Positions 1 to 64,000 of a stretch of 64,000 nucleotides of DNA are shown here, in pieces. Each line of letters begins with the position of its first letter. The first letter of the stretch is position 1. The translations under genes and the position numbers were made by a program. The notes beneath the pieces were generated by a model that was not told the origin of the DNA, did not search any database, and saw only the letters and a list, made by a program, of their open reading frames with translations. The DNA comes from Geoglobus acetivorans (lineage in GTDB: Archaea > Halobacteriota > Archaeoglobi > Archaeoglobales > Archaeoglobaceae). The DNA lies in contig NZ_CP087714.1 in assembly GCF_039641995.1 (NCBI RefSeq), forward strand, positions 496,001 to 560,000, in the 5' to 3' direction.

Positions 1-87
1 CTGCTTGTTAATGACGTGAGGAGGAAGGAGCCGAAGAAACAGGGCGGCAGAGGAGCAAGAAAGAGGAGGCAGACCTCATACAGGTGA
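1..87 (+). CDS. rps9: Ribosomal protein uS9 (S9), C-terminal end, 5' truncated
   Basis: Only the last 28 codons lie in the window; the start is upstream of base 1. The open frame reads into the basic tail EPKKQGGRGARKRRQTSYR, which matches the conserved arginine-rich C-terminus of archaeal S9, the extension that reaches towards the P-site tRNA in the 30S subunit. It is followed 7 nt later by rpoN, the usual archaeal order (L13-S9-RpoN-RpoK). The identification rests on the tail and on this context. Confidence 0.85.
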   Translation: MLVNDVRRKEPKKQGGRGARKRRQTSYR

Positions 88-94
88 TTTTTTT

Positions 95-295
95 ATGTTT
101 CCTGTTCGATGCTTCACCTGTGGGGCTGTGATAGCCCACAAATATGAGGATTACAAGTCGCTGGTTGATTCAGGAAAATCCCCGAAGGAAGCTCTTGACG
201 AGCTTGGAATTGAGAAGTACTGCTGCAGGAGGATGTTTCTGACCTATAAGTCGGTTATTAAGGAATTTGCGAGATATCATGGGGCCGTGGGGTAG
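95..295 (+). CDS. rpoN: DNA-directed RNA polymerase subunit N (Rpo10/RPB10)
   Basis: A 66-residue zinc-binding subunit of archaeal RNA polymerase that helps hold the Rpo3/Rpo11 platform. The RPB10 zinc signature is seen as CFTCG near residues 6-10 and the double cysteine YCCRRM near residues 43-48. The start ATG follows a GGTGA ribosome-binding site. It sits between S9 and tRNA-Pro/RpoK, the standard archaeal cluster. The last four codons and the stop (281-295) lie inside the 5' end of the tRNA-Pro gene, so the C-terminal residues GAVG are dictated by tRNA sequence. Confidence 0.96.
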   Translation: MFPVRCFTCGAVIAHKYEDYKSLVDSGKSPKEALDELGIEKYCCRRMFLTYKSVIKEFARYHGAVG

Positions 296-355
296 CCTGG
301 TATATCCTGCGGCGTTCGGGGCGCCGTGACCCGAGTTCAAATCTCGGCGGCCCCA
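281..355 (+). tRNA. tRNA-Pro (CGG anticodon)
   Basis: The acceptor arms GGGGCCG (281-287) and CGGCCCC (348-354) pair perfectly, with discriminator A355. The T-arm is CCGAG / TTCAAAT / CTCGG. The anticodon arm is CGGCG-TTCGGGG-CGCCG, giving anticodon CGG for proline. CCA is not encoded, and no intron is seen. The first 15 nt double as the 3' end of rpoN on the same strand, so a mature tRNA can only be cut from the rpoN transcript by destroying its stop codon, or the two come from different transcripts. Confidence 0.95.
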
Positions 356-379
356 CTTTCCCTAAAGGGGTGATGATGT

Positions 380-601
380 TTGAAAAAAGAGTTTCCCTTC
401 GAATATACAAGGTTTGAGAGGGCGAGGATAATTGGTGCGAGAGCATTGCAGATAGCCATGGGCGCTCCTGTTTTAATCGATACTCCGTCAAGACATCCAA
501 TTGATATCGCCAGAGATGAATTTGAGAGAGGGGCGATACCCATAACCGTGAAGAGACGGAGAAACGCCTTTGTCTGGCTTCAGAGATATGATCTTTTTTG
601 A
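380..601 (+). CDS. rpoK: DNA-directed RNA polymerase subunit K (Rpo6/RPB6)
   Basis: A 73-residue small core RNA polymerase subunit that stabilises the clamp. Family features are [17 protein letters not shown], the run MGAPVLID, and the C-terminal block [10 protein letters not shown]. The start is a TTG at 380, preceded by a GGGGTGATGATG ribosome-binding region that clears the tRNA-Pro gene by 24 nt; no in-frame ATG precedes the conserved domain. The gene lies 13 nt before enolase and is expected to be co-transcribed with it. Confidence 0.95.
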
Positions 602-614
602 GGTGATGCAGTAA

Positions 615-1817
615 ATGATAATTGAGGATGTTCAGTATAGAATCGTGTTTGACAGCCGGGGAAATCCGACTGTTGAGTGTGAGGTGTTCACCGAGGCAGG
701 TTCTGGCTCGGCAATAGCTCCGAGCGGGGCGTCAACCGGCAGTGAAGAGGCCGTTGCCGTCGATCCTTTCAGGATTGAAGAAATTGAGGAAAAAGTGTCA
801 AGAGCGCTTATCGGCATCAGTATTTTTGATCAGAGGGAAATCGACAGGACCCTGAGGGATGAAGATGGTACAGATAATTTCTCCAACATTGGTGGCAATT
901 TCGCGATAACCGCAAGTATCGCTTCTGCAAAAGCTGCTGCAAATGCTCTCGGTATTCCCCTTTTCCAGTATCTCGGAGGGGTCGCAGCAGAGGTTCTGCC
1001 ATATCCACTTGGAAATGTTATCGGTGGTGGGGCACATGCTGCAGGATCTACGAGCATTCAGGAGTTTCTGATCATTCCTGTTGGTGCAGAAAGCTTTTTT
1101 GAGTCTCAGTTTGTTAACACCCGTGTTCACGCTGAACTGAAAAAGATATTCAGGGAGAAGAACATCTTTGCAGCGAAGGGTGATGAGGGTGCTTGGGCTG
1201 CACAGATTACTGACGAACAGGCTTTCGAAATTCTTCAGACTGCGATAGACAGAGTTGAAAACGAATATGGTGTTGATGTGAGAATTGGTGTGGACGTTGC
1301 GGCGACTGAGCTATGGGATGGGAGCCATTATGTGTACAAGGACAAGAAGCTCTCTCCCGAAGAGCAGGTATCTTACATCGCTGAGCTTATCGATAGATAC
1401 AATCTGCTCTATGTTGAAGACCCCCTCCACGAGAACGACTTCGAGGGATTTGCGGAACTGACAAAGCAGGTCAAAACCATGGTGTGCGGAGATGATCTGC
1501 TGGTTACAAACGTCAGGAGGATTGAGAGGGCGATCGAATACGGATCGGTCAATACAGTACTGATCAAACCGAACCAGATTGGAACGCTTTCTGAGACTGT
1601 TGATGCCATCAGACTGGCAAAATCAAGGAACTGGGATGTTGTTGTATCTCACAGAAGTGGAGAAAGCGAAGATTCTGCTCTGGCACATATTGGTGTTGCA
1701 TTCAACGCAACATTAATAAAGACGGGTGTTGTTGGGGGGGAGAGAATTTCAAAGCTCAATGAACTCATCAGGATTGAGGAAATGATCGACGCGATAATGG
1801 CTGAGATAAGGTGGTAA
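615..1817 (+). CDS. eno: Enolase (phosphopyruvate hydratase)
   Basis: A 400-residue enzyme interconverting 2-phosphoglycerate and phosphoenolpyruvate. Conserved elements are the mobile loop [11 protein letters not shown] (37-47), Mg ligands D227, E268 ([10 protein letters not shown]) and D293 (CGDDL), catalytic K318 (LIKPNQ), H346 (VSHRSGE) and substrate-binding K369. It is slightly shorter than the usual 415-430 residues, with all active-site residues present. GAGGTGATG precedes the ATG. Its position between rpoK and S2 is a recurrent archaeal arrangement, and its stop lies 2 nt before the S2 start. Confidence 0.97.
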
Positions 1818-1819
1818 AA

Positions 1820-2446
1820 ATGGTGAAGGAAAGAGAGAGCATGATGAGGGAAACGGAGGAAGGATACGAATACCTGGTACCTCCCGATGAGTACCTTGCG
1901 GCCGGTGTGCATATAGGGACTCAGATAAAGACTGGAGATATGAAGAAGTTCATATACAAGGTCAGACCCGATGGGCTTTACGTTCTTGACATCAGGATCC
2001 TTGACGAGAGGCTGAAGCTTGCCGGAAAATTCCTGGCGAAGTACACTCCAGCAAAGATTCTTGCGATTTCAGCGAGGCAGTATGGGCAGAAGCCGGTTAT
2101 TATGTTCTCGAAGGTTACCGGGGCGGACTATGTAATCGAAAGATTCGTGCCAGGCACGCTCACGAATCCTGCAATCAAGGAATACAGGGAGCCTGACGTC
2201 ATCATCGTTACTGACCCTGCCATTGACAAACAGGCTGTTGAGGAAGCTACAGACATTGGTATTCCGGTGGTTGCGCTCTGCGATACAAACAACAGTCTTG
2301 CAAACGTTGACTTTGTAATTCCAACAAACAACAAAGGTAGAAAGGCTCTGGCGCTCGTTTACTGGATTCTTGCAAGGGAAGTACTCAGGAACAGAGGTTT
2401 CAAGGAGTTCACGTACAGTGTTGAAGATTTTGAAGCTGAAATTTAA
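1820..2446 (+). CDS. rpsB: Ribosomal protein uS2 (S2)
   Basis: A 208-residue protein of the small ribosomal subunit. Recognisable blocks are [11 protein letters not shown], the nucleotide-fold stretch [16 protein letters not shown], and [10 protein letters not shown] followed by [15 protein letters not shown], all typical of archaeal/eukaryotic S2. The ATG at 1820, 2 nt after the enolase stop, is chosen. A GTG at 1811 would overlap enolase, and internal ATGs at 1841 and 1844 are also possible. The C-terminus is short and acidic. It is the last gene of the cluster. Confidence 0.95.
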
Positions 2447-2475
2447 TCTATAAAGTTTTATTATTACATTCGCAA

Positions 2476-2501
2476 CAAGGGAAACTGTAAATATCCCCTT
2501 G
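2476..2501 (+). promoter_or_regulatory. mre11 promoter with TATA box flanked by an inverted repeat
   Basis: A TATA-like element (CTGTAAATATCC, 2485-2496) lies about 25 bp before the GTG start of mre11, predicting a leaderless mRNA. It is bracketed by perfect 6-bp arms, CAAGGG (2476-2481) and CCCTTG (2496-2501). The arms could be an operator that hides the TATA box. This is sequence reading only; no regulator is known for this site. Confidence 0.5.
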
Positions 2502-2515
2502 CAAATCTTTTTTCT

Positions 2516-3748
2516 GTGAAGTTCGCCCATCTTGCTGATGTTCATCTTGGCTACCGGCAGTATGGTAGTGAGGACAGAGCGCTGGATTTTGCCCAGGCCT
2601 TTAAAAAAGCCGTTGAATTCTCCATTTCTCAAAAGGTTGATTTCATTCTCATTGCCGGAGATCTGTTTCACAAAAAAAGCGAGATGGATCCGATAACCCT
2701 TGCACAGGCCACGACCGTTCTTGAAAAAACGAATGTGCCGGTTATAGTTGTGGAGGGGAATCACGATTCGACGTACTTCAGGGAGAGGTTTACCTGGATG
2801 GATTATCTGACCATTCAGGGGCATCTGATAAACCTGAAACCCTCATTTCATGACGGGAAACCGGTCCTTGATGAATGGGATGGGAGGGGCGGGAGCTACA
2901 TCGATGTGGGTGATGCGAGGATTTATGGCCTGAAGTATTACGGTATGCTGACCGAGAAAATTCTTGAGGACTACTTGCCTCTCGTGGAAAAGGGGGATTT
3001 TACAATCTTCATGTCTCATTTCGGGATTGAAGGTTACATGAATATTTACGGCTGTATAAGCTCAGAGAGACTCTATGGTTACCGTGATTCCATAAATTAT
3101 GTGGCTCTCGGACACATACACAGGAAGTACGTTGAGGATGACTTCATCTTCAATCCCGGAAGTCTGGAGAGCTGTGATATTTCTGAGTACTCATTTGAAA
3201 AAGGCATATTTGTTGTCGAGTATGACGGTGAGCTGTCGTACAGGCATGATGGTACATTCCACAAACCGAGAGTGTTCAGGATTCTCGAGATGGAGTTCAG
3301 GAGCTATTCCCAGTTGAGGGATGAGCTGCTTAAAAGGAAAGGCGGTCCGGGAGAGGTCGTGCACATAAAACTGAAAACTTCGACAAACATTGACAGGGAC
3401 AAGGTCGAAAAAATCGCAAGGGAAACCCTTGATCCACTCGTTCTGAGAATAGAAGTGGATTACTCGAGAGGAGTGTTTCAGGCGCTTGATGTCTCGCTGA
3501 AAGATGTTAAGGGACTTGAGAAGAACGTTATTGCAGGCATTCTCAGGGGATTCGGGTACGAAGACATCGCTGAAGAGGTACTGAGGTTGAAGGAACTTTT
3601 CCTTGCAGGTAAGCTGGATGATGTTGATGACTTTGTTGAGTCCATCGTTGGTGCAAGAATAAAGGATGCTGAGAGAGAGCTGAAGGAAGAGGAGAATGCC
3701 GGAGATGCTGAGGATGAAGAGGAGTGGCGGTGGTGGGAGGGGAGATGA
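2516..3748 (+). CDS. mre11: Mre11 DNA double-strand break repair nuclease
   Basis: A 410-residue Mn-dependent phosphoesterase with exo- and endonuclease activity, partner of Rad50 in DNA end processing. Phosphodiesterase motifs are DVHLG (D8, H10), GDLFH (D49), GNHD (82-84), SHFG and GHIH. A capping domain follows, then a charged C-terminal tail ending in a glutamate-rich stretch and EEWRWWEGR that probably contacts Rad50. The start is GTG at 2516; a TATA box 25 bp upstream suggests leaderless translation. The stop overlaps the rad50 start (ATGA), the first of a chain of four such junctions. Confidence 0.97.
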   Translation: MKFAHLADVHLGYRQYGSEDRALDFAQAFKKAVEFSISQKVDFILIAGDLFHKKSEMDPITLAQATTVLEKTNVPVIVVEGNHDSTYFRERFTWMDYLTIQGHLINLKPSFHDGKPVLDEWDGRGGSYIDVGDARIYGLKYYGMLTEKILEDYLPLVEKGDFTIFMSHFGIEGYMNIYGCISSERLYGYRDSINYVALGHIHRKYVEDDFIFNPGSLESCDISEYSFEKGIFVVEYDGELSYRHDGTFHKPRVFRILEMEFRSYSQLRDELLKRKGGPGEVVHIKLKTSTNIDRDKVEKIARETLDPLVLRIEVDYSRGVFQALDVSLKDVKGLEKNVIAGILRGFGYEDIAEEVLRLKELFLAGKLDDVDDFVESIVGARIKDAERELKEEENAGDAEDEEEWRWWEGR

Positions 3749-6402
3749 TCCGGGAGGTTTACATTGAAAATATCAAGAGTTATAAATCCCAGAAAATTGC
3801 CTTCACGAAAGGTCTGAATGCAATAATCGGAGAAAATGGAGCAGGAAAGTCAACGATACTTGAATCCATAGGCTTTGCGCTCTTCAATTCGCTCCCTTAC
3901 AACATCTCCGACTTTATAAGGAGGGGTGAACTGAAGGGAGAAATACGAATAAAGTTCGAGAGCCCGGCCGACGGAAGAGTTTACAGGATAGTCAGGAAAA
4001 TTGACAGGGACAGGACGGCAGAATACTATGTTGAGGATCTTGAACTCGGCAGAATTGCTGAGGGAGTAAAGGATGTAAAAGGCTGGATCAGAAATCATCT
4101 TGGACTGGATGTTGAGCCAGAGGTGGTTTTTGAGAATGCCATAGGGGTTAATCAGGGCAACATAACCTCACATTTTCTTCTTCCTCCGTCAGCGAGGGAG
4201 AACGTATTTTCGCCCCTTCTTGGAATTGAGAAATACAAGAGGGCGTTTGAAAAAAGCAGAGATTACGAAAATTTTCTGAAAGACAGGCTCACTGCGGTTG
4301 AAAAGGAGATTCTGAGAATTGAGGAGAATATCAAAAATCTGGAAAGGCAGAAAGAAGAACTTTTAAAGAGGAAAATGCAGGTTGAAACTCTGAGGGCTGA
4401 AAAAGAAAAACTCGAAAAAAAGCTCAATTCAGTTACGGTAGAGTTCAAAGAGCTGGAAAAGCTTGAAAAGGAAATTGAAAGACTTGAAAACGAAAAGAAA
4501 ATCGTTCAGAACACTCTGGATTTGAACAGATCTGAGCTTAACAAGGTCGAGTCCAGATTGAAGGCGATAGAAGGGTATGAAGCCGAGATGGCCGGCCTGA
4601 AAGAACACTACGAGTCGTATTTGAAATTGAATGATGAGCTATCCGGGCTTGAAAGAGAGATTGAAAAGCTGGAGAATAGAGTTAGGGAGCTTGAAAAGAC
4701 GAGAGATGTGCTTCTTAGGACTGAAGAGCGATACGGGCAGCTAAGGGCAGAAATCAGGAAAAACAAAAAAAGGCTTGAACATTATAAAGAGGTGAGGAAA
4801 AAAGCTTCGATTGAGGAAACACTGAGGAACAGGCTTAACGAGATTGAGAGGGCTGAAAGCGAGCTGAAAAGCAAGATCAGAATTATTGACGAATACCGGG
4901 AAAGACTGAAAAAACTTGAATCTGAGCTTGAAGATATCAAAAAAAGCAGAAGTGCAAGAGAACAGCTGCTTAAGGCTCTGAGCCGGCTGGGAGAGATAGA
5001 GGAGAAAAGGGATCGGCTGAGAGAGGTGCTGGGGAACCTGGAGCAGAGAAAGGGCACACTCGAAAAGACTATTGAGAAAATCGGATCAGGCATCTGTCCA
5101 ATTCTGAATGAAAGCTGTGAGAGGGTCAGGGGAGAGAGGGAGAAACAGGAGAGGGAGCTTGAAGAGATTACCAGGAAAATGCAGGACATCCGTAAAAAAC
5201 TTGCAAAGGCAGAGGAACTTGTTTCAAAGAAAATTGAGATTGAAAAAAGGATCTCTCTTATAACTCAGAAGCTTGAAAAGGAAAGTGAGGTATCTGAAGA
5301 GATTAGATCTCTCAGAGATAAACTTGAGGAAGAGCAGAGGAATATTCGCTCACTTGAAGAGATAATTTCTGAGAAGGATGATGTGATCAAAGAGCTTGAG
5401 AATGTTGAGGGCAGCCAGAAGGAACTTGCCGTACTTGAAAGACTCAGGGAAGAGGTTGAAGTAAAGGTCAGGGAACTTGCGGACATTAACAGGCGTGTAC
5501 TGGAACTGAGAAAAAGTCTGGGGGATTACGATGAGATAAGGAAAAGGCTCGATATGCTGAAAGGGATGAGACGGGAGCTAAACAGCAAAGCTGAGGGTTT
5601 GAGGGAAAAATACGACCGTTATCTGTATCTGAGCGGGATTGTAAAAGAAAAGAAATCTCTTCTTGAGAAAAAAGCGGAGCTTGAGAAGACCATTGAGAAA
5701 CTTGTGAAGGATTACAGCCATACTGCAGATAATCTCAACAATCTATATCGAAAATTTGACAGGGAAAAGTATGACATGTTAAATTCCAGAATTGAGAAAT
5801 TGAGGAGCGATATCCATGAAAAGGCAGGAGAAATCAGGGCAATTGAGAGCATGATTTCAAAAATCGAACGAGAACTCAAGGAACTGGAAGAACTCGAAAG
5901 GGACTTTGAAAAACTGTCATTTGAAAAAGAGAAGACGGAGAAAAAACTTGAATTTGTCAGAGATATGAGGGAGATTTTCAGGAAAGCCGTTCCTGAGCTT
6001 GCGAGGGTGTATTCCGAGGTAATCTCTGCAGATGCGACGAGGATTTTCTGTGAGATAATGGACGATTACTCGTGGCAGATAGAATGGAAGGAAGATTACG
6101 GAATCAGGGCGAAGTACATGGGAAGGGATATAGATTTCAGGCAGATGAGTGGAGGAGAGCAGATGGTGGCTGCTATAGCTGTCAGACTGGCACTTTTGAA
6201 GGTTCTGTCATCTTCTTCGTTCATATTTCTCGATGAGCCAACGCAGAACATGGATGCAGACAGAAGAAGAAATCTGGCTCAGCAGATTTCAAAGATATCT
6301 GATTTCAAGCAGATTTTTGTGATCAGCCATGACGACACTTTTGAAGAGATGGTTGAGAACGCCATAAGGGTGAGAAAGGAGAATGGGGTAAGTGTGGTAT
6401 GA
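3745..6402 (+). CDS. rad50: Rad50 DNA repair ATPase (SMC-like)
   Basis: An 885-residue SMC-type ATPase that tethers DNA ends with Mre11. Walker A is GENGAGKST (29-37), the signature is SGGEQ (802-806), Walker B is FLDEPTQ (D830, E831), and the H-loop is ISHDD. Long heptad-rich coiled coils occupy about residues 170-440 and 460-740. The hook lies at the centre, where pyrococcal Rad50 has CPVC, but here it reads CPILNESC (C451 to C458), a CX6C spacing. The ATG at 3745 overlaps the mre11 stop; an upstream in-frame GTG at 3724 is unlikely. The 3' end overlaps nurA by 4 nt. Confidence 0.97.
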   Translation: MIREVYIENIKSYKSQKIAFTKGLNAIIGENGAGKSTILESIGFALFNSLPYNISDFIRRGELKGEIRIKFESPADGRVYRIVRKIDRDRTAEYYVEDLELGRIAEGVKDVKGWIRNHLGLDVEPEVVFENAIGVNQGNITSHFLLPPSARENVFSPLLGIEKYKRAFEKSRDYENFLKDRLTAVEKEILRIEENIKNLERQKEELLKRKMQVETLRAEKEKLEKKLNSVTVEFKELEKLEKEIERLENEKKIVQNTLDLNRSELNKVESRLKAIEGYEAEMAGLKEHYESYLKLNDELSGLEREIEKLENRVRELEKTRDVLLRTEERYGQLRAEIRKNKKRLEHYKEVRKKASIEETLRNRLNEIERAESELKSKIRIIDEYRERLKKLESELEDIKKSRSAREQLLKALSRLGEIEEKRDRLREVLGNLEQRKGTLEKTIEKIGSGICPILNESCERVRGEREKQERELEEITRKMQDIRKKLAKAEELVSKKIEIEKRISLITQKLEKESEVSEEIRSLRDKLEEEQRNIRSLEEIISEKDDVIKELENVEGSQKELAVLERLREEVEVKVRELADINRRVLELRKSLGDYDEIRKRLDMLKGMRRELNSKAEGLREKYDRYLYLSGIVKEKKSLLEKKAELEKTIEKLVKDYSHTADNLNNLYRKFDREKYDMLNSRIEKLRSDIHEKAGEIRAIESMISKIERELKELEELERDFEKLSFEKEKTEKKLEFVRDMREIFRKAVPELARVYSEVISADATRIFCEIMDDYSWQIEWKEDYGIRAKYMGRDIDFRQMSGGEQMVAAIAVRLALLKVLSSSSFIFLDEPTQNMDADRRRNLAQQISKISDFKQIFVISHDDTFEEMVENAIRVRKENGVSVV

Positions 6403-7253
6403 AAGAGGGTAAGCTTTTTGAGAATCTGCCCGAATTCGTGAAGGCTGCAAAGAGTTTGAGAGCCGAGAAGATAAGATTCAAAGCGGAAAAGAAGATAATT
6501 GACCGTCTTGACGAATTTGAGGTGCTGGATGGCTTGAGAGTGCTGGGAGCAGATGGAAGCCAGATATCTCCTCTCAAGGAGTTTGGAATTCCGATCGGAG
6601 GGGTGCAGTCAGCCGGAATTACAGTCCATCACGGTAAAGGCGAGTTTGAGGTTAAATATCTTAGTAAGATTGTATTTGATCAGTACCTGGAGCTTGAAAG
6701 GTTCAGGCTTGAGATCGAGATTATAAAGCGGAATCTTGAGAGTGTTGATTTCGCATTCTATGATGGAAGCCTTTCTGCCCTTTATTCGTCTGAGCTGAGC
6801 GAAAGGCTTTCCATGCAGTACAGAAAAGAAATTGAAGAACTTGTAAGACTCTCAGAAAAATATCAGACTCCTGTCATAGGTTATGCTGACAGAAGCTACA
6901 TGAAAGACCTCGGTCTTAGAATCTATGATAGCTATATCCTCAGCGATTTTCTCGATATCAACGAGTATCTTCCCGCAATCGGAACGTCCTCACCACTGAT
7001 TGCCATGTATGTCAAGGTGAACCCCTCTCTTCCTGTGAGGGTCGAAATTCCCGAATGGTGTGAGGACATGCAGGACGAGATTGCAAGGGTCATCATGGCA
7101 GAGTGCAGGTTCGGTTCGACTAAAGGCTATCCTTACATTCTCGAAAGGGCGCACAGATATGCAAAGATAAGTGAGAGTGAGAAGAAGGCGTTTTTGAGAG
7201 CTGTTAAAAGCTCCGGAATCTCTTTCAAATACATAAGCAAGGTGATTGAATGA
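6399..7253 (+). CDS. nurA: NurA 5'-3' nuclease
   Basis: A 284-residue RNase H-fold nuclease that works with the HerA translocase in strand resection. Family acidic motifs are seen: GADGSQ (D52), YDGSL (D122) and GYADRSY (D164), with a conserved C-terminal YPYILERAH. The length is at the short end of the family (about 300-450). ATGA overlaps occur on both sides, with rad50 upstream and an uncharacterised gene downstream, so it should be translated coupled to the whole resection set. Confidence 0.93.
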   Translation: MKEGKLFENLPEFVKAAKSLRAEKIRFKAEKKIIDRLDEFEVLDGLRVLGADGSQISPLKEFGIPIGGVQSAGITVHHGKGEFEVKYLSKIVFDQYLELERFRLEIEIIKRNLESVDFAFYDGSLSALYSSELSERLSMQYRKEIEELVRLSEKYQTPVIGYADRSYMKDLGLRIYDSYILSDFLDINEYLPAIGTSSPLIAMYVKVNPSLPVRVEIPEWCEDMQDEIARVIMAECRFGSTKGYPYILERAHRYAKISESEKKAFLRAVKSSGISFKYISKVIE

Positions 7254-7732
7254 GGGTGTGCAGAGTCATTTCCCGGAGAGAGTTTGAAGCTGAAGGGGAG
7301 CTCGACATAGGTGTTTTTGCAAAAACCGGAGACATTCTCGTTATAAGCTCTGAGGTGAGACAGGAAGAGGATGAGCTTGGAAAGTATCTGAGCGATGAGG
7401 ATATTGAGAGGCTGAGAAATTTCCTGCCTGACCTCGAGCAGCCCAGGACATACACGAGGTTCACGGTCCTGATGGATGTGAAATGTGGTTTGACGAGGGT
7501 GCCGAAAGTGGGTGAGGAGATTGAGATCCTGAACGATGAGGAGATCAGAAAAGCCCATACTGTTTCGGGAGAATTCAGGATGCCATATCTGCCATATCTC
7601 ATGAAAAAAGACGTTGAACTGGCAAAGATTGCGATCTCGAAACTTTTCAGACTATTCCCGGAAGAGCGAGACATTCTTGAGATGATTATGGCCGAAATAG
7701 AGTACAGCGTTATGAGAGAGGTGGATTTATGA
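7250..7732 (+). CDS. Uncharacterised protein between nurA and herA
   Basis: 160 residues with no family that I recognise. The N-terminal half alternates short predicted beta strands (GDILVISSEV, FTVLMDV, GEEIEIL) with a highly acidic stretch around residues 45-65 (EEDELGKYLSDEDIERL). The C-terminal third (from about residue 110) is helical and ends in an acidic tail. There are no transmembrane segments, signal peptide or catalytic signature; the two cysteines (C4, C79) do not form a metal motif. Its ATG overlaps the nurA stop and its stop overlaps the herA start, both by 4 nt. That placement suggests a stoichiometric partner or adaptor of the NurA-HerA machine. This is inference from context only. 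Confidence 0.85.
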   Translation: MRVCRVISRREFEAEGELDIGVFAKTGDILVISSEVRQEEDELGKYLSDEDIERLRNFLPDLEQPRTYTRFTVLMDVKCGLTRVPKVGEEIEILNDEEIRKAHTVSGEFRMPYLPYLMKKDVELAKIAISKLFRLFPEERDILEMIMAEIEYSVMREVDL

Positions 7733-9294
7733 AGGTGGGCATCGTTAAAGGTCCTGCTGAGAACCCCTACGAATTCAGGTTCATAACTCCGGACAGCAAA
7801 GCTCTGAAGGTTGGAGAATTTGTTTACTACGTCCATGAGGGGAAGAAAGTCCTGTGCAGAATAACGAAGCGTCTGCCACTGAGACACTATCCCGACATCT
7901 ATCTGTCCAATCCTGACGTCGAACCGGGGAGGATTCTGAAGGTTCTGGGTCTTTCCAGCAGAGAATACGACCTTTTCGAGATGAGAGCCACGATTCTTGG
8001 ATATTACAGCAGAGAACTTGGTTTTGTCAACCCGAGAATTCCTCCGAAGCCGGGACAGGCAGTCTTTCTTGCCGAGAAAGATGTTATCGAGGAAGCACTG
8101 CTCAGGAAGAAAAAGGGGGAGCTTGGGAGTATACATGCAGGGTTTTTGCTCAACAGGGATGAGGACATACCCATAGTTCTCGACACCTCACTCACTGTAA
8201 GCGAACACCTTGCAATTCTTGCCGGAACAGGAAGTGGAAAGAGCTATCTTGCTGGTGTTATTGTCGAGGAGCTTTTAAAGCCCTACAACAGGGCAAGTGT
8301 ACTGATATTTGACCCACATGGGGAGTATCACACTCTAAAAGAGGTTGAAGGGCTGGATGAGTTCTCGGAGGGCAGTTACAGACCAAGCGTGAAGATATAT
8401 GGCAGGGAGGACATAAAGCTCAGGGTCAGTGAGCTTGATTACGATGAGATCGTAAACCTCCTCCCAAACCTCACGGAAAAAATGGAGGCGACCCTGAGCA
8501 GGATTTACAGGGACCTGTCTGAGAGGGGAAATTTCACGAGCGGAGACATAATCGCCAGGATTGAAGAGATGAAGAATAACGAGGAGCTTGCAGAGTCGAC
8601 AGCGAGCGGTTTGATATGGAGAATAAGGCGCTATCTGCTTGAAATGGAGATTATCGACGACTACAGGCACATGAGTTTGAAAGACCTGCTGAAACCGGGG
8701 CAGGCCAGCGTCCTTCAGCTCACCGAGATGAACGACCTTGAACAGGAAATTCTTGTTTCCGCCCTCATGAAGCGGATACTCAAGGCGAGAATAAATGCAG
8801 AAAAGGGGCTGGATGGAGAGAAACTCGATTACCCTGTTTTCGTTATAGTTGAAGAGGCTCATCGCTTCGCCTCGAGGGATTCAAGGAGTTATGATGTCTT
8901 GAGAACAATACTGAGTGAGGGCAGAAAGTTCGGAGTTGGAGTGTGTCTGATCAGCCAGAGACCATCGAAAATAGACAGCGACATTCTGAGCCAGTGCATG
9001 ACCCAGATAGTCATGAGGATCGTTAATCCGGCTGATCAGGAGAACATAAGAAAGAGCGTTGAGAGCATAGGCAGGGAGATGATTGAGGAGTTGCCCGGAC
9101 TTACAAAGGGTCAGGCAATTGTTGCGGGAGTTGCTGTGAACACGCCCGTTCTGATGAGGGCCAGGAAGAGACACACGAGCCACGGAGGGGCGAGCAAGAA
9201 CGCACCGGAGGAATGGATCCGGTGGAGCGAGAAAGGCGAGAGCAGAGGGATTTTTGTGGATAGAAAGGCAAGGCTGTTCTGGGATGAGGATTGA
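7729..9294 (+). CDS. herA: HerA bipolar DNA translocase/helicase
   Basis: A 521-residue hexameric FtsK/HerA-type ATPase that drives DNA through the NurA nuclease. An N-terminal HAS-barrel occupies about residues 1-120. Walker A is AGTGSGKS (165-172), IFDPHGEY follows at about 193-200, Walker B is VIVEEAHRF (E375, E376), and the sensor is ISQRPSKID. The C-terminal lid ends in a charged tail. The ATG overlaps the preceding gene by 4 nt, and the 3' end overlaps the S4/methyltransferase gene by 11 nt. Here herA is last among the resection genes rather than beside mre11. Confidence 0.96.
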   Translation: MKVGIVKGPAENPYEFRFITPDSKALKVGEFVYYVHEGKKVLCRITKRLPLRHYPDIYLSNPDVEPGRILKVLGLSSREYDLFEMRATILGYYSRELGFVNPRIPPKPGQAVFLAEKDVIEEALLRKKKGELGSIHAGFLLNRDEDIPIVLDTSLTVSEHLAILAGTGSGKSYLAGVIVEELLKPYNRASVLIFDPHGEYHTLKEVEGLDEFSEGSYRPSVKIYGREDIKLRVSELDYDEIVNLLPNLTEKMEATLSRIYRDLSERGNFTSGDIIARIEEMKNNEELAESTASGLIWRIRRYLLEMEIIDDYRHMSLKDLLKPGQASVLQLTEMNDLEQEILVSALMKRILKARINAEKGLDGEKLDYPVFVIVEEAHRFASRDSRSYDVLRTILSEGRKFGVGVCLISQRPSKIDSDILSQCMTQIVMRIVNPADQENIRKSVESIGREMIEELPGLTKGQAIVAGVAVNTPVLMRARKRHTSHGGASKNAPEEWIRWSEKGESRGIFVDRKARLFWDED

Positions 9295-9901
9295 TATCTG
9301 GCTGTTCCGGAACGGATACTTCGAAAGCAGGAGCAGAGCCAAGCTGGCCGTGAAAAAAGGGCTTGTACTCGTGGATGGCAGAATTGTAAAGCCATCCTAT
9401 GATGTGAAGGGTGGCGAAAGAATCGAGGTGCTTGAGGAGGGAAAGCCGGCAGGGTATTTCAAGCTGAAGGAGATTGACAGACAGTGGAATCTGTTTGAGG
9501 ATGTAAAGGTGGTTCTCGACCTGGGAAGCAGTGCTGGAGGTTTTTTGATGTATGCAAGTGAGAAGGCTGGGACGGTAATTGGAATCGAGTTCAGTAGTGA
9601 ATTTGAGGAATCTCTGAGGAACGTTGAGAGAGAACGGAATAACGTCAGAGTTTTTATTGCGGATGCCTTCTTTTTTGACATTTCTCTCTTGCCGGAAATT
9701 GACCTGATTCTGTGCGATTTGACTCTTGAGCCGGACTCCTCCATAAAGGCTCTCAGCAGGTTTCTTCCCAAGCTGAGAAAAGAAGGCAGAATTCTCTTTG
9801 TTTCCAAGGGGAAGGAAGCGAAATTGGATGGTTTCAGAGTTCTGAAAGTGATGAGAGCAGAGGAAAAGAGAGAATGGTACTATCTGCTTGAGATGGTGTG
9901 A
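9284..9901 (+). CDS. S4-domain / FtsJ-type RNA methyltransferase (TlyA-like)
   Basis: 205 residues. Positions 1-60 form an S4 RNA-binding domain (IDIWLFRNGYFESRSRAK, then LVLVDGRIVKPSYDV). Positions 75-205 form a Rossmann methyltransferase with the SAM loop VVLDLGSSAGGF, the acidic GIEF and a later DLILCDLTLEPDS. This matches the TlyA (2'-O-methyl rRNA) family, but the protein is shorter than the usual ~260. The ATG at 9284 lies inside herA, with an 11-nt overlap; an upstream extension to 9254 would add unrelated residues. The substrate is unknown; rRNA is the family inference. Confidence 0.8.
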   Translation: MRIDIWLFRNGYFESRSRAKLAVKKGLVLVDGRIVKPSYDVKGGERIEVLEEGKPAGYFKLKEIDRQWNLFEDVKVVLDLGSSAGGFLMYASEKAGTVIGIEFSSEFEESLRNVERERNNVRVFIADAFFFDISLLPEIDLILCDLTLEPDSSIKALSRFLPKLRKEGRILFVSKGKEAKLDGFRVLKVMRAEEKREWYYLLEMV

Positions 9902-9910
9902 AGCGGGAAA

Positions 9911-9920
9911 CCTTTATAAG
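9911..9920 (+). promoter_or_regulatory. TATA box for crcB inside the preceding gene region
   Basis: CCTTTATAAG, preceded by a purine-rich BRE-like GCGGGAAA, lies centred about 27 bp before the in-frame GTG at 9943. This spacing is right for a leaderless start. It would give the fluoride-channel genes their own promoter, separate from the herA operon. Confidence 0.6.
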
Positions 9921-9942
9921 TTTGACCATATCACGCCTGGAT

Positions 9943-10323
9943 GTGCTTCCAGCTTACGTGGCTCTCGGTGGTATGTTTGGAGCGCTCGCCAGATATGTGC
10001 TTTCGGGCCTGATTCAGAATGGCAGGTATTTTCCCGCCGGGACTCTTGGAGTTAACGTTATTGGTAGCTTCTTTCTTGGATTCTTCATGTTCTCGTCGGA
10101 ATATTTTGGTCTCTTCTCTCAGGAAGTCAGAGCTTTCATTGCAATAGGTTTTCTCGGATCATTCACAACGATGTCCACATTCAGCTATGAATCCTTCCGC
10201 CTGCTTTCTGAGGGAAATCTTATCTATTTCCTCGCAAATATCCTGCTGAATGTTGCGGGATGCATTGCTGCGGTGTATGCAGGAAGAGCATTTGCTCTTA
10301 CACTCTGGAGGATGGTAATGTGA
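9943..10323 (+). CDS. crcB: Fluoride channel CrcB/Fluc
   Basis: 126 residues, four transmembrane helices; dual-topology dimers export fluoride. Family marks are GGMFGALARYVLSG near the start, GTLGVNVIGSFFLGF (with the pore asparagine), and the phenylalanine-box region FTTMSTFSYES. The open frame runs back to a GTG at 9898, but I choose GTG 9943. It places the first helix at the N-terminus as in the family, gives the typical length, and sits about 27 bp after a TATA box. The stop overlaps the DUF190 start (GTGA). Confidence 0.92.
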   Translation: MLPAYVALGGMFGALARYVLSGLIQNGRYFPAGTLGVNVIGSFFLGFFMFSSEYFGLFSQEVRAFIAIGFLGSFTTMSTFSYESFRLLSEGNLIYFLANILLNVAGCIAAVYAGRAFALTLWRMVM

Positions 10324-10652
10324 GAGAGGGCATTCTTCTCAGGATATACATAGGTGAGAGCGATAAGTATGAGGGTAAGCCCCTGTACAGGTATATTGTC
10401 GAATTCTGCAGAAAAGAGGGTATAGCCGGGACAACTGTTCTGAGGGGCATGCTCGGCTATGGAAAATCGAGTGTGATTCACAACTCGTCCATACTGAGAC
10501 TTTCGGCCGACCTTCCTGTTGTCATCGAAATCGTCGATGATGTTGATAAAATCGAGAGAATAAAACCAATGCTGGCGGAAATAGTCAGAGAGGGTCTGAT
10601 AACTGAAGAAAGGGTAAAAATAATAAGTTACACAGGGAGAGAAGAGGGTTAA
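10320..10652 (+). CDS. DUF190 family protein
   Basis: A 110-residue PII-like fold protein. The N-terminus LLRIYIGESDKYEGKPLY and the central TVLRGMLGYG are typical of DUF190, a family often encoded next to CrcB. The start is GTG at 10320, overlapping the crcB stop by 4 nt, so translation is probably coupled. A role as a nucleotide-binding regulator of the channel is a guess from the fold and pairing. The 3' end overlaps the convergent DUF302 gene by 4 nt. Confidence 0.88.
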   Translation: MREGILLRIYIGESDKYEGKPLYRYIVEFCRKEGIAGTTVLRGMLGYGKSSVIHNSSILRLSADLPVVIEIVDDVDKIERIKPMLAEIVREGLITEERVKIISYTGREEG

Positions 10653-11029
10653 ATCGAATCAATTACTCTTTTGAGTCTCTCTTCTACCGTGCTGGCAACC
10701 TCTTTCACTTCCTCATTTCCAAACTGCTCTGCAAGTTTCAGGGGAGCCACGGCGGAAACAACGACCCTGCCATTTTCCTCGTAAACAACAACATTGCAGG
10801 GCATCAGCAATCCAAAGTCTCTGTCAGCCCTGAGGGCCTGACTGGCGTACTGGGGATTGCATGCTCCGAGAATGATGTAGTTGTCGAAATCCTCGCCTGT
10901 TTTTTCTTTTATCGTTTTTCTTACATCTATTTCACATAATATTCCGAAACCGTTTTCAGCAAGCTTTTCCTTGGCCTTCCTCACGGCTTCTTCAAAACTG
11001 AGGTTAACTGTCTTTTTGTATCCAAGCAT
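10649..11029 (-). CDS. DUF302 family protein
   Basis: 126 residues. The order of elements matches DUF302: SFEEAVRKAKEKLAENGFGIL, then EIDVRKTIKEKTGEDF, then the conserved YIILGACNPQYASQAL and LLMPCNVVVYEE. No signal peptide. The cysteines in GACNP and MPCN are conserved in the family. Function is not established; the family is found in thermophiles and sulfur-metabolising organisms. The promoter region upstream holds an inverted repeat at 11070-11089. Confidence 0.88.
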   Translation of the reverse strand: MLGYKKTVNLSFEEAVRKAKEKLAENGFGILCEIDVRKTIKEKTGEDFDNYIILGACNPQYASQALRADRDFGLLMPCNVVVYEENGRVVVSAVAPLKLAEQFGNEEVKEVASTVEERLKRVIDSI

Positions 11030-11069
11030 GGTTTAATGTCTGTCCGGGTTTGAGATAATGTTGTGGGTC

Positions 11070-11089
11070 TTTTGCACCGGACTGCAAAA
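11070..11089. repeat. Inverted repeat between DUF302 and acylphosphatase genes
   Basis: Perfect 7-bp arms TTTTGCA (11070-11076) and TGCAAAA (11083-11089) with a 6-nt spacer, 40 bp upstream of the DUF302 start. The half-site TTGCAAAACA recurs at about 11129-11138, and GCAAAACAG follows shortly after, flanking the TATA-like ACATTTATTTTG (about 11135-11146) of acyP. The arrangement looks like a repressor site shared by the divergent genes. Confidence 0.5.
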
Positions 11090-11170
11090 CCGCTTCACTG
11101 TTGCTTATGTCCGCTCGGGGGATGGATTTGCAAAACATTTATTTTGTTAGCAAAACAGCTTTTGAGTGGT

Positions 11171-11443
11171 ATGAAAAGGTTGAAGATTCACGTTAGCGGT
11201 GTGGTTCAGGGTGTGGGTTTCAGATACTTTACCCGGCAGAGGGCCAACGAACTCGGAATTAGAGGGTATGTTGCGAATCTTCCTGATGGTCGTGTTTTGG
11301 TTGTTGCGGAGGGTGATGAAAAGACCCTTGATAAATTCATTTCAGCACTGAAAGAGGGTCCGAGGCTGGCCAAGGTTACCGGGCTTGAGATTGATGAAGA
11401 GGACTACACAGGCGAGTTTGATAAATTCGAGGTAAGGTATTAG
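11171..11443 (+). CDS. acyP: Acylphosphatase
   Basis: 90 residues hydrolysing acyl phosphates. The substrate loop [14 protein letters not shown] carries the catalytic arginine, and the catalytic asparagine lies in GYVANLPDG. The canonical length is about 90. ATG 11171 is chosen over an upstream extension to 11063 that adds no family sequence; a TATA-like box lies about 28 bp upstream. It ends 1 nt before hisF, so the two are probably one transcript. Confidence 0.95.
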
Positions 11444-11444
11444 C

Positions 11445-12260
11445 ATGCTGACCAAGAGGATTATCCCCTGTCTGGATGTAACCCTTGATGGGAAGGGGGC
11501 AAGGGTTGTTAAGGGAGTGGAGTTTGTAAACCTCAGGGATGCCGGAGATCCCGTTGAGATGGCGAAGAGGTATGATGAGGAAGGAGCAGACGAGCTTGTT
11601 TTTCTCGACATTACCGCTTCAGCTCACGGCAGGAGGACAATGGTCGATGTCGTGGAGAGAACCGCCGAGGAGGTTTTCATACCGTTTACTGTTGGTGGAG
11701 GGATTAAAACCGTAGAGGATATCAATTTGATGCTGAGTTCCGGAGCGGATAAAGTTTCAATAAACACTTCAGCAGTAAAGAATCCAGAACTTGTAAGAGA
11801 ATCTGCGAGAATCTTTGGATCGCAGTGCATAGTTGTTGCCATAGATTGCAGGAGGAATTTCGACCTGAGCAGAGGGAAGTACGTGGTGGAGCTTGAGGAC
11901 GGAAGTAAGGCATGGTATGAGGTTGTTATCTATGGCGGAAGGAAACCAACGGGGATCGATGCAGTGGAATGGGCGAAGAAGGTTGAAGAGCTTGGGGCGG
12001 GAGAAATTCTGCTCACGTCGATGAACCGTGATGGGACGAAGGATGGTTACGACATTCCCATAACCGGAAAGATCAGCGAGGAGGTCAGCATACCTGTGAT
12101 AGCATCCGGCGGAGCAGGTAAGCCCGAGCATTTTCTTGAGGCTTTTGAGGATGGTAAGGCGGATGCAGCCCTTGCTGCGAGCGTTTTTCATTTCAGGGAA
12201 ATCGAGATTGTTGAGCTGAAAAAATACCTGAGCGAGAAAGGTATAGCGATGAGGCTTTAA
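11445..12260 (+). CDS. hisF: Imidazole glycerol phosphate synthase cyclase subunit HisF
   Basis: A 271-residue TIM barrel of histidine biosynthesis that uses ammonia from HisH to turn PRFAR into IGP and AICAR. Seen are the N-terminal RIIPCLDV with catalytic D11 (PCLD), the first phosphate site [28 protein letters not shown] with the second catalytic Asp, and the phosphate loop [12 protein letters not shown]. No other his gene is in the window. It overlaps the convergent RidA gene by 4 nt. Confidence 0.96.
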
Positions 12261-12619
12261 CCGTCTTTGAGGGCAATGACTTCGATCATCAGCTCCGCAT
12301 TTTTTGGCAGTGCAGACACTTCAACGACTGATCTGGCTGGCTCATGTGAGAAGTATCTTCTGTAAACCTCGTTGAATCTGCCGAACTTGCTGACGTCTTT
12401 AAGATAAACTGTTACCTTCACGACCTGGCTGAAATCTGCCCCAGCTGCTGCAAGAATTTTTCCAACGTTTTCCAGCGTTCTCTCGACCTTTTCTTCGAAT
12501 TCGGCGTTATTAACGTTCTCCGGAGGTATCTGTCCGGAAAGAAATATGAGGTTTCCCGCCTCAACAGCATGGCTGTATGGTCCGGCCTTTGGCACATCTT
12601 CCGAATTAATTCGTTTCAT
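12257..12619 (-). CDS. ridA: RidA/YjgF family reactive-intermediate deaminase
   Basis: 120 residues. RidA proteins hydrolyse reactive enamine/imine intermediates made by PLP enzymes. Typical motifs are [19 protein letters not shown], the trimer-interface stretch [14 protein letters not shown], and the active-site region [20 protein letters not shown] with the conserved arginine. The length is canonical. A TATA-like element just upstream suggests its own leaderless mRNA. The CDF gene follows upstream on the same strand after a 25-bp gap. Confidence 0.94.
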
Positions 12620-12644
12620 AACTCAGATGTGTCTGAAAAATATG

Positions 12645-13511
12645 TTAAATTTTGCCGTCATTGTCGCCCGAAATGTCGATGTGGACGAAAGCCTCGCTTA
12701 CCTCTTCAATTTCTCTCAGCTTTTTCTTCACCTCGGTTCCGATGTCGTGTGCCTCTTTGAGCGTCTTGTCTTCTGAAACCTCAATGTGTATGTCCACCTG
12801 AAGATCCTTCCCGACGTAATGCGCTCTGAGGTCGTGTATGCCTTCCACTCCATCCACGCTTTTGGCAACCTCCCTTATTTTCTCGATGGTTTCCTCAGCC
12901 GGGCACATCCCGGTGAGGTAGTGAATGTTTTTCTCCATGATTTCAAATGCCGCTTTTGCTATCATCGCCGCCACTGCAATTCCTGCGAGCGAGTCTCCAT
13001 AGATAAATCCTGATTTCTGGAAGAGAAGGCCTGCCAAAACGGCGATGCTGCTGAGAACGTCACTTCTGTGGTGGTATGCATCCGCTATCAGAATCTGGTT
13101 GTTGAGTTTCTTTCCCGCCCTGAGCGTGTACTGGGTCAGGGCCTCCTTGGACACTATGGAGAATATCACCACTCCGAGCATGATCTCATTGACCTGGATA
13201 AACTCTGCAGACGAAATCCTTTTCAGAGCTTCTCTGCCAATTTCATAGGCGGTGAGAATTAATATTACGCCTATGATGAACGCGAAGAGAGGTTCGAATC
13301 TTGAGTGTCCGAAAGGGTGGGTTTTGTCGGGCGGTTTGGATGAGATTCTCACCCCTATGTAACCTATTGTGGTTCCCAGAATGTCTGAAATTGAGTGAAT
13401 CCCATCAGAGATGAGCGCGAGGCTGGAATAGAGAATACCCGTAATAATTTTTATTGCCGCTATTCCGATATTGGCCACGATTCCGATGGCGAGAACTCTG
13501 TAGGGATTCAT
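12645..13511 (-). CDS. Cation diffusion facilitator (CDF) metal exporter
   Basis: 288 residues. About six transmembrane helices occupy the first ~200, with the metal-site motifs SDGIHSISDILG in TM2 and DAYHHRSDVLSS in TM5, followed by a cytoplasmic metal-binding domain (from about 205) with HDLRAHYVG and VDIHIEVSED. The H-x3-D pair in TM5 is typical of Zn-transporting CDFs, while TM2 has the D-G-I-H-x3-D arrangement; the metal is therefore uncertain (Zn, Fe or Mn). A TATA box lies about 32 bp upstream of the ATG. Confidence 0.92.
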   Translation of the reverse strand: MNPYRVLAIGIVANIGIAAIKIITGILYSSLALISDGIHSISDILGTTIGYIGVRISSKPPDKTHPFGHSRFEPLFAFIIGVILILTAYEIGREALKRISSAEFIQVNEIMLGVVIFSIVSKEALTQYTLRAGKKLNNQILIADAYHHRSDVLSSIAVLAGLLFQKSGFIYGDSLAGIAVAAMIAKAAFEIMEKNIHYLTGMCPAEETIEKIREVAKSVDGVEGIHDLRAHYVGKDLQVDIHIEVSEDKTLKEAHDIGTEVKKKLREIEEVSEAFVHIDISGDNDGKI

Positions 13512-13581
13512 ACTACCCCGGTAACTCCATTTTCAATATATCTTTTGTGCTTTTGAAGCTGACAGTGTTTTCAGCCGGATA

Positions 13582-14121
13582 TCACCATGGGACGTTTTTG
13601 AGCCTCAGCAGGTATGCCAGGTAATTTATGAGGCGGTGGAGGAGAGGGGTAATTATTATTCCAGCAACGATTGTTTCAGGAGTGAAGATCTCCCAGAAGC
13701 TTTCGTGTAGGCTGGCCATCAGGTACGCCACCACAAGAAAATCGAGCTGGTCGAGCAGGGGAGCTTTCTCCCCTCTTTCAATACCCATCCTTCTTTTTAT
13801 GAAACTGCCTGCAATATCTCCTGCTAGAGAGCCGAATGACAGGAGAAAAAATAACCTTAGGGCTGATAAAAATGGAATCTCCGAGAACACGGAAAATCCG
13901 AAGAGAAGCTCGATTCTGTACTGGATAACTCCTGTCAGCAAACCTCCTGCAAGACCGCCGAGAAACCCCCTGAATGTTTTTCCATTTCCGAGGATCCTTT
14001 TACCATCCACAAAGTTTTTCCCCAGATCGATCGGTTTTCCACCACCGGTTATGACTGCGAAATTATTGGGAGTATATGCGGGAAGGAGAATCCAGATGGC
14101 TGTGAGCAGGATTTCAAGCAT
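13582..14121 (-). CDS. carS: CDP-archaeol synthase CarS
   Basis: A 179-residue, multi-span membrane enzyme that activates unsaturated archaetidic acid with CTP, the step leading to polar head groups. Family features are the N-terminal YTPNNFAVITGGGKPID, the stretch GNGKTFRGFLGGL, and the later LGD-like block GSLAGDIAGSFIKRRMG followed by LLDQLDFLV. The ATG lies about 25 bp from the centre of a palindromic TATA box (14143-14150), so a leaderless mRNA is expected. It diverges from tes. Confidence 0.94.
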   Translation of the reverse strand: MLEILLTAIWILLPAYTPNNFAVITGGGKPIDLGKNFVDGKRILGNGKTFRGFLGGLAGGLLTGVIQYRIELLFGFSVFSEIPFLSALRLFFLLSFGSLAGDIAGSFIKRRMGIERGEKAPLLDQLDFLVVAYLMASLHESFWEIFTPETIVAGIIITPLLHRLINYLAYLLRLKNVPW

Positions 14122-14142
14122 AAGACACGGATACGAAATGTT

Positions 14143-14150
14143 GATATATC
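14143..14150. promoter_or_regulatory. Palindromic TATA box shared by carS and tes
   Basis: GATATATC is its own reverse complement. Its centre is about 25 bp from the carS ATG (minus strand, leaderless) and about 25 bp from a predicted plus-strand start near 14172, which leaves a ~20-nt tes leader carrying GGAGGTG at 14180-14186. No other convincing TATA element fits carS. Confidence 0.6.
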
Positions 14151-14191
14151 CTTTTCGATAAAGATGTTTGAATATTATTGGAGGTGAACGA

Positions 14192-16227
<2,036 letters not shown>

Positions 16228-16234
16228 GACAATC

Positions 16235-16675
16235 GTGGTTGAATGGAACTGGGATTTCGTCGCCCGTCTGAAAGACGGGATGGTCCTGAAGGCTTGTTTT
16301 GCGAGAGAGTGTGTGGAGGAGTCAATTGAATCTGAATTCGCAGAGAATCTGAAAAGGAGACTTGAACGTTATTTTAAGGGCAGAGCGGTCGATTTTACCG
16401 ATGTAAACGTCCTCTATCCAACACCGTTTTCCGAGAGGGTTTTGAGGGTCGTCAGATCAATACCTTTCGGGTTGGTCGAGAGCTATTCCTCAATTGCAGA
16501 AAAGGTTGGAACGTCTCCGAGGGCTGTTGGGGTGGCTCTCAGATCAAATCTGGTACCGGTAATCGTTCCGTGCCACCGGGTGGTTTCAAAAGCGGGCATC
16601 GGTGGTTACTCTCAGGGTGAGAGCATTAAAAAAGCCCTTCTCGAACTCGAATCAAAGTTTCATGGGAAACTTTAA
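16235..16675 (+). CDS. ogt: Methylated-DNA--protein-cysteine methyltransferase
   Basis: About 146 residues. It repairs O6-alkylguanine by transferring the alkyl group to its own cysteine. The active site is VPCHRVV, with the helix-turn-helix region SPRAVGVALRSN before it and GIGGYSQG after it. I favour GTG 16235, just past the nadM stop; a TTG at 16208 within nadM is the alternative. The N-terminal domain is short, as in archaeal Ogt proteins. Confidence 0.93.
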   Translation: MVEWNWDFVARLKDGMVLKACFARECVEESIESEFAENLKRRLERYFKGRAVDFTDVNVLYPTPFSERVLRVVRSIPFGLVESYSSIAEKVGTSPRAVGVALRSNLVPVIVPCHRVVSKAGIGGYSQGESIKKALLELESKFHGKL

Positions 16676-16698
16676 AAATCGCAGTTATTGCTTTCCCT

Positions 16699-17097
16699 GT
16701 GGATCTGCTCAAGTACATATTTCTGATAAACAGGCATGTCAGGAAAGAGGTTCAGAGGGAGCTCGGGGGAAAGCTGAACTTCCTCGAATTTAAGGTTCTT
16801 CTGACTGTTTACAGGGGTGTGGAGTCCCAGATTGATATTGTGGAGGAAACCGGACTTAGCAAGGGCACAGTCTCCAAGGCGCTTAAAAAGCTTGAAGAGG
16901 GTGGTTTTATCGTAAGAAAGAGGTCTGGCAGAAAATACGCTGTTGTGCTGACCGAAAGTGGCCAGAGCATCATGCAAGAGTTTGAAAATCTCACAGACGT
17001 GCTGGGCAGAAAGATGCTTGCAGGTTTCGAGGATGAGGAAATAAACGCCCTGGAGAGGTTTTTCAGAAAAATGCTTGAAAATCTGGAGGAGAGATGA
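16699..17097 (+). CDS. MarR-family transcriptional regulator
   Basis: A 132-residue winged helix-turn-helix repressor type. The recognition region is IVEETGLSKGTVSKALKKLEEGGFI (split across residues about 52-76), followed by a wing with KRSGRKYAVVLTESG and a C-terminal dimerisation helix. The start is GTG at 16699, with a TATA-like ACTTTAAAAATC about 25 bp upstream, so a leaderless mRNA. Its stop region overlaps the MATE gene start by 4 nt. It therefore probably controls the two exporters that follow, and likely itself; the ligand is unknown. Confidence 0.9.
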   Translation: MDLLKYIFLINRHVRKEVQRELGGKLNFLEFKVLLTVYRGVESQIDIVEETGLSKGTVSKALKKLEEGGFIVRKRSGRKYAVVLTESGQSIMQEFENLTDVLGRKMLAGFEDEEINALERFFRKMLENLEER

Positions 17098-18455
17098 TGA
17101 AAACAGAGGGCGTAAGGATACTTCTCGGTGAGCCTGAGAAGGCAATCATAAAGCTTTCAATCCCCATGATGATCAGCAACCTCGTCTTCAACCTGTACAA
17201 TTTCGCTGATGGAGTCTGGGTTGCGGGACTTGGTGCAGAGTCCCTGTCTGCAATCGGACTCTTTATGCCCCTTTTCCTGATGTTCATCTCTCTTTCAATG
17301 GGTCTCGGAATTGGAGCCAGCTCGGCCATTTCGAGAAGAATAGGTGCGAAGGACAAGCGTGGTGCAGACAATGTGGCCTTGCATGCACTGCTGATGTCCA
17401 TTGCTGTTGGAATAATTATTACATCAACGCTCTTCAGGCTTGAGGAGATTCTCTCACTTCTCGGTGCGAGAGGTGAGGTTTTGCAGGAGGCTCTGGTGTA
17501 TTCGAGGATAATCGTTGCCGGAGGGATGCTCATAGTCTTCAACAATGTGGCAGTCGGGATACTGAACGGAGAGGGGAGTGCGAAGAAAACAATGTATGCG
17601 AACGTTGCCGGCTCGCTGATGAACATAGTCTTGGACCCGATTCTGATATACTGGGCAGGTTTGGGCATTGCGGGAGCAGCGTTTGCGAGCGTGCTTTCGA
17701 TGCTGATATCAACTGCAGTGATTATTTACTGGCTCTTTTTCAGCAACAGAACGTTTGTGGAGGTGAAACCCGCACATTTCAGACTGAGCAGGAAGATATT
17801 TTTCGACATTCTGAGAGTGGGAATACCGTCAGCTTTTGCAATGCTCACGATGTCGGTCGCGGTGATTGTGATAAACTCTCTGATCATAAGGGTTGACAGT
17901 GCGGATGGCGTTGCTGTTTTTACCAGCGCGTGGAGATTCGTTCAGTTCGGTTTCATACCCCTTTTCGGTTTTGCCGGGGCTGCCACTGCCGTTATCGGTG
18001 CAGCCTTTGGTGCGAGAAATATTGACAAGCTTGAGAGGGCATACCGGTATGCCATCAAGCTCGGGGTGAAGATAGAGGTAGTTTTTCTTGCCATCACGTA
18101 TCTTGCTGCTCCATACATTGCCATGGCCTTCACGTACAGTCAGGCAAGCGCCAGGCTTTACGATGATATTGTCCTCGCACTCAGAATCCTTCCTGTTTTT
18201 CTTCCATTTGCGCCCTTGGGAATCACCACATCCTCTATGTTTCAGGGAGTGGGCAGGGGGGAGTATTCGTTCGTTATAACGCTCATGCGGACAATACTCT
18301 TTCAGATAACCCTCGCATACATCCTCGGAATCTTCCTTGGATTCGGTCTCAGGGGCATCTTTACCGGCATAGCGACCGGAAACATAATGAGCGGGATCAT
18401 CGCAGTAACCTGGGGTCTGACTTTTATTAAAAATCTTAGGAGAGATGCTGCATGA
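17094..18455 (+). CDS. MATE-family multidrug/metabolite efflux transporter
   Basis: 453 residues with about 12 transmembrane helices in two six-helix halves. Typical MATE elements are the N-terminal SIPMMISNLVFNLYNFADGVWVAG (read in pieces), GIGASSAISRRIGAKD and, in the second half, VGIPSAFAMLTMSVAVIV with GFAGAATAVIGAAFGA. Substrate is not predictable; family members exchange drugs or cations for Na+ or H+. ATG overlaps marR upstream and the MFS gene downstream (ATGA on both sides), so the three genes form one unit. Confidence 0.93.
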   Translation: MMKTEGVRILLGEPEKAIIKLSIPMMISNLVFNLYNFADGVWVAGLGAESLSAIGLFMPLFLMFISLSMGLGIGASSAISRRIGAKDKRGADNVALHALLMSIAVGIIITSTLFRLEEILSLLGARGEVLQEALVYSRIIVAGGMLIVFNNVAVGILNGEGSAKKTMYANVAGSLMNIVLDPILIYWAGLGIAGAAFASVLSMLISTAVIIYWLFFSNRTFVEVKPAHFRLSRKIFFDILRVGIPSAFAMLTMSVAVIVINSLIIRVDSADGVAVFTSAWRFVQFGFIPLFGFAGAATAVIGAAFGARNIDKLERAYRYAIKLGVKIEVVFLAITYLAAPYIAMAFTYSQASARLYDDIVLALRILPVFLPFAPLGITTSSMFQGVGRGEYSFVITLMRTILFQITLAYILGIFLGFGLRGIFTGIATGNIMSGIIAVTWGLTFIKNLRRDAA

Positions 18456-19801
18456 GAAGGTCAGTTTTAATGGCCGTCACCATCACCTCGTTCATGACTC
18501 CCTTCACTCTCTCGTCTGTGAATGTGGCCCTGCCTCTTATAGCTTTTCAGCTCAAGGCAAACACAACCGAAATGAACTGGATTGCGACGAGTTTCCTCAT
18601 CTCATCAGCCATTTTTCTTATTCCGTTTGGCAGGCTGGCAGATATTCGTGGCAGGAGGATGCTCTTCATAACCGGAACTGCTATATTTTCTCTTGCATCG
18701 TTGTTCGCAGCATTTTCCTTGACTCCAGAAATGCTCATTGCATTCAGATTCCTTCAGGGAATTGGAGGGGCAATGATTTTCTCTACAGGCATTGCAATGC
18801 TGACATCTGCATTTCCGCAGGAAGAGAGGGGCAAGGTTCTGGGGATCAATACTGCTGCAGTTTACACGGGCCTGAGTGCGGGTCCGTTTATCGGGGGGAT
18901 GCTGACATCAAATTTTGGCTGGAAAAGCGTGTTTTTGGTGACTTTCATTGCCGGAGTGTTTGCTCTGGCCGTTTCTGTAAGAAAAATAAAAACAGAATGG
19001 GCTGAAGCGAAGGGTGAGGGGTTTGACTATGCTGGCAGCCTGCTGTATGGCATGACAATCTTATTTTTCACTCTCGGCGCATCGGAAAGACATGGCCTGT
19101 ACATGCTGCTGCTTTCTCTGTTCTCTTTTATCGCATTTTTTGTCTGGGAAAGGAGACAGGTGTATCCTGTGATAGATCTAAAGCTTTTCACATCGAATCT
19201 GCCTTTTGCGCTGTCAAATCTTTCCGCACTGCTCAACTACTCTGCAACCTTTGCACTGACTTATCTCCTGAGTGTTTACCTTCAGCTTGTCAGAAACCTC
19301 GATCCCGGTAGGACAGGAACGATTCTTGTGGCTCAACCCGTCGTCATGGCTCTGCTCTCTCCACTGGCGGGCTGGCTCTCTGACAGGATCGAACCCAGAT
19401 ATGTCGCCTCGTTGGGAATGCTGCTGAACGCTCTGGGTCTTTTCATGTTCTCCGGCATAACCGAAAAAACTGCGGTTACGACTCTTGTTCTCTATCTGGC
19501 TGTTATGGGAACTGGCTTTGCCCTGTTCAGTTCACCCAACACAAACGCAGTTATGAGTTCGGTTGAAAGAAGGTTTTACGGCATCGCCTCAGCAACCCTT
19601 TCAACAATGCGGGTCGTTGGACAGACCATGAGCATGGTTATTGTCATGCTGGTTTTCTCCTCGACAATCGGGACTGCGATGGTGTCTTCGATTGATCCTA
19701 TGGATCTTATGAATGCCATGGGTATTGCGTTCTCGATTTTTTCAGGTCTCTGCACTGTGGGAATATTCACGTCGCTTTTCAGGGGAAACATCAGACAGTA
19801 A
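18452..19801 (+). CDS. MFS drug exporter (EmrB/QacA, DHA2 type)
   Basis: 449 residues with about 14 transmembrane helices. Motif A appears as PFGRLADIRGRRMLF, motif C-like sequence as YTGLSAGPFIGGML, and the TM1 motif as SVNVALPLIAF, all typical of the 14-TM DHA2 drug:H+ antiporters. It overlaps the MATE stop by 4 nt and is the last gene of the marR-MATE-MFS unit. Substrate unknown. Confidence 0.93.
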   Translation: MRRSVLMAVTITSFMTPFTLSSVNVALPLIAFQLKANTTEMNWIATSFLISSAIFLIPFGRLADIRGRRMLFITGTAIFSLASLFAAFSLTPEMLIAFRFLQGIGGAMIFSTGIAMLTSAFPQEERGKVLGINTAAVYTGLSAGPFIGGMLTSNFGWKSVFLVTFIAGVFALAVSVRKIKTEWAEAKGEGFDYAGSLLYGMTILFFTLGASERHGLYMLLLSLFSFIAFFVWERRQVYPVIDLKLFTSNLPFALSNLSALLNYSATFALTYLLSVYLQLVRNLDPGRTGTILVAQPVVMALLSPLAGWLSDRIEPRYVASLGMLLNALGLFMFSGITEKTAVTTLVLYLAVMGTGFALFSSPNTNAVMSSVERRFYGIASATLSTMRVVGQTMSMVIVMLVFSSTIGTAMVSSIDPMDLMNAMGIAFSIFSGLCTVGIFTSLFRGNIRQ

Positions 19802-19832
19802 TGTTATTAAAAACTGTAACAGACTGGAGTCC

Positions 19833-20054
19833 ATGTGCCTTTCAAAACGGGAAAGGGAATTCATCAACGACTGGCTGAGCTACATGGATGGTGAGATAAC
19901 TCTTTCCGAATTTGTTGCCAGGTGGAAAAGCGAGGGTGATGACTGGAAGGTGTACATGCGCGTTATGAGACACAGAATCAATAAAAAGTACCGAAGGATG
20001 CTGAATGACCTTATACTCATGAAGAAATTTCTGGAGCTGGAATATCATCCCTGA
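19833..20054 (+). CDS. Small helical protein of unknown function
   Basis: 73 residues, strongly helical and charged, rich in arginine and lysine (VMRHRINKKYRRML), with an aromatic N-terminal part (REREFINDWLSYMDGE). No recognised domain. It starts 31 nt after the MFS stop, and its 3' end overlaps the sensor-kinase gene on the opposite strand by 10 nt. The frame is open further upstream inside the MFS gene, but the ATG at 19833 is the natural start. Coding is likely, not certain. Confidence 0.55.
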   Translation: MCLSKREREFINDWLSYMDGEITLSEFVARWKSEGDDWKVYMRVMRHRINKKYRRMLNDLILMKKFLELEYHP

Positions 20055-21559
20055 GGTTTCCGGAAGTACAGGTGAAATACTGCACCATCTCTGTCAGAGT
20101 TTTCGGCATAGACTCTTCCGCCATACTTTTCCATGAGCTTTTTGACGATGTACAGTCCGATGCCCGTGCTTCCCGAGAGGCTGAACCCCTCTTCGAAAAT
20201 CTTGTCAATGTCTGTTTCGGATATGCCGGTTCCGTAATCCTTCACGACCACGTGGATGTATTCTCCTTCATCTTCTATTTCGAAACTCATCTTTTCGGAT
20301 TTTCCATGCTTTATTGAGTTATTGATGAGGTTGTCAAACACGGAGTAGATGCCCGCATCTGCGATAACCTCTGCATCGCCTTTGATTTCAGAGTCTATCT
20401 GGTAATTCCGGATAACGTCTTCGATAACTTCTTTGAGCCTGAATCTCTCGAATTCGGAGTCCTTGATTATTCTCTCCACATCTCCCAGTGTTTTAATTGT
20501 TCTTGAGGCTTTGTCGATCCTGCAGGTCATTTTGTCACAGAACTGGCAATGGTCTTTCCCAAGCTCCGCATATCCTCTAATGGCAGTCAAATCGTTCAGC
20601 AGATCATGCCTCAGAACCCTGTTAACGACTCTGAGATTTTCAAGGGCTTTCTGCAATTCGTTTCTGTTTTTCTCAATCTCTTCCACCGCAAGGTTTATTG
20701 AATCCAGCAGTTCCGATATTTCATCATCGCCATCATCCGTGAGCTTTTTCTCTGTCCTGAAACCGTGTTCCCTGATGTTCACCATGTAGTTTCTTATTCT
20801 CTGAATCCTTCCGAGAATGTCTCTGTCGAAAAGGTAGTATCCAACTGTGGAGAGAATTGCCGTCAGAAATATGAAAACGTAGATTCCTTTTTTCAGTGCA
20901 TCAAGTACTACGGGTTCCAGTCGATCCTCATAACCTATCGTTATGTATCCGACCGTCTCTCCGTTCAGACTTTTGACGGGGATGTATCTGGCGAACTTCA
21001 TCTGAAGTTCATCCGGTTTGGTTACAAACCCAATGACTTCTATCTCGTAAATATCTTTCAGCTCCTTGAAATAGTTTTCATCTATCCTGTCCAGAAGAAT
21101 GTATGCCGTCCCTTCCTCTTTATTCACGTCAGCACAGACTATGTATAGTGTGTCCAGCTTTTCGAACCCGCACACCTTACCATCAATTCCGGCATCTCTG
21201 ACCATCTGAACGAATTTAAGAGGTGCGGGTATGTTTCCATTTGTAATCACGGTAATTCTGGTACCGTTTTCTTTAACAACGATGAACCCGTCCAGGTGGT
21301 AGTTTTCCAGCATTATCTGCTTTATCCTGCCCGTGTTGTTCCCGTTATATGCCAGCTCGAAGAACTCCATGTATGATTTTAATTCCATTGTTTCCTCTGA
21401 AAGCACCTCTGTCAGGGATTTCTCCCCATCATTCAGGAGGTCCTGAAAATACGCCTGCTTGGCGTTGAAAATCAGGTGACCGGTTATTCCGAAGTTTATT
21501 ATGTAGAATGCAATTAGAAGTCCGGTAATTGTGAACGCAGCTTTAAACCTGAGTTTCAT
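20045..21559 (-). CDS. Membrane sensor histidine kinase with extracytoplasmic domain
   Basis: 504 residues. TM1 is about 8-30, an extracytoplasmic sensor of about 195 residues (CHASE4-like) follows, TM2 is about 225-244, then HAMP (245-295), a DHp domain with phospho-acceptor H318 (LRHDLLND), and an HATPase domain with N-box DNLINNSIKHGK, G1 DYGTGIS and G2 STGIGLYIVKKL. A cluster C338-x2-C341-x4-C346 sits in the loop between the two DHp helices; the paralogue at 38528-40057 has the same CxxC. No response regulator lies nearby. A TATA box about 27 bp upstream indicates a leaderless mRNA. Confidence 0.92.
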   Translation of the reverse strand: MKLRFKAAFTITGLLIAFYIINFGITGHLIFNAKQAYFQDLLNDGEKSLTEVLSEETMELKSYMEFFELAYNGNNTGRIKQIMLENYHLDGFIVVKENGTRITVITNGNIPAPLKFVQMVRDAGIDGKVCGFEKLDTLYIVCADVNKEEGTAYILLDRIDENYFKELKDIYEIEVIGFVTKPDELQMKFARYIPVKSLNGETVGYITIGYEDRLEPVVLDALKKGIYVFIFLTAILSTVGYYLFDRDILGRIQRIRNYMVNIREHGFRTEKKLTDDGDDEISELLDSINLAVEEIEKNRNELQKALENLRVVNRVLRHDLLNDLTAIRGYAELGKDHCQFCDKMTCRIDKASRTIKTLGDVERIIKDSEFERFRLKEVIEDVIRNYQIDSEIKGDAEVIADAGIYSVFDNLINNSIKHGKSEKMSFEIEDEGEYIHVVVKDYGTGISETDIDKIFEEGFSLSGSTGIGLYIVKKLMEKYGGRVYAENSDRDGAVFHLYFRKPQG

Positions 21560-21618
21560 TCGATTATGGAGTCTGTTAAGGCTTAATTTAATCTTTTCCT
21601 ATAACAGCGTGATGTGTG

Positions 21619-22578
21619 TCAATCCTTGACAATCTTTGCCACGAAGAATCCAGAGCATCTGTGGATGTGGGGGTAAATTCTTCTGGCCTTTTTCAGCTCA
21701 CTGTCCAGCTTCATGCCCCCGATTTTGGTGAGAGCCGGCACACCGTATTCCACTTCCTCCAGGTGAATCCTGTGTTTTTTGAGCATTTCGTTAATTACGA
21801 GTTCGTTCTCCTCAGGTGTCAGGGAACATGTGGAGTACACGATAACTCCACCTTTCCCGATTGATTTAATGGCGGACTCGAGCATTCTGGTTTGCAGTGA
21901 TGAACAGAACTTGATGTCTTCCACGCCTCTCGAGATTTTTCTTGAAGGGTCCTTGTGGATTATCCCTTCTCCGGTGCACGGAGCGTCGAGGAGAATCTTA
22001 TCCGCTTTCATGCCGAGCCTGTGAAATTCGGCCGAATTCATGTGCAGTACTGCGGTGTTAAGAACGCCCATTCTGTGCAGGTTGTCTATCAACGCAGGTA
22101 TTCTGTCCCTGTTTCCTTCAATGGCGAGCAGCTTTCCTCTGTTGCCCATGATCTGGGCGATCATTGTGGTTTTCCCGCCAGGAGATGCTGCAAAGTCTAT
22201 CACGAATTCCCTTGCTCCCGGATTCAGGGCCAGAGGGGGGATGCATGAGCTTTTGTCCATTATGTAGTAGTATCCCATCAGGTATTCCGGTGTCGCTCCA
22301 ATGCTGTATGGCTCTTCTATGACTTCATAGCAGAACCTCACATCCGTCTCCCTCAACCTGAAGCCCCTGTTTTCGAGCCTTCTGATCACTCCGGACTCGT
22401 CCGTTTTTATCGTGTTTACTCTTATGTATTTTGGAATGTTTTCCATCGCCTCAACAAGCTTCTCAGACTCTTCTCTCCCGAAAAACCTCTCCCACCTTCT
22501 TATGATGAACTCATCGTATCCGTATTTCTCGGAGAGTTTCCTTGAAAAATCTGAAGATGGAAAATCAAAAATCATCAT
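21619..22578 (-). CDS. NOL1/NOP2/Sun-family RNA m5C methyltransferase
   Basis: 319 residues, SAM-dependent. Motifs in order: VIDFAASPGGKTTMIA (SAM loop), LLAIEGNRDR, ILLDAPCTGEG (motif IV cysteine) and VYSTCSLTPEENE (motif VI catalytic cysteine). The N-terminal PKYIRVNTIK is the RNA-recognition lead-in seen in tRNA/rRNA m5C enzymes of this family. No separate PUA domain. The ATG overlaps the stop of the DUF2148 gene upstream. The target nucleotide cannot be told from sequence. Confidence 0.92.
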   Translation of the reverse strand: MMIFDFPSSDFSRKLSEKYGYDEFIIRRWERFFGREESEKLVEAMENIPKYIRVNTIKTDESGVIRRLENRGFRLRETDVRFCYEVIEEPYSIGATPEYLMGYYYIMDKSSCIPPLALNPGAREFVIDFAASPGGKTTMIAQIMGNRGKLLAIEGNRDRIPALIDNLHRMGVLNTAVLHMNSAEFHRLGMKADKILLDAPCTGEGIIHKDPSRKISRGVEDIKFCSSLQTRMLESAIKSIGKGGVIVYSTCSLTPEENELVINEMLKKHRIHLEEVEYGVPALTKIGGMKLDSELKKARRIYPHIHRCSGFFVAKIVKD

Positions 22579-23114
22579 CTGTCGAAGAACGGATTTTTGG
22601 CCGTAACGGATACCGGAATCCCCATCACGACATCTGACTTTGCAAGTCCGAGCTTTCTGGCTGCCGTACCAATTCTGTACATGACTCTCGTGTCTGCCCC
22701 AAGTATCGAGGCAAGTTTTGCTGCCGAGCCTATCGCTATTCCGAGATCTATTAGCTTGAACGCACAGTTTGGCCCGGTGAAGTCTTTACCGTCGATCCTT
22801 TCGGAATTTTCGAACTCCTTACAGCTCTCGAATCCACACGCTCCGCATCCAAGGCCGAGTGGTTTGCTGCCATACACACCGATCAGCAGGATCGCGTCAG
22901 CCTTCTTAACACTTTCTGCATCTCTGACAAAGTTTTTCTCCCTTGATTCTGCCATTTCAAGCATTTTTTCCACGATCCTGTCTTTGTCCTCTCCCTCAAT
23001 AACTGCTATTTCCACGTCATCTTCTCCCTTGGATTTCGGTGCAGTCTGTGCTGTCAGCGCCATCAGCTTTGCAGAAAGGACTGCAAGCTCTTTTCTCAGT
23101 TCACCGTCAAGCAT
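22575..23114 (-). CDS. DUF2148 ferredoxin-like cysteine protein
   Basis: 179 residues. The diagnostic part is the C-terminal half: LGLGCGACGFESCKEF, then GPNCAFKLIDLGIAIGSA, giving a Cys-x2-Cys-x4-Cys cluster plus a distant Cys likely to bind an Fe-S cluster. The N-terminal ~90 residues are helical and not conserved in an obvious way. Start ATG 23114 follows a GGGTGAT site; an in-frame extension to 23210 is rejected. It is translationally coupled to the RNA methyltransferase. Function unknown. Confidence 0.85.
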   Translation of the reverse strand: MLDGELRKELAVLSAKLMALTAQTAPKSKGEDDVEIAVIEGEDKDRIVEKMLEMAESREKNFVRDAESVKKADAILLIGVYGSKPLGLGCGACGFESCKEFENSERIDGKDFTGPNCAFKLIDLGIAIGSAAKLASILGADTRVMYRIGTAARKLGLAKSDVVMGIPVSVTAKNPFFDR

Positions 23115-23163
23115 ACCTATCACCCTGTATTGTTTAAGACGTCTGAAATAAAAACTCTGTCTT

Positions 23164-24006
23164 TCACACAGCCCCGAGCAGAAAACCGACCAACCCGAAT
23201 AAGAGTGCAATCATCGTTTTCTTTCTCAGACTCCTTATGTCTACGGTATCCACACCCGAGAAGAGCCTTCTGGCAGAATCAAGAAGGAGAACGTCGCAAA
23301 TTGCGACCGGAATGAAATATTTGATATCTGCGTACTCGGGAATAAGCATTACGGCAAAGCTCAGCAGAATTGCAGTAATGAACAGGAATGCAGAAACCTT
23401 GCTGGCTTTCTCCGCTCCATACATCCTTGCCAGCGTTTTAACATCTCTGAGAGCGTCTCCTTCAATGTCTTCTATGCCCTTCATGATCTCTCTTGCGAGC
23501 CCGGAGAGGAATGCAATGGATGATAGCAGCAGGATTTCAGAGTTCAGATTACCTGCAACGACACCTCCGAATATGAACGGTGCGGCCATGGAAAATGCGA
23601 TGTATGCGTTGCCTGCAAGGCCAAACTCCTTGAGCTTCACGTCGTAAGCGTAACCCAAGACGGTAATTCCAAGAGCCAGCAGAAATGCAGGGATGGAAAT
23701 CAGGCATGCAAAGATAAACCCCGGAACTGCAAAAACTGCTGCAATTATCAGCGCATCTTTTTTGCTCAGCTCTCCTCGGACGAGAGGTCTGTCGAGCCTT
23801 TTGTTGGTGATATCAACCTCATAATCGAAGTAGTCGTTCAGTGCGAAGGCAGATGCCTGAAGGAAGAGGGCGGTAAAAAAGCCGAAAACTGACAGCCTGA
23901 AATCAAATTCGCCAAGGGCTATGTATGCCCCAGCCACAACACCAAGGCCATAGATAAATCCATGTTCGAGCCTGGTCAGCTCCCAGATGGCTTTGCCCGT
24001 TTTCAT
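23164..24006 (-). CDS. UbiA-family prenyltransferase, probable DGGGP synthase
   Basis: 280 residues, about eight to nine transmembrane helices. It probably adds the second geranylgeranyl chain to GGGP to make the archaeal diether core. The Mg/diphosphate motif is [19 protein letters not shown] (NDxxDxxxD), and the second aspartate motif is [16 protein letters not shown]. Its ATG overlaps the stop of GGGP synthase by 4 nt, which supports assignment to the next pathway step rather than to quinone synthesis. Confidence 0.9.
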
Positions 24007-24689
24007 GGTATTGTTGAGAGGTACGCCTCTATTCCCTTCTCATAGATAACGTTGCCGACTATGATTGTATGTGCGTGTTTCAGCATCTCTGCTGCTTTAT
24101 CTCCACTGTCAATGCCCCCACCGTAAAAGAGCCTTGCCTTTCTGATCACGTTTCTGATGGCTCTGACGTATTCCGGATCTCCGTACCTGCCGCTGTACTC
24201 CACATAGATTACCGGCAGATTCAGCATTTCCCCAACAACTGCGTAGCTTGCTGCAAGGTCTTTGTCTATGTTGCACAGCGCTCGGGTAACTCTTCCCACA
24301 GCAGAATTCTCATTGAGGACTATGTAGCCCTCAAGAATGACCTTTCTGTCAAAGACCTCCATGAACTGGTCAAGTCTCTCCAGATTCATTCTGACCCACT
24401 TGGCATGCTTCCCCGTAATCCACTCTCCGTCGGCAGAATTCAGGACTGTGGGAACAAACAGGTAATCTGCCTCATATATTACATTGGACGGATCAGAGGG
24501 TTCGAGGATGGTTGTTAGGCCGTAGTCCTTAACCTGTTTGAAAAGGCTCGCGGCTTTCTCGTAAGTAACGTTCTGCGTTCCCGAAACCATCACAGCATCC
24601 GTACCACTTTCCGCAACCGCTTTTACAAGCTCTGGGGGGTTTGGTCTGTCCGGATCAAGCTTTGTTATATGTCTGAGTTTCTCCAGCAT
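24003..24689 (-). CDS. Geranylgeranylglyceryl phosphate synthase (GGGPS)
   Basis: A 228-residue TIM-barrel prenyltransferase (PcrB family, group I) that joins glycerol-1-phosphate to geranylgeranyl diphosphate, the first committed step of archaeal lipids. Seen are [11 protein letters not shown] at the N-terminus, [29 protein letters not shown], the phosphate-binding [11 protein letters not shown] and [13 protein letters not shown], and [10 protein letters not shown]-like [16 protein letters not shown] element about 25 bp upstream gives a leaderless start. It is followed by the DGGGP synthase gene. Confidence 0.95.
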
Positions 24690-24733
24690 CTTTCAGCAGA
24701 ATGAGTCTGGAAAATAAAAATGTTTTCTCACCA

Positions 24734-25312
24734 CTATCTCTTGTTCCTCGGCATGCATATTATCTCCTTTATCTCCATGTTGAAAAACGTGTTCATGTGT
24801 GCCGGTCGGAGAATTACGGCAGTATCTGCGCCCCTCCCTCTTCCTCCTACTGCAACAACCTCTTCTATCGGTATTGCTCCACTGTCTGCAGCCATTATGG
24901 CGATTTCCACGCAGACCTTCATTCCATGGCCAAAAAGGGACCTCAAGGCTTCGGCTATAGCCTCCGTTCTGCTCGCTCCTCCAAGTTTTCTGCTTATGCT
25001 CCTTTCAAGTCCGCTCAGGATGTGGCTCTGCCTCACGACCGTAACACCGCTGTTTCTGAGAAAGTTCTCGGTCTCGGCATCCAAGCTGTTTTTCCCCTCT
25101 TCGTAAAAGCCCGTGTGATATGTGACGCAAACGAGGTTCAGGTCTTTCCCCTGGGAGTATTCCAGCATTTTTCTTGCAGTATAGCCTGTTGAGGATGCAA
25201 AGACCACGTGCTTTATTCCTCTTGCCACAGCCCGCTCAATTGCGAGTTTTACGGTCTCGTCCGTGTTGTCCCTACCGGGTTTTTCGAAATAACGTATTTT
25301 TTCAACCATCAT
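24734..25312 (-). CDS. Stand-alone pyruvate-kinase C-domain-like protein
   Basis: 192 residues. The fold resembles the alpha/beta C-terminal domain of pyruvate kinase without a catalytic barrel. The diagnostic stretch is [20 protein letters not shown] followed by [14 protein letters not shown]; a second conserved region is [15 protein letters not shown] and [16 protein letters not shown]. Such proteins are annotated in archaea as PK alpha/beta domain proteins of unknown function. The ATG at 25312 overlaps the stop of the DUF131 gene by 4 nt, so it is linked to two small membrane proteins. Confidence 0.8.
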
Positions 25313-25611
25313 ACTGCGTTCACCCACAGGATTATGGACAGGAGCATGATGACGAGCGTCAGGATGAGTGCATAGGTTGCATATTTTGAATCTCCAAAAA
25401 CAATTGGAATGGGGCCTATAAGCACGACCCCTCCGGCTTTGACTTTCTCCTTTTTTTCAAATTCGAAATCGTCTGTCTTCACAGCGGGATCGAAATTTAC
25501 AGGGTGTGGATGCACGTCCTGAGTATGGGGAATTTCCACAGTCTCGGTGATTCCCCTGATGAGAAAAAACAGTCCGATAGTCATTATTGCAATTGCAACA
25601 TACTCGAGCAT
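25309..25611 (-). CDS. DUF131/TIGR00304 small membrane protein, copy 1
   Basis: 100 residues. TM1 lies at about 4-20 and TM2 at about 77-97. A ~55-residue loop between them contains a histidine/proline patch ([14 protein letters not shown]) and the family signature [17 protein letters not shown] just before TM2. It starts 1 nt after the stop of copy 2, with GAGGTGGTG as ribosome-binding site. The two copies are clearly paralogous across the signature. Function unknown. Confidence 0.85.
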
Positions 25612-25612
25612 G

Positions 25613-25819
25613 TCACCACCTCATGGCCGAGATTGCAACTATCGCTGCGATGGCAATGACTGCGAGAGCCATGATGTCCGGGGAATCTCCAAAAACCACC
25701 GGTATTGGGCCTATAAGCACGACCCCCCCAAAGCTCACGGATTCAGCCTTTGAAATCAGGTAGAGCGTAAGTCCGAGGAATATTAGGGTTATGCCGGAAA
25801 AGACCTTGACAGGGTTCAT
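25613..25819 (-). CDS. DUF131/TIGR00304 small membrane protein, copy 2
   Basis: About 68 residues: TM1 (SGITLIFLGLTLYLI), a short linker, the signature [17 protein letters not shown], and TM2. It lacks the long histidine-containing loop of copy 1. The start is uncertain. ATG 25819 puts TM1 next to the N-terminus as in copy 1; ATG 25855 would overlap the flavin reductase gene. Nucleotide similarity to copy 1 across the signature (about 20 identical bases around GGGCCTATAAGCACGACC) marks a tandem duplication. Confidence 0.75.
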   Translation of the reverse strand: MNPVKVFSGITLIFLGLTLYLISKAESVSFGGVVLIGPIPVVFGDSPDIMALAVIAIAAIVAISAMRW

Positions 25820-25835
25820 GAGAAAATAAATGGTG

Positions 25836-26354
25836 TCAGGGATTAAAAACTTCATCGCTCTGGCAGGTGAAGTTTGCTCCCGTGAAGGCATGCATCAGGA
25901 ATTTGTAGTCTTTCGTGTTCGGTTTTCCGTTTTCAAACGCATCTCCATGAGTAACATTCACGATCTCTCCCACAAAGAATATGTGGTCTCCCACCTCGAC
26001 CTCCTTGACGACCCTGCACTCGAGATTTGCCTGGCACTCCTTTATGGAGGGGGAGCTTACCTTTTCGGATGGAACAAAGGTTACGCCCATTTTCTCAGCC
26101 TTGTTCTCCTTCGCACCGCTTACCGTTCCAGCCACCCACACGTCTTTGAGAAGCTCCACTGTTGGAACCGCTATAACGAAATCTTTCTGCTTCTCAATCA
26201 GCTTTCTTGTGTGTCTGGTTTTTCCTATTGCCACTCCAAGAAGAGGAGGATTGAAGCTGAGGGGTACAACCCAGTCTGCTGTCATCGGGTTCGGTCTCTC
26301 CACTGTTCCGGCCACAACAAGATATGTTCTCAGGGGATACAGGTGTCCCAGCAT
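25836..26354 (-). CDS. Flavin reductase-like FMN-binding protein
   Basis: 172 residues of the flavoredoxin/flavin reductase split-barrel family. Family features are YPLRTYLVVAGTVERPNPM at the N-terminus, the FMN-binding VPLSFNPPLLGVAIGKTRHT, the stretch FVIAVPT and the later DHIFFVGEIVNVTHGDAF. ATG 26354 is preferred because it opens the conserved domain and lies about 27 bp after a TATA-like AGATATATTCC. The partner oxidoreductase is unknown. Confidence 0.9.
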   Translation of the reverse strand: MLGHLYPLRTYLVVAGTVERPNPMTADWVVPLSFNPPLLGVAIGKTRHTRKLIEKQKDFVIAVPTVELLKDVWVAGTVSGAKENKAEKMGVTFVPSEKVSSPSIKECQANLECRVVKEVEVGDHIFFVGEIVNVTHGDAFENGKPNTKDYKFLMHAFTGANFTCQSDEVFNP

Positions 26355-26467
26355 GTTTTCAATTGAGCAGAATTGGAATATATCTCTTTCGTACCAGTCT
26401 GGAAATCTGGTGCTTTCTCGAAAATGCTGCACAAAATTTTTAAAACCACGTGATGAGTAAGGGAAGC

Positions 26468-26707
26468 ATGACTGATAAGATTGTAACAGTCAATATAGGC
26501 AAAAAGGGGATTAACGATAATCTGGTAAATGAAATCAACATGATTCTGAAGAAGAGGGGAGTAGTCAAGGTCAAAATGCTCAGGAATTTCAGAAATATGA
26601 CCATGGGCGGTGTGGATAGAAAAGCCCTTGCAAGGGAAATAGCGGGTATGATTGATGGTGAGCTTGTTGATGTTAGAGGGTTTGTTATGACGTTCAAGAG
26701 GTGTTGA
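26468..26707 (+). CDS. YhbY/CRM-domain RNA-binding protein
   Basis: 79 residues consisting of one CRM (YhbY-like) domain, an RNA-binding fold linked to ribosome assembly. The central [14 protein letters not shown] and the end [15 protein letters not shown] fit the family, although the GxxG loop is weakly conserved. Start options are ATG 26453 and ATG 26468; the latter has AAGGGA just upstream and is the expected distance from a TATA-like TTTTTAAAAC. It leads the S19e-to-ftsY operon, with 2 nt to S19e. Confidence 0.82.
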
Positions 26708-26709
26708 AT

Positions 26710-27159
26710 ATGGCGACAGTGTATGATGTTCCTGCAGATATTCTGATTGAAAGGGTTGCCGGAAAGCTGAAGGAGATGGATGAATTCAGGCCCCCGGAGT
26801 GGGTTGGTTACGTTAAAACTGGGGTTCACAAGGAGAGAAGCCCTGAACAGGGCGACTGGTGGTATTACAGGGTTGCAGCCGTTTTCAGGAAAGTTTACGT
26901 TGATGGGCCGGTAGGAATTGAGAGGCTCAGGACGGCTTACGGTGGCAGAAAGAACAGAGGAGTGAGGCCGGAGAGGTTCAGAAAGGGTAGCGGTTCAATA
27001 ATAAGAAAGGCCCTTCAGCAGCTTGAAACTGCTGGTTTTGTGGGCAGGACTGATGGGGGTAGAGTGGTTACCCCGCAGGGAAGGTCATTCCTCGACAGAA
27101 TCGCAGCAGAGATCAAGAAAGAGCTTGAGAAGGAGATTCCAGCTCTTGCGAAATACTGA
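26710..27159 (+). CDS. rps19e: Ribosomal protein eS19 (S19e)
   Basis: 149 residues. The family signature is seen in [19 protein letters not shown], the conserved [31 protein letters not shown] and [19 protein letters not shown]. It is required for 30S maturation in archaea and eukaryotes. ATG 26710 is chosen; a GTG at 26701 would overlap the YhbY stop. The order with PDCD5, L39e, L31e, aIF6 and LX is a conserved archaeal block. Confidence 0.97.
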
Positions 27160-27206
27160 AAAACTTTTTTACATCTCTGATCAGAATTGATATCTGGTGA
27201 GGTACC

Positions 27207-27542
27207 ATGGACGACTTAGAGGAGATAAGGAGAAGAAAACTGATGGAACTTCAGGCTCAGAGGCAGAAAGAGCTTGAGGAGCTTGCACAGCAGCAGGAGA
27301 TGGCAAGAAGGATTGAGGAGCAGAAAAAAGCAATACTTAAAGCCATACTTGAACCTGAGGCGAGAGAAAGGCTTACAAGATTGAAACTTGCTCATCCTGA
27401 TATTGCCGAAGCCGTTGAGGCTCAGCTCATCGCTCTTGCACAGTCCGGCAGGTTGAGAAGTAAAATAACTGATGAGATGTTGAAGGAGATTTTGAGAAGG
27501 GCCATGCCGAAAAAGAGAGAAACCAAGATCATTAGGAAGTAG
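27207..27542 (+). CDS. PDCD5-family DNA-binding protein
   Basis: 111 residues. A highly charged N-terminal helix ([14 protein letters not shown] and a Q/E-rich coiled stretch) precedes a three-helix bundle with [30 protein letters not shown] and [10 protein letters not shown], followed by a basic tail. This is the archaeal homologue of human PDCD5, reported as a DNA- or chaperonin-binding protein. GGTGAGG precedes the ATG. It lies 9 nt before the L39e gene. Confidence 0.93.
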
Positions 27543-27551
27543 GTGATTTGA

Positions 27552-27704
27552 ATGGGGAAGAAGACGGTTGGTGTTAAGAGAAGGCTCGGAAAATTTTTGA
27601 AGCAGAACAGAAGGGCTCCAATCTGGGTCACGATTAAGACAAAGAGAGAGGTTGTGTACAGCCCGAAGAGGAGGCACTGGAGGTCAAGGAAGCTTAAGGT
27701 GTGA
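27552..27704 (+). CDS. rpl39e: Ribosomal protein eL39 (L39e)
   Basis: A 50-residue protein, very basic and without acidic residues except one glutamate. It lines the ribosomal exit tunnel. Reading frame: [18 protein letters not shown] at the start, the conserved RRAPIWV, and [14 protein letters not shown] at the end. AGGTGATTTGA gives the ribosome-binding site. It sits 9 nt before L31e, its usual archaeal neighbour. Confidence 0.96.
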
Positions 27705-27713
27705 GGTGATCTT

Positions 27714-27983
27714 ATGGCGAAGGTCGAGCTTGAGAGAGTCTATACGATTGGTTTGAGGCAGAAGATGAAGAAATACCCGAGATGGCTCAGAGCGAAAAAG
27801 GCGGTTAAATACGTCAGGAACTTTCTCAGCAAGCACATGAAGGCTGAGCTGGAGAATGTCAGGATCGATTCAAGCATAAACGAAAAAATCTGGGAAAGAG
27901 GCGGTAAGAAAGTTCCAGCCAGAATCCGGGTGAGAGCAGTAAAGTTTGACGATGGCATCGTCGAGGCCGAGCTGGTAGAATAA
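27714..27983 (+). CDS. rpl31e: Ribosomal protein eL31 (L31e)
   Basis: 89 residues of the large subunit, at the tunnel exit. Conserved stretches: ERVYTIGLRQKMKKYPRW, AKKAVKYVRNFLSKHMKA, and the later INEKIWERGGKKVPARIRVR. The length is normal for archaea. GGTGATCTT precedes the ATG, and aIF6 follows after 2 nt. Confidence 0.97.
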   Translation: MAKVELERVYTIGLRQKMKKYPRWLRAKKAVKYVRNFLSKHMKAELENVRIDSSINEKIWERGGKKVPARIRVRAVKFDDGIVEAELVE

Positions 27984-27985
27984 AT

Positions 27986-28642
27986 ATGGCTGAGCTTACA
28001 GCAGTACACGGAAATCCGCTGATAGGCCTGTATGCAAGAGTTTCTGATGATTTTGCAGTAGTTGGTATCAGGGATGGGAAATTTGAATCTCTGATCAGAG
28101 AAGAGCTCGATGTTGACGTCGTGAGGACAACAGTGTGCGGCTCTGAGCTTGCGGGAGCAATGGTCGCTCTGAACTCAAAAGGCATCGTGGTTTGCGGACA
28201 TGTGATGAAGAAGGAGCTCGAGATGCTTGAGAAATCATTCGAGGTTCTGGTTCTTGAGACCGAGATCACCTGCATGGGCAATGTCATTGCAATCAACGAT
28301 CATGGCGCCCTGGTCCATCCGGACCTTGGAGATGACGTCATATCAAAAATTTCGGAATTTTTTGACCTTGATGTTCATCGCGCCACGATTGGAGGGATAA
28401 AGACTGTCGGCATGTCTGCAGTGGTTACGAATAAGGGAGCTTTGGTAAATCCAAACACAAGCGAATGGGAGTTAAAGAAGGTGGAGGAAGTGCTTGGCGT
28501 GGAGCCGGTAAGGGGGACTGTTAACTTTGGAAGCGAGATGGTCGGAACGGGGGTTGTTGCGAACTCGAAGGGATATATTGCCGGGAGAGACACAACCGGG
28601 TTCGAGCTGGGTGTGATTGAGGAAGCTCTCGGATTTTTGTGA
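27986..28642 (+). CDS. eif6: Translation initiation factor aIF6
   Basis: A 218-residue anti-association factor that binds the 50S subunit. It is built of five pseudo-repeats of a beta-alpha unit, visible as repeats of the pattern G-x-x-V/A-x-x-N-x-x-G (for example MVALNSKGIVV, VIAINDHGALVHP, AVVTNKGALVNPN, GVVANSKGYIAG). Starts 2 nt after the L31e stop. The LX gene begins 10 nt downstream. Confidence 0.96.
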   Translation: MAELTAVHGNPLIGLYARVSDDFAVVGIRDGKFESLIREELDVDVVRTTVCGSELAGAMVALNSKGIVVCGHVMKKELEMLEKSFEVLVLETEITCMGNVIAINDHGALVHPDLGDDVISKISEFFDLDVHRATIGGIKTVGMSAVVTNKGALVNPNTSEWELKKVEEVLGVEPVRGTVNFGSEMVGTGVVANSKGYIAGRDTTGFELGVIEEALGFL

Positions 28643-28652
28643 GGTGGTGGTA

Positions 28653-28829
28653 ATGAGGTTTGAGGTTAGCGGGAAGTTCAGGAATGGTATGGTCTGGATG
28701 CCTTTCACAAAGGTTGTTGAGGCACATAATGAGAGGTTTGCGGTTGAGAAGGTATACTCGCTCATAGGCAGCAACCACAAGGTGAAGAGAAATCTTATTA
28801 AAATCGAGAATGTAAGGAGGAGTGAATGA
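28653..28829 (+). CDS. rplX: Ribosomal protein eL20/LX (L18a-type)
   Basis: 58 residues. The archaeal LX fold is a short version of eukaryotic L18a: RFEVSGKFRNGMVWMPFTK, then EAHNERFAVEKVYSLIGSNH and KRNLIKIENV. The start is ATG 28653 behind GAGGTGGTGG; an upstream extension to 28617 overlaps aIF6 and is rejected. It overlaps the prefoldin gene by 4 nt. Confidence 0.94.
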   Translation: MRFEVSGKFRNGMVWMPFTKVVEAHNERFAVEKVYSLIGSNHKVKRNLIKIENVRRSE

Positions 28830-29248
28830 CGGCAGAGAATGCTATTCAGGAAAGGCTGATATTTCTTGAAGAGTTGAGGCGAGAGGCGGAAGGGATACAG
28901 GCGAGGATAGTCGAGATTCAGCTGATTAAAGAGGAACTGAAGAGAACACTTGAAAGCCTCGAATTCTTTGAAAAAGCCGAGGGCGATGTGGAAGCTCTGC
29001 TGAACCTTGGTGGAGGGGTCTTTGCCTACGTTGACGTCAAAAACAGCAGGAAGATGCTTGTGGACGTTGGAGCGGGCATTGTGGTCGAGAAAGAAATAAA
29101 AGAGGCCATTGAAACTCTAAACAGGAAAAAGGAGAGCGTTGAGGAGACTGAGAAGAAACTCAGAGAACTTCTTGAGCAGATTGCAAAGCAGATGGAGAAA
29201 ATACAGAAGGAGATTGCTGAGATTGCCAGGACAGAAAAACAGGAATAG
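28826..29248 (+). CDS. pfdA: Prefoldin subunit alpha
   Basis: 140 residues. The pattern is coiled coil (about 5-50), a beta-hairpin core with LLNLGGGVFAYVDVKNSRKMLVDVGAG (about 63-90, read in pieces) and a second coiled coil to the C-terminus. This is the alpha subunit of the jellyfish-shaped hexamer that holds unfolded chains for the thermosome. ATGA overlap with LX; ftsY starts 2 nt after the stop. Confidence 0.95.
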   Translation: MTAENAIQERLIFLEELRREAEGIQARIVEIQLIKEELKRTLESLEFFEKAEGDVEALLNLGGGVFAYVDVKNSRKMLVDVGAGIVVEKEIKEAIETLNRKKESVEETEKKLRELLEQIAKQMEKIQKEIAEIARTEKQE

Positions 29249-29250
29249 TT

Positions 29251-30267
29251 ATGTTCAAAGCCATAAGGGATAAGCTCAAGTCTTTCAGGAAAACGATTGA
29301 TGAGGAAGCAGAAAAAGAGCTGAAAGAAGAAACTCCAGTATCTGAAAGCAGTGAACCCCAGGAAAAAGAAGATGTGGGAGTAAAGGAGAAAATTTCTTCA
29401 CTCCTCCTTAGGAGAGAGGTAATAATTGATGACTCCAAACTGGATAAGATTCTTCCTGAACTTGAGATGATTTTGCTTGAGAGTGATGTTGCCTTTGATG
29501 TTGTTGACAGAATCTCTGAAGAGCTGAGAGAGAGGTTGAGAGGCAGGAGAAAGAAGATTGGAGAAAGTCTTTCCGATGTGGTTCTCAGCGAGCTTAAAGA
29601 AGTTCTAAGAGAGATTTTAAGCCAGAATGCTTTTGATTTTGATGAATGGGTCAGGAGCAGGTTGAAGGAAAAGAAGCCTGCTGTCATTCTGTTTGTTGGT
29701 GTTAACGGTACCGGAAAGACAACAACCATCGCCAAGGTTGCCAGAAGGCTGATGGATAACGGCTATTCTGTTGTCCTTGCTGCTGGCGATACATTCAGGG
29801 CGGGAGCCATAGAGCAGCTTGAAGAACATGCGGACAGACTGGGTGTCAGGATTATAAAACATAAAGCCGGTTCAGACCCAGCAGCAGTGATTTTCGATGC
29901 GATAAAGCATGCTGAGAGCAAGGGAATTGATGTCGTGCTTGCAGACACCGCAGGCAGGATGCACACAAAGAAAAATCTGATAGATCAGCTCGAGAAGATA
30001 AAGAGGGTCACCAAGCCGGATTTGATCGTGTTTGTTGATGAGAGTATTGCCGGCAACGATGCGATCGAGAGGGCTGAGATGTTCAACGAGGCTGTCGGCA
30101 TAGATGGAAGCATTCTAACGAAGCTGGATGCAGATCCAAAAGGTGGAACAGCGATATCGATAGCATATGTTACTTCAAGGCCGATTCTCTTCATAGGCAC
30201 CGGGCAGGAATATGGGGATCTTGTGAAATTTGATGCTGACTGGTTGATAGAGAGAATTTTCGGGTAA
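29251..30267 (+). CDS. ftsY: Signal recognition particle receptor FtsY
   Basis: 338 residues. An acidic, low-complexity A region (to about residue 45) precedes the helical N domain and the GTPase G domain. G1 is GVNGTGKTT (150-158), the insertion box has DTFRAGAIEQL, G3 is DTAGRMHT, G4 is TKLDADPKGG (spanning the TKLD motif), and a closing motif is FIGTGQEYGDL. It docks SRP-ribosome complexes at the membrane. Last gene of the operon; the next gene is convergent. Confidence 0.97.
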   Translation: MFKAIRDKLKSFRKTIDEEAEKELKEETPVSESSEPQEKEDVGVKEKISSLLLRREVIIDDSKLDKILPELEMILLESDVAFDVVDRISEELRERLRGRRKKIGESLSDVVLSELKEVLREILSQNAFDFDEWVRSRLKEKKPAVILFVGVNGTGKTTTIAKVARRLMDNGYSVVLAAGDTFRAGAIEQLEEHADRLGVRIIKHKAGSDPAAVIFDAIKHAESKGIDVVLADTAGRMHTKKNLIDQLEKIKRVTKPDLIVFVDESIAGNDAIERAEMFNEAVGIDGSILTKLDADPKGGTAISIAYVTSRPILFIGTGQEYGDLVKFDADWLIERIFG

Positions 30268-30351
30268 CCTTCTGCTTTCTGCACTTTTGGCGTTATTTCA
30301 TTTCTGCTCAAAAAATGAATGGTGGCAGGCTCAATATAGTTTTTATGAACG

Positions 30352-32022
30352 CTATGAGCCACCCTTGCTCCTGAACTGCACCTCGTAGAGTCTTGCGACC
30401 CTCTCTATTGTATCTGCTTCCTCAACGCTTTTGTCATCTCTGAGCCTGACGAATCTCGGAAATCTCAGAGCGTAACCGCTCTCATACTTTGGGCTTTTCT
30501 GTATCTCCTGATATGCCACTTCGAAAACGTATTTTGGATTGAATACTATTCTTTTTCCCTCTTGGTACTCGATTTCAGGCTTGAAAAGTTCAGTCAGCTC
30601 TTCAAGGTCCTCATCTGTAAACCCCGTTGCAACCTTGCCCACTCTAAGCAGCCCCCCGTACTCGTCCAGACATGCAAGCTCAAACGAGCTTATCAGGTTG
30701 CTCCTCTTGCCCTCGCCCCACTCTCCTCCAACAACCACGAGGTCAAGAGTTTCCATGGTCGCCTTGAGCTTGAGCCAGTTCTTCCCCCTCTTTCCGGGAA
30801 TATATCTCGATTCCAGATTTTTCAGCATCAACCCCTCGTGACCTGCCTGAATTGCCCTGTCGAACTCCTGCTGGATTACATCCACGTCCGAGGTTACAAT
30901 CTGTTCTGCCACTTTTACAGCATCGCTTTCACCTATAGCAGAAATGAGTCTCGTTCTTCTTTCCTTCAGCGGAAGGTCTATTACCTCGCCATCGTCGTAC
31001 AGGATGTCGTACAGGTAGACTTTCAGGGGAATCTCTTCCACCATTCTGGACACGCCGTGCTTCCTCCTGAACCTCCTGAGTACGTGCTGGAACGGCATTG
31101 GCCTTCCGTCCTTGACGGCGATAACCTCGCCATCGAGAATGACGTTCTCCCTGACGCATCTCTTTATCTCGCTGACGATATCTGGCAGGGCGTTTGTAAC
31201 GTTTTCAAGCCTCCTTGAGTAGATTGTAACTCTGCCATCGGCGTAATGAATCTGGACTCTTGAGCCATCAAACTTCCACTCGACTCCAAGCTCCTTGATT
31301 TCCCTCGTTGCTTCCTCGAGGCTTTCTGCAACCTGGGCGAGCATCATCTTTACGGGGATATGAGGGGTTATCCTGAGGGACAGCAACGCCTGTTTCCCAC
31401 CGTTTTTCGCCTCAACTGCAACCTTTCCAAAATCGTTTGTGATCATGTATGCCCGCTCGACAATTTCAGACTCGATTCCAAACGCCTTTCCTATTGCATC
31501 TCTTATTATCCCCTCTCCTATGCCCAGCCTCATTTCCCTGAGTATCAGTCTGGTCAAGTATCTGGCTTCAATCGGACTGCAGAGCGAATACAGCTCAGAG
31601 AGCAGCAGTATCTTCTTTTTCTGGCTCCCCCCTCCTTCAAGGGAACTGATCTCGTCGAATATTTCTCTCAACTTCTTTACTGTAAGCTCCTCTCTGAAGA
31701 GCAGGGTCTGGGTCTTCTTCTTAACGAGTTCTTCTGCGGCAAGACCGAAATCTCCCTTCTCCCTTATCAGATTTTCAATTGTCTTTCTGTCAATACCTGT
31801 CGCTATTCTCATGGCCTCATAGATCAGCCCCACTCCGACGCCCAGGTCCCGCTCACTCCATTCCGGGTAAATTCTTCCCTGGAGGAAGAGGACTGCGTTG
31901 TACAAATCATCCTCATCCTCAATCTCCCTTATGAAAACGGCAATTCTTGCTGTTTTTTCAAGTGTGGATGATATTTTTTCAACAATCTGACAGAGCTCAG
32001 CAAATTCCGAGAATGTGAGCAT
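30352..32022 (-). CDS. lig: ATP-dependent DNA ligase
   Basis: A 556-residue replicative/repair ligase. An N-terminal DNA-binding domain (1-~215) is followed by the adenylation domain with motif I EWKFDGSR (AMP-accepting K250), motif III LYDILYDDGEVI, motif IV EGLMLKN and motif V LKLKATMETLDLVV, then the OB domain. ATG 32022 opens the conserved LTFSEFAELC; the frame is open to 32073. A TATA box about 25 bp upstream, touching the end of lutB, predicts leaderless transcription. It converges with ftsY over an 84-bp gap. Confidence 0.97.
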   Translation of the reverse strand: MLTFSEFAELCQIVEKISSTLEKTARIAVFIREIEDEDDLYNAVLFLQGRIYPEWSERDLGVGVGLIYEAMRIATGIDRKTIENLIREKGDFGLAAEELVKKKTQTLLFREELTVKKLREIFDEISSLEGGGSQKKKILLLSELYSLCSPIEARYLTRLILREMRLGIGEGIIRDAIGKAFGIESEIVERAYMITNDFGKVAVEAKNGGKQALLSLRITPHIPVKMMLAQVAESLEEATREIKELGVEWKFDGSRVQIHYADGRVTIYSRRLENVTNALPDIVSEIKRCVRENVILDGEVIAVKDGRPMPFQHVLRRFRRKHGVSRMVEEIPLKVYLYDILYDDGEVIDLPLKERRTRLISAIGESDAVKVAEQIVTSDVDVIQQEFDRAIQAGHEGLMLKNLESRYIPGKRGKNWLKLKATMETLDLVVVGGEWGEGKRSNLISSFELACLDEYGGLLRVGKVATGFTDEDLEELTELFKPEIEYQEGKRIVFNPKYVFEVAYQEIQKSPKYESGYALRFPRFVRLRDDKSVEEADTIERVARLYEVQFRSKGGS

Positions 32023-32047
32023 AAAAATAGGTGTGTCAGGGGATATA

Positions 32048-33154
32048 TTACTGTTGTCTAATGTCCTGCTCAAGGATTCTCTTTCTCAGCGACCTTATGA
32101 TGCCGGGCATGTCAATGCTCATCGGACAGACTTCCATGCATTTTCCGCACAGCGTTGAGAGGAAACACAGTTCAACCATCTCGCCAGTTACTGCACTCCA
32201 GCCCATGCCCATCGGCCCTCCGTACACATCTCCCCCCCAGATGTTTCCGGCAAGCTGGAAAACAGGGCATTCAAGCTGACATCTTCCGCACTTGACACAC
32301 GAAAGCTGTTCTCTGTATGGGGTATTCTTTCTGCCATTATCGATGAGTATTGCGTGCATTATCTGCTCGGTTGCCTTCTCGTTTATGTTGATGTATGCTG
32401 GAGGGAATGTACCGAAAAATGCGGATTGCACGAGTACGGATTTGAGGGCAAGCTCGTCGGATGGGAGGATCTTGTCTATGCTTATCAGGGCAATGTAGGT
32501 TTCCGGCAGGGAGGTTGATAGCCTGATGTTCCCTTCGTTCTCTATCAGGAAGATCCTTCCCGTCTCTGCCGAAAATGCGTTGCATCCGGAAATACCAACA
32601 TCAGCCTCCAGGAATTTCTTTCTCATGAATTTTCTAACTCCTCTGGCCATCTCTTCAGCATTTTTCCCTTTAACTCCAATTTTCTGTAGAATTCTTCCCA
32701 CTTCCTCTTCAGAATAATGCAGAGCAGGAATAACCATGTGCATTGGCTTATCTCCTGCAAGCTGAACTATCAGTTCTCCGAGGTCGGTCTCCCACACCTC
32801 GTTTCCAAGCTTTTCGAGATATTCTCTCAGGTGTATCTCTTCAGATACCATTGACTTTGCCTTCACAACCGTTTTTCCTTCTCCAACTATTTCACCAGCA
32901 ATTTTCCTTGCCTCATCAGCATTTCTGGCTTGGTGAACCTGAACGCCCTTCTCTTCAAGAGTCCTTACGGCTTTATCAATCCAGTAGTCGTAATTCTCAG
33001 CCACATCAAGCCTGGCTTTTTTAACCTCATCAGCAAAATCGAACAGGTATGGGTGGTTCTCTATGTTCTTCCTTACGGCATCGCTCAAGTTTCTAAGAGA
33101 TCTCAGAATTCCCTCTTTGATTGACGGTCTGTTTATGGCATCATATACGTTCAT
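32048..33154 (-). CDS. lutB: LutB-like iron-sulfur LUD-domain protein
   Basis: 368 residues. An N-terminal LUD domain (GEGKTVVKAKSMVSEEIHL; GISGCNAFSAETGRIF; IRLSTSLPETYIAL) precedes a dicluster ferredoxin region CVKCGRCQLECP and CGKCMEVCP. This matches LutB/YkgF, a subunit of the L-lactate oxidation complex. It is the third gene of a minus-strand unit lutA-lutC-lutB and overlaps lutC by 4 nt. Lactate as substrate is inferred from the family; other 2-hydroxyacids are possible. Confidence 0.9.
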   Translation of the reverse strand: MNVYDAINRPSIKEGILRSLRNLSDAVRKNIENHPYLFDFADEVKKARLDVAENYDYWIDKAVRTLEEKGVQVHQARNADEARKIAGEIVGEGKTVVKAKSMVSEEIHLREYLEKLGNEVWETDLGELIVQLAGDKPMHMVIPALHYSEEEVGRILQKIGVKGKNAEEMARGVRKFMRKKFLEADVGISGCNAFSAETGRIFLIENEGNIRLSTSLPETYIALISIDKILPSDELALKSVLVQSAFFGTFPPAYININEKATEQIMHAILIDNGRKNTPYREQLSCVKCGRCQLECPVFQLAGNIWGGDVYGGPMGMGWSAVTGEMVELCFLSTLCGKCMEVCPMSIDMPGIIRSLRKRILEQDIRQQ

Positions 33155-33522
33155 TCTTTCACCTCGATTATTACGGTCAGCTTTCTCGGTCCGTGCATCC
33201 CGAAGACCAGCTTTCCCTCGATGTCCGCAGTCTTGGATGCGCTGCTTGAGGCGAAGAGCATACCTGATTTGTTCAGAGCATGTCTGTAGGCTGAGATTAT
33301 GTCGCTTTTAACATCATCTGTTTTGAGAATTACAACGTGGTGGTCTGCCAAGCCAGCATTTTTTTTCTCCTCAAAGCCCCCGAAAAAGACGATTCCCGTG
33401 TTTTCATCAGCACTCAGAGCGATGCTGACATGGGCATTCCCAAATTTCTGAATCTCTTTTTCTGCGTTATCCGTTACGATAACCTCGACGCCGTTATGCT
33501 TGAGAGATTCAGCGATCCCCAT
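33151..33522 (-). CDS. lutC: LutC-like LUD-domain protein
   Basis: About 123 residues, shorter than typical LutC (about 200). Diagnostic C-terminal part: SSSASKTADIEGKLVFGMHG followed by PRKLTVIIEV, the LUD end. The N-terminal half retains only the acidic Rossmann-like strand pairs. The start is ATG 33522 behind GGTTGGAG, overlapping lutA by 14 nt; an extension to 33552 is less likely. It is part of the lactate-oxidation unit and may be a reduced version. Confidence 0.85.
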   Translation of the reverse strand: MGIAESLKHNGVEVIVTDNAEKEIQKFGNAHVSIALSADENTGIVFFGGFEEKKNAGLADHHVVILKTDDVKSDIISAYRHALNKSGMLFASSSASKTADIEGKLVFGMHGPRKLTVIIEVKE

Positions 33523-34426
33523 CTCCAACCACCAGGGCGAAATCGACGGCATTTCCTCCCGCTCTTCTCAGGTTTGCAAGGCATATCGGACAGAAGGTGA
33601 TTATGTTGGAATTTCCAAGCTCTTCAAGTCTGAGCTTTGCTATCTCTTTAGAAATCTTAGGAGACAGTGCCTCTATCGGTCCTCCGCAGCAGTTTGTCAT
33701 CTTTTTGGAGTATACCACATCCATGTAATTTACGCCGGCTGAGTTAAGCACTTCTCTTATTCTGTCCGATATCTCAAGATATCTTCCGTAATAGCACGGA
33801 TCGTGAATCACAAATTCCTCGTGATTCCTGCTTTTTGGCTCACCAATCAGCTCAATGTAGCTTTTAACCTCGAATTCCATTCCGGTGTATTCGGGGTAAA
33901 GTTTTCTCAGGGCGTAGGTGGTGTGAGGGTCTGGAGTTACGATTCTCTCAACTCCAGCTTTGCTGAGCTTTTCCGCAACGAATCTGGCATGCTCTCTGAA
34001 TCCATCATCATCCCCAAGGTCGTAAAGCAGAATACCGCTGTAAAAGTCAAGTTCGGGCAGGTAGTAAACATCTGTTCCGGATTTTACGAGCAATGAGTGA
34101 ATGCTCCTGAGAATTCTGTCTGCCTCATTCCTACTGTCTTTTGGAGTTATCATGCTGAGAACGCTGAATGAAACCGGAACGTATCTGGAAAGGGAAAGCA
34201 ACGTCTGCAACCGGGAGTTCTCGACTTTTTCCAGCCATCTTGTAACTGTTTCGATGTAGGGCGTTAGCTGGTAAAGCATTCCCGTGAAGAAGAACCATTC
34301 TCCCTCGTTTTTGATGTCCGTTTCTTTCCACCATGTGTTTATTTTTTCATTCCCCATTCCGAGAGGGTTTCCTGTTTTTCTCATGTTTTCTGACAGGAAT
34401 TCAATCACGTACTTCGGCCTTATCAT
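33509..34426 (-). CDS. lutA: LutA-like CCG-domain oxidoreductase subunit
   Basis: 305 residues. The C-terminal half holds one intact cysteine-rich CCG module: HDPCYYGRY, NCCGGPIEA and FCPICLANL, as in LutA and heterodisulfide-reductase HdrB/D proteins. The N-terminal half lacks the corresponding cysteines (WFFFTGMLYQLTPY where the first module normally has Cys). GAGGTGA lies 6 nt before ATG 34426. It leads the unit; a palindrome at 34497-34514 overlaps its likely promoter. Confidence 0.85.
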   Translation of the reverse strand: MIRPKYVIEFLSENMRKTGNPLGMGNEKINTWWKETDIKNEGEWFFFTGMLYQLTPYIETVTRWLEKVENSRLQTLLSLSRYVPVSFSVLSMITPKDSRNEADRILRSIHSLLVKSGTDVYYLPELDFYSGILLYDLGDDDGFREHARFVAEKLSKAGVERIVTPDPHTTYALRKLYPEYTGMEFEVKSYIELIGEPKSRNHEEFVIHDPCYYGRYLEISDRIREVLNSAGVNYMDVVYSKKMTNCCGGPIEALSPKISKEIAKLRLEELGNSNIITFCPICLANLRRAGGNAVDFALVVGDGDR

Positions 34427-34496
34427 CTTCTCACCTCTTGGGAAATGATGCCCACTGGCTCTCTCCTTACGAGGCGCCTGAATAATCTGATGACCT

Positions 34497-34514
34497 CAGG
34501 AATATTTATTCCTG
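34497..34514. promoter_or_regulatory. Palindrome overlapping the lut promoter
   Basis: Arms CAGGAATA (34497-34504) and TATTCCTG (34507-34514) are perfect inverted repeats with a 2-nt centre. On the minus strand the same bases form a TATA-like AATAAATATTC about 75-85 bp upstream of lutA, giving a leader of about 50 nt with a Shine-Dalgarno. Binding here would block TBP, as expected for a substrate-responsive repressor. The rest of the 244-bp gap (34427-34670) shows only weaker inverted repeats and no gene. Confidence 0.5.
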
Positions 34515-34670
34515 CAGACACAATGTGCAGGCACCACATCCTTGGCATGAATATGGCTTTAACATTTCAGCCGACTTCAGGTTGCTCCCGTGGAGAAATT
34601 GTGTGGTCTTTTTGCACAGGGTACCGCTCTTTAATTCAGTAACATCATGAATAAAAAATGGGTGAAAAAT

Positions 34671-36611
34671 TCAGAGCTTCGTTAACTTCGCAACAGCATC
34701 TCTAATCTCATCGACCGATGCAACCTCTTCTATTGTTGACAGATCTCCAAGGTCCTCGCCTGTGAAGAGCCTCTTCATGACTCTTCTCATGATCTTTCCA
34801 CTTCTCGTCTTCGGAAGCATGTTGACAAACTGAATGTCCCTGAAAACGACAATTGGGCCCATTGTTTTTCTCACATGCTGAATCAGCTCTTTCTTAAGAT
34901 CATCTCCTGGTTCGTAGCCGGGTTTAAGCACGACAAATGCGGCTGCAACCTCTCCTCTGACCTCATCTGGCACACCAACAACTCCTGCCTCAGCTACTGC
35001 AGGATGAGAGATGAGTGCATTCTCAACCTCAATGGTTCCAATTCTGTGACCTGCAATCTTTATAACCTCATCAGCTCTGCCTGCGAACCATATATATCCA
35101 TCCTCGTCGAGGTAGGCGGCATCTCCACTTCTGTATCCCTTTATCACTCCGTTCCAGTACGAGTCAACATACCTTTCGAAGCTGTCCCACAGGGTTGGTG
35201 TAAGTCCCGGGAAGGGTCTTTCGAGGTAAAGGACTCCTTTCTCGTTCGGTCCCAGCACCTTCTCTTCAGCCTCGTCAACTATCAGTGGAATAACTCCGGG
35301 CATTGGCAGTCCAGCAGACCCGGGCTTGATGACATCCGTAACACTGTCACCCATGAGGCCGTATGGGTATCCGAATATCGGTGCTCCTGTTTCAGTCTGC
35401 CACATGTGATCTATAATTGGTATTCTTTCCTCGAACAGGTCTCGGTAAAGCCACTCCCACACATCCGGGTTCAGAACCTCTCCTGCACATATTACTCTCG
35501 AAACCGAGCTTAGGTCGTAATCTTTTGCAACCTCAACCCCCTGCTTCCTGAGGAACCTTGCCCCGGTTGGGGACGTCCAGATGAGAGTTGCTCTGTTCCT
35601 CTCGATCACTTCATACCAGATCCCGGGCTTCGGGTAATCGGGAGTCCCATCGAACAGTATGACCGAAGCTCCGGCCAGCAGAGGACCGAAAACCATGTAG
35701 CTCTGCCCGACTATCCACCCGATATCCGAGGTGTTGAATATTATGTCATCCGGCTGCAATCCGTAAACCCATTTGGCTCCGAAGTAGTTCCATATCTGGT
35801 AGCCTCCGTGGACATGGACGACGGGCTTTGGCTTTGCTGTTGTTCCGGATGTGGGCATGACGAATATCGGGTCAGTTGCATCCATCTCAACGTAATCTGC
35901 ACTCTGGCCATCGCCCAGCTTCAGGAAGTCTTCGAGAAGGATGTCTCTGTTATCGTCAAGATGAAGCTCCTGATCCGGCATCATTCTTTTTATAACTACC
36001 TTTTCGACTCCTCTGCTAACCTCTTCAGGAGCTATTTTCAGAGCCTCGTCTACGTTCTCCTTCAGATTTATGATTTTGCCTCTTCTAACTGAATAGTCCT
36101 GCGTGAGAATTATTTTCGGAGATGTGAGTTCAATTCTGTCAGCCACAGCGTTTGGCGAGAACCCTGCGAATACTGTGACTGAGATCGCTCCAATTCTTGC
36201 CACAGCGAGGAGCATGGCTGCTCCTTCGATTGAGTTGGGTATGTAGAGCAGAACCCTGTCTCCCTTGTTCACTCCTGCCCCTCTGAGCGCTTTCGCATAC
36301 TTCTTCACCATGTCATAGAGCTGGTTGTAGGTTACGGAATACGAGATTCCAAATTCCGGGTTTTCGTAGATGTATGCCACCTTGTTTCCGTACCTTTTCA
36401 GCTTGTAGTCTAAGCAGCTGTAGCTTATGTTTGTCTTTCCTCCCGCAAACCAGCTGAATTTTGGATAGTCCCATTCAAATACCCTGTCCCATTTTTTAAA
36501 CCAGTGTATGTCCTGAGAGGCCTCTTCAGCCTTTTTATTCCAGAATTCTTCAGGATTGTCCCGAGCAAGCTTCCACATCTCCTTGAATTCCTTTAATCCC
36601 TCATCCCCCAT
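34671..36611 (-). CDS. acs: AMP-forming acetyl/acyl-CoA synthetase
   Basis: A 646-residue adenylate-forming enzyme making an acyl-CoA from acid, ATP and CoA. Motifs: the P-loop-like MPTSGTTAKPKPVVHVHGG (about residue 255), the core WQTETGAPIFG, YRSGDAAYLDEDGY, the hinge GRADEVIKIAGHRIGT, and the acetylation-site PKTRSGKIMRR near the end. ATG 36611 follows AGGAGG; the track-long extension to 36704 crosses the promoter. A strong TATA (about 36651-36662) lies upstream. Acetate is the likely substrate, but propionate or others are possible. Confidence 0.93.
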   Translation of the reverse strand: MGDEGLKEFKEMWKLARDNPEEFWNKKAEEASQDIHWFKKWDRVFEWDYPKFSWFAGGKTNISYSCLDYKLKRYGNKVAYIYENPEFGISYSVTYNQLYDMVKKYAKALRGAGVNKGDRVLLYIPNSIEGAAMLLAVARIGAISVTVFAGFSPNAVADRIELTSPKIILTQDYSVRRGKIINLKENVDEALKIAPEEVSRGVEKVVIKRMMPDQELHLDDNRDILLEDFLKLGDGQSADYVEMDATDPIFVMPTSGTTAKPKPVVHVHGGYQIWNYFGAKWVYGLQPDDIIFNTSDIGWIVGQSYMVFGPLLAGASVILFDGTPDYPKPGIWYEVIERNRATLIWTSPTGARFLRKQGVEVAKDYDLSSVSRVICAGEVLNPDVWEWLYRDLFEERIPIIDHMWQTETGAPIFGYPYGLMGDSVTDVIKPGSAGLPMPGVIPLIVDEAEEKVLGPNEKGVLYLERPFPGLTPTLWDSFERYVDSYWNGVIKGYRSGDAAYLDEDGYIWFAGRADEVIKIAGHRIGTIEVENALISHPAVAEAGVVGVPDEVRGEVAAAFVVLKPGYEPGDDLKKELIQHVRKTMGPIVVFRDIQFVNMLPKTRSGKIMRRVMKRLFTGEDLGDLSTIEEVASVDEIRDAVAKLTKL

Positions 36612-36730
36612 CTTTTCAACCTCCTTTTTTCGGGGTAAAGGTAAAATTGATGATATATATCTTTTATGATTTTTCATTTGAAAAAATAAGGGAAGGTTTA
36701 TCAAGCTGTGCCGGGTAAAAATGGGCTGGA

Positions 36731-36949
36731 ATGAGTGTGTACAACGATCTCAAAAAATCGCTGGAAAAGTACTTTGAGGACGTCAGGGAAGGGAGTTTCA
36801 GCTACAAAAGAATCGAATGGGAACTGGATAACCTGATCTATCCGTACATCGGTAACTTTCTTGCCACCGGTGACCTGAGCAGGGAGGAGGCAAGGGAACT
36901 TTTCAGATACTGCGAGGAGAGGCTGAAGGAATTCAGGGAAGATTTATAA
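36731..36949 (+). CDS. Small helical protein, unknown
   Basis: 72 residues, helical and acidic with aromatic residues (SVYNDLKKSLEKYFEDV, YPYIGNFLATGDLSREEAREL, FRYCEERLKEFRED). No known domain. A TATA-like GGTTTATCAAG lies about 32 bp upstream. The stop is 15 nt before guaA-A, so the two are probably co-transcribed. Likely a real small gene, given the spacing. Confidence 0.6.
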   Translation: MSVYNDLKKSLEKYFEDVREGSFSYKRIEWELDNLIYPYIGNFLATGDLSREEARELFRYCEERLKEFREDL

Positions 36950-36964
36950 ATCTGCCATCAAACT

Positions 36965-37519
36965 ATGGCCGTGAAAATCTATGTGGTTTACAACCTCGGA
37001 CAGTACAACCACCTGATTTATCGAATGCTGAGGGACCTGGAGGTCGAGACGAAGCTGATCGAGAACAGCACACCGCCCGAAGAAATCGACGCTGACGGGC
37101 TTGTTATAGGTGGCGGACCGAGCATGGAAAAATCTGGAAGAAGTGCGGATTATGTCAGAGAACTGAGTATCCCCATTCTCGGCATCTGTCTCGGGCATCA
37201 GATAATAGCAAGCGTTTTTGGAGGCAGGGTTGACCGGGGAGATGTTGGGGGATATGCTGAAAATGAGGTAAGTATCCTTGAGGAGGATGAACTTTTCGTC
37301 GGCTTTCCGGAAAAGATCAGGGTATGGGAGAGCCACATGGATGAGGTTAAGGTTTTGCCCGAAAACTTCGAGCTTCTGGCCACCTCCGGTATATGCGAGG
37401 TTGAAGCGATGAAGCATAAAAATAGGCCAATTTACGGTGTTCAGTGGCATCCTGAGGTTTATCACAGCGAATACGGTGAGGAGCTTTACAGCAATTTCAT
37501 TGAGATCTGCAAAAGATAA
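36965..37519 (+). CDS. guaAA: GMP synthase glutaminase subunit
   Basis: A 184-residue class I glutamine amidotransferase that supplies ammonia to a separate GMP synthase subunit, the archaeal arrangement. The nucleophile cysteine is in GICLGHQ, the catalytic His-Glu in GVQWHPEVYH, and the oxyanion region in VIGGGPSMEK. The ATP-pyrophosphatase subunit is not in the window. The 3' end lies 3 nt from the convergent amrS gene. Confidence 0.95.
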   Translation: MAVKIYVVYNLGQYNHLIYRMLRDLEVETKLIENSTPPEEIDADGLVIGGGPSMEKSGRSADYVRELSIPILGICLGHQIIASVFGGRVDRGDVGGYAENEVSILEEDELFVGFPEKIRVWESHMDEVKVLPENFELLATSGICEVEAMKHKNRPIYGVQWHPEVYHSEYGEELYSNFIEICKR

Positions 37520-37522
37520 CCT

Positions 37523-38524
37523 CTATTTTAAAACAATGTTCTGTCTGTAACCACAGTTCGGACATTTATCTCCTTTCAGATTTATTTCTCTTACGTAGAA
37601 ACCTTCTCTCGCGATGAGCAATTCCCCGCAGCTTGGACAGTACGTGTTCTCGTATCTGTGACCCCAGACGTTGCCTGCATATATGTATTCCAGTCCCTCC
37701 TCCCTCGCTATGCTGACCGCTCTTTCAATTGTTTCAACGGGCGTTGGAGGGACATCAAGCATCTGAAAATCTGGGTGGAATCGGGAGAAATGCACGGGGA
37801 TTCTGGGATTGAGGTCGGAAACCCATCTTGCGAATTCTCTTATCTCTTTTTCATCATCGTTGTGGCCGGGGATGGTCAGGTAGGTTATTTCGATGAACAC
37901 TCCCTTATCGCTGAGATGTTCGACACACTCGATAACTCTGCTGAGTCTGGCTTTGCAGATTTTTCTGTAAAACTCCTCGTTGAATGCCTTAACGTCCACA
38001 TTTACTGCATCGAGAACATCGAACTGTTCAACCGCCTCGTGGCTCATGTAGCCGTTTGAGACGTACGTGATGTAGTATCCTTTTTTCTTTGCAATCCTGC
38101 TCGCGTCCAAGGCAAACTCGTGCATTATGGCTGGTTCGTTGTACGTCCAGCTTATGCCGTCTGCTCCGTAGCCTTCTGCGAGTCTGGAAACCTCTTCCGG
38201 CGTCAGCTCTTTGAGATAGGGGAAGCTGAGATCGGCAAAGCTAATCTCATAGTTCTGACAGTGTCTGCACCTGAAGTTGCAGCTCACGCTGCCAAGGGAC
38301 AGCGCCTTTGAGCCGGGCATGAAGTTGTGAAATGGCTTTTTTTCAATGGGGTCAAGGTGGATCGAGGATATCAGGCCGTAATTGTGAACTTCAAGTCTTC
38401 CGGATCTGTTTTTCCTTACCCTGCAGATCCCCCACTGCCCCTCTTTCAGGATGCAGTAATGCATGCAGGTTTTGCATTTAACGCTTCCATTCAGTTTTTC
38501 GTGGAGGTATGACTCGACGATCAT
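37523..38524 (-). CDS. amrS: AmmeMemoRadiSam radical SAM enzyme (AmrS)
   Basis: 333 residues. An N-terminal cysteine region (CKTCMHYCILKEGQWGICRVR, split) precedes the radical SAM motif CNFRCRHC and SWTYNEPAI, then a TIM-barrel core and a C-terminal zinc ribbon CPSCG...CPNCG. This is the PFL-activase-like member of the Amme/Memo/RadicalSAM set; the function is unproven. AMMECR1 and Memo partners are not in the window. Its ATG is 3 nt after the stop of the sensor kinase upstream, implying one transcript. Confidence 0.92.
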   Translation of the reverse strand: MIVESYLHEKLNGSVKCKTCMHYCILKEGQWGICRVRKNRSGRLEVHNYGLISSIHLDPIEKKPFHNFMPGSKALSLGSVSCNFRCRHCQNYEISFADLSFPYLKELTPEEVSRLAEGYGADGISWTYNEPAIMHEFALDASRIAKKKGYYITYVSNGYMSHEAVEQFDVLDAVNVDVKAFNEEFYRKICKARLSRVIECVEHLSDKGVFIEITYLTIPGHNDDEKEIREFARWVSDLNPRIPVHFSRFHPDFQMLDVPPTPVETIERAVSIAREEGLEYIYAGNVWGHRYENTYCPSCGELLIAREGFYVREINLKGDKCPNCGYRQNIVLK

Positions 38525-38527
38525 TTA

Positions 38528-40057
38528 CTAATTGTTGTCCTGAACACTTTTCAGTTTTATGGTGAAGACCGTCCCGCTCGGCTCGTTCGTGTGGACCGAC
38601 ACAGAACCTCCATACTTCTCAATCAGCTTTTTAACGATGAAAAGCCCGATTCCCTGACCGGATGAGGTGGTGAAACCCTCATCAAATATTCTGTCTCTTA
38701 TTTCTTCCGGTATTCCGACCCCGTAGTCTATGGTTCTGATGGTTACTTCCCCGTTTTCATGCAGAACTTCGAATTTCATTCTATCCGTTTTACCATGCTT
38801 TACGGCATTGCTTATGAGATTCTCGAAGACGGAGTATATTCCAAAATCCGCCATTACCCGCGCGTCGCCATATATGCTCCACTTTATGTCGTAGTTCTGC
38901 ATAACTGATGCGATAACCTCCGAAATCCGGAATGACGAAAAATCTCTGCTGGATATTGTCTGTTCGACCTCCTTCATTTTTCTTATCATGTTCACGGCCT
39001 TATCAACTCTTTCGACTATACGGGGGCAGTATTCGCAGGCCTGATTTTCCATTGCAAGCTCTGCAAAGCCCCTTATCACTGAGAGGTCATTTATCAGATC
39101 ATGCCTGAGAGCTTTATTCACGATGCGGAGGTTCTCGCTCAGACCCTCTATCCTTTTGTTGTTGTGCTCAATGACATTGAGGGCGCTGTTTATGGAGTCT
39201 GCGAGGACTCTGATTTCGTCATCTCCGGAAAGCTTTACTCTCTCCCCCGTTTTGAAACCCCTTCTGCTTATGTTCTCCATGAAGTTCTTGAGGACCTCAA
39301 GTCTTTTCAGGAAGGTCCTGTCTATGATCTGAGTCAGGGCAACTATGGTTACTAGCAGTATTGCTCCCGAAGCTAAGAGACCGTACTGGTAGCTCTGGAC
39401 GATCAGCGGATCGATGTCGTTTATGTAAGCCAGCCTGAAATAGCCAATCATGTTGTTTTTCGGATCGTAGACGGGATAAAATATGCTCACTTCACCATTT
39501 TTTTCGACCCTCTCCCGCTGGAATTCCAGTATGTCCACATCGAGGACGGATTTTGTGTACTCTATGTCGCTATCGGTAAATTTTCTTAGAACGGTTGTGT
39601 AGCCTTTGTAGCTTCCATTCTCGTAAACCGGGACTGAATACAGCATGTAGAGACCATTATCATAGAAAAATCCCTTCAGAGGGATGGTATAGGCTTTTGC
39701 CAGGGATGCGATATCTCTGAAAGTGCTGTTGGGTATGCTGTCTGAAAATAGCGGGTTGCCCACGACTCTCAAAATATTCCCGTTTCTGTCGAAGAAGATT
39801 ATGTATGAGTATTCATGACTTCTGGCAATCTCTGAGAGGTCGACATTCTGGTTGATTGCGTGGTAATATACCTCGGCGAGGTCTTTGAACTCCCTGTCAA
39901 AAATGGTTTCAAGTGATTTTCTGTCGTTTTCCAGCCACCTGGTGTAGAAATCGTCAGAATTTGACTTGAGCAGGTATGCGACAAGAGAGGCTATGAGTAT
40001 GAAATAGATCAGGAATGCGACAGCAATTATTACGCTGAGTCTGGTTTTTATTTTCAT
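38528..40057 (-). CDS. Membrane sensor histidine kinase, second copy
   Basis: 509 residues. TM1 about 10-30, an extracytoplasmic sensor of about 190 residues, TM2 about 225-245, HAMP, then a DHp with H319 (LRHDLIND) and an HATPase (N-box ENLISNAVKHGK, G1 DYGVGIP, G2 GQGIGLFIVKKL). C341-x2-C344 occupies the inter-helix loop of the DHp domain, aligned with the cysteines of the kinase at 20045-21559. The core is clearly paralogous to that protein. ATG 40057 is chosen, with GGTGAAAA upstream; the frame is open to 40138 through an inverted repeat. Confidence 0.92.
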   Translation of the reverse strand: MKIKTRLSVIIAVAFLIYFILIASLVAYLLKSNSDDFYTRWLENDRKSLETIFDREFKDLAEVYYHAINQNVDLSEIARSHEYSYIIFFDRNGNILRVVGNPLFSDSIPNSTFRDIASLAKAYTIPLKGFFYDNGLYMLYSVPVYENGSYKGYTTVLRKFTDSDIEYTKSVLDVDILEFQRERVEKNGEVSIFYPVYDPKNNMIGYFRLAYINDIDPLIVQSYQYGLLASGAILLVTIVALTQIIDRTFLKRLEVLKNFMENISRRGFKTGERVKLSGDDEIRVLADSINSALNVIEHNNKRIEGLSENLRIVNKALRHDLINDLSVIRGFAELAMENQACEYCPRIVERVDKAVNMIRKMKEVEQTISSRDFSSFRISEVIASVMQNYDIKWSIYGDARVMADFGIYSVFENLISNAVKHGKTDRMKFEVLHENGEVTIRTIDYGVGIPEEIRDRIFDEGFTTSSGQGIGLFIVKKLIEKYGGSVSVHTNEPSGTVFTIKLKSVQDNN

Positions 40058-40078
40058 ATTTTTCACCGGACCCGCAAT

Positions 40079-40100
40079 GTACGGGTGCGCCGTCCCGTAC
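40079..40100. repeat. Inverted repeat at the sensor-kinase promoter
   Basis: GTACGGG (40079-40085) and CCCGTAC (40094-40100) are perfect 7-bp arms with an 8-nt loop. The element is 22-43 bp upstream of the kinase ATG and about 25 bp from a TATA-like stretch near 40107-40118, so it falls at the expected transcription start. It could be an operator or a 5' hairpin. Confidence 0.45.
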
Positions 40101-40276
40101 TCGCCAATATTATTATACTCATCATATACGGATTTCAATTATTATCTATGCAAGAATTGAATATAATTTTTTTGTTAACGTTGTTTAATTCACCGTAAAA
40201 AATAAAATTCTATCGATATCATTGGTCGTGTGTGAGGAGATAGTAATATATAGCTGCTGAAATTACCCCACACTCA

Positions 40277-41050
40277 ATGAAAATTCTTCTAACTAACGAC
40301 GATGGACTTTACTCTCCCGGGCTGAAAGCGAGTTACCGGGCGTTGAGTAAATTCGGGGAAGTCTATGCTGTAACTCCTGCTGTTCAGAAAAGTGGAGTTG
40401 GTAGAAGCATCTCCATAATGGAACCGATAAGGGTGAGCGAGGTGAAAATAGATGGCATTAAGATTTATGCCGTTGACGGCACACCAACCGACGCAGTCAT
40501 AATCGGCATTCATGAAATCATCGGAGACATTCCGGATCTCACTGTTTCGGGTATAAATCTGGGTGAAAATCTTTCGACTGAAGCTGTCACAACTTCTGGG
40601 ACTGTTGGGGCAGCTTTGGAGGCCGCCACTCAGGGAAGTAAGGCGATGGCAGTAAGCTTGGAGATGAGAGATGCTTTCAAATTTGAGTCATTTTTCGCTC
40701 CTGTGGATTTCTCGAATGCCAGCATGGTGCTTGAGAAGCTTGCGAAGATGGTGCTGGAGAAGGGTTTGCCTGAAGGTGTGGATCTGCTGAACGTGAACGT
40801 GCCTGAAAGGTGGAACGGCAGATACAGGTTTACAAAGCTTGCAAGGAGGCTTTACCGGACAAGAATTGACGTCAGGTTCGACCCAAGGGGCAGGAAATAT
40901 TACTGGATTGATGGTGAAGAGGAGGAAGATGCGGAGGAGGGAACGGACCTGAATGCAATAAGGAAAGGTTACGTTTCGATAACGCCCCTGACCCTTGACA
41001 TGACCTCGAGAATTGATTTTGGCGAGCTTGAGAGGTGGTTCGATGATTGA
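40277..41050 (+). CDS. surE: 5'/3'-nucleotidase SurE
   Basis: A 257-residue Mg-dependent survival-protein phosphatase. The metal site is NDDG (7-10) with S and N ligands in KSGVGRSIS and SGINLGEN; TSGTVGAALEA and PLTLDMT are also conserved. An acidic insertion (EEEEDAEEGTD) occurs near residue 215. TATA ATATATA about 25 bp upstream suggests a leaderless mRNA. The end overlaps rpiA by 8 nt. Confidence 0.95.
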   Translation: MKILLTNDDGLYSPGLKASYRALSKFGEVYAVTPAVQKSGVGRSISIMEPIRVSEVKIDGIKIYAVDGTPTDAVIIGIHEIIGDIPDLTVSGINLGENLSTEAVTTSGTVGAALEAATQGSKAMAVSLEMRDAFKFESFFAPVDFSNASMVLEKLAKMVLEKGLPEGVDLLNVNVPERWNGRYRFTKLARRLYRTRIDVRFDPRGRKYYWIDGEEEEDAEEGTDLNAIRKGYVSITPLTLDMTSRIDFGELERWFDD

Positions 41051-41711
41051 GAAGGTTAACTGCGCTAAAAAGGCGATTGAGTTTATTGAGGACGGGATGG
41101 TGATTGGTCTTGGAAGCGGAACGACAGTCAGGGTTTTTGTAGAGATGCTGGCTGAAAAGGTGAGGGAGGGACTGGATGTTGCCGTGATCCCCTCTTCAAT
41201 TGATTCCCACATGCTTGCTGCGGAGCGCGGGTTAACTGTGATGAGTCTGCTCGAGTGTCCCGAACCCGATCTGTGCGTGGATGGAGCGGATCAGGTTGAC
41301 AGTGAATTCAACCTTATAAAGGGCGGAGGGGGAGCCTTAACCAGGGAGAAGATTGTTGCTTCAGCTTCCAAGAAATTCTACGTGATTGTTGACGAGTCCA
41401 AGATGGTTGAAAGGCTGAACATGCCGGTGCCGGTCGAGATTCTGGAATTTGCCTACGGATTCGTGAATCGGAAGATCGGCGAGATGGGATATGCACTCAA
41501 ACTTAGAGAGGGTAAGGGCAAGCTCAGGCCCGTAATTTCAGACAACGGTAATTTAATCGCTGATGTTGATGCCGGAGTAATTGAAAACCCGGAAGATCTT
41601 GAGAGAGAGCTGAAAATTCCGGGAATTGTAGAGAACGGGATATTTTTAGCAGAAATGGTGAATGGGGTAATCGTCGGGAAAAAGGATGGTGCGGAAGTGC
41701 TGAAGAGGTAA
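41043..41711 (+). CDS. rpiA: Ribose-5-phosphate isomerase A
   Basis: A 222-residue enzyme interconverting ribose-5-P and ribulose-5-P, the source of ribose in archaea with the RuMP-type route. Conserved: GLGSGTTVRVF, IPSSIDSHM, VDGADQVDSEFNLIKGGGGA with catalytic Asp, and KKFYVIVDESKMV. Start ATG 41043 inside surE; the track extension to 41013 is rejected. The next gene has its own TATA box. Confidence 0.95.
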   Translation: MIEKVNCAKKAIEFIEDGMVIGLGSGTTVRVFVEMLAEKVREGLDVAVIPSSIDSHMLAAERGLTVMSLLECPEPDLCVDGADQVDSEFNLIKGGGGALTREKIVASASKKFYVIVDESKMVERLNMPVPVEILEFAYGFVNRKIGEMGYALKLREGKGKLRPVISDNGNLIADVDAGVIENPEDLERELKIPGIVENGIFLAEMVNGVIVGKKDGAEVLKR

Positions 41712-41814
41712 GTTTTTCTGTTTTTTACAAATTTTGAGAGAACCTCAGGAGTTTCTCTACGGTGTTGAATTCCAATCGAAAATGCATAAATATCCCAAAG
41801 TAACTCTATTATTT

Positions 41815-43038
41815 ATGGAGTATTATCCAAGAATAATTGAGTTAGAAATGGAGAAGTGGCTGAAAAGAAGAGAAGTCATCCTTCTAAAAGGTCCGAGGCA
41901 GGCGGGGAAAACGACACTTTTCGTGCATCTGATGGAAAAACTGAATGGTGATTACGTTACGCTTGAGGATGAGGAAATGCTCAGGGCATTTGAGAAGAAT
42001 CCAAAGATGTTTGTGAAAAGATTCGGAAAAACTCTTTTCATAGACGAGGCTCAGTACTGCAAAAAAGCTGGAAAGGTAATAAAGCTCCTTTTTGACCTGT
42101 ATCCGGATTTGAAGCTTTTCGTAACCGGCTCCGGATCATTCGATATAAAAGTTGAGGTTGGCAAATATCTTGTCGGCAGGGCAGTATACTTCGAGCTTTT
42201 TCCCCTGAATTTCGAGGAATTCCTGATCTGGAAGGCAAAGGATCTGGTGGGGATTTTCAGAGAGTACCGGAAAATGCTATTTGATTTCATTCGCGGAGAG
42301 GATGTACATCCTGAAACATCCTTTGAAAGCGAATTTGGAGAGTTGCTCGGTGAATATGTTGTTTTCGGAGGCTTTCCAGCAGTCGTCAAGGAGGAGGATT
42401 ATCAGATAAAGAAGGCGTTATTGAAGAACCTTTACAAAACTTACTTAGAAAAGGACGTCTTCTTCTTCCTGAACGTCCGCCATCTCGAAAAATTCAGAGA
42501 CTTAATGAAGGCGCTGAGCTTTATGACCGGTGATATGCTCCGGTATTCGAGTCTGAGTTCTGATCTGAAAATGGATTACAAGACGCTGGAGAACTACATC
42601 AGCATTCTGGTCAACACGTATGTCATAGAACTTGTTCCACCGTTCCACAGAAACCTCGTTACCGAGATAAAAAAGGCGAAGAAAGTTTACTTTGTGGACA
42701 CCGGATTGAGAAACGCCATACTGGGCGACTTCTCGCCGCTGGCTCAGAGGACGGATAAAGGTAAACTTCTCGAAAATTTTGTGGTCAATGAGATCAAAAA
42801 GTACGGGGAGGTCAGATACTGGAGGACAACGGGAAAGGCTGAGGTGGACTTTGTTCTGAATTTTGAGGGCAGAATCGTTCCCGTGGAGGTCAAGTCTTTT
42901 GGGAAAGTTAGAAGGAGCTTTCTGAGCTTTCTCAGCACATACAGACCAGAGAGGGCAGTGGTTTTCACAGAAAACGATTCTGGCGTGAAGAGGGTTGGAA
43001 GCACGGACGTTTTATTTGTTCCCCACTGGTTTGTGTGA
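41815..43038 (+). CDS. DUF4143-type AAA ATPase
   Basis: 407 residues. Walker A is LKGPRQAGKTTL (about 21-32), and Walker B is TLFIDEAQYC. The AAA_14 domain is followed by a C-terminal DUF4143 domain with YVVFGGFPAV, and a PD-D/ExK-nuclease-like end KAEVDFVLNFEGRIVPVEVKS (split). Members are sporadic in archaea and of unclear function. ATG 41815 is chosen, about 25 bp after TATA TGCATAAATATCC; an extension to 41734 is rejected. It stands alone and may be accessory. Confidence 0.88.
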   Translation: MEYYPRIIELEMEKWLKRREVILLKGPRQAGKTTLFVHLMEKLNGDYVTLEDEEMLRAFEKNPKMFVKRFGKTLFIDEAQYCKKAGKVIKLLFDLYPDLKLFVTGSGSFDIKVEVGKYLVGRAVYFELFPLNFEEFLIWKAKDLVGIFREYRKMLFDFIRGEDVHPETSFESEFGELLGEYVVFGGFPAVVKEEDYQIKKALLKNLYKTYLEKDVFFFLNVRHLEKFRDLMKALSFMTGDMLRYSSLSSDLKMDYKTLENYISILVNTYVIELVPPFHRNLVTEIKKAKKVYFVDTGLRNAILGDFSPLAQRTDKGKLLENFVVNEIKKYGEVRYWRTTGKAEVDFVLNFEGRIVPVEVKSFGKVRRSFLSFLSTYRPERAVVFTENDSGVKRVGSTDVLFVPHWFV

Positions 43039-43100
43039 TGCCTGTGGACAAGCTTGGAAAATGAAAAAGTAAATTAAACCCCTTAAATCTTTCCACAACC

Positions 43101-45089
43101 ATGAAACTTGTGACATGTGGTCTGCCTTACGCTAACGGAAAAGCCCACATAGGTCATCTGAGGACTTATATTCCTGCTGACGTGTATGTGAGGTATCAGA
43201 GGCTTAAAGGAGAAGATGTCGTTTTTGTTTGCGGAAGCGACAGTCATGGAACTCCGATCGTTGTCAATGCCGAACAGCAGGGATTGAGTCCGGGAGAGCT
43301 TGTTGATGTTTATCATGAACACTTTCAGAAGATTTTCAAGGCTCTTGATGTGGAGTTCGATTACTACGGCAGGACTGACAGCGATTACCATCACGAGAGG
43401 ACAAGGGAAATCGTGAGAACCCTCCTGGATAACGGTTATATCTATCCCAAGGAAATTGAGCTGGCATACTGTCCGAAATGCGACAGATTTCTGCCTGACA
43501 GGTACGTGGAGGGGATATGCCCCTACTGCGGGGCTGTTGCAAGGGGTGATGAGTGCGATCAGGGGTGCGGGAGGCACCTTGAGCCTGGGGAAATCCTTCA
43601 GCCAAAATGCAAGATTTGCGGCACATCAGCGGTTTTCAAAAAGCAGAAGCACTATTATTTCAGGCTCACAGCCTTCTCAGACTTTCTAAAGGACTTCATT
43701 GTGAATCTCAAAGGAACAGAAAACGCCCTGAACTATGCAAGGGAGTGGATTAACAAGGAGCTGAAGGACTGGTGCATAACGAGAAACCTTGAGTGGGGAG
43801 TGAGGTTTCCGGGCGACGAGAATCTGGTCGTTTACGTGTGGGTTGATGCACCCATTGGCTACATAAGCTTCACTGAAAAGGCATGCGAAAAACTCGGAAA
43901 GGACTGGAAGGAGATATGGATTGACGGCAAGGCTGAGATCGTGCATTTCATCGGGCTGGACATCGTTTACCACCACTGCATATTCTGGCCTGCGATGCTG
44001 AAAGGTGCCGGATATGCCCTGCCCAGCGCTGTAATCGCCAGCGGGATGGTCAAGGTTGAGGGCAAGAAGTTCTCAAAGAGCAGAGGGTATGTGGTCTGGG
44101 TGGAGGAGGATTACCTTGCCTCAGGCCTGAGCCCCGATTATCTGAGATACTATATCGTCAATTACACCTCTCATCAGAAAGATCTGAACTTCTCCTGGCA
44201 TGTTTTCAGGGACAAGGTGAACAACGAGCTGATCGCAACTCTTGGAAACTTCATTTACAGGGTTCTGCACTTTGCCTGGAAGAACTTCGGCGAGGTCAGG
44301 ATGAACGAGCTGGATGGGGACGTTCTGGAGCAGATAAGGCTTGCTACGGAGAAAATAAAGAAAGCCATTGATGAGTGGGAGTTCAAAGAGGCAAGCGATG
44401 CTTTCATGGAGCTTGCAGGGTTTGGTAACGTTTACTTCCAGACTTCAAAGCCCTGGGAACTCGTTAAGGAGGATAAAGATGAAGCGGAGAGGGTCATTGC
44501 CTCCGCACTCGCAATAGTGCGGGCTCTGGCAGTTCTCGCATATCCTGTCCTGCCGAGAGCAATGGGCAAGGTGGCCGAGAGCATAGGGCTTGACCTCGAT
44601 AACGTCAGGCTTGACTCGGTTTTCGAGATTCCTGAGGTAATAAATGTGAAGAAACCAAGAGCACCATTTACCAAAATCGATGACGGGATGATCGAGGAGC
44701 TTGAAAAAAGGATGCTCGAAAGGATCAGCGGTAAAGGCGGTGAAGGAAACAAAGAGGCAGATGAAGAAAGGGTTGGCATTGAGGAGTTTGCAAAGCTGGA
44801 CATAAGGGTGGGCAGAATCCTGAAGGCCGAGAGAATCAAGGGCAGTAAAAAACTGATGAGGCTCGAGGTCGATATCGGCAGCGAGGTCAGGCAGATTGTT
44901 GCGGGGATTGCTGAAAACTATAGCGAGGATGAGCTGAAAGACAGGCTTGTGGTGGTGCTTGCCAACATAAAGCCAGCAAAGCTCATGGGTGTCGAGAGCA
45001 ACGGCATGGTTCTTGCGGCAGATGTTAACGGAAAGGCTGTGCTGCTTGAGCCGGAAAAACCCGTGGAACCGGGGGCGAAGGTGAAATGA
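43101..45089 (+). CDS. metG: Methionyl-tRNA synthetase
   Basis: A 662-residue class I enzyme. HIGH motif as GKAHIGHL (13-20); KMSKS appears as KFSKS (323-327). The connective-peptide zinc region has two knuckles (CPKC, CPYC and CDQGCG, CKIC). A C-terminal EMAPII/Arc1-like tRNA-binding domain (about residues 555-662, VGRILKAERIKGS and GMVLAA) is fused in, as in many archaea. A TATA-like AAATTAAACC lies about 27 bp upstream. ATGA overlap with the next small gene. Confidence 0.97.
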   Translation: MKLVTCGLPYANGKAHIGHLRTYIPADVYVRYQRLKGEDVVFVCGSDSHGTPIVVNAEQQGLSPGELVDVYHEHFQKIFKALDVEFDYYGRTDSDYHHERTREIVRTLLDNGYIYPKEIELAYCPKCDRFLPDRYVEGICPYCGAVARGDECDQGCGRHLEPGEILQPKCKICGTSAVFKKQKHYYFRLTAFSDFLKDFIVNLKGTENALNYAREWINKELKDWCITRNLEWGVRFPGDENLVVYVWVDAPIGYISFTEKACEKLGKDWKEIWIDGKAEIVHFIGLDIVYHHCIFWPAMLKGAGYALPSAVIASGMVKVEGKKFSKSRGYVVWVEEDYLASGLSPDYLRYYIVNYTSHQKDLNFSWHVFRDKVNNELIATLGNFIYRVLHFAWKNFGEVRMNELDGDVLEQIRLATEKIKKAIDEWEFKEASDAFMELAGFGNVYFQTSKPWELVKEDKDEAERVIASALAIVRALAVLAYPVLPRAMGKVAESIGLDLDNVRLDSVFEIPEVINVKKPRAPFTKIDDGMIEELEKRMLERISGKGGEGNKEADEERVGIEEFAKLDIRVGRILKAERIKGSKKLMRLEVDIGSEVRQIVAGIAENYSEDELKDRLVVVLANIKPAKLMGVESNGMVLAADVNGKAVLLEPEKPVEPGAKVK

Positions 45090-45367
45090 GGCTGAAGGCA
45101 AGCATCGACGACTTCAGAAAATGGCTTGAGGAGAGAGGTTACAGGCAGAGGCTGGGAGACAGTGGTCTGAATGCTTATCTCGAGTCTGGTTTTCCAGCAC
45201 TCTTTTTCAGCAACTCCCAGCTTCTTTATGCCTTCATCTACTCTAATCTTGGATTTGAGTCAGAGAGGGTGAACGAAAGAATAAGGTTTGAGCTGGCCAG
45301 GAGAATAAATGCCATATTTCTCGAAAAGGACTACATGGAGATAGAGTTCAGCGAACCAGCTTCATGA
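45086..45367 (+). CDS. Small protein coupled to metG, unknown
   Basis: 93 residues, mostly helical with aromatic residues (DDFRKWLEERGYRQRLGD, YLESGFPALFFSNSQLLYAF, EKDYMEIEFSE). No known domain and no transmembrane segment of full length. Its ATG overlaps the metG stop by 4 nt, so co-translation is likely. The 3' end overlaps mptD on the other strand by 20 nt. Confidence 0.7.
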   Translation: MRLKASIDDFRKWLEERGYRQRLGDSGLNAYLESGFPALFFSNSQLLYAFIYSNLGFESERVNERIRFELARRINAIFLEKDYMEIEFSEPAS

Positions 45368-45674
45368 GCGGGTAGTTCCTTTCCTCATCCCATTCCAGTA
45401 CAGCCTCAACCTCAACCTCGCTGATTCTAACTTTTACCCTCGCCCTCAGCATTTCTGGGCTTAGCGAGCAGTATCCGAAACCCGAAAGTTTGGCTTCGAG
45501 CTTTTTCCTGTCTATGCTGACCTCCGCCTCAGCGACGTAGGGTTGAAGCTTCATGCAGCTTTCCATCGCTCTTGCGAGAATTTCAGCGTTATCGTGGCTG
45601 ACCGGAGCGCCAATGAACTGGTGAAAGAGGGCTCCGAGCTTTATCCCCGCCTCGAACGCAGCAATCTCTTTCAT
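45348..45674 (-). CDS. mptD: Archaeal dihydroneopterin aldolase MptD
   Basis: A 108-residue protein for the pterin branch of tetrahydromethanopterin synthesis. The archaeal type is recognised by EIAAFEAGIKLGALFHQFIG and PVSHDNAEILARAMESC, and a YCSLSPEMLRARV stretch. It converts 7,8-dihydroneopterin to hydroxymethyldihydropterin. It diverges from thiD-thiN with only 40 bp between starts, so the promoters must overlap. Slightly shorter than typical (about 120). Confidence 0.88.
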   Translation of the reverse strand: MKEIAAFEAGIKLGALFHQFIGAPVSHDNAEILARAMESCMKLQPYVAEAEVSIDRKKLEAKLSGFGYCSLSPEMLRARVKVRISEVEVEAVLEWDEERNYPLMKLVR

Positions 45675-45714
45675 GCAGGAAAATGTTATCTTCTCCTTTT
45701 CACATTTTCGCTGT

Positions 45715-47067
45715 ATGCGGTATGTCAGAGTGGCAATATCAATTGCAGGAAGCGATTCGATTGGAGGGGCAGGAATTCAGGCTGATCTGAAAACTTTCTC
45801 TGCTTTTGGTGTGTATGGGACAACTGCAATAACTGCCATAACTGCCCAGAACACCTTTGGAGTTAGTAACTCGCTTGTGCTTCCAGGAAAGCTTGTTTAC
45901 GATCAGATCCGGGCTGTGGCTGAGGATTCAGGTATCGATGCCGGAAAAACAGGGATGCTGGGAAATGGGGAAGTTATCAGGAGCGTGGCCGAGGCTGTGA
46001 GGGAATACGGGTTCCCGCTTGTCGTGGATCCGGTGATGGCTGCAAAGAGCGGGGCGAGTTTGCTTGAGAAGGGTGCGATAGATATGCTGAAGAGAAAGCT
46101 TATTCCTGAAAGCCTGTGCGTAACGCCCAATCTCGATGAGGTGAGCATTCTTGCTGAAAGGGAGGTCAGGAATGTTGATGAGATGGTGGACGCTGCGGAA
46201 TTCATCAGCGGTGAATTTGGGTGTGAGGCTGTGCTGGTCAAGGGTGGACATCTGAATTCTCCCGTAGCAAAAGACGTTCTCTATTACAGAGGAAAAATTT
46301 ACGAGTTTGAGGGTTACCGGGTTGAAGGCTGTTATCACGGCACCGGATGTTCTCTCTCTGCGGGCATTGCAGCGGGCATGGCTCTTGGCCTGGATCTGGT
46401 TAATGCGGTGGAGAAGGCGAAAAAGATGATTGATCTCGGTATAAGATACCCTGTAAAAGCGGGAAGGGAATGCGATTCAGTCAACCCTATGGCCATTATG
46501 GAGAGAAAATCACTGGCCTTCGAGATGCTCGGTGAGATGAGACAGGCAGTTGAAAGGCTTTCGAGGGTAGAAAATGCTGCCAAAGTCATCCCTGAGGTTG
46601 GGATGAACATTGCGTATGCAATGCCCTTCAGATATCTCAAAAGCGTGAATGACGTTCTCTCTCTGGATGGGAGAATTGTCAGGGGTAAGAACAGGCTTAT
46701 TGTCCCAGATAATTTCGAATTTGGTGCTTCAAGGCATCTTTCGAGAGCTTTGATTGCTTACATGCAGCATTTTCCGGAATACAGAGCGGTGGTGAACGTG
46801 AAGTACGATGAAGAACTGATCGAGAGGCTCAGGAACGCAGGTCTGAAGCTGGCCAGCTATGATCGAAGAGATGAGCCGGTGGAGATAAAGATGCGGGAAG
46901 GGGCAACAATCCCATGGGGGATACAGACTGCAATCGAGAACTCGGGTGGAAGACCTGACGTGATCTATCATCTCGGGGATACCGGAAAAGAACCGATGAT
47001 CCTGATTTTTGCAAAAAGCCCCGTGGAGCTTGTTGAGCTGCTTGAAGCTGTTCTGGAGGAGTATTAA
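45715..47067 (+). CDS. thiDN: ThiD-ThiN fusion: HMP(-P) kinase and thiamine-phosphate synthase
   Basis: 450 residues. The N-terminal kinase (1-~265) phosphorylates hydroxymethylpyrimidine twice: GSDSIGGAGIQADLKTF, TAITAQNTFGV, VDPVMAAKSG, VTPNLDEV and the anion hole GTGCSLSAGIAAG. The C-terminal ThiN domain (from about 275; VIPEVGMNIAYAMP, FEFGASRHLSRALI, REGATIPWGIQ, PDVIYHLGDTGKEPMI) couples HMP-PP with thiazole phosphate. This fusion is the common archaeal substitute for ThiE. The start is ATG 45715; upstream sequence is noncoding. Confidence 0.94.
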   Translation: MRYVRVAISIAGSDSIGGAGIQADLKTFSAFGVYGTTAITAITAQNTFGVSNSLVLPGKLVYDQIRAVAEDSGIDAGKTGMLGNGEVIRSVAEAVREYGFPLVVDPVMAAKSGASLLEKGAIDMLKRKLIPESLCVTPNLDEVSILAEREVRNVDEMVDAAEFISGEFGCEAVLVKGGHLNSPVAKDVLYYRGKIYEFEGYRVEGCYHGTGCSLSAGIAAGMALGLDLVNAVEKAKKMIDLGIRYPVKAGRECDSVNPMAIMERKSLAFEMLGEMRQAVERLSRVENAAKVIPEVGMNIAYAMPFRYLKSVNDVLSLDGRIVRGKNRLIVPDNFEFGASRHLSRALIAYMQHFPEYRAVVNVKYDEELIERLRNAGLKLASYDRRDEPVEIKMREGATIPWGIQTAIENSGGRPDVIYHLGDTGKEPMILIFAKSPVELVELLEAVLEEY

Positions 47068-47167
47068 GCCGTATTAATGTTTAATACTCTTTATTATCAA
47101 AATTTTTTGTAACAAATCGCAAAAGTTAATAATTACGCTCTGCGAAACTCACGTGGAGGTAAGGAAT

Positions 47168-48604
47168 ATGACGCAGGAAGTTAAGATTATTGATCTGTCT
47201 CTGAGAGATGGACACCAGTCGCTTGCGGCGACAAGGATGAGAACAAGGGATATGATCCCTATTCTCGAGCTCGTTGATGAGGCAGGCTTCTACAGCATAG
47301 AGATGTGGGGAGGAGCTACATTCGACGTCATGCATCGATTTCTGAACGAGAATCCCTGGGAGAGGATCAGGACGGTGAGGAAGTACGTTAAGGACACGCA
47401 CTGTCAGATGCTTTTGAGAGGGCAGAATCTCGTTGGCTACAGACATTATTCTGACGATGTTGTTGATAAATTCGTTCAGAAGGCGGTTGAGAACGGAATC
47501 TCGTTCTTCAGGATATTTGACGCCCTGAACGATGTCAGAAACCTTGAAACTTCAATAAAGGCCGCCAAAAAGTACGGGGCGGAGCATGTTCAGGGATCGA
47601 TCTGCTACGTGATTTCACCTGTCCACACCCTCGAAAAGTATGTTGAGACTGCCAAAGAGCTTGCTGAGCTTGAGGTCGATTCGATAGTGATCAAGGACAT
47701 GGCGGGAATGCTGTCCCCGAAAGCGATTTACGACCTCGTGAAGGCTTTGAAGAAGGAGGTTGGTCTGCCTGTTAACGTGCACTCACATTACACGAGCGGA
47801 ATGGGGACAATGACCATGCTGAAGGCTGCTGAGGCTGGAGCGGACATGATCGACACGGCAATGTCTCCGTGGGCCTGCGGGACCTCTCATCCCCCAACGG
47901 AATCCCTCGTTTACGCTCTTGAGGAGCTCGGGTTCAAAACGGGAGTCAACATGGACGTTCTCATGGAAATGAGAAAACACCTGCTCGAGCTGAGGGAAAA
48001 GTATGCAGGCTATATAAAGATGCTTTCAACGATTCCGGACACGAGGGTACTGAAGTATCAGATCCCTGGTGGGATGTTCTCGAACATGCTCTCCCAGCTC
48101 GAGGAGCAGAATGCCCTTGACAGGCTTGAAGAGGTCCTTGAAGAGGTGCCGAGAGTTCAGGCAGACCTCGGCTATCCGCCCCTCGTTACCCCAACGAGCC
48201 AGATTGTTGGTGTGCAGGCCGTTCTGAATGTTCTTTTCGGCAGGTACAAGATGGTTACCAAGGAAACCAAGGATCTCGTGAGGGGCATGTACGGAAGGAC
48301 ACCCGCACCGATAAGCGAGGAGATAATCAAACTGATACTCGGGGATGAGAAACCCATCACCTCAAGGCCGGCCGATTTACTTGAACCGGAGTTTGAAAAG
48401 AGGAGGCAGGAGCTGGTCGAGGCAGGGATTGAGAATCCGAGCGACGAGGATGTGCTGGTATACACGCTCTTCCCCGTAACCGGGCTGAAGTTCCTGAAAG
48501 GAGAGATCAGCGAGGAGGCGTTCCCGGCTCCGGCAGGTGAGGTTAAGGGAGAGTACGAGGTCGAGATTGAGGGAAGGAAGTACAGGGTGAAAATCGGAGA
48601 GTAG
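47168..48604 (+). CDS. Carboxyltransferase (pyruvate carboxylase B / oxaloacetate decarboxylase alpha type) without biotin domain
   Basis: 478 residues. The TIM-barrel carboxyltransferase is intact: SLRDGHQSLAATRMRT, EMWGGATFDV, LLRGQNLVGYRH, FFRIFDALND, VIKDMAGMLSP and the metal-binding VNVHSHYTSG. The PycB-type C-terminal domain follows (PTSQIVGVQAV, EYEVEIEGRKYRV). The protein stops just where a proline/alanine linker and the MKM biotinyl domain usually begin, so a biotin carrier must be a separate protein. GGAGG lies before ATG 47168. Pyruvate or oxaloacetate as substrate is inferred. Confidence 0.9.
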   Translation: MTQEVKIIDLSLRDGHQSLAATRMRTRDMIPILELVDEAGFYSIEMWGGATFDVMHRFLNENPWERIRTVRKYVKDTHCQMLLRGQNLVGYRHYSDDVVDKFVQKAVENGISFFRIFDALNDVRNLETSIKAAKKYGAEHVQGSICYVISPVHTLEKYVETAKELAELEVDSIVIKDMAGMLSPKAIYDLVKALKKEVGLPVNVHSHYTSGMGTMTMLKAAEAGADMIDTAMSPWACGTSHPPTESLVYALEELGFKTGVNMDVLMEMRKHLLELREKYAGYIKMLSTIPDTRVLKYQIPGGMFSNMLSQLEEQNALDRLEEVLEEVPRVQADLGYPPLVTPTSQIVGVQAVLNVLFGRYKMVTKETKDLVRGMYGRTPAPISEEIIKLILGDEKPITSRPADLLEPEFEKRRQELVEAGIENPSDEDVLVYTLFPVTGLKFLKGEISEEAFPAPAGEVKGEYEVEIEGRKYRVKIGE

Positions 48605-48721
48605 TACTTTTTTCCCATATTTTTGAATTCCTGCCAGTTGCTTCATGCGTTTTCTGTGTTAAATTTTAACCGGAAAAATTTATTTAATGCCCTGCTGTTT
48701 GAAGGCAGGGAGGTAAATGCA

Positions 48722-49978
48722 ATGAGGTCAGCGTTGATTGTCATGTTATTGCTTGCAGTGCTGATTACTGTAACTCCGGTACTGGCTGCTGAGACAATAA
48801 CCAAGGATAATTTTGCTGAGCCGGTAATAGAGCCGAAGCTGAAGGAATATTATTTTCCTGGCGATGCAATCTCTTTCAATTTAACAATCGAACCGAAAAC
48901 CAGTGATGATGCGGAGCTGATTGACGGCAGGATTTACGAGTTTAACACCTCTCTTGAAAATTCTCTGATTAAGGTGATGGTTGAGTACAAGGACGGTGGG
49001 GCAGTAACTCAGCAGGGAGGGAATTATGCCAAAGCGGATGTAGGTGACTGGGATTTTGGGCTGGACAGAATAAAGGTTGAAGTTTCCGGTACTGTTCCAG
49101 AGGTGAATTCGAGAATTCAGAATGTGGTTGTGCTTGGTATAGACATCCAGGATGCTGAGAGTAATGCCGTTCCACCGGTTGTGATAAAGGTCGTTAACAA
49201 GGGGCTTTTTAATTCCTACATCCAGCAGCTTGAAAACAGGTATTCGGAGCTTGAGGGTAAGGCGTCAAGTCTCGAGGACAGAGGTGCGAAGGTTGGAGAA
49301 ATAAAATCAAAACTGAACTCCGCAAAGGCCAAGCTGGACGAGGGCAAGGATTATTTCAGTAATGGAAAATACGGAGATGCAAATACAACTCTCGGAGAGG
49401 CAGAAAGCCTCCTCAACAAAGCCCAGAATATGCTCAGAAAAGCTGAAGTAGAGCTTTTGAGAGATGTTGTGTCCCAGAAGCTTGATATCATGCTTGAGAA
49501 GATGACCGGGCTTGAGATAAGGATTCAGCAGTTGAAATCTAAGGGAGAACAAACCCTCGATTACGAGATAAAGCTGGAGGAATTCAAGAGGAGCTATTCT
49601 GACCTGAAGGCCAGGCTATCTCAGGCTGACGATTATCTCGGCAACAACCTTTACGATGACGCTGAAACAACCCTCGAGAAGGTGAAGGCTGACGTGGACA
49701 TGGAGATTGATGAAATCAACTCTCTGATTTCTCAGCTTCCTGCAGAGGAGACGCCCACCTCGACACCAACCGCAACACCCTCGCCACAGCAGGAAGGTCC
49801 GTCGATTTCGGAGCAGGTTGGTGAGTGGTTTTCGGGTATTTCGGGATGGCTCAGCGAGAACAGCGGGAGAATTCTGCTGTATGGTGGGAGTGCCATAGTT
49901 CTGATCGTTGCTGGCTTTGTTGGTTATAAAGGCTTTAAAAAGTACATGAAAAAAAGAAAGTGGGACGAGCTGAAATAG
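48722..49978 (+). CDS. Membrane-anchored surface protein with coiled coil and T/P stalk
   Basis: 418 residues. A signal peptide (RSALIVMLLLAVLITVTP, cleavage near AAE) precedes a beta-rich domain (~25-165), a coiled-coil region (~170-350, SELEGKASSLEDRGAKVGE type repeats), a Thr/Pro/Ser stalk (TPTSTPTATPSPQQ), and a C-terminal TM anchor (ILLYGGSAIVLIVAGFVG) with a basic tail. No enzyme motif. Start ATG 48722 follows GGGAGGTAAATGC; a TATA-like AAATTTATTTAAT lies near 48677-48689. Likely an S-layer- or cell-surface component by position. Confidence 0.85.
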   Translation: MRSALIVMLLLAVLITVTPVLAAETITKDNFAEPVIEPKLKEYYFPGDAISFNLTIEPKTSDDAELIDGRIYEFNTSLENSLIKVMVEYKDGGAVTQQGGNYAKADVGDWDFGLDRIKVEVSGTVPEVNSRIQNVVVLGIDIQDAESNAVPPVVIKVVNKGLFNSYIQQLENRYSELEGKASSLEDRGAKVGEIKSKLNSAKAKLDEGKDYFSNGKYGDANTTLGEAESLLNKAQNMLRKAEVELLRDVVSQKLDIMLEKMTGLEIRIQQLKSKGEQTLDYEIKLEEFKRSYSDLKARLSQADDYLGNNLYDDAETTLEKVKADVDMEIDEINSLISQLPAEETPTSTPTATPSPQQEGPSISEQVGEWFSGISGWLSENSGRILLYGGSAIVLIVAGFVGYKGFKKYMKKRKWDELK

Positions 49979-50235
49979 TCTATTTTCAAATTTTCCACTT
50001 TTTCCGCAGGTCTTATAGCGGAGCTGATCCGGTCCTGGCCACCTCAGTTTCACAGCCCCCAGGAGATTCCGCAGAGCCATTTTCCACAAAGGGCTGGCCG
50101 TCCTGTAATCCAAAACGATTATGAGAGTTTTTTGGTTCCTTCGGTTTTCTGTGTTTACAGGTATTCTATTGATTGATGTTTTAATAAATAATAAATTTCG
50201 AAATTTTTTTATTTATGGACATTTTCGATGTGTGC
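49979..50235. other. Noncoding gap with a GC-rich island
   Basis: No coding frame is convincing. The ends are very AT-rich, but 50012-50104 is GC-rich and can form local pairs: TCCGC...GCGGA at about 50003-50022, and GGCCA (50037-50041) with TGGCC (50095-50099). The last part carries an AT-rich promoter (TTTTTTTATTTATGG near 50202-50216) about 25 bp before the next start. Confidence 0.4.
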
Positions 50236-50658
50236 ATGAAGAAGATTTTGTTACCTGCACTGTCGATACTGTTGCTCGGAGTAACGGCCGCATCCATATA
50301 TTACTTCACCGTGGAGGGAAATATTGAAGTCCGGGAGAGCCAGATAGAGCTGTCGCAGCAATCCTTTTCGGCGGAGATATGTGGTGGAGCCAGATACGTG
50401 AAGAATCTGAAAATAAAGAATTATGGCGATGAGAAAAGCGTTTACTTCGATTTCGTTGTGGAGGGGCCGGATCCCAAAGCAGTGGATGTCAGCGTTCATG
50501 ACATTTATGGGAATTCAATCTCTTCTTCCAACAGGCTTGTAATTCCAGCAGGAAGTGAGAACAGCCCGGCGGAGGTGGAAATCAACATTCACATAAGTAT
50601 GGATGATGATGCCAAGCCCGGCGAGTACACGGTTTACGTTGTTGCCAAGGAAACATAA
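50236..50658 (+). CDS. Small secreted or membrane-anchored beta-protein
   Basis: 140 residues. The N-terminus KKILLPALSILLLGVTAASIYYF is a signal peptide or anchor. The remainder is a single beta-sandwich-like domain (VKNLKIKNYGDEKSVYFDFVV, IPAGSENSPAEVEINIHI, PGEYTVYVVAKE), similar to the Ig-like/ALF-type domains of archaeal surface proteins. ATG 50236 lies about 25 bp after an AT-rich TATA region, so a leaderless start. It lies between two other secreted proteins. Confidence 0.8.
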   Translation: MKKILLPALSILLLGVTAASIYYFTVEGNIEVRESQIELSQQSFSAEICGGARYVKNLKIKNYGDEKSVYFDFVVEGPDPKAVDVSVHDIYGNSISSSNRLVIPAGSENSPAEVEINIHISMDDDAKPGEYTVYVVAKET

Positions 50659-50726
50659 TCTGTCATTATCTTTTTTCCGGTTTTTAATTTTTAATGGACT
50701 ATAATGTAATATTATATCTTCTCTCC

Positions 50727-50843
50727 GCCCATTGTGCATGGGCTATTGCGCATGGTTCCGGGACACCATGGATGGATGTTGTGTGCGGCGGTGATTGAGC
50801 AACTTCCAATCCATCATCCCAACCCGGCCACCAATCCATGGCC
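50727..50843 (+). ncRNA. Candidate structured noncoding RNA
   Basis: A GC-rich island in AT-rich DNA. A perfect hairpin GCCCAT-TGTGC-ATGGGC (50727-50743) is followed by CATGG/CCATG (50751-50755 and 50766-50770) and two competing long pairings: CCATGGAT (50766-50773) with ATCCATGG (50834-50841), or GATGGAT+GTTG (50771-50781) with CAAC (50800-50803)+ATCCATC (50809-50815). A TATA-like box lies about 25 bp before the first stem, and T-rich TTTTAACCCTTTTCC follows at about 50859. No known RNA family is recognised; strand is inferred from the TATA box. Confidence 0.4.
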
Positions 50844-50926
50844 ATAACTGATAACAAGTTTTAACCCTTTTCCTGTAAAAAAATAGCAAAAGGTTTAAAT
50901 ATGGAAATGGTGTAATAAAAAAAGGT

Positions 50927-50964
50927 GGCGGCGGAGCGGTGATGTCGAGCTTAGCTTCGCCGCC
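50927..50964 (+). promoter_or_regulatory. 11-bp hairpin between two S-layer promoter TATA boxes
   Basis: GGCGGCGGAGC (50927-50937) pairs with GCTTCGCCGCC (50954-50964) with one G-U, enclosing a 16-nt loop. The upstream TATA (GGTTTAAATATGG, about 50892-50904) would place this hairpin at the 5' end of a long leader; the downstream TATA would exclude it. Confidence 0.55.
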
Positions 50965-50976
50965 AGTCGATAGCAG

Positions 50977-50988
50977 ACTATATATACC
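50977..50988 (+). promoter_or_regulatory. TATA box of the S-layer-type gene
   Basis: ACTATATATACC lies about 47 bp before the ATG at 51030. It predicts a start near 51009 and a ~20-nt leader with a strong AAAAAGGAGGTAG Shine-Dalgarno (51011-51023), fitting a highly translated surface protein. Confidence 0.65.
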
Positions 50989-51029
50989 TGAAAGGAAAAG
51001 CAGGTTTGTAAAAAGGAGGTAGAGAAAGT

Positions 51030-53609
51030 ATGAGTAAGGTATGGAAAATAGGAATAGCGGTATTAGCGGTTCTACTGATGGCAATGGCTACAGCGAGCGC
51101 TGCAACAACCGTTAGCGTTACAGATTCCACTGTGGTTTACGGAGACCCAGTTGAAGTTAAAGTTGTCAACGACGGCTCCGCTGGCACTCTGACACTGAAA
51201 GTAAAGAATGAAGGTACTCAGGATACCGAGGTTCTCGAGGTCATTTCTACCAGCGGTATCTTCACGTATTCATATGACACGGATGCTAAGGGATGGTATC
51301 CTGGTAAGTACAATCTTACGCTTGAAAATTCGACGGGCGTCGTTGATAATGTAACATTCTACGTTACTTCTGACGACCCCTACATTGTGCTGAACATTGA
51401 CGACAACACGGTTGCAAAAGGCGATGCACTGGCATTCAGCCTTGATGTTTACTGGAACAAGAAGATTAACGAGACATGGATCAACGTTACTGGTCCTATG
51501 GAGGATACGTTCATAGTGGAGAATAAGACTGGCATCGATGATTACTATTGGACGCCTACAAACACCACGGTTGACACGGCTAAGTTGTTTGGTACTGGGT
51601 ACAACGGTACAACTGGTGCGTATTCTCTTGAAGTTAAGGTGATTGGCTCTGATGGTACAACTGCTACGGCAACCTTCACGTTCTATGTTGAGAGCCTAAG
51701 CCTGACTATTACTCCTGCAGCCGATTCTGTTGCCAGAGGAGGTAGCATGGATGTTACTGTTACTACCAATGCTGCAGACAGCGGAAGTGCCATGGATGTT
51801 GGTAATGACAACAATGTAACTTGGACTCTGAAGAACACTTCTGGCACTCCAGTTGCAAGTGAAACCGAGACAATCAGCGATGGACAGGCCACCTTCAAGA
51901 TTTCGCCGAAACTTGCATGGGAATCTGGAACCTACACGCTCGAGGTCACTGTGAGCACAACTCCGACCTATAATGCAACTGACTCAGTAGACATCACAGT
52001 CACTGATCCTGAAATCACACTTACTCCAGACTATGCTACAGTAGTGAGGGGAGACTCTATCACAATTGAAGGTACGACAACTCTCCCAGCTGGAACTCAG
52101 CTCAACGTTGATTCATCTTCACCAGCAGATGTTTCAGTATCTGCAACCAAAGTCTTTGTTGATGCAGATGGTAAGTTCAGCTTCGATGTCAATGTGGCAA
52201 GTAACGCTGAGCTTAAAACGTACACAATAACTGTGGAGGATACGGATTCAAGCGTCTCTGCAACAGCCGAGATTAAGGTAGTCAGGCAGGGGATAACTGT
52301 TTCAACCGACTCGGCTTCAGTGCTTATTGGTGGCTCACTTGATGTCACAATCGACACAACTGCAGGCAAGGTTTTCGTCTATGCTTCGAAGAGCGGTGTT
52401 TTCTCAGCCAATAATGTTAACATCGCCAAGATACCAAGCCTCTCAACAGGAATTAACACCACAGTGTATCCGACATTCAACACCAGCAGTGATTCCATAA
52501 CAATCGATGTTGCTGGTGACGCCCAGCTCGGCACATACACGCTGTACTTCTTCGCCCCAGAAGATCCCAACCTGATCGATCCGATAAAAGACCCACAGGA
52601 CATTCTGTATGTTACTGTGATGGACATATCCTTCACCGAGGTTCCTGCGACAGTCACTCTGGTTAGGGGCGGTTCAACCACGGTCACTCTCAAGGCTGAT
52701 GTTCCGTCACAAGGATTTGCGAACATAAGCGCAACCTTCAGCGGAAATGGCATTTACACTGACATGTGGGATGCAGGACTTGTCAAGGATGACTCAAGCT
52801 CCGGCACTGGTGAGGCTGGAGTGTTCAAGATAACTCTCTATGGCAAGGTTGACAACCAGACACTTGAAATGAGTGAAACCGGAACCAAGATGCTTGCACC
52901 CGGAACATACACACTGACCGTCTCTCTCCTGAGAAACGGCAATACTGTGGTTGAGACTAAGTCAATAGTCGTTAATGTCGAGAGAGCAGAATACAATGTT
53001 TCCTATCCAAACGAGGTACTCAAGGGTGACGAAATCGTTGTAACGATCTCCACAAACAGAGCAGCTGACTACGATGGTATCTACGTGTTCCTCGAAACAC
53101 CGAACCAGGTGTATGTCCAGAATCCAATCGTGGATGAGAACGGGACTGCCGTGGCAATTTTCCAGACATATGGTCTTGACTATGGAACCTATAAGATATA
53201 TGTCAGAGACACAATGACAACTGGCACCGATAATGATAATCTCCAGAAGTTCTACAGCCTTGATCCTGCTGACTCAACTGCCAAGCAGATTGGCTTTGCG
53301 GATGATAACCTCCGCGGACCATACGAAGTCAAGGTCGTGAAGGAGCTCACACCGACACCGACTCCGACACCAGAAGAAACCCCAACACCAACCCCGACAC
53401 CAACCGCAACACCCACACCAACACCAACCGCAACACCTGAGAAGACCCCAACACCAGAAAAGACCCCAACACCTGTAGAGACACCGACCAAGGAGGAGAC
53501 ACCAGCTCCGACACCAACCGAAGAGAAGAAGCAGGGACCAGGCTTTGAGGCAGTCTTCGCCGTTGCAGGTCTACTCGCAGTGGCATACCTGCTGAGGAGA
53601 AGACAGTAA
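51030..53609 (+). CDS. S-layer-type surface glycoprotein with PGF-CTERM sorting signal
   Basis: 859 residues. The signal peptide ends at ATASAA (about residue 25). Seven beta-sandwich repeats of about 100 residues follow, each opening with a V-x-x-G-[DG] motif such as [53 protein letters not shown] and [10 protein letters not shown]. Many N-x-S/T sequons are present. A Thr/Pro/Glu linker (about 770-830) leads to [20 protein letters not shown] and RRRQ, the PGF-CTERM tripartite signal cleaved by archaeosortase A. Acidic, threonine-rich composition suits the major S-layer or an abundant cell-wall protein. Confidence 0.9.
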
Positions 53610-53796
53610 ACCCAATCTTTCAATTTTTTCTTTTATTTTGGACTTTCCTGTGAAAACTTGTTTGTTTTTGTTGTTGATCACTCCATTCTGCAATGACGCG
53701 TGTGCAGCTGCCCTGTCTATACTTGGCAAATGATTTTGCCGAGGTTTTGGAGAAATCACCAAACCTTAAAATACTGCAAAGCAGACTCTTTGACTG

Positions 53797-54600
53797 ATGA
53801 GTGAGGAAAGGCTTGTTATCAGGAGATCAGGATTTCCATCAAAAGGAGAAATTGTTATTGGCACGGTTACGAGAGTAATGGATTTTGGAGCATTCGTGAG
53901 CCTCGATGAGTATGAGGGCAGGGAGGGACTTGTGCACATCAGTGAGGTGGCTCCGGGCTGGATCAAGGACATAAGAGACCATGTCAAAAAGGGTCAGAAA
54001 GTGGTGTGCAAGGTTCTGGACGTGAACCCCAAGAGGGGACACATAGATCTGAGCATAAAGGATGTAAATGAAAGACAGAGAAGGGAGAAGCTTCAGGAGT
54101 GGAAGAGTGAGCAGAGGGCGTTTAAGTGGCTTGAAATTGCGGGAGAAAAGGTTGGTGTTGACGGGAAGGAGCTTGAGAAGATAGGGAAAAAGCTTCTGAG
54201 AAAATTTGACAGCATATATGCCGCTTTTGAAGAGGTGGCGTATGAGGGCTATGAGGTTATAGCGAAGATTGCAGGTGAAGAGCTTGCGAAAGAGATTGCG
54301 GAGCTTGCGAGGGAACATATTAAGCCCTCAACCGTCAGCGTTAGGGGATACTTCGAGCTGAAGTCCTTTGCACCTGATGGAATAGAGAGAATAAAAAAGG
54401 CTCTGTCTGTTGTGAAGAAATATCACAGCGATGGTGCAGAGATCGAGGTCGAATACGTCGGTGCACCGAAGTACAGGATAGTCATCAGGACTGAGGACTA
54501 CAAGGCAGCTGAAACCCTGCTCAAAAGAGTTATTGACGATGTTACAAAGGCCATGAAAAAACTCGGCGGCGAGGCAAATTTCGTAAGAGAGGCAATCTGA
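53797..54600 (+). CDS. eif2a: Translation initiation factor aIF2 alpha subunit
   Basis: 267 residues. An N-terminal S1/OB domain (GEIVIGTVTRVMDFGAFVSL, EGREGLVHISEVA, GHIDLSIKDV) is followed by a helical domain and the C-terminal alpha/beta domain that contacts aIF2-gamma (GYFELKSFAPDGIERIKKAL, APKYRIVIRTEDYKAAE). It helps deliver Met-tRNAi. A TATA CCTTAAAATACTG about 27 bp upstream gives a leaderless mRNA. Nop10 follows after 1 nt. The usual L44e/S27e genes are not upstream. Confidence 0.96.
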   Translation: MSEERLVIRRSGFPSKGEIVIGTVTRVMDFGAFVSLDEYEGREGLVHISEVAPGWIKDIRDHVKKGQKVVCKVLDVNPKRGHIDLSIKDVNERQRREKLQEWKSEQRAFKWLEIAGEKVGVDGKELEKIGKKLLRKFDSIYAAFEEVAYEGYEVIAKIAGEELAKEIAELAREHIKPSTVSVRGYFELKSFAPDGIERIKKALSVVKKYHSDGAEIEVEYVGAPKYRIVIRTEDYKAAETLLKRVIDDVTKAMKKLGGEANFVREAI

Positions 54601-54601
54601 T

Positions 54602-54790
54602 ATGAAATCGCGTATCAGAAAATGCTGCGAATGCGGCAGATACACTCTTAAGGAAACATGCCCTTTATGCAGGGGCAAAACGTACATGCCGATTCCTCCG
54701 AGATTCTCGCCTGAGGATCCGTACGGAAAATACAGGAGGATGCTCAGGAAGCAGAGAGGTTTCTGGATCAGGAGGTGTATAAATGATTGA
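54602..54790 (+). CDS. nop10: H/ACA snoRNP protein Nop10
   Basis: A 62-residue zinc-binding component of box H/ACA RNPs, stabilising the Cbf5 pseudouridine synthase. N-terminal zinc ribbon with CCECG and CPLCRG, then the conserved PPRFSPEDPYGKYRRMLR. Canonical size and context beside aIF2-alpha. It overlaps the PAC2 gene by 8 nt. Confidence 0.95.
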   Translation: MKSRIRKCCECGRYTLKETCPLCRGKTYMPIPPRFSPEDPYGKYRRMLRKQRGFWIRRCIND

Positions 54791-55562
54791 TAGGGTTGAT
54801 GTGAGATTTCTGAAGAAACCTGAAGAGGTCGGGTTGAAAGATCCGGTGATGATCGAGGGTCTGCCCGGCATAGGACATGTCGGAAAGCTTGTTGCCGATC
54901 ACCTTGTGAAGGTTCTCGAAGTGGAAAAGGTGGTTGAGATATACTCCCACCACTTCCCGCCCCAGGTAATGGTCGACGAGAAGGGTGTTATCAAAATTCC
55001 GAACAACGAGGTTTATGCCTATAAGGGTGATGGAAATACGCCCGATCTGCTAATTCTGGTTGGAGATTACCAGAGTATAAGCAATGAAGGGCATTTTGAG
55101 CTTGCAAATGCTTACCTAAGGATTGCGAAGGAATTCGGGGTGAGCAGGATTTACACCCTCGGGGGCTATGGGGTCGGAAGGCTGATAGATGAGCCTTACG
55201 TCATTGGGGCAGTGAACAGTGAAACGCTGATAGGCGATCTGTCAAATGCGGGGGTCAAGTTTGAGAACGGGGAGCCTGCGGGCGGGATCATTGGCGCTGC
55301 AGGTTTGATAATCGGTCTGGCGATGCTCGAGGACATTCCGGCTGCATGTCTCATGGGAACAACTTCGGGCTACATGGTTGATCCAAAAAGTGCAAAGGTT
55401 GTCCTTGAAACGCTCATGAAGCTGCTGAATCTGAGTGTGAGCGTGGAGGACCTCGAAGAAAGAGCCAAGGAAATGGAAAAGCTGATAGCACAGATAAAGG
55501 AAATGCAGGAAGCCCAGACTGTACAGTTCAAGAGCGATGAGGACCTGAGGTATTTCAGATAG
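54783..55562 (+). CDS. PAC2-family proteasome assembly chaperone-like protein
   Basis: 259 residues of the PAC2 superfamily: DPVMIEGLPGIGHVGKLVADH, then DLLILVGDYQSIS, IYTLGGYGVGRL, GGIIGAAGLIIGLAML and a C-terminal acidic coiled coil (EDLEERAKEMEKLIAQIKE). Archaeal homologues (PbaA/PbaB) help assemble or act near the proteasome; an exact role is not proven. The start overlaps nop10 by 8 nt. Confidence 0.9.
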   Translation: MIDRVDVRFLKKPEEVGLKDPVMIEGLPGIGHVGKLVADHLVKVLEVEKVVEIYSHHFPPQVMVDEKGVIKIPNNEVYAYKGDGNTPDLLILVGDYQSISNEGHFELANAYLRIAKEFGVSRIYTLGGYGVGRLIDEPYVIGAVNSETLIGDLSNAGVKFENGEPAGGIIGAAGLIIGLAMLEDIPAACLMGTTSGYMVDPKSAKVVLETLMKLLNLSVSVEDLEERAKEMEKLIAQIKEMQEAQTVQFKSDEDLRYFR

Positions 55563-55578
55563 CTGGTTTTTTCATTTT

Positions 55579-56361
55579 TTACCTTTTGAACACGCTTTCG
55601 ATGAATCTTCTCTCCTTCACAAGCTCTTCAATCTTTTTTTCGAAGCTGAGCTGACCATACGCAAGGTCGTCCAGTTCAACGGTAACCATGCTGCTGTATC
55701 CAAGATCCGCAAGCTTCTGCAGGATGTCCCTGACGTTCCTATCATATCTCGACGCAGAATGAAGTCCACGCGAATTCCCGCTGATGTGCACGTTTTTGAT
55801 CCTTTCCACCGACTCAAGGTATTTTTCAGCGTCTCCGTTTTTCAGCGCATGGTTTATGTCGAACGTCAGCCGGAAACCAAATCTTTCTGCACACTCGATG
55901 ACATCTTCGTAGCTTCTGCAGAGGTAGTTTATGCGAGGCTCGCTGTTTTCGAGGAAGAGTTCAACGCCTTTTATTTTTGAGTATTTTGAAAGCACCCTGA
56001 AGTATTTTTCGTTTGCGACAACATCTTCAATCACAGGTTCCCTTCTGGCGCTCCTCTTGCCGGCATGAATCGTCATCCCCACCCTCAGCCTTGATGCCAC
56101 ACTTGCCGCATGCAGGTTGCTTTTGAGCGTTGCCTCCGCAACATCCTGATTGACGCTGCACGGGTTCAGGTCAAAAATTGCACAGTGGAGGGACGTTATC
56201 GAGTCTGAAATCTCCTCTATCTTTCTGAAGTCTCTGTCTATCCAGTAGTGTGGAGTCTCAATCCAGAACTCGATTCCTCCGTACTCTGCTTTTTTGCATG
56301 CTTTTGCTATCCTGTCAAGGCTGTATTCATACAGGAACATGGAGGAAAACTGGATCAACAT
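55579..56361 (-). CDS. Xylose-isomerase-like TIM-barrel protein
   Basis: 260 residues of the AP-endonuclease-2/sugar-isomerase TIM-barrel fold. Marks: GGIEFWIETPHYW at strand 2, SLHCAIFDLNPCS, TIHAGKRSARR, LFLENSE with the metal-type Glu, FDINHAL and HISGNSRGLHSA. Metal ligands typical of the fold (E, D, H, E) are present. The substrate is unknown. It overlaps the ATP-grasp gene by 7 nt, and the two with cofE form one unit. Confidence 0.85.
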   Translation of the reverse strand: MLIQFSSMFLYEYSLDRIAKACKKAEYGGIEFWIETPHYWIDRDFRKIEEISDSITSLHCAIFDLNPCSVNQDVAEATLKSNLHAASVASRLRVGMTIHAGKRSARREPVIEDVVANEKYFRVLSKYSKIKGVELFLENSEPRINYLCRSYEDVIECAERFGFRLTFDINHALKNGDAEKYLESVERIKNVHISGNSRGLHSASRYDRNVRDILQKLADLGYSSMVTVELDDLAYGQLSFEKKIEELVKERRFIESVFKR

Positions 56362-57368
56362 GCTATCTCCCTGTAGATTCCTTTTCTCTCATAAAGCTTT
56401 CTGTACACATCATGCTCACTTTTTCCCGAAGCGAGAACGCTTACAAGCGGATCGTCTTTTCTGTAAATCTGACCCTTCTCCGGTACGTCCGCAAAGAATG
56501 GATTTCCAGCGGGAGAATTCTTTATTTTAATATCTTGCTCCGCAAACACCACTGCTCTCCCGGCAAACCTTCTGGGTCTGCAGCTCTCAAGCTTTCCTGC
56601 CTTTGCGTTCAGATGCATCCTGAACAGGTTCGTATCGCAGGCCCACTCAATGGCATCGAGGCTTCCCTGGAACCTCGGATTTATTTCAAGGACGTATATT
56701 CTGTCTCCAATAATGAAATCCACTCCGATGTTTCCTTCAAGCTCAAAATAGATGGCAAGTTCCTCTGCAAGCCTTTTTGCCCTTTCATCAAGCTCGTGTT
56801 TGAACGGGGTTATGTTTCCACAGTATCTGAATTCTCTTGCACCGAAATTCCCATCTCCGACAAGAATCTTGTTGAATGAGATGGCCAGTGCCATCTTTCC
56901 TGTTGATATCACCGATGCCGAGCAGGGTATCCCCTTTACATATCTCTGGAGGATATGGCCTTCCTCCCTCCTGCTGGAGAGTCTTATTCCTTCACCTCCT
57001 CCCCCCGTTACGGGTTTCAGTATTCCTGACTCTCCGTCGTCAAGAATCTCAGGAAAATCGAAGCCCGCCCTTTCAAGCTCGCTGTAAAACTTTCTCTTGT
57101 TCACGATTTTTTTAAGCCTTCTGTCTCCGAGGATTTCGTAACCTGAGTGCCAGATAATCTCTGCGTCCAGCTCTTCCGAAATGGCCAGTGCCTTCTTTTT
57201 CACCCATTCCGGGGATTCATCGTCTATTCTGTAAATTTTTTTTGCATACAGCTTCAAATCTGCGTCCACGTGCTTTGTAAGCACAGATATTTCAAAACCG
57301 GCTTTTCTGGCAGATTCAGCCACGTTTCTCACATTGCTGCCAACTATGAGGAATTTTCTCTCTTCCAT
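56355..57368 (-). CDS. ATP-grasp ligase, PylC/carbamoyl-phosphate-synthetase-like
   Basis: 337 residues. An N-terminal Rossmann-type region (FLIVGSNVRNVAESARKAGF) is followed by the ATP-grasp core: GILKPVTGGGGEGIRLSSR (ATP loop), EGNIGVDFIIGDRIYVLEIN (metal glutamate) and PRFQGSLDAIEWA. It should activate a carboxylate and couple it to an amine. The start overlaps cofE by 25 nt, hinting at an F420-related or amino-acid ligation step, but the substrate is unknown. The downstream TIM-barrel gene overlaps by 7 nt. Confidence 0.85.
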   Translation of the reverse strand: MEERKFLIVGSNVRNVAESARKAGFEISVLTKHVDADLKLYAKKIYRIDDESPEWVKKKALAISEELDAEIIWHSGYEILGDRRLKKIVNKRKFYSELERAGFDFPEILDDGESGILKPVTGGGGEGIRLSSRREEGHILQRYVKGIPCSASVISTGKMALAISFNKILVGDGNFGAREFRYCGNITPFKHELDERAKRLAEELAIYFELEGNIGVDFIIGDRIYVLEINPRFQGSLDAIEWACDTNLFRMHLNAKAGKLESCRPRRFAGRAVVFAEQDIKIKNSPAGNPFFADVPEKGQIYRKDDPLVSVLASGKSEHDVYRKLYERKGIYREIAC

Positions 57369-58105
57369 TCTTTTATTATCCTCCGTATAATGTCCTCTTC
57401 CTCACTTCTGTAAATCTCCTTCACACTTCCATTTCCGAGAACCTCTAGACCTCTGAAAACAACTGCCGGGACACCGTCATCGCCCTCCCCCATCAGCATG
57501 TTGGCAAATGCTGCAATCTCGTCTGCTATGCATTCCACAGTAACTTCGAGCTCCTGTCCGTAGAGGTCTTTCTTCCCTCTCCAGTCCTCAAGAGCCTTTA
57601 CACCGGAGATGCCCACCGCCACACCAACAACGCCTTTCCTGAAACATCTGCCGTTGGTGTCAGTTATCACCACGCCAACGTTCTTTCCTGTTATCCTTTC
57701 AATCTCGTTTTTCAACCTCTCTGCTGATCCATCTGGGTCATCTGGTGGGAGGAGCAAATACTCCTTCTCAACATTGGTGTTATCTATTCCTGCGTTTACG
57801 CAGATATTTCCGAATCTCGCATGTGTGAGTATGAAAGGATCTTCGAGGAGTATCTCCTTGCTCTCATCAAGTACTGCCTGAACGAACCTCTCGTCTTTTC
57901 CGAGCTTCTCAGCCAGTTTTACTGCATGCTCGCCCGGAATAATGTCCTCCAGCCTGACGACTCTACCCTCTGCTTTTGAAATCACAGTGGAGCATACCGC
58001 AAGGACATCTCCATCCTGAAATTCAAAAAGGGAGGAAAAAATTTCTGCCAGATTGTCTCCTTTCCTGATTCTCGGAACACCCTCTATTCTGAACACCCGA
58101 ATCAT
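57344..58105 (-). CDS. cofE: Coenzyme F420-0:L-glutamate ligase CofE
   Basis: A 253-residue GTP-dependent enzyme adding gamma-linked glutamates to F420-0. Family sequence: GDVLAVCSTVISKAEGRVV, ILTHARFGNICVNAGIDNTNV, DPDGSAERLKNEIE, VVITDTNGRCFRKGVVGVAV and MGEGDDGVPAVVFRGLE. The ATG overlaps the alaS stop by 4 nt, and the ATP-grasp gene overlaps its 3' end. Consistent with an F420-using sulfate reducer. Confidence 0.95.
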   Translation of the reverse strand: MIRVFRIEGVPRIRKGDNLAEIFSSLFEFQDGDVLAVCSTVISKAEGRVVRLEDIIPGEHAVKLAEKLGKDERFVQAVLDESKEILLEDPFILTHARFGNICVNAGIDNTNVEKEYLLLPPDDPDGSAERLKNEIERITGKNVGVVITDTNGRCFRKGVVGVAVGISGVKALEDWRGKKDLYGQELEVTVECIADEIAAFANMLMGEGDDGVPAVVFRGLEVLGNGSVKEIYRSEEEDIIRRIIKEWKRENSS

Positions 58106-60813
58106 AGTATCTTTCTCAGGAAGGTAATTATCTCTGCGACCACTTCGTCTTTGTCCGGGATTCTCTCTCCGGCTCCCTGGGCGAGGTCCTTTCTTCCACC
58201 TCCGCCACCTTTCGACAGTCTTCCGGCGATTTTCATCAGGTCTCTCGCGTCAACCCGGTCATCTCCGCTGAATGCCACTATCTTTGCCCCGTTGTAATCT
58301 GCGAAGAGAATTCCGGCGTAACCTTTTTTCGCAAGCTCAATTCCAGTTTTTGCAAGCTGTTCAGGCCTCTCGTTCAGATTTTCCACGACAATCTTCACGT
58401 CCTCATAGCTCTCAGCGTTGAGCGCAAGCTTTTCGGCAACAAGCTCAGCAACCCTCTCCTGCAGCTTTTCGATTTCCTTCTTCTGATCCTTCCATTCGTC
58501 AAAGAATCTCTGCACGGTCTTTGGCAGTATCTCTGGCTGAACTCTGAGGATGCTGCTTGATTCCCTGAGGAGACTCTCCTCTCTTGCTATGTGCTCCAGT
58601 GCAGCCTCTCCTGCAGCGAATTCAAATCTCAGAACTCCATCCTGTATTGACTCGACCCTCAGTATTTTGAACACTCCAATCTCGCCTGTCTTCTCCACGT
58701 GGGTGCCTCCACAGGCCTGAACGTCATCCCCAACTCTAACGACTCTGATCTCTCTTCCAGGTGGAACTCCGCCCTGATAGAGTCTGAAGCCGTAAGTCTG
58801 CTCTGCCTTGATTCTGTCCATGAACTCCCACGTTACGTCCCTGTTTGCCATGATTTCTCTGTTGACTTCAAGCTCAATCTCTCTGATCTCTCTGTCTGTC
58901 AGCTTCTTATAGTGGGTCACGTCCAGCCTTGTCTTGCCGTATTCTTTCTTGGCTCCGGCCTGCCAGACGTGTTTTCCGAGCTTTTTCTGGAGTGCGTAGA
59001 GCAGGAGATGTGTTGCCGAGTGGTGTCTCATGTGCCTGAGTCGCCTCTCCTGATTGATCGCTCCTCTTATTTCTGACCCTTCGGGAATCTTCCCAGCCAC
59101 TCTGTGCAGAACGACTCCGTTTTCTTCGACAACCTCTGTAACCTCGATTTTTGTGCCGCCGTATTCAATATAACCCGTGTCACTGTCCTGTCCACCGCTC
59201 TCCGGGTAGAAAGCCGTCCTGTCCAGTATCACGTATTCGCCTTCAATGCCAATAACCCTGGCGTCAAATTCAAAGAGCTTGGAATTGTAGTACAGCTTTT
59301 CCGTCGGAGGATATTCCTTGCTGAGCAGCTTTTTCTTTTCTTTCTTCTCACTTTTTGCGTGTCTTCCGGCAAGTTCAGCGTAGAAGTCCTGGGGAAGCTC
59401 GATATTCACTCCCTTACTCTTTGCTATCTCGACAACGGTTTCAGGCGGAATTCCGTGTGAGTCGTAGAACTCCACGAGGTCATTCTTTTCGATGGTCTTC
59501 TTCCTTTCTATTGTCCTCTCAACAAGAGAGATCCCCTTGGACACTGTGTCTCTGTATCTTCGTTCTTCAAGTTCAAGGATTTCCTGAATGGTTTCCATGG
59601 GTACATCGAAGCTGAAGTCCTTCAGAATCTTCTTGTGGAGGCTTATAAGGTCGAACAGATCGAGCTTAAGACCAAGCTCGTCAGCCATTCTTAGGCTTCT
59701 CCTGATTATCAGCCTTGCAATGTAGCCCGAACCTGCGTTTGAGGGAACAAGAGCGTCTCCAAGCATGAACAGTATTGTCCTCGTGTGGTCTGCAAGGGCA
59801 TATACCTTCTCAAGCGGGACCACGATCTCCTCAAGCTCTTCCACACTGATACCGAATTTTCCGGCTATGTTCTTTCTGAGTTCGAGCAGCTTTTCTCCAC
59901 GAAGGGAGCCCATAACTCCTGCCAGTTTGGAGCTTTCTGCTATGATTTCTCTGACCTTTTCGTCCTCTCTTGAGAATGGTATGTTGCTGTTCTCGAAAAT
60001 GGCATCGACAACCTTCCCGAATATGGCGTCATAAACTGTAGGTGTTCCCTGTGATGCCCATACGAACCTTTCAAGACCGTAGCCAGTGTCAACAATGTAA
60101 TTTGCCATCTTCCTGTATTTCACGCCCTTTATTTCGATATCTCCCTCGGGATGCTCCTCAAGATTCATGAAAACCAGCGTGGCGAGCTCAAGCCCTCCAA
60201 CTATTGCCTCGAGGCATGGTCCTGCGTTGCCACCACCTGCCCATGGCTCCTCCTTGTAAACTATGTCCTCTTTCCTGACTCCAAGCTCCTCAAGCAGCTC
60301 TGTACAGTATTTTACGGTTTCGCTCTTCCAGTATATCTCCTGACCGGGATAGTTAAATGCATGGTGAGCCATCATCTCAAAAAGTGTGAGGTGTCGTCCG
60401 GTCCTCCCCACTGAATCGAGGTCGTCTGTTCTGATGCACGGCTGGGATATTGTGAGCGGGTTGGCAGGAGGTGGTGCGACGCCTGAGGTTACAAATGGCT
60501 GGAAATCTGCTATGCTTGCGATCGTGAGATATATATCGTCTCTCCATCTTGCCACAACCGGATATCTCTCTATTCTCTCGTGCCCTCTTTTCTCGAAGAA
60601 TGAAAGGTAGTATTCCCGCATTTCATCGAGGGAGAATTTTTTTCTGAAGACAGGACTATCGATGAACGTGTAGGTTCCACATGGTGGATCTCCACAAATC
60701 TCTCTGCCCTCGTCAGCAGTCCAGAAGTACTTTCCGCATTTTGGACACTTCTTTCTGACAAAACCGTTCTCTGCCAGGTATGTGATATCCAGATATTCTT
60801 TATCGAGACTCAT
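58102..60813 (-). CDS. alaS: Alanyl-tRNA synthetase
   Basis: 903 residues, archaeal type with an extra N-terminal zinc region (CPKCGKYFW, CGDPPC). Class II core motifs: FEKRGHERIERYPVVARWRDD, ISQPCIRTDDLD and the later RLIIRRSLRMADELG. The editing domain has H598-x3-H602 (HHSATH) and CGGTHVEKTG. The C-terminal end bears GGGGGRKDLAQGAG (DHHA1-type). A TATA GATTATATCC about 27 bp upstream gives a leaderless start. Confidence 0.97.
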   Translation of the reverse strand: MSLDKEYLDITYLAENGFVRKKCPKCGKYFWTADEGREICGDPPCGTYTFIDSPVFRKKFSLDEMREYYLSFFEKRGHERIERYPVVARWRDDIYLTIASIADFQPFVTSGVAPPPANPLTISQPCIRTDDLDSVGRTGRHLTLFEMMAHHAFNYPGQEIYWKSETVKYCTELLEELGVRKEDIVYKEEPWAGGGNAGPCLEAIVGGLELATLVFMNLEEHPEGDIEIKGVKYRKMANYIVDTGYGLERFVWASQGTPTVYDAIFGKVVDAIFENSNIPFSREDEKVREIIAESSKLAGVMGSLRGEKLLELRKNIAGKFGISVEELEEIVVPLEKVYALADHTRTILFMLGDALVPSNAGSGYIARLIIRRSLRMADELGLKLDLFDLISLHKKILKDFSFDVPMETIQEILELEERRYRDTVSKGISLVERTIERKKTIEKNDLVEFYDSHGIPPETVVEIAKSKGVNIELPQDFYAELAGRHAKSEKKEKKKLLSKEYPPTEKLYYNSKLFEFDARVIGIEGEYVILDRTAFYPESGGQDSDTGYIEYGGTKIEVTEVVEENGVVLHRVAGKIPEGSEIRGAINQERRLRHMRHHSATHLLLYALQKKLGKHVWQAGAKKEYGKTRLDVTHYKKLTDREIREIELEVNREIMANRDVTWEFMDRIKAEQTYGFRLYQGGVPPGREIRVVRVGDDVQACGGTHVEKTGEIGVFKILRVESIQDGVLRFEFAAGEAALEHIAREESLLRESSSILRVQPEILPKTVQRFFDEWKDQKKEIEKLQERVAELVAEKLALNAESYEDVKIVVENLNERPEQLAKTGIELAKKGYAGILFADYNGAKIVAFSGDDRVDARDLMKIAGRLSKGGGGGRKDLAQGAGERIPDKDEVVAEIITFLRKIL

Positions 60814-60846
60814 CAGGAAAATAGGGTTGGGAGAAGGATATAATCT

Positions 60847-61131
60847 TTACTGTTCGAGCCTTTTTCTCAGCTCGAGGTATTTTTCGAGGGTCATGTTGTC
60901 CGAATATACGGTCAGTGCAACCTCAAATTCACCGGTAACAACATTCCTGGTTGCGTAGGCTCTTATTCCACTGCCGGAACTCATTGCACTTCCAAGTGTG
61001 TAGCCCTTCCTCACAAGCTCCTCAATTTTCTCGAGGGGAGCGTCGTAAACATAAATGTTGACAGCTTTTTTTGAGGCAAAGATCTCTCTGACTTCATCAA
61101 GAAAGTCTTTCAGCACGATATCGAGGTCCAT
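60847..61131 (-). CDS. Small protein of unknown function
   Basis: About 94 residues. A predicted helix, then a beta-rich middle (AVNIYVYDAPLEK, SGIRAYATRNVVTGEFEVALTVY, read in parts) and a C-terminal helix. No recognised domain, no transmembrane segment. Start options are 61137 (MHMD) and 61131 (MDLD); a TATA-like CTTAAAATAG about 25 bp before the latter supports a leaderless start. It stands between ahbC and alaS and ends where the alaS promoter begins. Confidence 0.7.
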   Translation of the reverse strand: MDLDIVLKDFLDEVREIFASKKAVNIYVYDAPLEKIEELVRKGYTLGSAMSSGSGIRAYATRNVVTGEFEVALTVYSDNMTLEKYLELRKRLEQ

Positions 61132-61156
61132 GTGCATTACTCGGTTTGAAACTATT

Positions 61157-62326
61157 TTAAGCTAACCCTATCTCTTCCTCGTACAGGTAGCAGCTCGGAT
61201 CATCTCCCCACAGGTCCCCGAACCTCATGGCTCTCAGCCTGAAACCTCCGCATACGCTCTTGAATTTACAGCCTCCACATTTCTTTCCTCTGATGTATTC
61301 CGTCTTCTTTCTGAGCTTTATGAGCAGATCATCTTCGGGGTTAAGCCAGATATCACTGAACCTCCTCTCTCTGATGTTTCCCACCGTATGGTCGAACCAG
61401 AACTGGTTTGGATGCACGTTTCCGAACATATCAACGTCAGCTATCCTGAATCCAGAGCTATCCCCTCCTCTGTATCTCAGGAATCTGAGTGCGTCCTCGG
61501 CAAGACTCTCGTCCATTTCCTTCAGCTTCAGGTAGAAGAATACACCATCTGCCGGGTTATCTGTTGTCAAAAGCTCTGTTTTTTCCTTAGAATCCCTCAA
61601 CTCTATTGCTTTCTCGAATAACCACTCCATGAGGTTTCTTCTCTCTTTGAAATCAATGTCTATCTCGAAGTCCGCCCTTCCAGAGGGGACAAGATGATAC
61701 AGGCAGAATCTTGGAATTTCATGCTCCACCAGGATGTCTATTACCTCTGGAACCTCCTTGAGGTTCAGTTTGGTAACGGTAAACCTTATTCCTGTGAGAA
61801 GCCCCGCCTCCTTTGCGTTCAGGATTCCGTTAAGAGCATTGTCAAATGCACCCTTTAACCCCCTGAATCTGTCGTTTGTGTCTGGAAGGCCGTCTATGCT
61901 TATCCCAACGTAATCCACCTTCAGTTCGGCAAGCCTTTCAGCAACAACATCGTTAATGAGCGTTCCGTTTGTTGATAGGGATACGTAAAGGCCCTTTGAT
62001 TTGGCATACTCTATCAGCTCGAAGATGTCTTCCCTCATCAGCGGTTCTCCACCGCTGAGAAGCAAAACCGGGACCTTCATTTCTGCCAGATCATCGATGA
62101 ATTCATTTGCCTCATCTGTTGTAAGCTCTCCTTTTTTCTTCGCTCCAGCATCGGCGTAGCAGTGAACGCACTTGAGGTTGCACCTTGCTGTGGTGTTCCA
62201 TACGGTAACCGGAATGGGCTTCTTGCTGGCCTCAACGAGTTTTTTTGGAATCTTTTCTCTGCTACCATACGTAAGCCTTTCCGAGACAGTGATTTCTCCA
62301 CCAACCATCTTGCTCAGACCGATCAT
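61157..62326 (-). CDS. ahbC: 12,18-didecarboxysiroheme deacetylase AhbC (radical SAM)
   Basis: 389 residues of the alternative haem pathway used by sulfate reducers and archaea, removing acetate side chains from didecarboxysiroheme. The N-terminus LSKMVGG...LTYG precedes CNLKCVHC (C49, C53, C56), LLLSGGEPLMR, STNGTLI and ISIDGLPDTNDRFRG. A SPASM-type C-terminal cluster shows CGGCKFKSVCGGFR. The N-terminal signature distinguishes AhbC from AhbD. The start overlaps the iron-sulfur gene stop by 4 nt. Confidence 0.88.
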   Translation of the reverse strand: MIGLSKMVGGEITVSERLTYGSREKIPKKLVEASKKPIPVTVWNTTARCNLKCVHCYADAGAKKKGELTTDEANEFIDDLAEMKVPVLLLSGGEPLMREDIFELIEYAKSKGLYVSLSTNGTLINDVVAERLAELKVDYVGISIDGLPDTNDRFRGLKGAFDNALNGILNAKEAGLLTGIRFTVTKLNLKEVPEVIDILVEHEIPRFCLYHLVPSGRADFEIDIDFKERRNLMEWLFEKAIELRDSKEKTELLTTDNPADGVFFYLKLKEMDESLAEDALRFLRYRGGDSSGFRIADVDMFGNVHPNQFWFDHTVGNIRERRFSDIWLNPEDDLLIKLRKKTEYIRGKKCGGCKFKSVCGGFRLRAMRFGDLWGDDPSCYLYEEEIGLA

Positions 62327-63393
62327 TCTTTCAACCTCTCGGCAATGAATATGGTGATATCTTTTATATTTAATCCTCCACTACTGTTTTTCAGGTTTCT
62401 GTAGCAGTAAGGGCAGGAGGTTACGACAACCTCTGCACCAGTTTTTTCGAGCTGGGCAACCCTCATGTCCCTGACAGCTCTTGAAATGTCTCTGTACGAG
62501 AGCTTAACACCCCCTCCACCTCCACAGCAGAACGAACTCAAACCGTGCTGTTCGGCTTCCACCAGCATCCCAATCTTTCCGAGCACAACCCTCGGCTCTT
62601 CAACCACTTTCATGTGTCTGGCGAGATGACAGGAATCGTGAAAGGCAATCCTGATGTTCTCTTTCCTCAAACCAAGTTTGTTGGCATTCTCTGCGAGAAA
62701 TTCAACCATGTGCTGGACTTCTGCACCAATTTCGCCGAACTTTCGATAATCCCTTGCAATCGTTCTGTAACAACCCGGACACGATACAATTATCCTCTTT
62801 GCTCCTGTTTTTTCAACAATTTCTCGCAATCTTTCAAAGTTTCTTCTTGCAAATTTTTCGCTCCCTCCCGTTCTCAGAGTTGTGGATCCGCAGCAGTATT
62901 TGAACTCTATTGCAAATCTCACACCAATTCTTTCTAGAATTTTCACGCTGCTTTCGAAAATTTCACGCTCTCTCAGGAGGGACGTGCATCCCGGATAGTA
63001 CAGTATATCGACTTCCCCGGAAGGGTCGTAGGTTTCAACGTCAATTCCATAGGGATTTCCCGATCTGTCCATTTTTCTGAAAAACTCAGACAGTCTCTCA
63101 GGCACAGCACCGATTTCAACGAATCTCTTTCTTGCTGTTTCAAGCAGGTTTGTAACCTCCACACCTGATGGGCAGACAACCTCGCACATCGCACATGTCA
63201 GGCAGCTGAACGCCGATTTTATCAGCTCAGAATCGTTTTCAGCGTGGAATGAAAGGATTATTCTCCCTCTGGGACTCAGATGCTCCCACTTTGTTGCGAG
63301 GTATGTGGGGCAGTCAACAATGCACCTCCCGCACTTTGCACACCTCAAAGTCCAGACGCTTACGGATTCAGTATGTTCCCGGTGTCGAGGCAC
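62323..63393 (-). CDS. GlpC/HdrD-like iron-sulfur oxidoreductase
   Basis: 356 residues. An N-terminal dicluster ferredoxin region CAKCGRCIVDCP and CLTCAMCEVVCP is followed by two CCG modules: YYPGCTSLLR, KYCCGSTT, SCPGCYRT and DSCHLARH, FCCGGGGGVKLS, SCPYCYRN. It likely carries electrons from the FAD-linked oxidase to quinone or HdrE-type partners. The start GTG 63393 overlaps the oxidase gene by 34 nt; a downstream TTG is possible. Confidence 0.9.
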   Translation of the reverse strand: MPRHREHTESVSVWTLRCAKCGRCIVDCPTYLATKWEHLSPRGRIILSFHAENDSELIKSAFSCLTCAMCEVVCPSGVEVTNLLETARKRFVEIGAVPERLSEFFRKMDRSGNPYGIDVETYDPSGEVDILYYPGCTSLLREREIFESSVKILERIGVRFAIEFKYCCGSTTLRTGGSEKFARRNFERLREIVEKTGAKRIIVSCPGCYRTIARDYRKFGEIGAEVQHMVEFLAENANKLGLRKENIRIAFHDSCHLARHMKVVEEPRVVLGKIGMLVEAEQHGLSSFCCGGGGGVKLSYRDISRAVRDMRVAQLEKTGAEVVVTSCPYCYRNLKNSSGGLNIKDITIFIAERLKE

Positions 63394-64000
63394 CTTTTCA
63401 ACCTCCTGTAAAGATCATTTTCCTTAACATCCCACCTCCTGCCAGCCCCATGCTCTCCAATTGTAGCTTCAAATTTCTCTGCAATGCTGTACAGTTCTTC
63501 AGCGAACATAAGAGAGCTGCTGAAGTCGTTCGAGACTATTGCGGGGTGGATGTTTGCCGTATCGAGATGGCCGTAGATGTAAACTTCAGCGCTGTACCTT
63601 TCTTCAAGAGAGTACACTGCACTGATGAACCCGGCCAGTTTTGAAAACGGAACAGCAAAATCCTCTGCGGCATATATTCTCGTTCCCTTTTTTGCTATCT
63701 CGACACCGAGAGTCTCTCTCATTTCCCAGAATTTCCGTTCCTCTCTGCCCTCAAGCTTTTCATACCTTATACCCAGTTTATCCATCTCTGATTCGGACGT
63801 GAAGAACTCAACGGCTATAAGTTCCTCTGCCCCCAGGTCCAGCAATTCGACACATCGGCGGTCAATGAACTCCACGGCGTCAGGCAACAGTTTTAAAATC
63901 CTTTTCAGAATGACAGGCAATTCTGAGAGTTCCGATACCCTCACAAGCGCAGTATGTCTGCACTCTGGAAGTGGCAGGGTCTTCAGGTATATGCCAGTAA
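63360..64000 (-). CDS. FAD-linked oxidase (GlcD/lactate dehydrogenase type), C-terminal part
   Basis: The frame is open to the window edge, so about 213 C-terminal residues are seen and the FAD-binding N-terminus is beyond base 64000. Family marks are ECRHTALVRVSELSELP, FAVPFSKLAGFISAVYSLEE, VYIYGHLDTANIHPAI, and the end TIGEHGAGRRW followed by LKRCLDTGNILNP. It fits D-lactate or glycolate dehydrogenase subunits. Its partner is the iron-sulfur protein downstream, overlapping by 34 nt. Confidence 0.9.
   Translation of the reverse strand, partial: TGIYLKTLPLPECRHTALVRVSELSELPVILKRILKLLPDAVEFIDRRCVELLDLGAEELIAVEFFTSESEMDKLGIRYEKLEGREERKFWEMRETLGVEIAKKGTRIYAAEDFAVPFSKLAGFISAVYSLEERYSAEVYIYGHLDTANIHPAIVSNDFSSSLMFAEELYSIAEKFEATIGEHGAGRRWDVKENDLYRRLKRCLDTGNILNP

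Follow-up and report, generated by a model that had tools for sequence, protein, structure and literature searches.

The window analysed here is a stretch of 64,000 nucleotides of the Geoglobus acetivorans genome (NZ_CP087714.1, positions 496,001 to 560,000 of the forward strand), whose assembly, G000 in our collection, is one contig of 1,903,522 bases. It carries five genes on the forward strand in the order mre11-rad50-nurA-X-herA: mre11 (2516..3748), rad50 (3745..6402), a short form of nurA encoding 284 aa (6399..7253), X (7250..7732; start ATG, 160 aa with the stop included), and herA (7729..9294). ATGA was found at all four junctions, at 3745 (where the ATG of rad50 overlaps the mre11 stop), 6399 (rad50/nurA), 7250 (nurA/X) and 7729 (X/herA). 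In Pfam searches, the mre11 product matched Metallophos (E=2.7e-18), the nurA product matched NurA (PF09376, E=1.4e-19), and the herA product matched DUF87 (E=6.4e-41) and a HAS barrel of its own (E=4e-5), HerA having kept both barrel and ATPase. A sequence-only reading of the window had described X as a 160-codon gene with ATGA overlaps on both sides inside this operon, and the open reading frame, the junction sequences and the Pfam identification of NurA, HerA and Mre11 agree with it. An ORF at 9285-9901, named by eye as an S4-domain/FtsJ-like rRNA methyltransferase type, apparently starts inside the 3' end of herA; therefore, the operon may continue past herA.

Homologues of X were found in 29 of the 57 genomes of the order Archaeoglobales, each as a single full-length copy with 31-91% identity. 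Comparison of X with its closest relative gave a dN of 0.041, a dS of 0.382 and a dN/dS of 0.11, a ratio equal to that of the adjacent nurA (0.041, 0.395 and 0.10, respectively). Since X is conserved in these genomes and has this low dN/dS, it is a real gene under purifying selection, and a chance ORF is ruled out.

When the single sequence of X was searched against Pfam, NCBIfam and the PDB, only chance matches were obtained (RPOL_N, 0.22; calmodulin, 0.03, the latter because of the acidic composition of X), and no family for X was present in NCBIfam, Pfam or PADLOC. The earlier statement that X has no recognisable domain therefore holds for single-sequence HMM searches, but profiles and structural models give a HAS barrel. 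The AF2 model of the window X (pLDDT 87.9) consists of an N-terminal beta barrel and a helical C-terminus, and a relative from a methanogen-like genome was modelled with a pLDDT of 88.7. In Foldseek searches against the PDB, the first 20 matches listed for the window X model (best E 2.4e-5, prob 1.00) and all 50 listed for the methanogen-like model (best E 2.3e-6, prob 1.00) belonged to the HerA family, and several of the HerA matches had an rmsd of 2.2-3 Å across ca. 130 columns. The top match of a broad X profile among PDB sequences was residues 15-123 of Sulfolobus solfataricus HerA (4d2i, E=1e-4; next match, 0.14), which was again at the top in a second PDB search (E=5.6e-4). In two hhalign comparisons X and HerA aligned colinearly along the domain (P=3.7e-4 and P=1.5e-4, the latter alignment alone having a probability of 52%). 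The Pfam HAS-barrel family was the best match for four distant X members from methanogens (E 6.8e-4 to 0.34); no X reached the PF09378 cut-off of 25.2 bits, which is a detection threshold and not a structural property (20.1 bits and E=6.8e-4 for the best-scoring member; no match for the window X). The sole non-X match of the X profile at E<=0.01 in 295 genomes was the N-terminus of a HerA in G016. These observations indicate that X is almost certainly a HAS barrel, and there is good support for its being a free-standing paralogue of the HAS barrel at the HerA N-terminus.

The HAS-barrel domain of X spans residues 1-113 (7250..7588); it is colinear with the HerA N-terminal domain and includes a conserved H103...Y113 block after the barrel. 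Residues 43-63 (7376..7438) form a conserved helical insertion with Y46 and F58-x-P60-D61. Of the eight residues invariant in the X family of the order, Y46, P60 and D61 all fall in this segment, which is also the lowest-confidence part of the AF2 model. The conserved residues of the family are G, Y, P, D, H and Y, and X has its own conserved H...G...Y motif. The remainder, residues 114-160 (7589..7729), is a helical part of ca. 45 residues that occupies the place of the HerA ATPase in the AF2 model. The helical C-terminus proposed from the sequence was thus seen in the model; the acidic stretch proposed alongside it exists, but sits in the loop/helix insertion, while the N-terminus itself is beta barrel. 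Neither Pfam nor the model revealed a RecA-like ATPase with Walker A/B in X, and X is not a HerA because it has no ATPase. A split domain of NurA was considered as well and rejected, since X had no PF09376 match and the hhalign comparison of X with NurA gave a probability of 0.5%.

A profile built from the X homologues of the order detected relatives across the phylum, and a broader profile found X in 42 of 295 genomes. This survey covered one archaeal phylum, so X may exist elsewhere. Several haloarchaeal relatives may have escaped it, so only within the order can a genome be called X-less with confidence. When viral contigs were searched with haloarchaeal X, none was found. Within the order, X occurred only together with NurA of the type found in the window, which was present in all 29 X genomes. 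Four genomes, all drafts, had this NurA without X; in two of them (L068 and L074) the contig stops right after nurA, and the remaining two have a completeness of 81%. Canonical HerA was present in the X genomes of the order except G043, a 68% complete draft. The genera g2, g4, g9 and g13 have neither X nor the X-type NurA; a longer NurA is present in the majority of their genomes. Three X-less genomes inspected, the A. fulgidus-like G001, G053 and G032, have an operon herA-mre11-rad50-nurA without X. Genera of this order thus differ in which of the two operon arrangements they have (L063, L065 and L076), and NurA length differs as well. The X-bearing and X-less operons of one order are a natural contrast between versions of the machine.

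X adjoins nurA in 25 of the 29 X genomes of the order and herA in 15; a position away from nurA and herA in most genomes, which the sequence-only reading had named as evidence against itself, was not what we observed. In all 16 distant genomes examined X lies in an mre11-rad50-nurA-X-herA cassette, one of which is cut by a contig end; the same order of the five genes is thus shared by genomes of methanogen-like archaea and haloarchaea. Foreign ORFs on the opposite strand separate nurA and X in two of the 16, both methanogen-like (L051, 9550-10597; L055, 6542-8161, including a PAS histidine kinase). Haloarchaeal X relatives were used to name loci in the wider collection; with the family profile, nurA was upstream of X at 25 of the 27 named haloarchaeal loci, with nothing else recognised between them. 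Searches with a close relative showed that the nurA before X is a truncated remnant at the haloarchaeal loci L126 and L131, and that a haloarchaeal plasmid copy (L130) has decayed, with rad50, nurA and herA in pieces. In broken-up operons of the order, nurA and X remain paired without herA in genera g5, g6 and g12, whereas nurA, X and herA are scattered but all retained in g11; mre11-rad50 is missing from the X-bearing locus in the examples from all four genera. Accordingly, the description of X as locked between nurA and herA applies to most cassettes, but not to the genomes that keep herA elsewhere. Co-occurrence and linkage of X with nurA, the pattern proposed for a fifth component, were both found across lineages.

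In some haloarchaea the five-gene cassette is plasmid-borne, as in Natrinema zhouii (L136, NZ_CP084885.1, 176695-201312) and strain DL31 (L138, CP002989.1), and X is annotated as a hypothetical protein on four annotated haloarchaeal plasmids. A BREX-type DEAD helicase adjoins the cassette in three haloarchaeal cases (L136, L138 and L133). Upstream of the N. zhouii cassette are genes for TerB_N/TerB_C, a BrxC/D-type ATPase (PF10923, E=2.8e-148) and an Lhr-like DEAD helicase, and it is possible that the cassette and these genes make up a composite defence module. A general link between the cassette and BREX-like genes was dropped because only three haloarchaeal cassettes show such neighbours. 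Several haloarchaea with an X cassette, including G298 and G119, have another NurA outside the cassette, and a second Rad50 is present in at least two; thus, the cassette looks like a surplus copy in these genomes. A single Rad50 was found in the methanogen-like and Archaeoglobales genomes tested. In Haloferax volcanii, PF09376 (NurA) scored above the cut-off; a review describes HerA and NurA as absent from this species (PMC7776575).

To compare the possible partners of X, we correlated pairwise distances over 37 cassettes. The correlation was highest between X and NurA (r=0.964, partial 0.81), followed by HerA (r=0.884, partial 0.33) and Rad50 (r=0.68, partial -0.27); the pairs are not independent, the fast evolution of both proteins inflates the X-NurA value and their shared history confounds it, so the comparison should be read as no more than supportive. 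In the Thermococcus kodakarensis complex, the HAS alpha1 helix of HerA and the loop preceding it touch NurA through Trp76, Leu77, Asp91 and Tyr95 (PMC12977600). Residues 43-63 of X map to this NurA-contacting region of TkoHerA when two alignments are chained (X to HerA, and the HerA family to TkoHerA), with a register reliable to within about one residue. The low model confidence of this segment is as expected if a partner orders or binds it. Taken together, NurA appears to be the main partner of X, a putative assignment that we hold with some confidence.

Since HerA docks NurA via a helix that matches the conserved segment of X, and X is linked to and covaries with NurA, X is proposed to bind NurA. 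The barrel and the alpha1-like insertion would contact the NurA dimer at the type of surface that HerA uses, and X would act as a dedicated adaptor or cap that keeps NurA poised, or inactive, until handover to the HerA ring, its binding delaying, licensing or orienting the docking of NurA. Alternatively, X may complete the NurA-HerA interface, which is mismatched in that two NurA subunits face six of HerA, a two-fold dimer against a six-fold ring. We consider the evidence for the putative adaptor or cap evenly balanced. Among the points against this role, the HerA encoded next door already has a HAS barrel and does not depend on X for one, and HAS barrels can also form rings or touch DNA. The adaptor idea of the sequence-only reading fits the fold, which is that of the NurA-docking domain of HerA, as well as the co-occurrence and covariation with NurA, although its claim of no domain does not stand.

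Other readings of X were weighed. The crown of the HerA hexamer is built from HAS barrels (PMC9960219), and X, which has this fold, overlaps herA through ATGA in the window and belongs to a widespread five-gene order; X might therefore enter the crown as part of a mixed or stacked ring and change how wide the ring is, how many subunits it has or how DNA is loaded, and not bind NurA first. We regard this as unlikely, as nurA and X stay paired after herA has left in several genera and X covaries more strongly with NurA than with HerA. It is less probable still that the helical C-terminus, which is unique to X, bridges NurA-HerA to Mre11-Rad50: most relatives do have the five-gene operon with mre11-rad50, but X loci without these genes occur in g5, g6, g11 and g12, and the weakest covariation of X is with Rad50. 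Much the same low probability attaches to X being a nucleic-acid binder of the small-barrel kind, guiding or melting DNA where it leaves the pump. For the BrxHI helicase, DNA binding by HAS barrels has been proposed (PMC12839542), but the conserved residues of X include no conserved basic patch and its insertion is acidic. Finally, that X is a functionless, decaying remnant of a duplicated herA of which only the N-terminal domain was retained is scarcely credible, being already contradicted by its dN/dS, its intactness across the phylum and its conserved H-G-Y motif.

Returning to the reading of X as a NurA adaptor, X would be the fifth subunit of one lineage-specific Mre11-Rad50-NurA-HerA end-resection machine; it has probably been overlooked as the fifth component of one form of the archaeal machinery for trimming broken DNA ends. 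With slightly less assurance than for the adaptor role itself, we suggest that a phylum-wide family of stand-alone HAS barrels is the obligate fifth subunit of a distinct NurA-HerA class, binding NurA instead of or before HerA and timing the coupling of nuclease and pump, and that the haloarchaeal five-gene machine is an accessory cassette, sometimes plasmid-borne or beside BREX-like genes.

NurA-HerA is regarded as a two-protein engine. X, a conserved extra protein with the docking domain of this engine and no motor, is a specific candidate for what is missing from its control and loading; this is testable with a few purified proteins, and relatives with and without X in a single archaeal order offer a natural comparison. 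In Archaeoglobales, methanogens and haloarchaea alike, a likely subunit is hidden by labels such as 'hypothetical protein' and by the usual account of four components. Recent work in Thermococcus doubts a role of NurA-HerA in end resection (PMC12977600). We found no description of a stand-alone HAS-barrel protein or a fifth gene in the literature covered, although the founding FtsK-HerA and herA papers of 2004 may mention one; a NurA-HerA machine that has, as a putative extra subunit, a HAS barrel without a motor is likely new here.

Compared with known systems, X shares with the HAS-barrel domain PF09378 the fold, the strand order, the alpha1-like insertion, the post-barrel segment and a colinear profile alignment, but it is free-standing, has ca. 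45 helical residues in place of the ATPase, scores below the Pfam cut-off and carries its own H...G...Y motif. With the HerA translocase (PF01935 family), which docks NurA with its N-terminal domain (PMC12977600, PMC9960219), X shares a homologous N-terminal domain and the operon; unlike HerA, it has neither Walker motifs nor a RecA-like domain and thus cannot pump DNA. The operon in the window has its four core genes in common with the four-gene Mre11-Rad50-NurA-HerA operon of thermophilic archaea. In A. fulgidus-like genomes, NurA is long, X is missing and the operon runs herA-mre11-rad50-nurA, whereas the window has mre11-rad50-nurA-X-herA with a short NurA.
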